From positions 1-34,005 of IMG/VR virus record IMGVR_UViG_3300028394_002199: 34,005 nt of DNA; one strand, written 5' to 3'. Source of the DNA: a virus. Of the stretch, positions 1 to 34,005 are shown in pieces. A program made the translations under genes and the position numbers. The notes below the pieces were generated by a model. It was not told where the DNA came from. It was given only the letters and a program-made list of their open reading frames with translations, and did not search any database. Every line of letters begins with the position of its first letter. Position 1 is the first letter of the stretch.

Positions 1-197
1 TTTATCACTGCACCGTTTGTTAGTGTTACTGAACCACCACCACTTCCATCAGTGCTAAGAGTTGCTCCACCGGGCGTAGTACCGTTTGATATTTTAAGAG
101 TTGCTGTTACAGTATCGTAGAATAATTCGCCTGCTTTGCCTATATAAGTGCTGGCTGATTTGGCAATGGCTTTGGTAGTGAGTTTGCGAGTTGTCAT
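1..197 (-). CDS. Tail-fibre-like structural protein, N-terminal part (truncated by window edge)
   Basis: The reading frame starts at the ATG complementary to 195-197, preceded by an AAGGA ribosome site, and runs off the left edge with 65 codons visible. The visible residues begin MTTRKLTTKAIAKSA, then a patch GKAGELFYDTVTATLKISNG, then a Gly/Ser/Thr-rich stretch. Phage fibre and other virion proteins often carry such a 'GELFYD...LKISNG' segment near the N terminus. A late-type element GCTAAATA lies upstream (258-265), and the LamG protein at 1154-2383 has the same variant. Function beyond 'virion or fibre protein' cannot be told. Confidence 0.6.
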   Translation of the reverse strand, partial: MTTRKLTTKAIAKSASTYIGKAGELFYDTVTATLKISNGTTPGGATLSTDGSGGGSVTLTNGAVI

Positions 198-349
198 TGT
201 AAGATCCTTAATGGACATACAATGGATGTGCAAGAAGCAGAGTATGTTTTGTACTGTTATTTAGCTCAAAAGATGTCAACGGACTGCGACTCTAAGGCGT
301 TGTATATATGTAGGGATAGAAATTCTTACATAACCTAAAAGGAAATATC

Positions 350-550
350 ATGAAAGCTATCGCAACCGTAATCGCAACTGCATTTGCCGCAACTGTGTTC
401 GCCGCTGAGCCAGCTAAGGCGCCAGCAACTCCTGCTTCAGCACCAGCCAAAGTGGAAGCCAAGAAGGACGAGAAAAAGCCTGCAAAAAGTGACGGTGCAA
501 AGAAGGACGCACCTAAAGCAGACGCAAAGCCTGCTACCCCAGCAAAGTAA
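350..550 (+). CDS. Small exported Ala/Lys/Pro-rich protein
   Basis: A 66-residue protein with a clear Sec-type signal: MKAIATVIATAFAATVFA followed by AEP, so cleavage near residue 18-19. The rest is low-complexity Ala, Lys and Pro (repeated PAK/APK units), likely disordered and cationic. The ribosome site AAAAGGAAA lies 5 nt before the ATG. No family is recognised; it could be a periplasmic or envelope-associated peptide. The downstream frame (to 725) continues with protein-like sequence in the +1 frame, so the gene may be longer than its stop suggests. Confidence 0.65.
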   Translation: MKAIATVIATAFAATVFAAEPAKAPATPASAPAKVEAKKDEKKPAKSDGAKKDAPKADAKPATPAK

Positions 551-725
551 ATTTGACTTAGACGGCAGTGACCTCATAATAGACGATGAGGTCACGTTTG
601 GTCGTAATCTAAAGGCTCGTGATTTTGGTAAGGTAGTTGAAGATGACTTATCAGACTATGTGAAGTTTAGATTATGGCTAGCACGTCAACTAGCTATGAG
701 AGCATATGAAAAAGCCCGCGCATAA
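489..725 (+). CDS. Probable small phage protein, start unresolved (+1 frame relative to previous gene)
   Basis: From about position 549 to the stop at 723-725 this frame reads as a normal acidic-then-helical protein (KFDLDGSDLIIDDEVTFGRN ... DYVKFRLWLARQLAMRAYEK). The frame is open from 384 but has no ATG near the credible part. GTG codons at 489 and 495 are the nearest candidates, and they lie inside the low-complexity 350-550 gene. Options are a GTG start, translational coupling or frameshifting from the upstream gene, or a sequencing indel that destroyed the real start. The end overlaps the terminator at 709-737. No function is recognised. Confidence 0.4.
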   Translation: MTVQRRTHLKQTQSLLPQQSKFDLDGSDLIIDDEVTFGRNLKARDFGKVVEDDLSDYVKFRLWLARQLAMRAYEKARA

Positions 726-737
726 GTGGGCTTTTTT
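709..737. terminator. Bidirectional Rho-independent terminator
   Basis: AAAAAGCCCGC is paired with GTGGGCTTTTTT around a 6-nt loop. There is a T run on the right-hand side and, on the other strand, also after the stem, so it can end both the rightward 350-725 unit and the leftward 736-1146 unit. It overlaps the stop codons of both flanking genes. Confidence 0.8.
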
Positions 738-1146
738 ATTCTACTGATTCTTTATCAAAGTACTCAGGATGCAGTTTACCCCAATTACGCATGATAACTG
801 CGGCTTGTGCGTTGGCATCGTTTTCCTGCGGTGATCCAGTTGAACCAGCGTCATCGTCATCTAGCTCATTGTTTAAGTCTTGCTTAAAATGAACCATTTC
901 GTGTGCTAGTGTACGGCACACATCATTGATATGACGATTCTTTACTGTGATGGTAATGTGTTCAGCACCTGGACGATAGCCACCAAAGCTCTTGTGTTCC
1001 ACACTGGATTTGCTGTCAAACACAAAGTCAAACTTTGGTAGGGTTTTTAGTTCCAAATGCTTGGCGGCGAAACGCACGAAATCGTGCAGGATAGCAAATG
1101 TATCCTTTTTGTTTAAACCTTCACTGAGTATTTCTTTAACTTTCAT
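736..1146 (-). CDS. Zinc metallopeptidase-like protein with capsid-targeting-like N terminus
   Basis: This 136-residue protein has a zincin motif LAHEMVHFKQ (H82, E83, H86), followed by an acidic loop and GSPQENDANAQAAVIMRNW, which probably supplies the third ligand. Similar small HExxH proteins occur in T4-like cyanophages (from memory). The N terminus MKVKEILSEG matches a T4-type prohead-protease site (L-S-E at residues 7-9). This suggests packaging into the head and cleavage there, in common with several other genes in this window. A perfect T4 late octamer TATAAATA lies 4 nt upstream of the ATG, with no ribosome site. Substrate unknown. Confidence 0.7.
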   Translation of the reverse strand: MKVKEILSEGLNKKDTFAILHDFVRFAAKHLELKTLPKFDFVFDSKSSVEHKSFGGYRPGAEHITITVKNRHINDVCRTLAHEMVHFKQDLNNELDDDDAGSTGSPQENDANAQAAVIMRNWGKLHPEYFDKESVE

Positions 1147-1150
1147 TTAC

Positions 1151-1158
1151 TATTTATA
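1151..1158 (-). promoter_or_regulatory. T4-type late promoter (TATAAATA), leaderless arrangement
   Basis: Leftward TATAAATA, then GTAA, then ATG of the 736-1146 gene. With the octamer centred at -10, transcription would start at or within a base of the start codon. Confidence 0.7.
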
Positions 1159-2383
1159 GCCCGTAGTAGCTCTTGGTTGTATTATAGTTACTCAACATTT
1201 CATCATCTGTTAGTGCGCCGTTGTAGATCTGTATAGCACCAATACCACCTTGCATGTTAGGATCAGGTGGATTGCCCCAGTTTGACTTGCCAATATAGCA
1301 TAAGGTTCGTGTGATGTTTACTGGCTTGCCGGTTACACCTGATCCGTACGGTTGTCCATCTATGTAGATTTTAGCAAGCCCTTGACTGAGGTTGCCTACA
1401 GTGTTGAGTGTAAATGTGGCACAGATCTGATGCCAGGCGTTTAATAATACTGTACTGGAGCCTGGGTAAGTTGATTGAAACTGTGATCCTTCAATATAGA
1501 TGCCGGGCTTGCCTGTGCCGCCATATGTGTTGGATAACAAGATGTTGTTGGAGCCGGCGCCACGGCCAAAGTCTATGATTCGGTTCCAGTTTAATACTGC
1601 GCTGACATAAACCCAACTCTGTATGGTAAATGAGTTACCATCAAAATAAACGTTAGGCACACATTGAGCGTAGTTGGCATCACCTCCGGGGAACACAGCA
1701 CAGTTTTGTCCGCCTACTGTTCCGTAAGCCACTGATCCATAGATGGTAGCATCATTGTGATTAGTGGTCAAGTCATACCAAGTGCCTGGACTGGCACTAC
1801 GTGCCAAACTGTTGGTATTGCGACTGTCTAAATTCAAGATTAAGGTAGCACCAGTGGAACTGGTTTCGATAACTGTAATAGCAGTATCTGGATTGCTTGT
1901 GGACCAAGGACGTCCTGCTACTAAAGTTGAAGAACTTAAATATTGCCAAACAACAAAAGAATGACCAACTATACTGTTGGTTGTTAAAGTTAATTGCGTA
2001 TCTGATTGTATTGATGCGATAGTGCCAATTCCAAAGTTTCCGTACGTTGATGTCAGAACTGTGCCAACAGTTAACGTTGTGAAATTGGTTCCAGAACCGG
2101 TTACAATTTTACTTGATGTGCTGGCACTAAGTAGTCCAGCGCCAGCACCTTGTACAGCGCCATTGGCATTATTAGTTATGGCGTTGCCTGTGTATTTTGT
2201 TGGTAATAAATTAATGTCTAAAGTGTTAGCGGCCCTGTAATAGTTCTTTGTTGCATCTGTACTGCCACTAATTGTGCCATCACGGGCCACAACTTTGCCC
2301 TGTCTTTTGGCAGTTGCTTTGGCCAGTTTGGCTTCTTGCTTTAACTGTTTAGTTCCTAGTGTTGAAATTCCGTTTGCGGCCAT
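1154..2383 (-). CDS. Tail-fibre-like protein with LamG/concanavalin-type domain
   Basis: 409 residues. The N-terminal ~60 residues are a basic, helical segment (GTKQLKQEAKLAKATAKRQG) typical of a virion-attachment part. The middle is a beta-rich Thr/Gly/Ser region. From about residue 175 there is a Laminin-G_3/concanavalin-like fold (LNLDSRNTNSLARS, NSFTIQSWVYV, WHQICATFTLN, AKIYIDGQPYG, IGAIQIYNGALTDDEML). Such domains in phage fibres bind glycans, so a receptor-binding or virion-decoration role is likely. A GCTAAATA element and an AGAGGA ribosome site precede the ATG. It lies just upstream, in leftward order, of the tagged metallopeptidase gene. Confidence 0.75.
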   Translation of the reverse strand: MAANGISTLGTKQLKQEAKLAKATAKRQGKVVARDGTISGSTDATKNYYRAANTLDINLLPTKYTGNAITNNANGAVQGAGAGLLSASTSSKIVTGSGTNFTTLTVGTVLTSTYGNFGIGTIASIQSDTQLTLTTNSIVGHSFVVWQYLSSSTLVAGRPWSTSNPDTAITVIETSSTGATLILNLDSRNTNSLARSASPGTWYDLTTNHNDATIYGSVAYGTVGGQNCAVFPGGDANYAQCVPNVYFDGNSFTIQSWVYVSAVLNWNRIIDFGRGAGSNNILLSNTYGGTGKPGIYIEGSQFQSTYPGSSTVLLNAWHQICATFTLNTVGNLSQGLAKIYIDGQPYGSGVTGKPVNITRTLCYIGKSNWGNPPDPNMQGGIGAIQIYNGALTDDEMLSNYNTTKSYYGL

Positions 2384-2416
2384 TATTTGTATCCTCTAGC
2401 AATATTTAGCTGTTAA

Positions 2417-4438
2417 TCAGCTTAATACAAAGGACCCATTAACCGTATTTTTATGAATAAAGGTAAAATCCTTCGCCGACCATATATTTTTTATGTCACT
2501 GTTAACTTCATCACGTGTTTTTTGAACTTGATCAAATCCACGTTTAGTTGCCAATATTCTTGCACGTTGCGCGGCATTGGATTGTGCATGTGAAAAAATA
2601 TGTCCTTGCCAACTATTTTCAGATTGTTTAAAGTCTAAATCATATACTATTGTATAATTGCCCTGTTGGTCTACATTAAATTGAATAAAACCGTTTATAT
2701 TGCAACTTAATCGCGGGCCGTAATTATTTGCAATTTTCTCGCTATCAAAATTTAATCTTAAATCAAAACTGCCCTTCCATCGAAACAATAATCGGCCAAG
2801 GGCAAATATTTCATTTATAAAGCTGTCTGCTACTGGATTAATGTTTGAAGTTAGTATGTCAAAATCAAATGTTTCATATTCCACGGTATTTGTTAAATTT
2901 TCATGAAATGTTACGTTGAAAAAATCTTTAAAGTATCCATGTGCGTGATTATCCATATTGCACATTAATAAGACAAACATCTTCTGTCTTAACAATCGAT
3001 GCAACTTGGTATTTTTAAAATCTTTGCTTATAGGTTCACCTTCCCATTTAGCATGTATCAAATTAAATCTATCAAAATTTTGACCTACGATAGATTCAGG
3101 ACTGAGACCAAAACCCATACCTGGACCGATTGAATCCATATTTTTATAATTTCTAACCAAGAATGTAAGTGTTTCATATATATTTTGTGTAGTTTCAGTT
3201 GGAAATCCCACTATCCAATTTGTGTGCATTTTGATGTCAGTTAACTTGGCAGATTTTAAATTGTCCTCTATTACATCAACTGTTAGACCCTTATCCATAT
3301 CTTTAAGAACTTTATTAGATCCAGATTCAATTCCAATGTGTAATGCAAAACATCCCGACTTTGCAAGTTTTTTATAAAATGCTAAATCCATTCGTTTGTC
3401 GCATCTAGCATAACCTGTCCATTTGATCTTTATATTTTTTTCTATAATCTGATCGCAAAAGTTTTCTAATTCTTTTAAGTTACCATTTACAAGACTATCC
3501 AAGAACCACACAAGATTTACCCCGTGTGTGTTATATAACAATTCCACTTCTTCTACAACTCTATTAGATTTTCTACTTCTAAATTTCCAAAAATGCGTTT
3601 CTTGACAAAAAGTACACTTAGCCGTACACCCTCTGCTAAATTCAGCACATACTCCGTTTGGTATCTTGTATTTTGAAAAATCACACCAGTTATAATCTGG
3701 AAAGGGCATCTCGTCTAAATCAAGACGTTGCGTAGAATCTTGAACAATCCAAGTTAACGTTTCTGGTACATCATTATTTTCAATCCTCTCTAATGCTTTT
3801 AATATATTTTCTTCGCCTTCACCGGATACCATAAAATCAAACGCAGGACTAGATTGCCAAAAACTCAAATGAGCCATCGGGCCGCCGGCTATTACTCGTA
3901 TGTGTGGGAATCTTCTTTTTGCTTCTTCCACAAACCATTCAGCTATTTTTTGATTGCAATAGTATAATGTAATACATAATACAGTAATGTTATTATCAGC
4001 AATATACTGGAAGTATTTTTCTAAATGCGGTTCAAGGTGTGGGTGTATATGTTCAAAGTAACTGTCTCCTTGCCATTTCCAACTGTATGCATGATGCCAA
4101 AAATCTATTTCGCTGGGCCACGATCTGCTTAATTGGTATGCTTCAATGTTTACATCTATTACACTAGTGTCGTAGCCTGCTTGTTTAGTCACAGCCGACA
4201 GTCTTGCAATGTTATATGGGGGCATGTAAATTGCCCACTCTGGAAAAAATAAAAATAGAAGTTTAGATTTTCTAGTTATATTTGGAATATCAACGATTGA
4301 TAATTTATTAGCCCGTGGTACTGGAATTTCTTTATGTTTTTTTATTTCTTCCAGAAGTGTTAAATGCTTGTCATCGAACTCTAAATTAGGTTCAACAGCC
4401 TCTTTTTTAATTTCGATAGTTTTATATGTTTTTTGCAT
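2417..4438 (-). CDS. B12-binding-type radical SAM protein
   Basis: 673 residues. Residues ~60-200 form a Rossmann-like N-terminal domain of the B12-binding type seen in this radical SAM class (PPYNIARLSAVTKQAGYDTSV, VIAGGPMAHL, SGEGEENILKAL). Residues ~265-480 are the radical SAM barrel with the cluster motif C271-x3-C275-x2-C278 (RGCTAKCTFC), then GIESGSNKVLKDMDKGLT and WIVGFPTET. The C-terminal ~170 residues are unassigned. The family includes methyltransferases and ring- or tailoring enzymes of lipids and antibiotics; the substrate here cannot be told. It is divergent from hemA across a 48-bp gap. A late element AATAAATA lies 23 nt before the ATG. Confidence 0.85.
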   Translation of the reverse strand: MQKTYKTIEIKKEAVEPNLEFDDKHLTLLEEIKKHKEIPVPRANKLSIVDIPNITRKSKLLFLFFPEWAIYMPPYNIARLSAVTKQAGYDTSVIDVNIEAYQLSRSWPSEIDFWHHAYSWKWQGDSYFEHIHPHLEPHLEKYFQYIADNNITVLCITLYYCNQKIAEWFVEEAKRRFPHIRVIAGGPMAHLSFWQSSPAFDFMVSGEGEENILKALERIENNDVPETLTWIVQDSTQRLDLDEMPFPDYNWCDFSKYKIPNGVCAEFSRGCTAKCTFCQETHFWKFRSRKSNRVVEEVELLYNTHGVNLVWFLDSLVNGNLKELENFCDQIIEKNIKIKWTGYARCDKRMDLAFYKKLAKSGCFALHIGIESGSNKVLKDMDKGLTVDVIEDNLKSAKLTDIKMHTNWIVGFPTETTQNIYETLTFLVRNYKNMDSIGPGMGFGLSPESIVGQNFDRFNLIHAKWEGEPISKDFKNTKLHRLLRQKMFVLLMCNMDNHAHGYFKDFFNVTFHENLTNTVEYETFDFDILTSNINPVADSFINEIFALGRLLFRWKGSFDLRLNFDSEKIANNYGPRLSCNINGFIQFNVDQQGNYTIVYDLDFKQSENSWQGHIFSHAQSNAAQRARILATKRGFDQVQKTRDEVNSDIKNIWSAKDFTFIHKNTVNGSFVLS

Positions 4439-4461
4439 TGATTGCGTTTTTATTGTATGAG

Positions 4462-4479
4462 TATTTATTGTGTTAAATA
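4462..4479. promoter_or_regulatory. Divergent late-type promoters between radical SAM gene and hemA
   Basis: Leftward AATAAATA (4462-4469) faces the radical SAM gene. Rightward GTTAAATA (4472-4479) lies 7 nt before the hemA ATG. The leftward one matches the NATAAATA consensus; the rightward one has a mismatch (T for A at the second base) and is weaker. No ribosome site is seen in front of hemA. Confidence 0.45.
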
Positions 4480-4486
4480 GTGTACT

Positions 4487-5686
4487 ATGATAAACAAGAA
4501 ACCCTTTGAAGATCTAATACAAAACCTTAAAGATTCAGGCAAATATCGTGTTTTCAACGACATTGTACGTGAAAACGGCAAGTTTCCCAACGCCATTTGG
4601 TACGGACCGTACAATATCAAGAATATTGTGAACTGGTGCTCAAACGATTACTTGGGTATGGGTCAGCACAAAGTGGTGCTGGATGCCATGCACACAGCAT
4701 TAGATCATACTGGTTCAGGATCTGGCGGTACACGCAATATTGGCGGCACCAGTCACTATCACGTGGCATTGGAGCATGAGTTGGCAACCTTACACAAGAA
4801 AGAAAAGGCAGTGCTGTTTAGTTCAGCTTATGTGGCCAACGAATGGACGCTGATTGCACTGGCTAAAATTATTCCCAACATTGAATATATCAGCGACAGC
4901 AACAATCACAACAGTATTATAATAGGTATCAGTCATAGTAAGGCTAAGAAAGTTATCTTCAAACACAACGACTTAGCTGATCTAGAACAGAAACTCAAGA
5001 TTAGCTTTGCACAGGGTAATACACCCTGTGTGGTATTTGAATCAGTTTACAGCATGGACGGTGATATCAGTCCCATGGCAGAGATATGTCAGTTAGCTGA
5101 AAAGTATCGTGCTATAACGTACATTGATGAAGTTCACGCTGTGGGCTTGTATGGTGCAACTGGTGGCGGCAAAGTAGAAGAACTTGGACTTGAAAACAAA
5201 ATTGACATAGTCAATGGTACCTTGGGAAAGGCCTATGGAGTTCAGGGTGGATATATTGCTTGTGATAAGATTGTGGCTGATGCTATTCGCAGTGTGGCTG
5301 CTGGCTTTATCTTTACAACGTCAATGAGTCCAGTAACGTGTGCTGGTGCAATGGGTGCAATCAAATACTTAAAAGCGCATCCTGAAATACGTGAGCGGCA
5401 TCAAGAACGTGCCGCAACACTAAAACGCAGATTAAAAGAAGCAGGTATTCCTGTCATGGAGTCAAGTACTAGTCATATTGTGCCAGTATTTGTTGGCGAT
5501 GCTAAACGTGCTAAAGCCATGAGCGATGCACTGTTAAATGACTATAACATTTATGTACAGGCTATCAACTATCCCACAGTTGATGTAGGAACGGAGCGGT
5601 TGCGATTTGCACCTACTCCGTTTCATGATGATGGAATGATTGAAGACTTAGTTGAAGCATTAACTAAGTTATTTAATACAAACTGA
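4487..5686 (+). CDS. hemA: 5-aminolevulinate synthase (Shemin pathway)
   Basis: 399 residues, full length for the family. The enzyme condenses glycine and succinyl-CoA to 5-aminolevulinate, the first precursor of heme, cobalamin and chlorophyll. It needs PLP. Visible motifs are [30 protein letters not shown]142 in [16 protein letters not shown]214 and H217 in YIDEVHAVG, the PLP lysine K248 in [18 protein letters not shown], and [16 protein letters not shown]. The catalytic numbering agrees with my memory of Rhodobacter ALAS. The 'NGTLGKAYG' and 'GTERLRF' blocks favour ALAS over the related KBL and AONS enzymes. It is the only rightward gene among leftward late genes and ends 14 nt inside the convergent 5673-5903 gene, so it looks like an inserted auxiliary metabolic gene of alphaproteobacterial type. 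Confidence 0.95.
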
Positions 5687-5903
5687 TCAGTTGTGTAACA
5701 CCAAACACTAGAGCCGCGGTAGCTTGTTGATCTGCGGCGCCTTCTTCTAATTTCTCTGTACTGATCAAATCTTGTAAGATTTCTTTGGCTTCGCTTGGAC
5801 TCAGTTGTCCAGCACCCACAGCTTCATGTACTTGTAATGCATATTGGGCACGTTCTGCGGCCCACGGATGACCACTATTCATTAGTTCTGCTAGTACGCT
5901 CAT
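5673..5903 (-). CDS. Small uncharacterised phage protein
   Basis: 76 residues, mostly helical ([20 protein letters not shown] ... [14 protein letters not shown]). No signal, membrane segment or known motif. The start overlaps the stop of the lipoprotein gene by 1 nt, and the end overlaps the 3' end of hemA by 14 nt in convergent orientation. It belongs to the leftward late operon beginning upstream of 7596. Confidence 0.6.
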
Positions 5904-6286
5904 TAGAATCTCCCTTGTACTGAACCTGTTAAGATTTCAGTTTGTTGTTTAATAATTTTTACTTTGAGGTCGCAATACAATGGACTTACTGGACCAGTTT
6001 TCAAACGATCTTGATACTCTTTAACTGTTGTTGTCAATGTACTTGTTAACTTGCTAATATCTCTTGTTGGTTTAGTCTTGGCGTAAATGTCAAACCATTC
6101 TACATTTAACGACAATGCATTTAACTGTGCGACTTGGTCGCCTTTGCAATCAAAGTGATTAACTTGTACTTGTATATCTGTAATTACCTTAGCTTGGTTA
6201 ACATCCCAACGACTTGGAATCTTTTCCATTATGCTTGCACAACCTGTTAATGATACTAAAGTTAAAATTGTTATTAGTTTTTTCAT
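5903..6286 (-). CDS. Small lipoprotein
   Basis: 127 residues with a lipoprotein signal peptide: MKKLITILTLVSLTGC, lipobox LTGC with lipidation Cys16. The mature part is helical with two further Cys (HFDCKGD, LYCDLK) that could form a disulfide. It may be an envelope or lysis-related (spanin-like) lipoprotein, but it is longer than a typical Rz1 and lacks a Pro-rich tail. The ATG overlaps the stop of the HAD gene (ATGA), so the two are coupled. Confidence 0.65.
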   Translation of the reverse strand: MKKLITILTLVSLTGCASIMEKIPSRWDVNQAKVITDIQVQVNHFDCKGDQVAQLNALSLNVEWFDIYAKTKPTRDISKLTSTLTTTVKEYQDRLKTGPVSPLYCDLKVKIIKQQTEILTGSVQGRF

Positions 6287-7596
6287 TTCTTTTTTGCCCT
6301 CCCAGCTTTCATATTAGCTAACCAATGTGCTAGTTGTCCTTTGCGGCCGCCTTGTTTGGCAGTCTTACGTAGACTACTTACACTAGCTTTGGTATTAATG
6401 CCGTGACGTTTAGCATCGCCTTTGTCTTGTGGATTCTTGCCATCAGCAAAGTTCTCATCTAATTCCTCATCGCCAGCTACAAGTCTATAGCCTAGTTTTG
6501 CGGCAATGTGCGCCCAAGCATCTGGATTCCAGTTGTCGGTACCCAAAAACAACGCAGGTTGCATTCCTGGATTGGCCGCCAACAGTTGTTCTGTTGTTTG
6601 CTTGATAGTTGGAACCAGCACTCCTTGAAACGATTCTGTAAACGCATCGTCTAGGCCAACGCCAATGTATCCGCCGTCCATGACTTCAGTGCCCATCACA
6701 TTCAGAGCTTCATCATCTTGGTCATTGTGATGTGCTGTCACACGGTCATTTGATAGTTTGACCGTGGCATCGGGATAGCGTTGTTTTATGTTGTGTGCTA
6801 GATTCTTCAAGAACAAGTTCTGTCCCATCAAGTTGAAATCGCCTGGCAATTCAGTGCCTTCCGCCACGCTTTCGCCACCTCCGCTATCACCTCCGCCATC
6901 ACCACTGTAGCCAGCGTAGTATCCATATCCGCCAAAAAGTCCAGGACCATATGCGGCATTGCGTGATTTGCGTTTTTTCTTGCGGCGCTCTTCTAAGGCT
7001 TGATCTTCATCTGTACGATCGTACTCACTGGCTTCACCTTCTAAACTAACATGCCAAGCATAAAACTTAGTCTGCGGATATTCATCTTTAAGTTCTACAA
7101 ACGATTCTAAGTTAGGTACAGCATCATCATACATGATAGCTTTTGTATAATGTCCTTGGTCCATTAACTTACGAATAATAATCTTTTTCTTTTCTTCTGT
7201 TTGCATTTTGCCGGTCATGTTACCTGCACGATAAACATGAACTTTATTCATGTTAACTCCATACTTGCGGAATGTATCAAGAAATAGTTCTTTATCGTCA
7301 AAGTCAGCACGGGCAGTTACCATTACCACTTTGTTACCTGTGGCAATGTCATGCTTTAACTGATCCATCATTGGTATAATTGGTTTACTGTTATGAAAGA
7401 AATCGTGTGCGTTGCGAAAGTTTTCAAAGTCAAAAGTTTCGCCGGGTTGTAGTTTGTAGTGTGTGAAGTCGTGACTATTGAGTTCTTTAATAACTTGACC
7501 ATCTTTGATTACATTTACTTTTGTCTGGGTATGAACAAGAGTGTCATCTATATCAAAGATAACCAATTTCTTTGGCTGAAACTCTTGTGCTCTCAT
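6283..7596 (-). CDS. HAD-family phosphatase fused to a phage-type C-terminal region
   Basis: 437 residues. Residues 11-185 are a HAD phosphatase domain: LVIFDIDDTL with nucleophile D15 and acid D17, motif II VVMVTARAD, motif III around KKKIIIRKL, and MYDDAVPN. A basic KKKRKSR patch and a Gly/Tyr-rich linker follow (~205-245), then an unassigned alpha/beta region (~250-375). The tail DKGDAKRHGI ... SLRKTAKQGGRKGQLAHWLANMKAG matches a basic module that recurs in phage proteins (from memory). The N terminus MRAQEF resembles the tag on nearby virion proteins but lacks the I/L-x-E cut site. It could be a nucleic-acid end phosphatase or a packaged enzyme; the substrate is unknown. Confidence 0.7.
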   Translation of the reverse strand: MRAQEFQPKKLVIFDIDDTLVHTQTKVNVIKDGQVIKELNSHDFTHYKLQPGETFDFENFRNAHDFFHNSKPIIPMMDQLKHDIATGNKVVMVTARADFDDKELFLDTFRKYGVNMNKVHVYRAGNMTGKMQTEEKKKIIIRKLMDQGHYTKAIMYDDAVPNLESFVELKDEYPQTKFYAWHVSLEGEASEYDRTDEDQALEERRKKKRKSRNAAYGPGLFGGYGYYAGYSGDGGGDSGGGESVAEGTELPGDFNLMGQNLFLKNLAHNIKQRYPDATVKLSNDRVTAHHNDQDDEALNVMGTEVMDGGYIGVGLDDAFTESFQGVLVPTIKQTTEQLLAANPGMQPALFLGTDNWNPDAWAHIAAKLGYRLVAGDEELDENFADGKNPQDKGDAKRHGINTKASVSSLRKTAKQGGRKGQLAHWLANMKAGRAKKK

Positions 7597-7989
7597 TTAT
7601 ACCTTCTTTCTGGCTGCAATAAACTGCTCTGCGGTTTCAATCAGTTGGCGCATTTCTTCAATGCTTTCACAATTCCAACGACGCAGTGCCAATGCCTTAG
7701 GAGTAGGCTTGCCATTAGGTTTCTTCATAGGACCTTTGTTGCCACTCATACGGGCGCAAAAGCTCTTACGACGTTTGGCAGCTTTACTACCTGCTTTTAA
7801 CTTACTAGGTTTAGTAGTTACGGCTGTTTGTAGCTTGCTACCTGGATGTTCACGACGATAGGCATTAACAGCCTTTTGACTGAGTCCATTAGTCTTGTCG
7901 TGGTGGTTAACTTTGTTCCAATCTTCCCATATGTTAGTTAGATTGATTGCAAGATGTGTTAATAATTGTTCTTCAATTGTCTTCTTCAT
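7597..7989 (-). CDS. Basic phage protein with DUF6321-like C-terminal module
   Basis: 130 residues from the ATG at 7989. A longer frame using TTG at 8046 has no ribosome site and is rejected. The N-terminal half is helical (IEEQLLTHLAINLTNIWEDW). The C-terminal half is a Lys/Arg-rich module KAGSKAAKRRKSFCARMSGN then KPNGKPTPKALALRRWNC, which I recall as a phage domain of the DUF6321 type. Likely nucleic-acid binding or virion associated; not proven. The stop is directly followed by the ATG of the HAD gene (TAAATG). Confidence 0.6.
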   Translation of the reverse strand: MKKTIEEQLLTHLAINLTNIWEDWNKVNHHDKTNGLSQKAVNAYRREHPGSKLQTAVTTKPSKLKAGSKAAKRRKSFCARMSGNKGPMKKPNGKPTPKALALRRWNCESIEEMRQLIETAEQFIAARKKV

Positions 7990-8086
7990 AATAAATTCCA
8001 GCAAGTCCGCAACCAAAGCGGGCAAGTCCTTTGACAATATCGTCAAACAGGGCTATAAGGGTTTCTCGGGCGATCACTACCATCAT
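7973..8086 (-). CDS. Very small amphipathic protein
   Basis: 37 residues from tandem ATGs at 8086/8083, beginning MMVVIARETLIALFDDIVKG and ending GIYYEEDN. An AGAGG lies immediately upstream (optimal for the second ATG), and a late promoter GATAAATA is at 8104-8111. It overlaps the next gene's start by 17 nt. The moderately hydrophobic helix could be membrane active, but no function is recognised. It explains the otherwise long leader before 7989. Confidence 0.45.
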   Translation of the reverse strand: MMVVIARETLIALFDDIVKGLARFGCGLAGIYYEEDN

Positions 8087-8103
8087 CCTCTGGGTATACT
8101 GGA

Positions 8104-8111
8104 TATTTATC
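8104..8111 (-). promoter_or_regulatory. T4-type late promoter (GATAAATA)
   Basis: Leftward GATAAATA 17 nt before the first ATG of the 37-residue gene; drives the 8086-to-5673 operon. Confidence 0.6.
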
Positions 8112-8115
8112 GGGT

Positions 8116-8931
8116 TCAGTCAGCTTTTCCACATTTTGCTCTTTTTGCGTTTGTTAATGCTCCAAAATCAACTGGCCATTCTTGACCTGGCGCTAGTTCA
8201 ACAGCACCAGCTGGAAATTTATAATCAACTCCTGCAATTTTTTCTATTTCTACAATGGGCTTTCGGAATACAGTAAGGTCATTACCCAAGTTAACGTAAG
8301 GTTTGGTATGTGGAAATACCCATCCAGCAATTTGCTTGGTTTGATTGTTAATTACTATTTTGTAGTAGCCATGCGGAACAATAACACCGTTACCAATTGT
8401 GGGATCACCAGCGCCATATAATGCTCCCACGAATACGGTATAACTCTGGTTGGTTTGAACTGCCCAACCTCGGACGGATGTCTCCAACAATTTCCAAATT
8501 CCCCTGTTTAAAGAGCCGTGTTGAGGGTACATGTTTGTCATTAAAAAACTTTCATATTCCACTTGTTGACTCCAGCTTAGGTCTCCGTCTGGAGCGGCGT
8601 GTCCTTTGTCGTAACCGGTGCCAGCATAGTCATCTGGTCTAGCACCAGTGCCGCCTAGACTTTGATCAGCTACAAATGCATTGGTGCGTGGAAAACAACC
8701 CAATGCGTTTTGTGGTAGCAATGTATAAGCTACATAAACAGGAATCTTAACTGGAGCATCATAAGCAACTAGATACGCTTCTCTACAGATTGGTTGCGCT
8801 GTACGTTGTGTTTGTGCGAATCCGTATGGGCTGTGGACAGCGCAGGCTTGTACTGGTAATGGAGCACGTTGCTCCCATGCTTGGGCTATCCCTGCTGTAA
8901 TCAGCAAGACTAGCATTAATAATCGTTTCAT
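8116..8931 (-). CDS. Secreted DNA/RNA non-specific endonuclease (NUC1/EndA type)
   Basis: 271 residues with a Sec signal peptide (MKRLLMLVLLITAGIAQA, cut before W19). The beta-beta-alpha-Me nuclease core shows GYDKGHAAPDGD (general-base H111; family DRGH appears as DKGH), NMYPQHGSLNRGIWKLLE with the Mg-binding Asn (N142), and SYTVFVGALYG. The family cuts DNA and RNA without sequence preference. Export means it acts in the periplasm or outside, for example on host DNA after lysis or on competing incoming DNA. Ribosome site AAAGAGG before the ATG; a weaker late-like GGTAAATA about 22 nt upstream. Confidence 0.85.
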   Translation of the reverse strand: MKRLLMLVLLITAGIAQAWEQRAPLPVQACAVHSPYGFAQTQRTAQPICREAYLVAYDAPVKIPVYVAYTLLPQNALGCFPRTNAFVADQSLGGTGARPDDYAGTGYDKGHAAPDGDLSWSQQVEYESFLMTNMYPQHGSLNRGIWKLLETSVRGWAVQTNQSYTVFVGALYGAGDPTIGNGVIVPHGYYKIVINNQTKQIAGWVFPHTKPYVNLGNDLTVFRKPIVEIEKIAGVDYKFPAGAVELAPGQEWPVDFGALTNAKRAKCGKAD

Positions 8932-8960
8932 ATAGTACCTCTTTAAGTACTACTATTTAC

Positions 8961-9398
8961 CTAGAAACTGTTGTTAAACCAACCAACTTTTTTGCCGTTA
9001 GCAATACGATTATCATGCTCTTCTACACTTCCTGGAAAACGCCAAGCCCATATTGCTACCAAGCACATAAAGATACCTGTATAAATGATACCGCGAGCAG
9101 GTACATTAGTGAAGTACATGATAGTCAAGCTGGAACTCATCATGGCCAGCATGAAGAACTTCATCTTAGTAGGAAACACACGTTTCTCATTCCAGTTAGT
9201 TAGGAACGGGCCAAAGATCTTGTGGTTGTACAACCAGGCATGCATCTTAGGACTGCCTTTGGCAAAGCAATAGGCCGCAAACACCACAAAACAGCTATAG
9301 GGTATACCCGGGGTAATTAATCCCACATAAGCCATGCCTAGGCTTACTAAGCCCAGGACTTTCCATAAAAATCGTTTTACTTCAGATATTGTAACCAT
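8961..9398 (-). CDS. DUF454 (YbaN-like) inner-membrane protein
   Basis: 145 residues with about four hydrophobic segments. The family signature is clear: LGLVSLGMAYVGLITPGIPYSCF, AAYCFAKGSPKMHAWLYNHKIFGPFL, then KMKFFMLAMM. DUF454 proteins are small bacterial membrane proteins of unknown role (YbaN in E. coli). The cytoplasmic C-terminal tail is polar. It overlaps the HNH gene by 22 nt. A host-derived gene in a phage is the likely origin. Confidence 0.8.
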   Translation of the reverse strand: MVTISEVKRFLWKVLGLVSLGMAYVGLITPGIPYSCFVVFAAYCFAKGSPKMHAWLYNHKIFGPFLTNWNEKRVFPTKMKFFMLAMMSSSLTIMYFTNVPARGIIYTGIFMCLVAIWAWRFPGSVEEHDNRIANGKKVGWFNNSF

Positions 9399-9889
9399 TC
9401 TATATGCCTTACATTGAACTCTTGCTTCTTGCGCTTATTTACAAGATAGTAGTAGTCTGGCTTGTAAGGTTTGATTCTTGGTTTGATACCTAGTTTATCG
9501 CTTTTATGGCTGTTGCACGGTCCGCAGGCAGTCACGCAATTATCCCATGTAGTTTTGCCGCCTTTAGAGACGGGTAACACGTGATCCAGTGTTGCTACTT
9601 TGCGTTCAATTTCACAATCGCAATATTGACATTTTCCATCGTCTCGTAAGTACACATTGGACCTACTAAATCTAACTGTGGTTTTGATTTTCATATAGTC
9701 GCGCAGAATAATCACACTAGGAACTTGTGTTTCCCAACGTGCTGAACGTACTATCCAATTGTCGTGCCAATGCAATACTACAGCCTTATCCAAGACCATG
9801 TATTTGATTGACTCTTGCCAATTGATTGTGCTTAACGGTAATACACTAACTGGTAACCCGTCAGCATTGAGAACTAAACAGTCTGACAT
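9377..9889 (-). CDS. HNH endonuclease
   Basis: 170 residues. The N-terminal ~85 residues are a beta-rich region (CLVLNADGLPVSVLPLSTIN, DKAVVLHWHD). Residues ~90-150 are an HNH domain with zinc knuckles CQYCDCE and CGPCNSHK around LDHVLPVSKGGKTTWDNCVTAC. Similar stand-alone HNH proteins are common in cyanophages and bacteria. They may nick DNA in packaging or in homing; no intron or insertion site is visible here. It has its own sigma-70-like promoter at 9925-9953. Confidence 0.85.
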   Translation of the reverse strand: MSDCLVLNADGLPVSVLPLSTINWQESIKYMVLDKAVVLHWHDNWIVRSARWETQVPSVIILRDYMKIKTTVRFSRSNVYLRDDGKCQYCDCEIERKVATLDHVLPVSKGGKTTWDNCVTACGPCNSHKSDKLGIKPRIKPYKPDYYYLVNKRKKQEFNVRHIEWLQYLK

Positions 9890-9913
9890 TTCTTTTCTTT
9901 TAAATGGGGTTAA

Positions 9914-9953
9914 TTACAAAAATAATTGTAACTTCACTTTGTATTTAAGTCAA
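9914..9953 (-). promoter_or_regulatory. Sigma-70-type promoter with overlapping inverted repeat for HNH gene
   Basis: Leftward TTGACT (9948-9953), 17 bp, TACAAT (9925-9930). A perfect inverted repeat TTACAA-N6-TTGTAA (9914-9931) covers the -10, a possible operator. Confidence 0.55.
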
Positions 9954-9959
9954 GATCGA

Positions 9960-10508
9960 TTACAATAATATGTTTTGAGCAAATTCTAGGCCGCTTTGAT
10001 CCAATGCGTTGCACCATTGTTCTTGTTGATCGCTACCAAAAACCAAATCCAAATTTGATTTAGTTAAGCACCAGCTATTTTCTTTGGTCCACGGATGTTT
10101 ACCTTCAATTTCACTGTCCAGTTGGCCTACTGCCCATCCGCACATGCCAAGAAATATTCTATAGTATTCTGGTGTATCGCCTGCGGCTAGTCTGTTTATC
10201 ATGTTGCCCGTACTACTTAAGGACAAGGTGTCGGATACTCGCAGTGTATTACTGGTGCGCCATTCGTTTGAATGAAGTATGGTTAAACTTTGACTGTTCA
10301 CTGGACCACCGACATATACATAACCAGGCAAATCTATATTACAGTTCATCTGTTGTCCAAACTCAACAATACTCAGAGTACTACGTTTGTTTAGGACGAA
10401 ACCTACACTGCCTGCGGCATGATGTTCGGTAACAGCAATTACAGTTTTATGCCAAAAGTTGTTTTTAACGGACGGCGGGGCGATTAATAAGGTACCTGCT
10501 AGATTCAT
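9960..10508 (-). CDS. YqgE/AlgH family protein (DUF179)
   Basis: 182 residues, the usual length. Family motifs are GTLLIAPP, FWHKTVIAVTEHHAAGSVGFVLNKR, VYVGGPV, ILHSNEW, and YRIFLGMCGWAVGQLDSEI ... WCLTKSN. The family's biochemical role is not settled; it is widespread in Proteobacteria and also found in some T4-like phages (from memory). A late octamer AATAAATA lies 5 nt before the ATG with no ribosome site. Confidence 0.85.
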   Translation of the reverse strand: MNLAGTLLIAPPSVKNNFWHKTVIAVTEHHAAGSVGFVLNKRSTLSIVEFGQQMNCNIDLPGYVYVGGPVNSQSLTILHSNEWRTSNTLRVSDTLSLSSTGNMINRLAAGDTPEYYRIFLGMCGWAVGQLDSEIEGKHPWTKENSWCLTKSNLDLVFGSDQQEQWCNALDQSGLEFAQNILL

Positions 10509-10513
10509 GTAGG

Positions 10514-10521
10514 TATTTATT
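10514..10521 (-). promoter_or_regulatory. T4-type late promoter (AATAAATA), leaderless arrangement
   Basis: Leftward AATAAATA, then CCTAC (5 nt), then the ATG of the YqgE-like gene. The expected transcription start falls on the start codon. Confidence 0.65.
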
Positions 10522-10531
10522 TGTGCTTAGA

Positions 10532-11830
10532 TTAAGCAGATTTTTTATCTGTTTCTGAACCAAATAAATTTATTGCACTCTTAGCAAACCCTAATCTCTC
10601 AGGGTAACTTTCTGGACTAGCTACTTCGTAATCGTTCATGATAATTTTAACACATTCTGCAAGATTATCTTTATTACGTTCTAATGCTGGTAATACTTTT
10701 CTATATTTTCCAGTTAACTCGTGCCACGCATAATCTAATTGCAATTCAAGACTATGCCATTTCTGTTTAAGTTTCTTTGCAAAATCAGCAAGACCGCGTA
10801 GTCTATCTAAGCGCCATTGTATAATACCTCTAGCATTTTCTTTCTTGTTGTGTGCAGTAGTGTTGATTCGTGACTCAGTGTAAATATTTCCAACAAACGC
10901 CGCACTTTGAATATCGTTGAGACCTTTGCCTTTAAAAAAATCAAATACATCGTTGGCAGCACCAACATTGCTAATTTCATACTTGCTAGTAGATCGTTTT
11001 TTAGTTGGCGCTGGAGGCACTGTTGGCTTTATATCTTGTTTAGGAGTTATTATAACACTGTCTCCTGAAGGTATTGATATAACATTCCCAGGATAAATTC
11101 TATCAAGATTCTTAATTTGTTTATTAGCGGCAATCAAATCTGCTAATGTAACACCGTGTGTTTGGGCTATCTTACTAAGAGTGTCTCCGGATACTACAGT
11201 GTAATTACTAGTAGACACTTTTGGAGATTGGTTTGATTTAACAACATCAGGAGTAATTATGTCGGCTTTTGCAACATTAGAACCAGCCGCTAGCAATTTT
11301 TTATAACCGCCATATGGGTGAATGCCATCGCCTTTTCCACTATGCATACCCGAGTCGTAGTCTTCTAATGGGCCAAGAAAAGTTGCGCCAAACGATTGTG
11401 CCATTGATTCCAATCGTTCGTTAACTCCGGTTAAATCAACTCGATATTTTTTGCCGCCGGTCCAACTTGTTCCTGGAAATGCTATTGACTTAGTACTACC
11501 TGTTCCTACCAGTGCTACTGTTGCACCTGCAGCCATGAGAGCTTTCAATTGGTCTTCAACTGGTTCCAAGCCGCCATTACCTGTTTTTTTAATTCCACCT
11601 TCTAATTCAATAGGAGAACTATTACTTGCTCCACTACTTAAGATAACAGTGGCGCCTTTGGCTTTTCCAGATTTAATAAATGCATTAACTCGTTTTAAAA
11701 CTTCAACGGTGGATATGCCACCTTTCGCATAAGGCTCGCTGCCTCCAATACCAACAGCAATGCTATCACCTATGATAACAACAGACTGTTTATCTTCTTT
11801 TAAAACTAATTTAAATTCTGTAAATCTCAT
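10532..11830 (-). CDS. SGNH esterase - LysM - tail-lysozyme fusion with capsid-targeting-like N terminus
   Basis: 432 residues in three modules. Residues ~16-190: SGNH/GDSL hydrolase (VVIIGDSIAVG with nucleophile S23, SSGASNSS, GDGIHPYGGYKKLL with the His of the Asp-His pair). Residues ~208-254: LysM peptidoglycan-binding repeat (YTVVSGDTLSKIAQTHGVTL ... IYPGNVISIP). Residues ~285-425: phage tail lysozyme of the Phage_lysozyme2 type (DVFDFFKGKGLNDIQSAAFV, GNIYTESRIN, ARGIIQWRLDRL, LDYAWHEL). It probably deacylates and cuts peptidoglycan at infection or lysis. The N terminus MRFTEFKLVLKED has an L-K-E site like the other tagged proteins. It overlaps the GH19 gene by 4 nt (ATGA). Confidence 0.85.
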   Translation of the reverse strand: MRFTEFKLVLKEDKQSVVIIGDSIAVGIGGSEPYAKGGISTVEVLKRVNAFIKSGKAKGATVILSSGASNSSPIELEGGIKKTGNGGLEPVEDQLKALMAAGATVALVGTGSTKSIAFPGTSWTGGKKYRVDLTGVNERLESMAQSFGATFLGPLEDYDSGMHSGKGDGIHPYGGYKKLLAAGSNVAKADIITPDVVKSNQSPKVSTSNYTVVSGDTLSKIAQTHGVTLADLIAANKQIKNLDRIYPGNVISIPSGDSVIITPKQDIKPTVPPAPTKKRSTSKYEISNVGAANDVFDFFKGKGLNDIQSAAFVGNIYTESRINTTAHNKKENARGIIQWRLDRLRGLADFAKKLKQKWHSLELQLDYAWHELTGKYRKVLPALERNKDNLAECVKIIMNDYEVASPESYPERLGFAKSAINLFGSETDKKSA

Positions 11831-12789
11831 CGCTGATTCTCCCTTGTGCCGTAGTCGGGCAAAGGCCCACCATACTTACGTCCCTTAATCTTTTTGCCGC
11901 CAACAGTCACACGTACTTTACGTTTACCAGCAGTAATTAAATGACTCTTCTCGCCGTCCCTTGCCCGGAGTCCTTGACTCTTACAACTGGCTAGCTGACT
12001 TGCACCTAACTCGTGATCAGGTTTGCCACCAGTACATAATGCACGACTTGCTTTGCCTTCTTCTGCTAATTCGTCTGGCGAATCAACCCTTCCTATGTAT
12101 TGATCAGTATTGTCTTCAATATCTGCGTCGGCTTTTTTATTTAAACTAGGCGGAATAGCTTTCTTTAGTTTTTCAACGTATGCTTTAAATGCCGCAATAC
12201 GTTCTTTCAATCCATTTGTGCCGCCATTAACCCTAATAGATACTCCGTGTATATCGTTGGCTCGATACTTGGGTCTAATAAATGTATTCCAAAACCATAA
12301 AGCTGTATCGGCCGCAACTTGTTTATTTGTTGCTACTAACCCGGGATTCTTAACAATGTCCACGCCAATAGCGTTTGCACATTTAGTATAATTCTCGCGG
12401 CCTGTTAATTGCAGAAAACCTCGGCCTTTGAATCGTGGACCGTCACCTTTTTGTGTATTGCCAAGTATCTTACTAAATTCATATGCAGAACCATCTGCCC
12501 ATTCTTCTAAGCTAGTAAAACCAGCAGTCTCAACTCTAGACTGAGCCATAAAGTTAGCTAGTTGTACACCTTTAATACCATCAGCTTTGGCTTTACTTTC
12601 AATATATGCACCTAACCCTGATGGTTCTAATGCAATGTGTATTGGAGGAGTTCCGGCAGGACGCTGAGGTTTAGGTTTGGCTGCGGTGGTTGCAGATTGT
12701 CCAGTCAACTTTCTTGCCAAGTCACCAAGTGGATCTACGGTGTCTCTACGAGCATCTTTTTCAAATAATAAAAATTCTTTTGCTCTCAT
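11827..12789 (-). CDS. GH19 chitinase-like lysozyme with capsid-targeting-like N terminus
   Basis: 320 residues. Residues ~50-215 are a glycoside hydrolase 19 domain: QLANFMAQSRVETAGFTSLE (catalytic Glu region), RFKGRGFLQLTGRENYTKCA, ALWFWNTFI, VSIRVNGGTNGLKERI. In phages this fold cuts peptidoglycan. The C-terminal ~75 residues are a basic module (ALCTGGKPDHELGASQLASC, KSQGLRARDGEKSHLI, GGKKIKGRKYGGPLPDYG) that recurs on other phage proteins (from memory). The N terminus MRAKEFLLFEKD has an L-F-E prohead-protease-like site at residues 8-10. It is preceded directly by the stop of the 12790-13173 gene (TAAATG). Confidence 0.85.
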   Translation of the reverse strand: MRAKEFLLFEKDARRDTVDPLGDLARKLTGQSATTAAKPKPQRPAGTPPIHIALEPSGLGAYIESKAKADGIKGVQLANFMAQSRVETAGFTSLEEWADGSAYEFSKILGNTQKGDGPRFKGRGFLQLTGRENYTKCANAIGVDIVKNPGLVATNKQVAADTALWFWNTFIRPKYRANDIHGVSIRVNGGTNGLKERIAAFKAYVEKLKKAIPPSLNKKADADIEDNTDQYIGRVDSPDELAEEGKASRALCTGGKPDHELGASQLASCKSQGLRARDGEKSHLITAGKRKVRVTVGGKKIKGRKYGGPLPDYGTRENQR

Positions 12790-13173
12790 TTAGACCCCGT
12801 ATTTGTTTCTTTTTGGCTTAGCCACAGGACTGGTAACATTAACATTTGTTTCTGTACTACGATTACTAGCGATTCGTGAAGCTTTAACGCCCATTAGCTT
12901 GTCTGCAAGTCGAATAGTTTCTTCATCGTCTGGAGAAAATGTTACCAATGACAGGTTTTCTGCCCAAGCACTTTCTTGATCAAAATCTATATCGTGATCC
13001 TTGTTAGCACGTGACGCGGCCAACGCCATTCCGTAGCGGTATTGCATGTAAGGATCGGTATTTCGCAAGTCTCGTTGTACAAAAGCACCAGGTAAACTGT
13101 TAGATACTTGTGCATCTACTTTGCCAAATGTGCCGTGTAATTTAGTTTCGGGTAGGAATTCTTTTGCTCTCAT
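12790..13173 (-). CDS. Small tagged virion-type protein
   Basis: 127 residues, no known domain. The N terminus MRAKEFLPET carries an L-P-E site at residues 7-9 and is nearly identical over the first seven residues to the GH19 protein's start. The middle (LPGAFVQRDLRNTDPYMQYR, YGMALAAS) recalls an uncharacterised T4-like cyanophage family. The tail is basic (AKPKRNKYGV). The start overlaps the epimerase stop (ATGA), and a late promoter at 13180-13187 inside the epimerase gene gives it a second, leaderless transcript. Confidence 0.7.
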   Translation of the reverse strand: MRAKEFLPETKLHGTFGKVDAQVSNSLPGAFVQRDLRNTDPYMQYRYGMALAASRANKDHDIDFDQESAWAENLSLVTFSPDDEETIRLADKLMGVKASRIASNRSTETNVNVTSPVAKPKRNKYGV

Positions 13174-13994
13174 AATTTATATTTATCAAGCCATTCCTCC
13201 AAAGTGATCCAACGCTGGGTTCCTAAGCTGTCTTCTAGCTTAGATGTGTCTGCACAAGTGTATGTTTGATAGCTGGATTTGAGAATTTCAGGCATTTCTA
13301 TGTATTCTATGGAAGAATCATACTTTCTACTGATTAAATCTGCAACATGTTGAAAACTAATAGCTTTACCAGTTCCAATGTTCCATACACCAGAATCTTT
13401 GACACGTTTGATATATTCTATGTGTACCCTACAGATATCCTCAACAGCAATAAAATCACGTAGGTAATTATCACTGTTGTGAAATAGTTTAATCTTACCA
13501 GACTCTGCTTGCGTACTGAATTGGCTTACAGGACTGCCTTGATTACCTTTGTGTTCTTCTTGGTTGCCGTACACATTAAAATATCGGAAACCTTGTACTA
13601 TATTGCCGCCTTGGTGTTGCTTGTGATAATATTCACACAGGTACTTGCTCCATGCGTATGGCGTACGGGGATCTGGCATTGCTGTTTCTTTAAAGTCTGT
13701 GCCAAATCCGTAAACACTTGCACTACTGCTGTATTGAAAATTAACGCCGTATGTTTTACAAGCATTGAACAACTGTCTAGTAAAGTCTACATTTTGTCGC
13801 ATTACTTTATCTAAATCGCGTTCTGTTGTACTGCTGATTGCACCTATATGTATTACCCAATCTTGTTCCATTACACTGGGCATGTTGCTGTCACCCCATT
13901 CATATAGATCCACACTCCAGTCTGTGTTGTCGTAGATGTACTGCACTAAATTTTGTCCTATGAATCCTTTGTAACCAGTTACCAATACTCTCAT
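13170..13994 (-). CDS. NAD-dependent sugar epimerase, HldD-like (copy 1)
   Basis: 274 residues, short-chain dehydrogenase fold. NAD-binding TGYKGFIGQN at the N terminus, DWVIHIGAIS, catalytic SSSASVYG and the Tyr-x3-Lys motif YAWSKY, then GFRYFNVYGNQEEHKGNQGS, which is characteristic of ADP-glycero-manno-heptose 6-epimerase (HldD/RfaD). Substrate specificity is inferred from this block and from the neighbouring heptose kinase and nucleotidyltransferase. Good ribosome site GGAGGAAATCAA before the ATG; 4-nt overlap with the kinase stop. It has a paralogue at 15502-16326. Confidence 0.85.
   Translation of the reverse strand: MRVLVTGYKGFIGQNLVQYIYDNTDWSVDLYEWGDSNMPSVMEQDWVIHIGAISSTTERDLDKVMRQNVDFTRQLFNACKTYGVNFQYSSSASVYGFGTDFKETAMPDPRTPYAWSKYLCEYYHKQHQGGNIVQGFRYFNVYGNQEEHKGNQGSPVSQFSTQAESGKIKLFHNSDNYLRDFIAVEDICRVHIEYIKRVKDSGVWNIGTGKAISFQHVADLISRKYDSSIEYIEMPEILKSSYQTYTCADTSKLEDSLGTQRWITLEEWLDKYKL
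13180..13187 (-). promoter_or_regulatory. T4-type late promoter (GATAAATA) inside the epimerase 3' end
   Basis: Leftward GATAAATA, then TAAATT (6 nt), then the ATG at 13173. It separates transcription of the tagged protein and the two lysozymes from the upstream heptose cassette. Confidence 0.65.
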
Positions 13995-14758
13995 TTGATT
14001 TCCTCCGGCCTAGGAGCATAGACTCCCACATGCTGTACTGTTACGCTAGCGGCTTTGTTGGCAAATTTAACAGCATCACGTATGTCATTTGTCTCTAGAA
14101 ACTTGTAGGCAAGTGCGGCTAAAAATGTATCGCCAGCACCGCATACATCAGTCACATCACCCACGATCTCAGCGGAATATACCCAACCATTCCATACCGC
14201 ACCATCACCGCCATGTGTCACAATCAAATGTTCTGGGTCAGGTAAACTTGTTGCACGACTTTTTTCTAATGCATTGATCTTGACATAGCAACCTGCTAGC
14301 CTTGCTAGGTCTGTTTTCTTTGTGTCAACAAAGATAGGCACAGTGACTTCTCGAACCAGTTCTTCAATAAGTTCGTAGGTTACTGTGCCTTTGTTGTAGT
14401 CACTGATCACAATGGCATCATACACAGAGGGTATTGCTGTGTCAAATATGATAGGGTCGCTGGCAACATCTTTATCCATACGCAGTAATTGTTGTTTGGT
14501 ACGTTCATCAATTAGTCTATTCTTCTCGCTGGATTTGCCATGTAGGAAGTTAACTGTGCATCCTAATGCTTCTAGATTCTTACACACATTGCCAGCCATG
14601 CCGTCTTTGTGAATGGTATAGTGGGGTTCGAATACAGGAACTGGCGCTTCAGGGCTGATACGATTTACATAACCATAAGTGTAAATGTCGTGACAGTCGT
14701 CACCTATTAGCAATATGTTGAATTGTTTTTGTTGTTGAATAGTCGCCGACTCTGTCAT
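13991..14758 (-). CDS. Heptose 7-phosphate kinase-like protein (PfkB family, HldE N-domain type)
   Basis: 255 residues. PfkB/ribokinase fold with HldE-kinase hallmarks: NRISPEAPVPVF, KDGMAGNVCKNLEALG, ISDYNKG, LIVTHGGDGAVW, and the ATP/anion-hole motif TDVCGAGDTFLAALAYKFL. The role is phosphorylation of D-glycero-D-manno-heptose 7-phosphate to the 1,7-bisphosphate. It is shorter than the bacterial domain (~310 residues), with a compact middle. The start overlaps the nucleotidyltransferase gene by 59 nt in another frame; together the two genes equal a split bifunctional HldE. Confidence 0.85.
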   Translation of the reverse strand: MTESATIQQQKQFNILLIGDDCHDIYTYGYVNRISPEAPVPVFEPHYTIHKDGMAGNVCKNLEALGCTVNFLHGKSSEKNRLIDERTKQQLLRMDKDVASDPIIFDTAIPSVYDAIVISDYNKGTVTYELIEELVREVTVPIFVDTKKTDLARLAGCYVKINALEKSRATSLPDPEHLIVTHGGDGAVWNGWVYSAEIVGDVTDVCGAGDTFLAALAYKFLETNDIRDAVKFANKAASVTVQHVGVYAPRPEEIK

Positions 14759-15101
14759 AATAAATTACCCGTTTACAATATTTTTCTGCTGTGGAACCTT
14801 TGTCATGTTTCCAGTCACTGCCTTTAACATAGACATCTGGTTTGTATAATTCCATTAGTTTAACTAGTTCTTCTGTACTGTCAAAGAACACAACAATATC
14901 CACAGCTTTGAGATTACTCAACATTATCTTTCGATCTGTTTGATTGTTGATTGGACGCTTATCGCCTTTGAGTTCTTTGACTCGTCTATCTGTATCGATA
15001 GCTACAACTAACCAATCTCCATAACTACGTGCGGTGTTTAACAAGGCAACGTGTCCCGGATGTAACACATCAAATGTACCATTGACCATTACTGTTGTCA
15101 T
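14700..15101 (-). CDS. Cytidylyltransferase-like heptose 1-phosphate adenylyltransferase (HldE C-domain type)
   Basis: 133 residues. Nucleotidyltransferase fold: VNGTFDVLHPGHVALLNTAR with the HxGH motif, AIDTDRRVKELKG, KRPINNQTDRKIMLSNLKAV, and a C-terminal TTKTIQHI replacing the STTxxI signature. Expected to transfer AMP to heptose 1-phosphate to give ADP-heptose. Its 3' end overlaps the kinase start by 59 nt. Start ATG follows the cupin stop directly (TAAATG). Confidence 0.85.
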   Translation of the reverse strand: MTTVMVNGTFDVLHPGHVALLNTARSYGDWLVVAIDTDRRVKELKGDKRPINNQTDRKIMLSNLKAVDIVVFFDSTEELVKLMELYKPDVYVKGSDWKHDKGSTAEKYCKRVIYYDRVGDYSTTKTIQHIANR

Positions 15102-15512
15102 TTATGTCTTTCGTTTACGATTAGTTCGTTTGACAGCTGGCGCAGTGCTTGCTGGTTTGGCTTGACTATCACCGGGCATCACTCGGTAGTTGTCTTCCAC
15201 ACTGTCAGGAGTACTGACTTCAATTATGATACCTTGTTTGATACAGATCAACTGATGCGGCTCCAGTGGAAAGTTTCTCCAAGTATCACCTTCATTAAGT
15301 ATCTTGCTGTGCATACTTGCATCTTTGGTATCGATATACTTTACTTCAAACTGGCCTTCTAACACAAACCAAGTTTCGTCTTTCTCATCATGAAAGTGCA
15401 TACTGAACTTTGCACCTTGTTTAAAGTACATGAGTTTACCGCAATATAAATCGTTGGTGGCAAATATCAGTTCGCCGCCCCATCCTTTTTCAACTTGTCC
15501 TTCAAGTCTCAT
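15102..15512 (-). CDS. Cupin-domain protein (sugar-isomerase or sugar-binding type)
   Basis: 136 residues. A single cupin barrel: FSMHFHDEKDETWFVLEGQF gives the metal-binding HxH...E set and PLEPHQL the last His. This is like the C-terminal cupin of type II mannose-6-phosphate isomerase/GDP-mannose pyrophosphorylase. The C-terminal 30 residues are a basic, disordered tail (RTNRKRKT). Position inside the heptose cassette suggests a sugar-nucleotide or sugar-phosphate step, possibly replacing the missing isomerase (GmhA), but that is a guess. It overlaps the copy-2 epimerase by 11 nt. Confidence 0.7.
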   Translation of the reverse strand: MRLEGQVEKGWGGELIFATNDLYCGKLMYFKQGAKFSMHFHDEKDETWFVLEGQFEVKYIDTKDASMHSKILNEGDTWRNFPLEPHQLICIKQGIIIEVSTPDSVEDNYRVMPGDSQAKPASTAPAVKRTNRKRKT

Positions 15513-16326
15513 AATGTAACCACTCGAATACGTTTAACCATTTTCTTTTTCCTATTGTCTCTTTTAGTTTAGTAAGATCTGCTTGCGTCTTCCAACGCAT
15601 AGACTTGGCATACTCAGCACTTACAGGTTCAAATTCAATAGAGACCTTTTCCTGCTCTGCTATTTCTTCCGCAATATCTAAGAAACTGTGTGACAGTCCA
15701 GTACCCACATTCCATATGCCCGAACCATTCACTGTTTTTATAAAATCTATCTGTAGTCGACATACATCTCCTACCCATGTCCAATCACGTTTTACTGTTT
15801 CGGCATTTTCCCAAACTGTGATCTTGCCTTCCTTACGAGCTTGTTCTCTCCATTTGTGTATAACATTGGACCGCTTGTCACGCAGGTGCATGTACTTGCC
15901 GTACACATTGAAGTATCTAAATCCCTGCACCATCACATGTTGCTCTTGTTGGAACACCCAACGATCAAATAGATACTTGCTCCATGCGTAAGGTGTATCA
16001 GGTTTGCACGGAGCATACTCGCTGAAGTCTTTGGTGTCACCGTACACACTACTTGAACTGGCATATTGCAAGTGTACGCCATGTCTATTACATTCTTCAA
16101 ACAGCCATTGACTAAACTCATAATTTTGTATCATGACTGCATCGATATCCTTGGCAGTCATGTCGGCTATGGCACCCAAATGTATGACCCAGTCATACTC
16201 AATTACATTTGGTTTGCTTTTTGGATCCCAGTCCCATCCTTCAACGTGCCATCCTTCTTCAGCATGGCACCAGTCCATCATGTTTCGGCCAATGAACCCT
16301 TTATAGCCCGTTATCAAAATCTTCAT
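15502..16326 (-). CDS. NAD-dependent sugar epimerase, HldD-like (copy 2)
   Basis: 274 residues, the same length as copy 1 and clearly paralogous: TGYKGFIGRN, DWVIHLGAIADMT, ASSSSVYGD, YAWSKYLFD (Tyr-x3-Lys), GFRYFNVYGKYMHLRDKRSN, and SGIWNVGTGLS. The segment after FNVYG differs from copy 1, so the two may act on different sugars. It is the first gene of the leftward heptose operon, with an AATAAATA late promoter (16347-16354), a 20-nt leader and an AAAGGG ribosome site. Confidence 0.85.
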   Translation of the reverse strand: MKILITGYKGFIGRNMMDWCHAEEGWHVEGWDWDPKSKPNVIEYDWVIHLGAIADMTAKDIDAVMIQNYEFSQWLFEECNRHGVHLQYASSSSVYGDTKDFSEYAPCKPDTPYAWSKYLFDRWVFQQEQHVMVQGFRYFNVYGKYMHLRDKRSNVIHKWREQARKEGKITVWENAETVKRDWTWVGDVCRLQIDFIKTVNGSGIWNVGTGLSHSFLDIAEEIAEQEKVSIEFEPVSAEYAKSMRWKTQADLTKLKETIGKRKWLNVFEWLHYET

Positions 16327-16346
16327 GTTAACCCTTTAACGCTAGG

Positions 16347-16354
16347 TATTTATT
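16347..16354 (-). promoter_or_regulatory. T4-type late promoter (AATAAATA) for the heptose cassette
   Basis: Leftward AATAAATA 20 nt before the ATG at 16326. It overlaps the stop codon of the early gene 16350-16523, so late transcription restarts exactly where the early operon ends. Confidence 0.6.
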
Positions 16355-16523
16355 GAGCGTTGTCTTCTTGGGACTTTTTTGTTTGATAACGATATTCGCG
16401 TTTTAGCCAATATTTGTATTGGTCCCAATAACGCTGTTTGGTAACAGGACGTTCGTGATATTCCATGTTTTCGTCACAGTTTTGTAACCAAAGCTCGTGT
16501 ACCCAATGTCTGAAATTTGTCAT
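16350..16523 (-). CDS. Small Trp/Tyr-rich phage protein
   Basis: 57 residues: MTNFRHWVHELWLQNCDENM ... QRYWDQYKYWLKREYRYQTK. Highly charged and aromatic, soluble, no known domain; resembles small cyanophage proteins with a 'YWxxYKYWLKREY' core (from memory). The ATG overlaps the stop of the membrane peptide gene (ATGA). Confidence 0.6.
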   Translation of the reverse strand: MTNFRHWVHELWLQNCDENMEYHERPVTKQRYWDQYKYWLKREYRYQTKKSQEDNAQ

Positions 16524-16630
16524 GTGCAAATTGTCCTTGTTTGTATTGTGTACTCAGGAATTTCTATATAACTCAGTGCAACCAAAAAGATAGACGTGGC
16601 CAGTAAAAATCCCAAGAAAAAGTTTTTCAT
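16520..16630 (-). CDS. Small single-span membrane peptide
   Basis: 36 residues: MKNFFLGFLLATSIFLVALS then a polar tail YIEIPEYTIQTRTICT. One membrane helix, or an uncleaved signal. It is sandwiched between the SWIM gene and the 57-residue gene by ATGA overlaps at both ends, so it is translated in a coupled operon. Confidence 0.6.
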   Translation of the reverse strand: MKNFFLGFLLATSIFLVALSYIEIPEYTIQTRTICT

Positions 16631-16977
16631 GCCAATTCCAATTCCTTAATGTGTTTGCAATTGCCTCGGAATGTATAACCTGGGCAAGTACATGTATTCT
16701 CATCCAAGTCAACAATATACTTTTGGCCTTTGCTACCTGTTACTTCTTTTATGTTGCTAGGAGTAAGCACATTCATACTCATATTAAATATGCTGTCGTT
16801 CACACGCTCAAACTTGCGGCCACTACGGCTAAACCCTTTGATTGGATTTTTAAACCAAAATGGTTCGTTGGTGCCGTAACGAATGTAGGCAACCATTTTG
16901 TCGCCGTCCAGTAGATATGTGTGATTGACCGCAGTTTTGCCATCTGCCCAAACTGTGATTTCTTTAACTGCTTCCAT
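16627..16977 (-). CDS. SWIM zinc-finger protein
   Basis: 116 residues from the ATG at 16977; a longer frame back to 17073 would cross the promoter and is rejected. The N-terminal ~80 residues are an unassigned beta-rich domain (ITVWADGKTAVNHTYLLDGD, GTNEPFWFKNPIKGFSRSGR). The C terminus is a SWIM finger CTCPGYTFRGNCKHI (CxC...CxH). SWIM domains bind DNA or proteins. It leads the small leftward early operon. Confidence 0.75.
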   Translation of the reverse strand: MEAVKEITVWADGKTAVNHTYLLDGDKMVAYIRYGTNEPFWFKNPIKGFSRSGRKFERVNDSIFNMSMNVLTPSNIKEVTGSKGQKYIVDLDENTCTCPGYTFRGNCKHIKELELA

Positions 16978-17008
16978 GAGTAACCCCGGGTGTGTTGTAC
17001 TTGTAGTT

Positions 17009-17037
17009 ATTATATAACATATCTTCTTGATAGTCAA
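17009..17037 (-). promoter_or_regulatory. Sigma-70 early promoter for the SWIM operon
   Basis: Leftward TTGACT (17032-17037), 17 bp, TATAAT (17009-17014). Divergent from the promoter at 17060-17088, with 22 bp between the two -35 boxes. Confidence 0.85.
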
Positions 17038-17059
17038 AAGGTTTGTTAGCCAAATTAGA

Positions 17060-17088
17060 TTGACTAAGAACAATAGCTAATATATAAT
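17060..17088 (+). promoter_or_regulatory. Sigma-70 early promoter for the DGQH gene
   Basis: Rightward TTGACT (17060-17065), 17 bp, TATAAT (17083-17088). Transcription should start near 17095, at the base of the first leader hairpin. Confidence 0.85.
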
Positions 17089-17094
17089 AGCGAC

Positions 17095-17155
17095 ATGTAC
17101 AGCAGTTCCGCTGTGCATATGGTCGTGTAAGACCGAACAAATGGGCAAGATGCCC
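17095..17155 (+). promoter_or_regulatory. Structured 5' leader with three consecutive hairpins
   Basis: Hairpin 1 spans 17095-17118 (ATGTACAGC / GCTGTGCAT, 6-nt loop, one wobble). Hairpin 2 spans 17121-17134 (GGTC/GACC). Hairpin 3 spans 17143-17155 (GGGC/GCCC). The ribosome site AAAGGAAACT and the ATG at 17174 follow. It does not match a riboswitch class I know. Confidence 0.45.
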
Positions 17156-17173
17156 GCAAAAAAGGAAACTAAA

Positions 17174-18337
17174 ATGACAGCACTAACTCACGCTCAAATT
17201 GTCAATGGGCGATATCTCAACAGCACCTCTAACTTCATATCGTTACAGCAACGACTAAATGAAGCATTGAAATTTGCTCCAATGTTTGCTCCAATGTTGG
17301 TAGCAGTGGTGGACGAATTCAAACGCAGACATTCTGAATGGCAACAATTTAAAGATTTGGAACTGTGTAAGGCTATTCAGGTCAATATGGATAAAATCCT
17401 TATTGATACTACAATGCAACGTAGTTTGAATATGCGACACATTTTGAATATTCTGCAGAACTTCCGTAGTACAATGACTATGGCTATTCAAGTATATGTA
17501 GACGAAAACAAACCTGGTTATTATATTGCATGGGATGGACAGCACACTGCCATTGCACTCTACATTATCCTTACCAAAGTGTTTGGTGAGCAAACAGCAA
17601 AGGCAATGATTCCAGTTGTTGTTTATAATGTCAAGCACAAATTAGAAATCCGTCGTAACTTTATTTTGTTGAACGGCGAAGCCAAACAAGAATTAGATTT
17701 TATTGACATCTATTGCCAGATGGTAAATGGTGCCAAAGTTGACGGCGCTACTGATACTGAATGGACAGACACAGCACTCAAGAACGATTACCTTGCGGCC
17801 GCAGGCTTGTTTGCCACACACAGCAAATTGGGCGATGACGACCAGCCTGGTGCATTTACCTTGCTGGCTGACACACTAATGAGCAAGAGCTTGAAGACTC
17901 GCAAGCATCCAGAAGTTACTCGTATGTTTGCACGTTATTGGAGTTTCTTAAATGAACAGCGTCCTGTAGAACCCAAGGAAGCTAGACAGTTGTATGAGTA
18001 TTTCAATCTTTGCTATGAACAGGATATTGATGTAGACGACACATACCTGTTGGAGTTTGTTAACTTTACCAAACAAAACTTTGCCGCTGACTTTAGTCCG
18101 TCTAGTCCTTTTTGGGATAAAGTGCAAACAGCATATAAGAATTGGTACAGAGCCGCTAACAAGAACAGCACTGATGTTGATTCCAACGGTGATGTAATTG
18201 TTAGAGGATTTACAACAGAAATGCGTACAGGCATTCCGTTTTTGATTGCTCAACTCAAGAAGAGTACCAAACTCAAAGTGCCCAAGTTTATTCCTAACAA
18301 TGGCTTTACTGTAGTTAACAAAGCGGACTTGTGGTAA
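17174..18337 (+). CDS. ParB/DGQHR-like protein
   Basis: 387 residues from the ATG at 17174, chosen over 17141 because AAAGGAAACT lies just before it. The N-terminal half shows a ParB-nuclease-like pattern: RSLNMRHILNILQNFRSTMT, VDENKPGYYIAWDGQHTAIA, where DGQH is the hallmark of DGQHR/ParB-type domains, then MIPVVVYNV. The C-terminal half is helical and unassigned. Relatives bind or nick DNA or act as NTP-dependent clamps; the exact role is unknown. It is first in the rightward early block, behind a strong promoter and structured leader, so it is probably an abundant early product. Confidence 0.65.
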   Translation: MTALTHAQIVNGRYLNSTSNFISLQQRLNEALKFAPMFAPMLVAVVDEFKRRHSEWQQFKDLELCKAIQVNMDKILIDTTMQRSLNMRHILNILQNFRSTMTMAIQVYVDENKPGYYIAWDGQHTAIALYIILTKVFGEQTAKAMIPVVVYNVKHKLEIRRNFILLNGEAKQELDFIDIYCQMVNGAKVDGATDTEWTDTALKNDYLAAAGLFATHSKLGDDDQPGAFTLLADTLMSKSLKTRKHPEVTRMFARYWSFLNEQRPVEPKEARQLYEYFNLCYEQDIDVDDTYLLEFVNFTKQNFAADFSPSSPFWDKVQTAYKNWYRAANKNSTDVDSNGDVIVRGFTTEMRTGIPFLIAQLKKSTKLKVPKFIPNNGFTVVNKADLW

Positions 18338-18338
18338 T

Positions 18339-18806
18339 ATGACTACACTACGTGATCCTAGCAAAGACAAGTTAAAGGGTCAAAGTGTCCTCAAGGAACA
18401 GATTCGACACAATCGAATCTGTTGCATGGACGGATGTAAAAATCCGCTGTCCATGTTTGAGGGCCCTGGCAGTGACATCTTATGTAGAGAACACAGCCTC
18501 AAACTTGTTGAATACGGCGGGCCTGGTAAGATTGATAGACTGCACACATTACATCGTAAATGGATTTGTGATGATTGCGGTATAGATGTATCCGAACAGG
18601 TTAGACTAAAATATCCCACACTGGAAACAACTAGCCCTGTGCTGTTTAATAGACTATGTCGTAATCGTATTATCGGCGACCATCAAGTTAGACAAGCAGA
18701 TGGCGGTGATGACTCTGAAGAGAATATTCGATCCTTGTGTTTGAATTGTAACTCGGATAAGACTATTATCAACGAAGATTGGCGCAAAGGAACTGAACCA
18801 AAATGA
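18339..18806 (+). CDS. HNH endonuclease with zinc knuckles
   Basis: 155 residues. Two zinc-binding pairs in the N-terminal half (CCMDGCKNP, CREH), then CDDCG. The C terminus is an HNH core: IIGDHQVRQADGGDDSEENI then SLCLNCNSDKT. The DH...N...C-x2-C pattern fits a DNA-nicking HNH enzyme. It starts 1 nt after the DGQH stop (TAATATG) and overlaps the next gene by ATGA. Confidence 0.85.
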   Translation: MTTLRDPSKDKLKGQSVLKEQIRHNRICCMDGCKNPLSMFEGPGSDILCREHSLKLVEYGGPGKIDRLHTLHRKWICDDCGIDVSEQVRLKYPTLETTSPVLFNRLCRNRIIGDHQVRQADGGDDSEENIRSLCLNCNSDKTIINEDWRKGTEPK

Positions 18807-19078
18807 TACATGTTAGCTTTGGATTGAGCAACCCTTGGGGTACATCTTTTGATAACTTATGGAATCGCTCAGGCAGACTGACTCGTAACAAGAGTTGGGA
18901 ACTGGAGTTATTGAAAGGTAGAGAGTTGATTGGCTTTGAATTTGGTTATACCATGCGTCAAAGTCATGCTGGGCTCAATCTAGAGCTGGCATTGTTGGGA
19001 CACAGCCTTGCATTTCAAATATATGATAATCGTCATTGGGATCACACACTAAATGCCTACAGTCAATCTAACAGTTAG
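18803..19078 (+). CDS. Conserved-type phage protein of unknown function
   Basis: 91 residues; ends RQSHAGLNLELALLGHSLAF then QIYDNRHWDH. This 'HAGLxLELxLLG...FxxYDNRHWD' pattern recurs in several phage genomes (from memory), without a known role. ATGA overlap upstream; 26-nt overlap with the next gene. Confidence 0.65.
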   Translation: MIHVSFGLSNPWGTSFDNLWNRSGRLTRNKSWELELLKGRELIGFEFGYTMRQSHAGLNLELALLGHSLAFQIYDNRHWDHTLNAYSQSNS

Positions 19079-19310
19079 CCAATGGCAACGCATTAGAGAA
19101 GAGATGCACAATGAGCATCCAAAAACTGTGTTCATGTTGCGTGACAAGATGAAACGAGTATTGGGTTTTACTGTGCGTGAACACAATGAATGGGTTATCA
19201 AACCAGATGGCGGATACGGCGAACACTCGATTAGGCTAGACTTTTATAATGAAAGAAAGTACACTATGTTTGTATTGAAGTATAGTGAGTTTATCAACAG
19301 GGCCGACTAA
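19053..19310 (+). CDS. Small phage protein
   Basis: 85 residues: MPTVNLTVSQWQRIREEMHN ... KRVLGFTVREHNEWV ... SIRLDFYNERKYTMFVLKYS. Mixed alpha/beta, soluble, no known family. The start lies inside the upstream gene (26-nt overlap), as is usual for this packed early region. Confidence 0.6.
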   Translation: MPTVNLTVSQWQRIREEMHNEHPKTVFMLRDKMKRVLGFTVREHNEWVIKPDGGYGEHSIRLDFYNERKYTMFVLKYSEFINRAD

Positions 19311-19311
19311 C

Positions 19312-19644
19312 ATGAGAGACATAATTGAAATTAAACTAGAAAATTTAGGATTAGATCCTAAAGACTACAAACAACTTGAAGACGAAGATTTGTTGGAGTT
19401 CTTTTTGAATACATTTGATCTAAAGAGTCCGGTTAAAAACGATTCTGAGTTGATCAAAGAAAACGAACGCATGCGAGAAGAACTTAGAAAGTTATTTGGC
19501 GTGGAGCGACCTTTTATATGCGGGGTAGCTGGTGGTGTAGGGGCCGACGGCATGGCTGATTATGTGTTGGTATGCCCTGCTTATGGTGCAGATGGGGCGG
19601 CCATGTACAAAAAGTACAAAGACTACTCAGCACCGGAATATTGA
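19312..19644 (+). CDS. Small acidic phage protein
   Basis: 110 residues from the ATG at 19312, 1 nt after the previous stop; a GTG at 19285 is less likely. The N-terminal ~60 residues are acidic and coiled-coil-like (LEDEDLLEFFLNTF, SELIKENERMREELRKLFG). The C terminus is Gly/Ala-rich (GVAGGVGADGMADYVL). No function recognised. Confidence 0.6.
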   Translation: MRDIIEIKLENLGLDPKDYKQLEDEDLLEFFLNTFDLKSPVKNDSELIKENERMREELRKLFGVERPFICGVAGGVGADGMADYVLVCPAYGADGAAMYKKYKDYSAPEY

Positions 19645-19645
19645 T

Positions 19646-19864
19646 ATGAAGCATGTGGAAGTTGGCATGTGGAGACTACCAGGCTTGTCTTTTGAGGCAG
19701 GTGAATTAACTCCTGAACTAAATGAAGAAATGATTGCATGGGCCATGGCCGAAGGTGTTGGCATGAGCATGACTGAGAACCTGTGGAGCTTCAAAAAAGA
19801 AGCACACAGAGAATGGTTTATTCTACGTTGGATTGATAGTATTCCAAAAATTAAGGAAGATTAA
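19646..19864 (+). CDS. Small protein of the 'W-x-F-K...F-x-L-R-W' family, copy 1
   Basis: 72 residues from the ATG at 19646, directly after the previous stop. It begins MKHVEVGMWRLPGLSFEAGE and ends MTENLWSFKKEAHREWFILR then WIDS. The ending is shared with 20930-21199, 21591-21848 and more weakly 22676-23032. These are small cytoplasmic paralogues of unknown role. Confidence 0.6.
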   Translation: MKHVEVGMWRLPGLSFEAGELTPELNEEMIAWAMAEGVGMSMTENLWSFKKEAHREWFILRWIDSIPKIKED

Positions 19865-20086
19865 ATGTACAAGACAATTTATACAGAAGTCGAAGTGGAT
19901 GTGGACTTGGGCGACTTTGATACAGAAGACCTAATTGAAGAATTAGAAAGCCGTGGTTCGGGTGTCATGGACTACGGCGACGGCAAGGAAGTGTTGCAAG
20001 CAATTTACGAAAAGCGTAGACTAGGCCAAGACTATCAAACAGAACTACAAACTTTAATCTATCTAGGACTTGGACGCATTGTATGA
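19865..20086 (+). CDS. Small acidic phage protein
   Basis: 73 residues: MYKTIYTEVEVDVDLGDFDT then EDLIEELESRGSG. The strongly acidic N-terminal half and 'VDLxDFDxEDLIEEL' pattern recur in phages (from memory). Starts directly after the previous stop; 4-nt overlap with the next gene. Confidence 0.65.
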   Translation: MYKTIYTEVEVDVDLGDFDTEDLIEELESRGSGVMDYGDGKEVLQAIYEKRRLGQDYQTELQTLIYLGLGRIV

Positions 20087-20466
20087 TTAAAAATCTACTA
20101 GGTGGGCCGGGCGTAGTGGTATCCGGTGGTAACACCACAACTCAATACATCAATCAAAACAACAGCAATCCCATGCAGGGCATGATTCGTATATGGGGCA
20201 GTGACTTTCAAGTGTTTGATGGCAATGGCTGGCAAATGTTGGCCACAGGATATCCCAGTGTGAGTTTGGATCCAGAAACACAGGATCTGTTGTTATGGGC
20301 ACGTACACAACGCACACTTGAACGCAATCGTGCTACATTAATTGAAAACAATCCTGCTCTTGAAAAAGCATACAAAGCCGTACTACGTGCAGAGCAAAAC
20401 TTTGACATACTCAGCAAGTTTGTTGAAAACGACTTAGATGCAGAACTAAGAGAACTAGCACCATGA
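20083..20466 (+). CDS. Phage protein with C-terminal 'NPxxxKAY' motif, copy 1
   Basis: 127 residues. A Gly/Asn-rich start (GGPGVVVSGGNTTTQYINQN), then a compact middle, then a helical end with NPALEKAYKAVLRAEQNFDI. That helix is shared with 21196-21594 and 23075-23551. Function unknown. ATGA overlaps join it to the genes on both sides. Confidence 0.6.
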   Translation: MIKNLLGGPGVVVSGGNTTTQYINQNNSNPMQGMIRIWGSDFQVFDGNGWQMLATGYPSVSLDPETQDLLLWARTQRTLERNRATLIENNPALEKAYKAVLRAEQNFDILSKFVENDLDAELRELAP

Positions 20467-20957
20467 TTATATATTTGGACATGGATGATGTTGTTGCCGA
20501 CTGGCACACAGCCGCACAAGAATTTTTAAAGATGCGTTGGAACAAAGACAATGAACGTATTCCGCAAGAGGATTGGGACAAGATTAAAATGAACGCTAGA
20601 TTCTACAGGCACCTCCCATTAAAAGAAAACGCACACGATCTTGTACAATATTGTCGTGATGCTGTTAGTAATGGGCAAGCCGCCGGACTTGCGTTTTTAT
20701 CTGCACTTCCACGCAACAATGATATGCAGTTTGCGGCACAGGATAAAGTATGGTGGGCACATGAACACTTCGAAGGCATTCCAGTATTCCTTGGTCCATA
20801 CAGCCATGACAAGTGGAAACATTGCCAGCCAGGTGATATATTAATTGATGACCGTACCAGCAACTGTGAAGAATGGATTGCGGCTGGCGGACACTCACAT
20901 ATCTATCGCTCTTGGGAGGAGTGCAAGCCATGGCTGGAACACACCCTTGGACAATAG
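20463..20957 (+). CDS. 5'(3')-deoxyribonucleotidase-like HAD phosphatase
   Basis: 164 residues. HAD motif I IYLDMDDVVADW (D6 nucleophile, D8), motif II FLSALPR, a Lys in HDKWKHC, and motif IV ILIDDRTSNCEEWIAAGG, typical of the NT5C-type deoxynucleotidases. It would dephosphorylate dNMPs and so influence the nucleotide pool during replication. The gene has 4-nt and 28-nt overlaps at its ends. Confidence 0.8.
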   Translation: MIIYLDMDDVVADWHTAAQEFLKMRWNKDNERIPQEDWDKIKMNARFYRHLPLKENAHDLVQYCRDAVSNGQAAGLAFLSALPRNNDMQFAAQDKVWWAHEHFEGIPVFLGPYSHDKWKHCQPGDILIDDRTSNCEEWIAAGGHSHIYRSWEECKPWLEHTLGQ

Positions 20958-21199
20958 ATTTAACTGAATGGATGCCCAACCCTAAAATCAAATGGCAACG
21001 ATTGCCAGGACTTAAACTGCAAGCCTATGTAGATGACATCCTACCTAGAGGATTTGAGCGAGGCTTGAATGAGTCTGATATGGATCCTGTACAGGCATGG
21101 ACAGATGAATGTCGCTGTGGAGTACGCATGAGCTTTAATGTTTGGAAGTTTAAGAGTGAAAAGCAAATCACCATGTTTTTAATTAGGTGGACATCATGA
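20930..21199 (+). CDS. Small protein of the 'W-x-F-K...F-x-L-R-W' family, copy 2
   Basis: 89 residues from the ATG at 20930, with GGGAGGA before it, inside the nucleotidase 3' end. WQRLPGLKLQAYVDD parallels copy 1 (WRLPGLSFEAGE). The end is MSFNVWKFKSEKQITMFLIR then WTS. Unknown role. Confidence 0.6.
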   Translation: MAGTHPWTIDLTEWMPNPKIKWQRLPGLKLQAYVDDILPRGFERGLNESDMDPVQAWTDECRCGVRMSFNVWKFKSEKQITMFLIRWTS

Positions 21200-21594
21200 A
21201 ATATAACTATGGTTATTCTAGCAACGTCAAACACAACGACAGTGCCGGAGACTTGGAGTATTTTATTTCTAAGTTTGATTGTCGAATTGAAGACAGCCGC
21301 GAGTATAATCAGTATCGGAGACAAGCGCCTGCTTACCACCGCGACTTCTATGACACCGACAGTTTTAAAATGGAAACTGAGATACTGCCTATGAAAGCCA
21401 TACACTTAACTTCAACCAATCTAGCAAGATTAGTGGCAGAGCAGGAACACATGCAACAGCTGGGTGCCGATGCCGAGTATGGCAAGAAATGCTGGGCCGA
21501 TGAACGTAAGGATCGTATGGTGCGTGATGAGAATCCCGCAGTGGCCAAAGCATATCGTAACTATCAAATGCTGTTGGAGTTAGCACGTAAATGA
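21196..21594 (+). CDS. Phage protein with C-terminal 'NPxxxKAY' motif, copy 2
   Basis: 132 residues from the ATG at 21196 (AGGTGG before it; a GTG at 21187 is less likely). The N terminus is Tyr/Asn-rich. The end is NPAVAKAYRNYQMLLELARK, as in 20083-20466 and 23075-23551. ATGA overlaps on both sides. Unknown role. Confidence 0.6.
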   Translation: MKYNYGYSSNVKHNDSAGDLEYFISKFDCRIEDSREYNQYRRQAPAYHRDFYDTDSFKMETEILPMKAIHLTSTNLARLVAEQEHMQQLGADAEYGKKCWADERKDRMVRDENPAVAKAYRNYQMLLELARK

Positions 21595-21848
21595 ATAACT
21601 TAGAACAAGAAATGCTGGATTCTGCTGGCAGTAGAATGGCCGCTGAGATAGACTTTCAAATTCTTGTAGACATGCTTTGTCAAATAGGCTGGCGTAAAAT
21701 TATACTCAAACCCATGACCTGGGAAGATGGCTATGATATCGATGCATGGACTGCCCATCACATTAAAGGTCCTTTTGAAACTATGGGATTGGTATGGGTA
21801 TTTGAACGAGAAGAAGATGCCAACTGGTTTGCACTGAGGTGGTTGTAA
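21591..21848 (+). CDS. Small protein of the 'W-x-F-E...F-x-L-R-W' family, copy 3
   Basis: 85 residues: MNNLEQEMLDSAGSRMAAEI ... and the end GLVWVFEREEDANWFALRWL. The ending matches copies 1 and 2. ATGA overlap with the previous gene. Unknown role. Confidence 0.6.
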   Translation: MNNLEQEMLDSAGSRMAAEIDFQILVDMLCQIGWRKIILKPMTWEDGYDIDAWTAHHIKGPFETMGLVWVFEREEDANWFALRWL

Positions 21849-21863
21849 ACTATTAAATAGTAG

Positions 21864-22676
21864 ATGAAAAAATTATTACTATCATGCCTTATCTGTGTCA
21901 GCACAATGACACACGCTGGTGGTGCTTATGCATTGTATGATTACGATCAGCACGAATATCAAGTGTCATACAACACACACGAAGTACGTCCCATTGCCAG
22001 CATTACCAAACTGTTCACAGCCATTACTATACTGCGTAGCGGTGTGGAACTAACGGAAAAAGTCCGAGTAAAAGGTAAGAGTGGAGGGCGTTTCCCCAAT
22101 GGCACTATGGTATCCAGACACGACCTCATGAAAGCCATGATGATCAGTAGTGATAATAGAGCAGCCGAAACTTTAGCCAATACTTATCCCGGCGGCTTTG
22201 ACCAGTTCATTCAGGATGCAAACGCCTACATAAAAGGCAGAGGACTAATGCACACCAGCATTGAAGAGCCCACAGGTCTAAGTAAGAACAATGTAAGCAC
22301 AGCTACTGAACTAATTAGTTTTATTGGTGCAATCAAAGACAACGAAGCACTTAGATCTTACGCTGACGAAAAGACTGCTGACATATTGATACCGCGAGGT
22401 AAAAAGCAAGTGCATATCAAATTGCACAATACTAATCCCAGCATCTTTAAGTTTGACAACATATTGATCAGCAAGACAGGTTACACCGATCCAGCAGGCC
22501 GTTGTGTAGTCATGCTGGTTGAAAAGGGTAAGAAGTATTATGGCATTGTGGTATTGGGACAGAAGAATGTTAATGAACGTAGTGAATTGGCCAATGGGTT
22601 GATTACCAAACCACCTTTGCCTTCCAAACCCGTTTCAAAAGAAGTTGATCCTATTGTGTTTGATTTGGCCATGTGA
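21864..22676 (+). CDS. Secreted D-alanyl-D-alanine carboxy/endopeptidase (peptidase S11, PBP7 type)
   Basis: 270 residues with a signal peptide (MKKLLLSCLICVSTMTHA). All three penicillin-binding-protein motifs are present: S46-I-T-K49, S96-D-N98 (MMISSDNRAAETLA) and K204-T-G (ILISKTGYTDPAGRC). The size fits the low-molecular-weight PBP7/8 class, which trims or opens peptidoglycan cross-links in the periplasm. In a phage this could weaken or remodel the wall, or change receptor or antibiotic properties. A late-like ATTAAATA lies 4 nt before the ATG without a ribosome site. Confidence 0.9.
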   Translation: MKKLLLSCLICVSTMTHAGGAYALYDYDQHEYQVSYNTHEVRPIASITKLFTAITILRSGVELTEKVRVKGKSGGRFPNGTMVSRHDLMKAMMISSDNRAAETLANTYPGGFDQFIQDANAYIKGRGLMHTSIEEPTGLSKNNVSTATELISFIGAIKDNEALRSYADEKTADILIPRGKKQVHIKLHNTNPSIFKFDNILISKTGYTDPAGRCVVMLVEKGKKYYGIVVLGQKNVNERSELANGLITKPPLPSKPVSKEVDPIVFDLAM

Positions 22677-23032
22677 TGGCTATAACTACTGCAACCAATC
22701 GCGGATACATGTCCAAACCAAAAGATATCGAAACCCACGATGTTATGGTATTTGGCGACCAGGCCTACAAAATTCATACGGTAGTTGTACATCGTTTTCG
22801 AATGGGCGATGTGGAAGATCCAGACTTGTATGCCGCTGAACCGTTGTACCAATGGCAACAAAGTGAAATGGGACAATGGGTCATGTCTCGTGCGGTAGAC
22901 ACTCCAGAATGGCATAGACAAATGGATGCCATGCAATATCACATGCAGTATGCCGTTGTAGCCAAACTCAAAGATATTGATTATACCTTTTGGACTCTCA
23001 AATGGGGAAATGACGTTGACAAGACGATATAA
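22676..23032 (+). CDS. Phage protein, distant member of the 'F-x-L-R-W' group
   Basis: 118 residues from the ATG at 22676 (TGATG with the PBP stop). Contains HDVMVFGDQAYKIHTVVVHR and MGDVEDPDLYAAEPLYQWQQ; ends KLKDIDYTFWTLKWGND, a weaker form of the family ending. Its 3' end carries the perfect early promoter for the next gene. Unknown role. Confidence 0.6.
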   Translation: MAITTATNRGYMSKPKDIETHDVMVFGDQAYKIHTVVVHRFRMGDVEDPDLYAAEPLYQWQQSEMGQWVMSRAVDTPEWHRQMDAMQYHMQYAVVAKLKDIDYTFWTLKWGNDVDKTI

Positions 23033-23044
23033 TACTGTTATAAT
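23016..23044 (+). promoter_or_regulatory. Perfect consensus sigma-70 promoter
   Basis: TTGACA (23016-23021), 17 bp, TATAAT (23039-23044), all twelve bases consensus. Drives the 23075-24993 early unit with a leader of about 25 nt; it lies partly in the previous gene. Confidence 0.9.
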
Positions 23045-23074
23045 TACTGTACGATAAACTAGCAGTGAACAGCA

Positions 23075-23551
23075 ATGAAGAAGATCTTCTACGAAAAGGT
23101 TGGGCGACGATACAAACCTGTCTACGAGTACGATCAAACAATGATGGATGCTTTCCCAAAAGGTACACACATTGTTATGTGCTATCCGGGTGGTCAGAGT
23201 ACACGCTACAACATCGATCCTAATTATGCCGCTATGATTGCCGCTGGTCGTGTGGCCGAAGACGCTATCAGTACCAGCCTCATGGAGGCAAGTAAGTTGC
23301 GTGTTCCTGAGCGTGACCAACCACTGACACTTGAACAGTTGAAAGCATGGAAGGCTTTAGCTAAAGCATTTGGCAAAGAACAATATGCCCTTGAATGGTG
23401 TAGTTACAGAGAAGCGGCCGAAGCTGGAGTTAAAGCCATGCAGGCAGAAGCTGACAAGTTACTGAGTAATCCCATTGTTCGTAAAGCCTACGAACGTTTC
23501 CTTTTTGTTGCTGAACTAACGAAAGAACACAATGAGCAAAGCAAAACATAA
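23075..23551 (+). CDS. Conserved-type phage protein with 'NPxxxKAY' motif, copy 3
   Basis: 158 residues. MKKIFYEKVGRRYKPVYEYD, HIVMCYPGGQSTRYNIDPNY, AAMIAAGRVAEDAI, then a helical end with NPIVRKAYERFLFVAELTKE. The N-terminal block is well known to me from T4-like aquatic phages but has no assigned role. First gene after a perfect early promoter; no ribosome site is obvious. Overlaps the next gene by 20 nt. Confidence 0.7.
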   Translation: MKKIFYEKVGRRYKPVYEYDQTMMDAFPKGTHIVMCYPGGQSTRYNIDPNYAAMIAAGRVAEDAISTSLMEASKLRVPERDQPLTLEQLKAWKALAKAFGKEQYALEWCSYREAAEAGVKAMQAEADKLLSNPIVRKAYERFLFVAELTKEHNEQSKT

Positions 23552-23786
23552 ACCTTATCAATGGATTGACGGAGAGACTGCGGATCGCATTACCAGCCTC
23601 AATCTCAAAGACTACAGAGCCTATTTGAAAAAAGAACTCAAACAGTGGAAGAAGAATCCAAAGAGTGATTCAAACCCTGATGGCTACTGGCTACACCCCG
23701 GTGATGTGGCCCTTAACATCCGTACTATAGAAGCACTGGATTTGATTATTAGCCATTTCATATCCACAGAGGATGACATCAAATGA
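23532..23786 (+). CDS. Small charged phage protein
   Basis: 84 residues, Lys-rich and acidic by turns (YQWIDGETADRITSLNLKDY, LKKELKQWKKNPKSD, GYWLHPGDVALNIRTIEALD). Soluble, no recognised family. 4-nt overlap with the next gene. Confidence 0.6.
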   Translation: MSKAKHKPYQWIDGETADRITSLNLKDYRAYLKKELKQWKKNPKSDSNPDGYWLHPGDVALNIRTIEALDLIISHFISTEDDIK

Positions 23787-24079
23787 GTGAACAAGTATTA
23801 TGCAAGGATTGCAAGCACAGTTTTAGGAAACTATCAGAGTTTCCGCAATGGGGCACTGGAATTGAATTGCGGTGTCGTTTAAACTATATTGAAAATGAAG
23901 TTGTAGAAAATCGCGTAACCGGCAATACTGTCAGACCGCCTTACTATGAACGATGCTCACTTACTCGCATGGATTATCTGAGCAAGGATCGTAATGAAAC
24001 CTGCGGTAAAGATGGCAAATGGTGGACTCCTCAAAATAAAAAGGACTTGTTTAAGTTTATTAAACATGTAAGTGTATGA
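23783..24079 (+). CDS. Small zinc-ribbon-like protein
   Basis: 98 residues with an N-terminal CKDCKHSF pair and later Cys residues (CRLN, ERCSLTR, ETCGKDG) spaced as in a zinc ribbon. The C terminus is basic. Could bind nucleic acid or protein; not further assignable. ATGA overlaps on both sides. Confidence 0.6.
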   Translation: MSEQVLCKDCKHSFRKLSEFPQWGTGIELRCRLNYIENEVVENRVTGNTVRPPYYERCSLTRMDYLSKDRNETCGKDGKWWTPQNKKDLFKFIKHVSV

Positions 24080-24432
24080 GTGGTTGGAACACAATTGAAC
24101 GGATTCGTAATGTTGAAAAACGAATCGATGAGCTGGGCTTTAAATTTGCCAAAAGCAAGCACAGCGATTGGTCAGATGATCACGGTGCATTGAGTCTCAA
24201 GCCAAAGGATCCTGATGCATTGCCAATTTACTCACGTGACGCTGAACTGTTTATTGGTAGTGTTGAACGTCTTGAAGATTGGTTGGCTGGTGTTCGATGG
24301 GCACGTGAGTATGATATGATGCTGAAGTTGAGCGATGACAAAAAACGTTCAGCCGCTGAACAAAAGGAACGCAACAGGCAACTGATGCGCACATTAAAAG
24401 AAGGTAAGAGAATTGAAGGAGTAGTGGAATGA
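24076..24432 (+). CDS. Small phage protein
   Basis: 118 residues, mostly helical and highly charged: WNTIERIRNVEKRIDELGFK, SRDAELFIGSVERLEDWLAG, and a C-terminal Arg/Lys/Glu helix. Coiled-coil-like ends. No known family. 4-nt overlaps with both neighbours. Confidence 0.6.
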   Translation: MSGWNTIERIRNVEKRIDELGFKFAKSKHSDWSDDHGALSLKPKDPDALPIYSRDAELFIGSVERLEDWLAGVRWAREYDMMLKLSDDKKRSAAEQKERNRQLMRTLKEGKRIEGVVE

Positions 24433-24656
24433 CATTGGATTCAGCAAGTAACTTTTTGGCCTGTACCATATTGGTCAGTTTAGGCATAGCCAGCTTGGCT
24501 ATTTTGATTATTTTTCTAAATAACCTGTTTCATAGGTATTGGAATCCCATACATTGGAACGTTTATAGCTTTTTGGGCACAAAACACTATGAATTTCCAC
24601 ATGATGCAGTAAATAACGTTACCAATCAAAAGGATCAAAATGGAAAATCTATTTGA
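24429..24656 (+). CDS. Small single-span membrane protein
   Basis: 75 residues. One hydrophobic span (ILVSLGIASLAILIIFLNNL) near the N terminus, then HRYWNPIHWNVY and a polar tail. The N-terminal 'SNFLA' and 'LNNLxHxYW' elements recall small cyanophage membrane proteins. Overlaps the next gene by 17 nt. Confidence 0.6.
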   Translation: MTLDSASNFLACTILVSLGIASLAILIIFLNNLFHRYWNPIHWNVYSFLGTKHYEFPHDAVNNVTNQKDQNGKSI

Positions 24657-24993
24657 ACTACTAATTGCAGGCGCAGTAGGCTATTACATAGGCTCATGGG
24701 TCAAGGAACAGATCATGCTGGTACGCATGGTTCGCAATGCTAAAGACATTATCAAGTATTTGGAACATGCACAAAAAGTACTTGAAGAAGTGGAAGTTGA
24801 AGGACTGCCTGAAGATGCTATCGAAGTTGAAGTTGAGCGGGTCAATGGATTTGTCTATGCTTACAACAAAATGACTGGCGAGTTTTTGGCACAGGCACAG
24901 AGTCTGCATCAAGTGATGACACTGGCGGCCAAACGATATCCTGGCAAGAAGTTTTGGCATCCTGAACTTACTGAAGATAGCCGAACAGCTTGA
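24640..24993 (+). CDS. Membrane-anchored coiled-coil protein
   Basis: 117 residues. The N-terminal hydrophobic segment (LFELLIAGAVGYYIGSWV) is followed by a helical, acidic middle (AQKVLEEVEVEGLPEDAIEV) and a globular end (FWHPELTEDSRTA). Likely inner-membrane anchored, facing the cytoplasm. No function recognised. Last gene before a new early promoter. Confidence 0.6.
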   Translation: MENLFELLIAGAVGYYIGSWVKEQIMLVRMVRNAKDIIKYLEHAQKVLEEVEVEGLPEDAIEVEVERVNGFVYAYNKMTGEFLAQAQSLHQVMTLAAKRYPGKKFWHPELTEDSRTA

Positions 24994-25018
24994 GTTTCGT
25001 CTTTACCTGTAGTATACT
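24990..25018 (+). promoter_or_regulatory. Sigma-70-type early promoter
   Basis: TTGAGT (24990-24995), 17 bp, TATACT (25013-25018), then a leader with a small hairpin ACTAGT-gaat-ACTAGT and the ribosome site AGAGGAAAT before 25064. Confidence 0.75.
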
Positions 25019-25063
25019 AAGTCTAACTAGTGAATACTAGTAAAACTTAAAAGAGGAAATATT

Positions 25064-25336
25064 ATGAAATTCATTTCAAAAGAAACTAAGACCTACAAAT
25101 TGTTCAATGCATTGTACAATGGTGAAAAAGTAACTGGTGCTCAAGCTGAAAAGCGTTTTGGCATCAAGAACATTGCTGCCGAAGCAAGCCGTATTCGTCA
25201 ATCAGGTTATGCTGTTTACAGCAAGAGCCGTACAGCTGGTAACGGTGTTACAGTTACTGAATACGAAATGGGCAATGCCAGCCGCGAAATCATTGCACTT
25301 GGTTACAAAGCCAAAGCAATGGGTATCACACTTTAA
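25064..25336 (+). CDS. Winged-helix-like DNA-binding protein
   Basis: 90 residues: KLFNALYNGEKVTGAQAEKRF, GIKNIAAEASRIRQSG then YAVYSKSR ... VTVTEYEMG. This matches a winged helix-turn-helix (helix, turn, recognition helix with Arg, then beta wing), a pattern seen in small T4-like phage proteins. A role in transcription control is likely but the target is unknown. It has its own early promoter, a strong ribosome site and two terminator-like hairpins behind it, so it is a one-gene unit. Confidence 0.65.
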   Translation: MKFISKETKTYKLFNALYNGEKVTGAQAEKRFGIKNIAAEASRIRQSGYAVYSKSRTAGNGVTVTEYEMGNASREIIALGYKAKAMGITL

Positions 25337-25382
25337 TTTTTTAAAGTGCAATCCGAAAGCTCGCTTAGGCGGGCTTTTTTTT
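25329..25382 (+). terminator. Double hairpin terminator
   Basis: A perfect 8-bp hairpin CACTTTAA-TTTT-TTAAAGTG spans the stop codon (25329-25348). A classical terminator follows: AAAGCTCGC-TTAG-GCGGGCTTT and a T run (25356-25382). A late promoter begins at the next base. Confidence 0.85.
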
Positions 25383-25390
25383 GATAAATA
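25383..25390 (+). promoter_or_regulatory. T4-type late promoter (GATAAATA)
   Basis: GATAAATA followed by TTTGTCC and the ribosome site ACAGGA; drives 25412-25570. The same GATAAATATTTGTC string recurs at 25566. Confidence 0.7.
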
Positions 25391-25411
25391 TTTGTCCACA
25401 GGACAAATTAT

Positions 25412-25570
25412 ATGTATTCAACTCAAAGACAAATAGAAGTTGAACGCCAGAGATCTAAAGAGAAAGAAGCGGAACAGCGATATAAACTTATACAAGGCAT
25501 AATCTTGGCACCTATTTTTCTTCTTGGGTGGTTTCCTATAGTATGGGTCTTATCAAAATTTTTTAGATAA
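25412..25570 (+). CDS. Small C-terminally anchored membrane protein
   Basis: 52 residues. A charged N-terminal helix ([20 protein letters not shown]) is followed by one membrane span ([20 protein letters not shown]). AGGA ribosome site and late promoter upstream. The layout, a polar helix plus one C-terminal span, could suit a small holin-like or tail-anchored protein; not assignable. Confidence 0.6.
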
Positions 25571-25573
25571 ATA
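25566..25573 (+). promoter_or_regulatory. T4-type late promoter (GATAAATA)
   Basis: GATAAATATTTGTC followed by AGGAGGACA and the ATG at 25594; overlaps the previous gene's stop. Confidence 0.7.
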
Positions 25574-25593
25574 TTTGTCAGGAGGACACAACC

Positions 25594-25752
25594 ATGAAAC
25601 AGAAAAAGCTATTAGCCAAACTGTACAGGGCTTGCGTTGACCATGATACAGAAACGGTTTCCGAACTGCGTAAAAAAGAGTTCGCTAAGATACTGAAACA
25701 TAAGGCCGAAGGCAAACCATTTACAACCAAATGGACCTTGGTGCAGATTTAA
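25594..25752 (+). CDS. Small basic phage protein
   Basis: 52 residues: [20 protein letters not shown] ... [20 protein letters not shown]. Helical and basic, with a strong AGGAGG ribosome site and a late promoter. It recalls a family of very small T4-like cyanophage proteins with 'LYxAxxDHD' and 'LKHK' motifs (from memory). Function unknown. Confidence 0.65.
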
Positions 25753-25783
25753 TACAACTGTAACATTACACACACCTTGCTAC

Positions 25784-25791
25784 GATAAATA
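25784..25791 (+). promoter_or_regulatory. T4-type late promoter (GATAAATA), leaderless arrangement
   Basis: GATAAATA, then TGGT (4 nt), then the ATG of the metallophosphoesterase at 25796. Drives the four-gene lipid-type operon. Confidence 0.7.
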
Positions 25792-25795
25792 TGGT

Positions 25796-26560
25796 ATGAA
25801 AGCCAAAACTTATCGTAGCATTTTCATTAGTGACGTGCATCTTGGCACTAGAGACAGCCAAGCTGACAGACTCAACAACTTCCTCAAACACAATACCTGT
25901 GAAACACTGTATCTTGTGGGCGACATCCTAGACATTTGGAAGATACAACAAAACAAATGGCGATGGAAACAAAGCCACACCAATGTGGTTCGACGTATAC
26001 TGGGCCATGCCAAACGTGGCACTAGAGTAATTTACATTGCTGGTAACCACGACGAGTTTCTACGTCCATTAATGCCCTATGATATTGGCTTTGGCAACAT
26101 TGAAATAGCCAACCAAGCTGAACATATTGGAGTGGATGGCAAGCATTATCTAGTCACGCATGGCGACTTGTTTGACGGCATTACACGCCTAGCACCTTGG
26201 CTGAGTTTTTTAGGAGATAAGGCATATGATTTCATCCTGGGACTTAATACTAAATTTAATTGGTTGCGCCATCGTATGGGTTTTGGTTATTGGAGTCTTA
26301 GCCAGTATCTTAAGCAAAGGGTCAAAAAAGCAGTTGACTTCATCTTCCAATTTGAACGCAACCTCGTTGCCTACTGTAAAAAACGTGGATTTGACGGTGT
26401 GGTCTGCGGTCATATCCACCACGCTGAAATAAAAACCATAGACGGTATTGTCTACATGAATGACGGGGACTGGGTAGAGTCATGCACAGCCTTAGTTGAG
26501 CACCATGATGGAGTCTGGGAGATAATTACATGGACAAAGGAGAAAGATGATGTGGTTTAA
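25796..26560 (+). CDS. plcP: PlcP/LpxH2-type metallophosphoesterase (probable phospholipase C)
   Basis: 254 residues, full length. Calcineurin-type metal motifs: SDVHLG (D13, H15), VGDILD (D43), AGNHDE (N84, H85), VTHGD (H122), CGHIHHAE (H206, H208). The features LSFLGDKAYD, MGFGYWSLSQYLK and YMNDGDWVESCTALVEH separate it from classical LpxH and match the PlcP group. That group is often misannotated as UDP-2,3-diacylglucosamine hydrolase. It cleaves phospholipid headgroups to diacylglycerol during phosphate starvation in alpha- and other proteobacteria. It is first in a coupled operon with an Agt-like glycosyltransferase, the known PlcP partner, which supports this reading. Alternative: lipid A precursor hydrolase. 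Confidence 0.8.
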   Translation: MKAKTYRSIFISDVHLGTRDSQADRLNNFLKHNTCETLYLVGDILDIWKIQQNKWRWKQSHTNVVRRILGHAKRGTRVIYIAGNHDEFLRPLMPYDIGFGNIEIANQAEHIGVDGKHYLVTHGDLFDGITRLAPWLSFLGDKAYDFILGLNTKFNWLRHRMGFGYWSLSQYLKQRVKKAVDFIFQFERNLVAYCKKRGFDGVVCGHIHHAEIKTIDGIVYMNDGDWVESCTALVEHHDGVWEIITWTKEKDDVV

Positions 26561-26699
26561 TATTTTTAATCCGTTTGCTTGGTTTGGTGCGGTTAACCCG
26601 CCTGCACAGCCTGATGTGGTAGCGCCAGTAGACGAAGAAGACTTGCCTGAAGACTTGGATTTAGAAATTGAAGAAGACTTTGAAGAAGCGGCTGAGTAA
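26547..26699 (+). CDS. Small protein with hydrophobic start and glutamate-rich C terminus
   Basis: 50 residues: MMWFNIFNPFAWFGAVNPPA then DEEDLPEDLDLEIEEDFEEA and a final AE. The first ~17 residues are aromatic and could insert in a membrane surface. The last ~25 are very acidic and end in glutamate. It starts 14 nt inside the phosphoesterase gene behind AAAGGAGAAAG, and its stop overlaps the ATP-grasp start (TAATG), so translation of the three genes is coupled. Possible membrane-recruitment factor or substrate for the neighbouring ligase; inference only. Confidence 0.65.
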   Translation: MMWFNIFNPFAWFGAVNPPAQPDVVAPVDEEDLPEDLDLEIEEDFEEAAE

Positions 26700-27589
26700 T
26701 GAAACATGTTTGGATCTTGCACTATGCTGCCAGCATAGATGCGTATGAAAATCAAAAACTTTTGAGCTGTTTAGAAAAGAACGGCATGAAAGGTCGTGTG
26801 TTAGAACCTAAATATTTTGACATTATTGTGAGTCGTAGCAGTGTCAAAAGCATACGCTACAAGGGCGAACGCATTGAACTACCTGATCTAGTGTTGAGTA
26901 GAACAGGTGCAGGCACTAACTATTTTACACGTTCAGTAATGCGTCAACTTGAAAAATTTGGCATTCCTGTGATCAATGATGCTGACAGCATAAGTCGTGT
27001 GTCAGACAAGTTACTAACCAGCCAGTTGTTGGTCAAAGAAAACTTGCCAATCCCAAAAACCATACTGGTCAACGGTGATGTTGACATTGAGCTGATTGAG
27101 AAAGAAATAGGTTTTCCCTGTGTGGTCAAAGCCACCAGCGGTAGCAAAGGCAAGACAGTACACCTATGTCAAACCAAAAAGGACTTTGTGAGCCTAATGA
27201 GTTTGTTGAGCAGTATCAGCCTAAAGAAAACCATGATCATACAGGAGTTTGTGGATGCACAGCCTGGTACTGATCTGCGTGTTTGGGTCATTGGCGGCAA
27301 AACTGTGGTGGCTATGAAACGTATGGGTGTTGAAGGCGATTTCCGTGCCAATATCAGTCAGGGCGGCACTGCTGAACTGTTTGAAATTACTGACGAAGTG
27401 GATTACCTAGCCCGTGAAACTGCCCGTGTGCTGGGACTGCAAATAGCAGGAGTTGACCTGTTGTTTGACAAAGACGGCTACAAGATCTGTGAAGCCAATT
27501 CAAGCCCGGGCTTTGAAGGCATGGACAAGTATTGTGATCAGGACATGGCACAGCGTATTGTAGATTTTATAAAACTAAAGATTCAATGA
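26699..27589 (+). CDS. RimK-like ATP-grasp ligase
   Basis: 296 residues, the RimK length. Motifs: LVLSRTGAGTNYFTRSVMRQ, VINDADSISRVSDKLLTSQLL, the ATP-grasp lid VVKATSGSKGKTVHLCQT, QEFVDAQPGTDLRVWVIGGK, AMKRMGVEGDFRANISQGG, IAGVDLLFDKDGY and EANSSPGFEG (metal-binding Glu/Asn). Family members join amino acids, mainly glutamate, to C-terminal carboxylates (ribosomal protein S6, coenzymes, lysine carriers). The substrate here is not known. Its place between PlcP and Agt homologues and behind a Glu-ended small protein is unusual. ATGA overlap with the glycosyltransferase. Confidence 0.85.
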   Translation: MKHVWILHYAASIDAYENQKLLSCLEKNGMKGRVLEPKYFDIIVSRSSVKSIRYKGERIELPDLVLSRTGAGTNYFTRSVMRQLEKFGIPVINDADSISRVSDKLLTSQLLVKENLPIPKTILVNGDVDIELIEKEIGFPCVVKATSGSKGKTVHLCQTKKDFVSLMSLLSSISLKKTMIIQEFVDAQPGTDLRVWVIGGKTVVAMKRMGVEGDFRANISQGGTAELFEITDEVDYLARETARVLGLQIAGVDLLFDKDGYKICEANSSPGFEGMDKYCDQDMAQRIVDFIKLKIQ

Positions 27590-28602
27590 CCAAAAAAATT
27601 TTAATTATTACAGATAACTTACGGGAGCAGATCAATGGCGTGGTTACGACCTACAAAAATATTGAGGCGTGTGCAACTCGTGACGGTTATAACGTTGTGG
27701 TGTTGGATCCCGGGTGGTTCAGCTACATTGATTGCCCTGGCTACAACGAAGTCAAGATTGCCTATCCCAGGAACTTGGGCAAGAAGATTGAGGAGATATC
27801 TCCGGATTATATCCATATCGCCACAGAGGGTCCTCTTGGTCTGTGGGCTAGAGCATATCTTTCATTGGGCGATATTCGCCACAATACCGCTTATCATACT
27901 AAGTTTCCTGAAGGGTTGAAAAAGCTGTTTGGTATACCCGAAAGCCTAACGTGGCGTTTTGTACGTTGGTTCCACAAGCATAGTGGCAAGGTCTTGACCA
28001 CAACACCCAGCATGGTTCGTGAACTCAAAGCACATGGCTTTGGGGGTGAAGTCATACCCTGGACACGTGGTGTGGATCGTGAGATCTTTAACCCCAGCTA
28101 TCGCGTCAAAACTGTGGTAAACGGTCCTATATTGCTATGTGTCAGCAGGGTCAGCAAGGAAAAGAATCTAGAAGCCTTCTTTGAATTGGACTACCCGGGT
28201 GCCAACAAGATCATGGTGGGTGATGGTCCTATGTTGGACACATACCGAAAAGCCTACCCTGATGTCATGTTCACAGGCTTTAAAACTGGAGTGGACCTAG
28301 CACGTTACTATGCCATGGCAGATGTGTTTGTGTTCCCCAGTCAGTGGGAAACGTTTGGTATTGTTATGATAGAAGCCATGGCCTGTGGCACACCTGTAGC
28401 CGCTTACCCATGCCAGGGTCCAGAGGATGTGATTGATGAGGGTATAACTGGTTGTTTGAACACGGATCTCAAGCAGGCTGTGAAAGATGCCTTAATGTTG
28501 AGCCGACAGCAGGTTTGGGAAGGCAGTGGCCGTTGGACTTGGGAAGAAGCGTGGCACATATTCCGTGACAACCTAGTAGAGATGAAATCGGGTACAAGAT
28601 AA
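27586..28602 (+). CDS. agt: GT4 glycosyltransferase, Agt-like (glycolipid synthase type)
   Basis: 338 residues, GT-B fold. N domain: ILIITDNLREQINGVVTTYK, ISPDYIHIATEGPLGLWARA, AYHTKFPEGLKKLFG. C domain: PWTRGVDREIFNP, LLCVSRVSKEKNLEAF, and the donor-binding EX7E block ETFGIVMIEAMACGTPVAAY. 'HIATEGPLG' and 'TRGVD' are typical of the Agt/MgtA/SqdX group, which glycosylates diacylglycerol or mannosylates lipids. With the PlcP-like enzyme in the same operon the likely role is making glyco-diacylglycerol that replaces phospholipid. The donor sugar cannot be told. A terminator follows. Confidence 0.8.
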   Translation: MTKKILIITDNLREQINGVVTTYKNIEACATRDGYNVVVLDPGWFSYIDCPGYNEVKIAYPRNLGKKIEEISPDYIHIATEGPLGLWARAYLSLGDIRHNTAYHTKFPEGLKKLFGIPESLTWRFVRWFHKHSGKVLTTTPSMVRELKAHGFGGEVIPWTRGVDREIFNPSYRVKTVVNGPILLCVSRVSKEKNLEAFFELDYPGANKIMVGDGPMLDTYRKAYPDVMFTGFKTGVDLARYYAMADVFVFPSQWETFGIVMIEAMACGTPVAAYPCQGPEDVIDEGITGCLNTDLKQAVKDALMLSRQQVWEGSGRWTWEEAWHIFRDNLVEMKSGTR

Positions 28603-28630
28603 GGTATCGCTGGAATTCGTAACCAGCACT

Positions 28631-28653
28631 AAAGGGCCCAGGCTCTTTTTTTA
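28631..28653 (+). terminator. Rho-independent terminator ending the lipid-type operon
   Basis: AAAGGGC-CCAG-GCTCTTT with a T run. One G-T pair. Also lies just before the stop codon of the convergent 28657-29493 gene. Confidence 0.8.
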
Positions 28654-28656
28654 TGG

Positions 28657-29493
28657 CTATGCAGATGCAGTGTCGATGTTCTGAATACCCTGGCTGATAT
28701 GATTGAACATGGTTTGAGTAGCGTTGTTCAATGCTGGATCAGTACCGTCATTAGGTGCTGTGGGTTCAGATTCAGCTTGTTGTGCCTGCTGTTGTGCTTG
28801 TTGTTTCTGAGCAGTTTCAGCATCCATTTGTTTTTGTAGTTCAGCGGCCTTGGCAGCATCTTTCTCAGCCTTGGCTTGTGCTATGGCTTTCTTATAGTTA
28901 GCCTGTCGCATAGCATAGTCGGGATAGTAGTTGTTTCCTGGTACCTTGGGGTCGTAACGCCAGCTACGTGCTTCAGCATCAAACTGTTGTAGTGCATGGC
29001 TGGGGTTGTATCCCACGTTGTAGGCCAACTGAGCACCATATGTGTCGCAGTCTAATTCTTGCTGTACATTGCGCAGTTTCTTTTGTGGTGTTTCCCAAGA
29101 GTCGCCACGCTTGTACTTCTTACGGCCAAACCAAACTATGTGTCCCAGTTCATGACCCAGGGTAAAGGCAATGGCATCGTCCGACATGTCCCAAAATGTG
29201 CCTAGATCTATGACTATGTTCTTATCATCATTGTAGGCAATTTGATAAACACCCACACGTATGGGCACATCAAATGTATAGCCTTTAACCCAGGCCTGTT
29301 CGTTGGGTGCCATGGCCGCTATCAGCCGGTTCAATATGGCCTGCGCCCTAGCTTTAAGTTGGCGTTGTCGCTGAATCCACACAGCTTTCAGCTTGGGGTC
29401 CATCTTTTCCCAACTTTTGCCTTCCTCACTCTCCATTTCGTAGGGCAAGTGTTGTTGGCCTGCTCGTTCCATGATAATTTCATAAATCTTCAT
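28657..29493 (-). CDS. M48-like metallopeptidase with capsid-targeting-like N terminus
   Basis: 278 residues. Zincin motif TLGHELGHIVWFG (H114, E115, H118) and downstream QELDCDTYGAQLAYNVGYNP, giving the third ligand as in M48 peptidases. The C-terminal ~70 residues are a Gln/Ala/Lys-rich coiled coil, then a short Pro/Thr/Asn tail. The N terminus MKIYEIIMERAGQ has an I-M-E site (residues 7-9) like the T4 prohead-protease target, suggesting a head-packaged, possibly injected protease. Late GATAAATA lies 5 nt before the ATG; no ribosome site. Confidence 0.75.
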   Translation of the reverse strand: MKIYEIIMERAGQQHLPYEMESEEGKSWEKMDPKLKAVWIQRQRQLKARAQAILNRLIAAMAPNEQAWVKGYTFDVPIRVGVYQIAYNDDKNIVIDLGTFWDMSDDAIAFTLGHELGHIVWFGRKKYKRGDSWETPQKKLRNVQQELDCDTYGAQLAYNVGYNPSHALQQFDAEARSWRYDPKVPGNNYYPDYAMRQANYKKAIAQAKAEKDAAKAAELQKQMDAETAQKQQAQQQAQQAESEPTAPNDGTDPALNNATQTMFNHISQGIQNIDTASA

Positions 29494-29498
29494 GCAAT

Positions 29499-29515
29499 TA
29501 TTTATCTGGTATAAT
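29499..29515. promoter_or_regulatory. Back-to-back late (leftward) and early (rightward) promoters
   Basis: Leftward late GATAAATA (29499-29506), 5 nt from the ATG at 29493. Rightward extended -10 TGGTATAAT (29507-29515), 6 nt from the ATG at 29522. The two elements abut. No good -35 is seen for the rightward one. Confidence 0.65.
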
Positions 29516-29521
29516 TACAGT

Positions 29522-29809
29522 ATGCTTGATAATATATTTAAACCCACACTGGATTGGATACGCGATGACTACACCAGTAATCGAATTCGTTTTTGTCTTG
29601 AGAGCCTTGCTTGGGCTATATCTATTGGTTGCTCTATCACTATGGCCACAACCGTGCCTAATCCTCCTCTTCTCGTCCTGTACCCCGTTTGGATTACAGG
29701 TTGTGCTATATACGCTTGGTGCGCTTTTAGTCGGCGTTCCTTTGGTATGTTGGCTAATTATGTGCTTCTTACCACAATCGACACCATTGGATTGATAAGG
29801 ATGCTATGA
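29522..29809 (+). CDS. Small multi-span membrane protein
   Basis: 95 residues from the ATG at 29522. Three hydrophobic segments (SLAWAISIGCSITMATTV, LVLYPVWITGCAIYAWCAF, FGMLANYVLLTTIDTIGLIR). The pattern 'LAWAISIGC...LYPVWI.GCAIYAW...SFGMLANY' recurs in T4-like aquatic phages (from memory); its role is unknown. The early promoter predicts a leaderless mRNA. ATGA overlap with the next gene. Confidence 0.65.
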   Translation: MLDNIFKPTLDWIRDDYTSNRIRFCLESLAWAISIGCSITMATTVPNPPLLVLYPVWITGCAIYAWCAFSRRSFGMLANYVLLTTIDTIGLIRML

Positions 29810-30021
29810 TAACAGATGCCGAACTAGACACGTTGATAAACCAATTGGATGCTGTATTGTTACAGTATAACCACTGCCCAGCACATGAAGTAGCGGGCGC
29901 ATTACTCAGCAGAATAACCTTGTTAATGACCATGGATCCCTCAGTGGGCAAGCATATGCTGAAGTTTGTGTGGGAGAAACTGGACGAAATTGAACAAGCC
30001 AACCCTGGAAATATGATATGA
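29806..30021 (+). CDS. Small phage protein
   Basis: 71 residues, all-helical: DAELDTLINQLDAVLLQYNH, ALLSRITLLMTMDPSVGKHM, WEKLDEIEQANPG. Soluble; no known family. ATGA overlaps at both ends. Confidence 0.6.
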   Translation: MITDAELDTLINQLDAVLLQYNHCPAHEVAGALLSRITLLMTMDPSVGKHMLKFVWEKLDEIEQANPGNMI

Positions 30022-30197
30022 TTGATATGAAACTCAGCAAGTATTGGGTGGGCTCAAACCACCAAGAATTCGAACTGCTCAATGTCTACACAGAAGATGA
30101 AGTTAAATGGGCACGTTATAGAGACATACTAAACGATCGGCAATACCATTGCCATCTTGAAGCATTTCTCCAAAGATTCAGCCCAAGCGTAGATTAA
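30018..30197 (+). CDS. Small phage protein
   Basis: 59 residues: MIDMKLSKYWVGSNHQEFEL then LNVYTEDEVKWARYRDILND. The ATG overlaps the previous stop (ATGA), as in the rest of this unit. Function unknown. Its last 20 nt overlap a possible leftward gene. Confidence 0.55.
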   Translation: MIDMKLSKYWVGSNHQEFELLNVYTEDEVKWARYRDILNDRQYHCHLEAFLQRFSPSVD

Positions 30198-30366
30198 ACA
30201 CCCGCGAAGCGGCTGCGAAAAATTTTTTGAGCACTGTGTAGTTATAAGCCCAGTATAACCATTCACAAGCCAATGCACAGGCCTCGGCTTGTTCTGGGTG
30301 CGGATAACCAAACACATTGACTAACCAACTGAAGTCCCGTATACTGTGTACATGAACTTGACTCAC
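30178..30366 (-). CDS. Possible leftward small protein
   Basis: 62 residues from a GTG at 30366. The sequence from DFSWLVNVFGYPHPEQAEAC to EWLYWAYNYTVLKKFF looks like a folded helical protein and fills a stretch that otherwise has no gene. Against it: a GTG start, no clear ribosome site, and a rightward promoter and gene running through its 5' end. The start may instead lie a few codons inside. Confidence 0.4.
   Translation of the reverse strand: MSQVHVHSIRDFSWLVNVFGYPHPEQAEACALACEWLYWAYNYTVLKKFFAAASRVFNLRLG
30317..30345 (+). promoter_or_regulatory. Sigma-70 early promoter, leaderless arrangement
   Basis: TTGACT (30317-30322), 17 bp, TATACT (30340-30345), then 6 nt to the ATG at 30352. Confidence 0.75.
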
Positions 30367-30426
30367 ATACTTCTGTTTATACTGTTGACTATCCTAGTGA
30401 TAGACACAGTGCTGAGATTGGGTTAA
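30352..30426 (+). CDS. 24-residue membrane peptide
   Basis: MNLTHILLFILLTILVIDTV then LRLG: a single hydrophobic helix. Placed exactly one leaderless spacing behind an early promoter and 3 nt before the GTG of the lipoprotein gene. Too short for homology-based assignment. Confidence 0.5.
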   Translation: MNLTHILLFILLTILVIDTVLRLG

Positions 30427-30429
30427 CGA

Positions 30430-30657
30430 GTGACTAAGTTCATAACAGTTATCGTAACAGTGTGCCAATTGACAGGATGTGCGGCATACACAGTGGCCAA
30501 TACTGTCACTTACATAGCAACGGATAAGAGCATAATGGATCATGGGTCTAGCACACTGGTTTCGGCCGATTGTGATGCAGTTCGCGTGGTTGAAAAGGGC
30601 ACTTATTATTGTGAAGTTCGTGATGTCAGCACCACATACAACCGTAATGTGTTCTAA
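30430..30657 (+). CDS. Small lipoprotein (GTG start)
   Basis: 75 residues. Lipoprotein signal MTKFITVIVTVCQLTGC with lipobox LTGC and lipidation Cys17. The mature part has two more Cys (SADCDAVRVV, YYCEVRD) that may pair. The GTG is 3 nt after the upstream stop, suggesting coupling. No family recognised; an envelope role early in infection (for example exclusion or surface change) is possible but unproven. Confidence 0.65.
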   Translation: MTKFITVIVTVCQLTGCAAYTVANTVTYIATDKSIMDHGSSTLVSADCDAVRVVEKGTYYCEVRDVSTTYNRNVF

Positions 30658-30782
30658 TGAGTACAGCTAGCGGATGGATGGTGTTGGTGTTGGAGGATGA
30701 GTTATACTATGCGTTGGCTGTGCTGTTTGTATGCACTTGCTCATTTGGCGTGGGCATGTTGGTATCACTGATCATATACTAG
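30657..30782 (+). CDS. Small single-span membrane protein
   Basis: 41 residues, MSTASGWMVLVLEDELYYAL followed by a hydrophobic span (AVLFVCTCSFGVGMLVSLII). The start overlaps the lipoprotein stop by 1 nt (TAATG). Its stop codon runs into the first copy of the 14-bp repeat. Confidence 0.5.
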   Translation: MSTASGWMVLVLEDELYYALAVLFVCTCSFGVGMLVSLIIY

Positions 30783-31128
30783 ACCCCGCTGTGAACAGTT
30801 ACAAGATATAGTCTAATTTGGGTCGGGGCACTAATAGTGTGTCTGCCAACAACGCTAGACTGAGTCGGTCTTCCCGTATGAGAAAGCGTATGCCCAGGGG
30901 CAGTGCTGAGTATGAGTAAGCACAATAGCCCAATTGATCCATGACATCTGGATCTGTGGTGTATGAGTCATAACAAAGCAAGCGCATAGTGTATATAGCA
31001 AAAGACCCCGCTGTGACTAGTTGGGTTTCCAGTGTATATGCACTGTGTACACAATGAACGCTTCGCTTGGCCGGATTCATATGAGTACACATGTGTACGC
31101 ACACTATGCACAAAAGACCCCGCTGTGA
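30781..31128. repeat. Three direct copies of AGACCCCGCTGTGA in a mostly non-coding region
   Basis: Copies at 30781-30794, 31003-31016 and 31115-31128, the last two extended to AAAAGACCCCGCTGTGA (31000-31016, 31112-31128). Spacing is 222 and 112 bp. Between them are dyads: a perfect palindrome GTACACATGTGTAC (31085-31098), TGTGTACACA (31044-31053) and a hairpin CAGTG-TATATG-CACTG (31030-31045). Could be regulator-binding sites, middle-promoter boxes or iterons. Confidence 0.7.
30799..30987 (-). CDS. Possible leftward small protein between repeats
   Basis: 62 residues from the ATG at 30987: MRLLCYDSYTTDPDVMDQLG, YCAYSYSALPLGIRFLIRED, RLSLALLADTLLVPRPKLDY. The sequence is protein-like with no low-complexity runs. 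Just upstream on this strand lie the second repeat copy and a TATATA 4 nt before the ATG. No ribosome site. The frame is open further upstream (to 31113), but that extension crosses a repeat and is not credible. Confidence 0.4.
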   Translation of the reverse strand: MRLLCYDSYTTDPDVMDQLGYCAYSYSALPLGIRFLIREDRLSLALLADTLLVPRPKLDYIL

Positions 31129-31458
31129 GGTATAGTGATTATGGGGATTTTGTGTGGGAAATGTGAGTAACCATTAAAACTATGCCTCTCTGCCCCACTC
31201 GCAACCGATTTTTTCTACCCTATAGCCACGGTTTGCCCTCTTGAATATGACTCATAATCCAGAATCTGTCACACTTTATCACACAATTCAACACTTTTCT
31301 GCACTTTTCTAGACCAGCTCCCTCACTGTAGATGTCTATACGCAAGTTGGTGGCAGTCTACTCACACTAGTTTGACTATATCACTATACTATATACAGTC
31401 TAGTACGGTGAAAGATAGTGTTCACTGTTAAATACTATGTCAAGACCGGAGGTGTACA
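31129..31458. other. Non-coding stretch
   Basis: No credible reading frame on either strand. It holds pyrimidine-rich sequence with recurring CACTTTT/CACAC words (31270-31310), an AT-rich imperfect dyad GACTATAT...ATACAGTC (about 31374-31400) and a weak late-like GTTAAATA (31427-31434) before the ribosome site GGAGGT of the 31459 gene. Confidence 0.5.
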
Positions 31459-31719
31459 ATGGCAAGAGGTATAGCACAAATACGTTTTCCTACTCATCAA
31501 GCGTATATAAGTCAAACTGAAGATGGGTTAGTATGCTTTAAACACAATGACAGATCATGTGATATGGAAGTATTCCCACGAGATAATAACATAGCGGCTA
31601 GTGACTATCTACTAGAGCCCCTAAAGAACTATGAATATCACATAGCATGGAGTGAGGAATCAGAGATGGCAAAGGAACTGTGGACTCCTATTGTGTGTAG
31701 GCGGTCCAATCAGATTTAA
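31459..31719 (+). CDS. Small phage protein
   Basis: 86 residues: MARGIAQIRFPTHQAYISQT, DGLVCFKHNDRSCDMEVFPR, YLLEPLKNYEYHIAWSEESE. Strong ribosome site GGAGGT 5 nt before the ATG. Soluble, mixed fold, no recognised family. Followed by a terminator, so it is a single-gene unit. Confidence 0.65.
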   Translation: MARGIAQIRFPTHQAYISQTEDGLVCFKHNDRSCDMEVFPRDNNIAASDYLLEPLKNYEYHIAWSEESEMAKELWTPIVCRRSNQI

Positions 31720-31749
31720 ACTGTCATAAAGGGCCGAGACGCCCAGCCC

Positions 31750-31783
31750 AAAACCCGCATTGTCAAGCGGGTTTTCTTTTTTG
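31750..31783 (+). terminator. Rho-independent terminator
   Basis: AAAACCCGC-ATTGTCAA-GCGGGTTTT followed by CTTTTTT. Ends the 31459-31719 unit. Confidence 0.85.
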
Positions 31784-31816
31784 AGTAGCGCAAAAACAAC
31801 ACCAAAAACCATCACC

Positions 31817-31893
31817 AAAAAGGCTAGTTAGTGCCAACTAACTTAATACCTTTCGCCCGCAGTCGCCGTCCACCCCCACTATGTTCGAACGAT
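31817..31893 (-). ncRNA. Candidate small RNA with perfect sigma-70 promoter
   Basis: A leftward consensus promoter (31900-31928) has no reading frame of useful length behind it. About 50 nt into the transcript is the hairpin AGTTAGT-TGGC-ACTAACT, followed by AGCC and five Ts (31817-31843), a terminator-like end. The expected RNA is about 77 nt, starting near 31893 and including the palindrome GTTCGAAC and the run GTGGGGGTGGACGGCGACTG. A short GTG peptide cannot be excluded. No known RNA family matches by eye. Confidence 0.4.
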
Positions 31894-31899
31894 GCTTAT

Positions 31900-31928
31900 A
31901 TTATACGTCTTTTAGACCATGCTGTCAA
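31900..31928 (-). promoter_or_regulatory. Perfect consensus sigma-70 promoter (leftward)
   Basis: TTGACA (31923-31928), 17 bp, TATAAT (31900-31905), twelve of twelve bases. Divergent from 31984-32012. Confidence 0.85.
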
Positions 31929-31942
31929 CCGGGTCTTTCCCT

Positions 31943-31964
31943 GGTGTTGTGAAAATACAACACC
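31943..31964. repeat. Perfect inverted repeat between divergent promoters
   Basis: GGTGTTGT-GAAAAT-ACAACACC, an 8-bp perfect stem with a 6-nt loop, sits midway between the two -35 boxes (31928 and 31984). A candidate operator. Confidence 0.6.
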
Positions 31965-31983
31965 GCGAGTGCGGATCTTTTGG

Positions 31984-32012
31984 TTGACTGGGAACTGGAT
32001 CTGCGCTATAAT
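31984..32012 (+). promoter_or_regulatory. Sigma-70 early promoter, leaderless arrangement
   Basis: TTGACT (31984-31989), 17 bp, TATAAT (32007-32012), then AACACT and the ATG of the GIY-YIG gene at 32019. Confidence 0.85.
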
Positions 32013-32018
32013 AACACT

Positions 32019-32348
32019 ATGACGACACGCAGAACAGCCCGCAAAGACTCCAACTACATCATCTACGAAGCCGTTTCGGAGCGTGGAGAGAACTACATTG
32101 GCTTGACCCGCAAGGGGGATGTCACAGTAGCCCGAGCCGTTAAGGAACGGTGGCGCAAGCATCTCAGCAGAGCCCGTAACGAAAACAGACTGTGGGCACT
32201 GTACATCTACTTGAAGTCGGGTGGCTTGGACATGGCTTGGGAGCATAGAGTCATCACTGTGATTAGGGGTCGTGCTGAGGCTTATGCATACGAACGATCT
32301 TTAGTCAAAGAGCTTGGCCCTACGCTGAATGATCAGTACTGTGGTTGA
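32019..32348 (+). CDS. GIY-YIG nuclease-like protein
   Basis: 109 residues from the ATG at 32019; an upstream in-frame start (31980) lies inside the promoter and is rejected. Motifs fit a minimal GIY-YIG domain: NYIIYEAVSERGENYIGLTR (the two YI[YG] strands), KERWRKHLSRARNENRLWAL with the catalytic Arg and His region, and YERSLVKELGPTLNDQYCG. It may be a free-standing homing or host-DNA-degrading nuclease. The promoter predicts an mRNA starting on the ATG. Confidence 0.75.
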   Translation: MTTRRTARKDSNYIIYEAVSERGENYIGLTRKGDVTVARAVKERWRKHLSRARNENRLWALYIYLKSGGLDMAWEHRVITVIRGRAEAYAYERSLVKELGPTLNDQYCG

Positions 32349-32373
32349 CAGGTCATGCGTTGAGTGTTATAAT
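32345..32373 (+). promoter_or_regulatory. Perfect consensus sigma-70 promoter
   Basis: TTGACA (32345-32350), 17 bp, TATAAT (32368-32373), followed by the leader ACAAAGGAGCGAAACG and the ATG at 32404. Confidence 0.9.
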
Positions 32374-32403
32374 TAAGGCTAAGTTAAACAAAGGAGCGAA
32401 ACG

Positions 32404-33105
32404 ATGTTCAAACTATTAAGTACCGCAAACCCCAAAATCCAAAAGGGCACCAAGCTGGGCTATCTCAGCTTTATCCTACACCTTGCACCTGCTGACTTGA
32501 GCGGACGTGAGACTTGCCCAAAACGAACGGTGGGTTGTACTGCCGCTTGCCTCAACACTGCCGGACGTGGTGGCATGTTCAAACGTGGTGAGAACACCAA
32601 CATGATCCAAAAGGCACGTATCCGCAAGACACAATACTTCTTCAATGCTCGCCAGGACTTCATGCTGGACTTGAAGAAGGACATTGAGAAGGCAGTTAAG
32701 ATGGCTGGCAAGCTGGGTTTGACGCCGGTGTTTCGTTTGAATGGTACGAGCGATTTGAGCTGGGAGAAATACGATATGCTCCCAGGGCTCAATGTATTTG
32801 AGTGCTTCCCTACTGTACAGTTCTACGACTACACCAAGGTTCTGGGACGCAAGACTAAGGGCATTGCCAACTACCACTTGACGTTCAGCAAGGCAGACGG
32901 CAATGACGCTGATGTGGCAGAAGCATTAATGCAGGGTATGTCGGTGGTTGCTGTCTACGATGCTATCCCAGCGGGTGTTCCGTCAGCTGATGAAACAGAC
33001 TTGCGCTTCTTAGACCCTAAGGGCATTATGCTTGGTTTGAAGGCCAAGGGTCGTGCTAAGAAGGACTACAGTGGATTTGTAATCCGGTTGACAGAGACAG
33101 CGTAA
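32404..33105 (+). CDS. Gp88-like phage protein
   Basis: 233 residues. The N terminus KLGYLSFILHLAPADLSGRE then CPKRTVGCTAACLNTAGRGG is the signature of the phage Gp88 family (CP...GC...ACLNTAGRG). Cys residues there may bind metal. The rest includes FRLNGTSDLSWEKYDMLPGL and VFECFPTVQFYDYTKVL, alternating like a TIM-barrel-type fold. Found in phages of many hosts; biochemical role unknown. Strong early promoter and ribosome site AAAGGAG. Confidence 0.8.
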   Translation: MFKLLSTANPKIQKGTKLGYLSFILHLAPADLSGRETCPKRTVGCTAACLNTAGRGGMFKRGENTNMIQKARIRKTQYFFNARQDFMLDLKKDIEKAVKMAGKLGLTPVFRLNGTSDLSWEKYDMLPGLNVFECFPTVQFYDYTKVLGRKTKGIANYHLTFSKADGNDADVAEALMQGMSVVAVYDAIPAGVPSADETDLRFLDPKGIMLGLKAKGRAKKDYSGFVIRLTETA

Positions 33106-33116
33106 GACAGTATAAT
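33088..33116 (+). promoter_or_regulatory. Perfect consensus sigma-70 promoter
   Basis: TTGACA (33088-33093), 17 bp, TATAAT (33111-33116), overlapping the 3' end of the Gp88-like gene, then ACAAAGGAGCGAAACTT and the ATG at 33148. Confidence 0.9.
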
Positions 33117-33147
33117 TAACACATACACACACAAAGGAGCGAAACTT

Positions 33148-33345
33148 ATGTATGACATAGTCAAAAACCCAATTCCCTGTAGCGGATTGTTTGCTACGCC
33201 CACCCTGGATCAGATTGCCAATCAAATTGATGGCTTCCCAGCAGAGACCAAAGCCCAACTGTATTTGGTAATGCAATTGACTCTCAACGCTTGCCACAAG
33301 ATTGTGGAAGACGAGATCCTTTCAAAAGAGGTATTTGCGCAATGA
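33148..33345 (+). CDS. Small phage protein
   Basis: 65 residues: MYDIVKNPIPCSGLFATPTL, QIANQIDGFPAETKAQLYLV, MQLTLNACHKIVEDEIL. Helical, soluble, no known family. Strong promoter and AAAGGAG ribosome site; ATGA overlap with the next gene. Confidence 0.65.
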   Translation: MYDIVKNPIPCSGLFATPTLDQIANQIDGFPAETKAQLYLVMQLTLNACHKIVEDEILSKEVFAQ

Positions 33346-33617
33346 TGTTCACACTGGAAATCTACAAGAAGGATGCTCGCAAGAAAACAGGCGAGCGACT
33401 GGTTGGCAAGTACGACTATGACCGTAAGGATCGTGAGGCCATGTTGCGTGAGAGCAATGAGCTTTATGATGCTTATCCACCCAAGTTGGGCTACAGGTTT
33501 GAAATACACGAGACTTATGTGAAGAAGCATAATCTAATGGGTGGGGGTGAGTTCCAGGAACGTTATGACACTCCTCACTATTGTTCACCAGCAAGCGAAT
33601 CTTATTGGAGCATGTGA
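33342..33617 (+). CDS. Conserved-type phage protein
   Basis: 91 residues from ATGATG at 33342. MMFTLEIYKKDARKKTGERL, VGKYDYDRKDREAM ... EFQERYDTPHYCSPASESYW. The 'EIYKKDxRxKxGERLV' start and 'ERYDTPxYCSPASESYWSM' end recur in T4-like aquatic phages (from memory); role unknown. ATGA overlap at the start, 1-nt overlap at the end. Confidence 0.7.
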   Translation: MMFTLEIYKKDARKKTGERLVGKYDYDRKDREAMLRESNELYDAYPPKLGYRFEIHETYVKKHNLMGGGEFQERYDTPHYCSPASESYWSM

Positions 33618-33838
33618 TGTTGACTACAGTACTTAAATGGGTAGGCACGATCCTTACAGTGGGTGGCGCATTAATGACAGCTATTGATGTGGACCCACTC
33701 AACATCTACTTGTTCAATGCGGGTGCCCTAGCTTGGCTCATTGCGGCGATCCGTATGAAAGAGCTTTCATTGATTGTGGTTAATGGAGCCCTGTTGACAA
33801 TCTACATGATTGGCTTTATACTACGTATTCCAACTTAA
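33617..33838 (+). CDS. Small multi-span membrane protein
   Basis: 73 residues from the ATG at 33617 (TGATG with the previous stop). Three hydrophobic segments (VLKWVGTILTVGGALMTAI, IYLFNAGALAWLIAAIRM, LIVVNGALLTIYMIGFIL). The layout recalls half-transporter-like small phage membrane proteins; transport is not shown. Confidence 0.65.
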   Translation: MLTTVLKWVGTILTVGGALMTAIDVDPLNIYLFNAGALAWLIAAIRMKELSLIVVNGALLTIYMIGFILRIPT

Positions 33839-33852
33839 ACAAAGGAGCCGAG

Positions 33853-34005
33853 ATGTTAACCATTCAACAAGTGAATTCAGCTATCATGTTGCAGAGCTGG
33901 ACCAATACTGAATTGAGTAGCATGATTGATGCTGTCAAGTGGAACAGGGCTAACTTGGCCAAACAGGTCAAACGTTCAATCAGCGTGGGTGCCAACGTGG
34001 AGTTC
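33853..34005 (+). CDS. Phage protein, N-terminal part (truncated by window edge)
   Basis: 51 codons visible: MLTIQQVNSAIMLQSWTNTE then LSSMIDAVKWNRANLAKQVK and VGANVEF. The end looks like the start of a small SH3-like beta domain (SVGANVEF), as in a cyanophage family with 'SWTNxEFxxLxxAVKxAR...VGxxVxF' (from memory). Ribosome site AAAGGAGC as in the two preceding transcription units. Confidence 0.55.
   Translation, partial: MLTIQQVNSAIMLQSWTNTELSSMIDAVKWNRANLAKQVKRSISVGANVEF

Follow-up and report, generated by a model that had tools for sequence, protein, structure and literature searches.

Oriented repeat boxes mark a candidate origin-like control locus in uncultured large phages

The window analysed here is a virus fragment of 34,005 bases, taken over its full length. 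Between positions 30657 and 32348 it carries three copies of a short box together with small genes and several non-coding elements, listed below by coordinates, strand and nature.

30657..30782, + strand: membrane ORF, single-helix-like, 41 aa; its TAG stop overlaps box copy 1, and its counterparts in L004 and L061 end just 5′ of the box
30781..30794, + strand: box copy 1 (AGACCCCGCTGTGA), invariant in relatives
30799..30987, − strand: gene B, 62 aa, with copy 1 on one side and copy 2 on the other; 28 of 75 loci have a homologue
31003..31016, + strand: box copy 2, 15 bp upstream of the gene B ATG, with TATATAC in between
31115..31128, + strand: box copy 3, invariant in relatives
31165..31198, + strand: conserved block GAGTAACCATTAAAACTATGCCTCTCTGCCCCAC (starting GAGTAACCATTAAAACTATGCC...), from a 30-locus alignment
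31269..31308, + strand: four tandem 10-bp repeats (CACACTTT/CACACAATT/CACTTTT type), from the alignment, with a unit-length indel in L320
31355..31404, no strand: least stable 50 bp, a possible unwinding element, from a stability scan
31427..31438, + strand: T4-late-promoter-like GTTAAATACTAT upstream of gene C, from the sequence
31459..31719, + strand: gene C, 86 aa, from homology and predicted structure
31750..31775, + strand: intrinsic terminator 3′ of gene C, from the sequence
31850..31928, − strand: conserved leftward sigma-70-type promoter (TTGACA-17-TATAAT, 31928-31900) and conserved leader, in 16 of 58 loci
31980..32348, + strand: last gene of the module, GIY-YIG nuclease-like, with a tentative start codon (Pfam PF01541, E 5.8e-5)

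The box AGACCCCGCTGTGA is present in exact form at 30781-30794, 31003-31016 and 31115-31128, always on the + strand, with starts 222 and 112 bp apart; copies 2 and 3 have 17 bp in common (AAAAGACCCCGCTGTGA). This agrees with the initial annotation, which had described three exact copies at these spacings as GC-rich boxes in AT-richer surroundings. No further exact copy was found in the 34,005 bp on either strand, and AGACCCCGCTGTGA is the sole 14-mer with at least three occurrences in the window. None of 200 first-order Markov simulations placed a 14-mer three times within 400 bp. The three copies are real and far beyond chance.

The nearest long relative of the window, a record of 356,312 bases (G001), matches nearly all of it in its 316-355 kb region at about 74-95% identity. 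Genes of G001 include a contractile tail sheath and a family B DNA polymerase, the latter closest in the phage collection (43-49% identity) to those of Sinorhizobium phage Phosso, Agrobacterium phage Atu_ph07, Pectobacterium phage CBB, Escherichia phage 121Q and Cronobacter phage GAP32. We take this polymerase group to be ‘RaK2-like’, a label that rests here on one gene. Further G001 products are an HSP70 of full length, an ATPase resembling ClpB/ClpA and the large subunit of ribonucleotide reductase (L150:11497-13425, L144:12685-14961 and L151:2723-5044). In the window itself, a GP88-family protein (PF17338) is encoded at 32404-33105 (+), with best phage matches in Stenotrophomonas and Xanthomonas jumbo phages and many in mycobacteriophages; two genes about 1.5 kb apart, at 13170-13994 and 15502-16326 (both −), match the nucleotide-sugar epimerase family phrog_540.

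Scanning of the viral collection with the 14-mer returned 71 stretches, mostly chance matches in coding DNA, the meaningful ones being clustered. Scans for two cores gave at least 120 stretches for cores 10-40 bases apart and 101 for cores 41-71 bases apart. The set generally used below comprises 75 loci with at least two AGRCCCCGCTG in 600 bp and a locus GC of at most 0.505, duplicates (over the first 70 bp) being removed. GC-richer loci, where spacings were mostly multiples of three, were excluded as coding repeats. The set retains some likely chance cases (e.g. L198, L256 and L317), and the family exceeds the loci counted. Since some loci are closely related, as are L040/L050, L051/L071, L158/L159 and L320/L328, locus counts are not counts of independent events. 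For alignments, 33 loci were used at first and 30 in that of the block and array.

Among 50,697 phage records, neither the last 5 kb of the window nor the G004 locus had a DNA match; a search of 72,556 plasmid records with the G004 locus likewise found none. AGRCCCCGCTG was absent from eight isolates picked for a related GP88 or DNA polymerase gene. In bacterial genomes, the scan for box pairs gave at least 119 rows, none with the module among the matches listed; in one of them, L456, the block 9-mer is present together with a single array word. Our searches of open-access papers brought up no earlier report of such a locus.

The core AGRCCCCGCTG is conserved in uncultured large phages, with 2-5 copies per locus. 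A profile of 42 boxes gave the conserved word AnAGRCCCCGCTGYG, and no position outside it was conserved at a fixed distance. Because these boxes were gathered using the core pattern, only their flanks and the lack of a fixed −10 are free of selection. Copies within one genome tend to have tails in common: TGTGA in all three copies of the window, CTAT in all three of L157, CT or CTG in L110. This would be expected if a protein with a lineage-specific preference reads the boxes, or if copies are homogenised. In a comparison of the window with L004, L007 and L061, all 14 columns were invariant in copy 1 (25-bp flanks, 44% and 56%) and in copy 3 (flanks, 40% and 40%); in copy 2, 86% of columns were invariant, with a conserved left flank, which is the gene B start region, and a right flank at 4%. 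According to the initial annotation, its reading would be refuted by a 14-mer that occurs nowhere else and is not conserved in related phages; the 14-mer is conserved in relatives, so that this check did not refute it. Exact copies number three in G001 and four in G004, in one place each, with two and one single-mismatch look-alikes elsewhere, respectively. By an independent route, a search with gene C alone led to 12 loci, 10 of which carry three or four boxes; among the five loci on contigs new to the analysis, three hold boxes (two of them near-identical) and the two most distant hold none. Box spacings in relatives include 45/45, 36/36, 93 and 63 bp. No helical phasing of the spacing was seen, either in the window or in relatives.

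Not all elements first described around the boxes belong to this conserved feature. The perfect dyads at 31085-31098 and 31044-31053 are present, but they lie outside it since only 7% and 20% of their columns, respectively, are invariant in four close relatives. Likewise, an AT-rich −10-like string does follow each copy leftward, but at differing distances. The proposed leftward gene at 30799 is real; its conserved form is the 62-aa gene B starting from 30987 and not the 104-aa ORF from 31113.

The position of the boxes relative to gene B was examined in 27 loci (one of 28 without usable start was dropped). These loci were all selected for boxes, while box placement was not: a box lies within 60 nt upstream of the gene B start in 23 of the 27 and within 160 nt in all 27, and a box is found within 60 nt behind the stop codon in 16, as is copy 1 in the window. 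The distance from the nearest box to the ATG ranges from 3 to 50 nt and exceeds 100 nt in a few loci. In most gene-B loci, TATATAC, GTAAATAC or TTAAATA (TAAATA) lies between box and ATG. The upstream placement suggested in the initial annotation thus holds, copy 2 being 15 bp 5′ of the gene B ATG with TATATAC in between. Gene B itself is only 16-27% identical across lineages. More generally, 22 of 49 inter-box gaps (90-400 bp) carry an ATG-initiated ORF filling at least 60% of the gap, compared with 5.4 expected from shuffles. This cargo varies (gene B, membrane ORFs, a zinc-ribbon-like ORF in L010/L036) and is on the minus strand in 18 of 22.

The boxes had also been proposed as the upstream element of leftward middle promoters. 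A T4 middle promoter has a MotA box upstream of a −10-like string, and the arrangement seen here is similar in that a box precedes such a string. In contrast to the T4 promoter, no −10 at fixed distance emerged from the 42-box profile, and a box is also found behind the gene. Several copies have no nearby TATA, and the variable box-to-ATG distance and the copies behind stop codons are likewise at odds with such an element. A rigid leftward promoter was therefore rejected on the basis of the profile.

Beyond the boxes, the conserved block has a fixed placement. In the 51 loci with 600 bp on both sides, it lies to the right of the boxes and in forward orientation in 26, and in none in each of the other three placements. 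The same was observed with the array word (22 of 51 right and forward, 0 of 51 in each other placement). Boxes point towards the block wherever the block is present. In the window, the array follows the block about 92 bp further on; L320 has one array unit fewer, with exactly 10 bp missing. No covarying base pair was found in the 30-sequence alignment of block and array (which includes neither boxes nor leader), so that block and array most likely act as DNA. The locus L024, at 952-1590, carries four boxes and a CACACTTT-type array that is inverted relative to them, unlike all other loci; it has the GIY-YIG gene and is without block, gene B and gene C. To the right of the array, several relatives (L190, L204, L186 and others; alignment A3 columns 186-212) carry GTGATCTAGATCACA, of which the window has a remnant; this motif resembles what we take to be a CRP/FNR-type consensus.

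The stretch at 31355-31404, about 230 bp from the nearest box, is easily melted: in the window, just 1.6% of 50-bp stretches have lower stability. Of 24 loci, 11 have the 50 bp of lowest stability within the surrounding 1.6 kb in this interval between array and gene C (2.8 expected), a weak argument because intergenic, promoter-bearing DNA is AT-rich anyway. A late-promoter-like motif is present near the gene C start in 11 of 33 loci and near the gene B start in 9 of 28. The predicted structure of the gene C product (pLDDT 72) gave no PDB match better than E 1.1, and no match to this protein was found in the phage collection. The leftward promoter in the window is a perfect TTGACA-17-TATAAT, followed by a strongly conserved leader (GTTCGAACATAGTGGGGGTGGACGGCGA...); a strict pattern detects both in 16 of 58 loci. 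The RNA starting there may be a small RNA, a primer, or a leader that contains a GTG micro-ORF. Where the sequence extends 1.8 kb or more to the right (56 loci), a GIY-YIG homologue is present in 30, always on the + strand.

In part of the family, the right side of the locus carries clustered DnaA boxes. In the 33 block-bearing loci, the exact sequence TTATCCACA occurs 51 times in the 16.5 kb located +500 to +1000 to the right of the last box, against 9 times in the other 331.7 kb; for 300 permuted 9-mers used as control, the mean was 0.10 and the maximum 3. At least one DnaA box in this interval is found in 13 of the 33 loci, the other 20, window included, having none. Over the 75 loci, 20 contain two or more exact DnaA boxes, 82 in total (near-duplicate L300 left out). 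Neighbouring DnaA boxes are separated by a 2-3 bp gap in 21 of 62 pairs, and all 21 are in the same orientation. In several complete or long records, the cluster at the locus is the main one: G004 has 6 of the 7 exact DnaA boxes of its 383 kb within 130 bp there; the corresponding fractions are 5 of 9 in G008, 5 of 6 in G020, 5 of 6 in G018 and 3 of 10 in G012. In G008 the DnaA cluster is at 11.4-11.5 kb and the boxes at 10.6-10.8 kb. Ten other complete or long records compared have no DnaA cluster at the locus, and five isolate jumbo phage records showed scattered TTATCCACA alone (6, 2, 2, 6 and 0). A viral contig outside the 75 loci (L264:4499-4592) carries four closely packed double DnaA boxes. 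Because the window, G001 and close relatives have no DnaA boxes at the locus, the DnaA argument, which is the strongest one, applies to the window by homology only. These clusters could instead serve titration or gene regulation.

Exact TTATCCACA and the many same-orientation pairs 2-3 bp apart recall DnaA/oriC double-box origins, this being the form that DnaA binds in E. coli, with a reported preference for pairs 2 or 3 bp apart (PMC11317965). Unlike in those origins, only some members of the clade carry the boxes, the window not being among them, and in these phages their function is a candidate one, put forward from sequence.

The box is also found dispersed in other large phages (loci L486-L506): 12 copies in G009 (over 67-340 kb), 8 in G023, 12 in G024 and 6 in G025, mostly in short intergenic gaps and some inside ORFs. 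Every box has the same orientation in G023, G024 and G025; G009 has nine one way, then three the other. Genes beside the boxes run both ways in G023 and G024, which are related to each other, whereas box orientation follows the genes in most cases in G009. No block was found near the dispersed boxes in the stretches examined of these four phages. These copies show that the box also exists apart from the origin-like module, which any complete explanation has to accommodate; a protein binding both at one main cluster and at outlying sites would do this.

Several explanations of the boxes were weighed against these observations. They could serve leftward promoters, above all the gene B promoter, as operators or activator sites; the copy behind the stop would then act as a roadblock, and the DnaA boxes and array would belong to something next door. 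The placement at gene B, the TATATAC/TAAATA strings before its ATG and the intergenic positions of dispersed boxes speak for such sites, which we regard as a strong rival reading, though one less likely than not. The loose distance to the start, with no fixed −10, does not, nor do L040 and L051, in which three boxes spaced by exactly 45 bp lie over 200 bp upstream; boxes of G023 (8) and G024 (12) are one-way though neighbouring genes run both ways, and the fixed orientation to block, array and DnaA boxes is left unexplained. The operator and stoperator sites of cluster A mycobacteriophages are similarly asymmetric sites of 11-14 bp near promoters and in short intergenic gaps (PMC9283540). However, L5 has more than twenty sites per genome with an orientation that follows transcription; here there are three or four in one place (G001, G004), and box orientation in G023 and G024 is independent of genes. 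The ORF-filled gaps, with their differing and mainly minus-strand cargo, would fit boxes that bracket exchangeable small genes as recombination borders. Mobile regulatory cassettes have reportedly been proposed for T4-type phages. Such punctuation is improbable here, since an 11-bp core invariant across lineages whose gene B is 16-27% identical asks for a binding function, and tandem copies at 36- and 45-bp steps bracket nothing. Box placement at gene B and the ORF-filled gaps nevertheless keep both the operator and the cassette role alive.

A polar DNA signal, Chi-like or directing segregation or packaging, with its orientation set by the genome and not by genes, would account for the one-way boxes of G023, G024 and G025, the nine-then-three arrangement of G009 and the flanking genes of G023 and G024 running both ways. 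The copy number is far too low for Chi or FtsK-type signals, G001 and G004 have a single locus, several dispersed copies are intragenic and G023 and G024 are related, which makes this reading very unlikely. Even less probable is a structured RNA or half of a terminator: read leftward, one copy has the potential for a 5-bp stem ahead of a T-run (31131-31117), and a few relatives have the box inside a longer inverted repeat, but the other window copies are without partner arm, the block/array alignment (which leaves the boxes out) has no conserved pair and no Rfam match reached the gathering score. Finally, most single 14-mer matches in the viral collection and all those inspected in the genome collection are chance, yet for the clustered copies no support for chance was found; simulations never produced them, and their conservation refutes this explanation, to which we give practically no weight.

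We consider that the copies are iteron- or operator-like sites of a putative protein at an origin-like control locus, a reading drawn from sequence comparison that we hold at slightly less than even confidence. The alternative offered in the initial annotation, iterons or operator sites, fits best, and the copies are conserved sites. A putative sequence-specific protein would bind the direct-repeat boxes through the core AGRCCCCGCTG and a lineage-specific tail and, because boxes also lie at the gene B promoter, could regulate gene B once bound. DNA opening would take place in the easily melted interval that separates the 10-bp array from gene C. Host DnaA, bound in some members of the clade to the paired DnaA boxes on the right, may help loading, and the region may be primed or opened by a leftward transcript from 31928-31900. 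This function would have been kept in the lineage of the window, which has no DnaA boxes. The repeats with their conservation, orientation and neighbours, the DnaA-box clusters of relatives, the weakly paired stretch and the promoter consensus are observations, whereas protein binding, a replication start at this place, the use of DnaA and a retained function in the lineage of the window are inferences. Origin and operator readings are compatible, since the iterons of plasmid origins often sit at a promoter.

Box spacing, flat skew and dispersed copies count against a pure origin role. GC skew, suggested in the initial annotation as a check for an origin, gave no support: neither G001 nor G004 has a flip in third-codon-position skew at the locus, nor does the cumulative skew turn there. 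Phage genomes need not show such a turn at their origin. No initiator gene was recognised among the 20 window and about 16 G001 proteins scanned, and genes B and C are too small.

Iteron origins (plasmids P1, F, RK2 and R6K, and phage lambda) resemble the locus in their asymmetric direct repeats in one orientation (three of three copies on + here, and likewise in relatives), a readily melting stretch that includes short tandem repeats, DnaA boxes (here in some members of the family) and repeats near the promoter of a small gene; the features of P1, RK2, R6K and lambda are those given in PMC5043065. In contrast, the present boxes are short (11-14 bp), few and out of helical phase, while plasmid iterons are generally in phase (PMC5043065). 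No initiator is recognised, DnaA boxes are 500-1000 bp off and absent from the window, and the record is a jumbo-type phage genome and not a plasmid.

Taken a step further, the RaK2-like jumbo phage clade might start replication at one hybrid origin that combines phage-specific boxes with an unwinding element and a 10-bp phased array. Many members would supplement it with double boxes that recruit host DnaA; others, among them the lineage of the window, would have dropped host DnaA and rely on the phage's own box-binding protein. We put this forward tentatively, as a scheme that is rather unlikely to be correct as a whole.

For jumbo phages of the T4/RaK2 kind, little is known about the site and mode of replication initiation. 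The present analysis points to a single recognisable, oriented locus common to dozens of uncultured large phages. If it is an origin, it would provide one that can be tested, a metagenome marker for it and a case of gained or lost dependence on a host initiator. If the boxes are only operators, they would still constitute a new conserved regulatory site with a putative binding protein.
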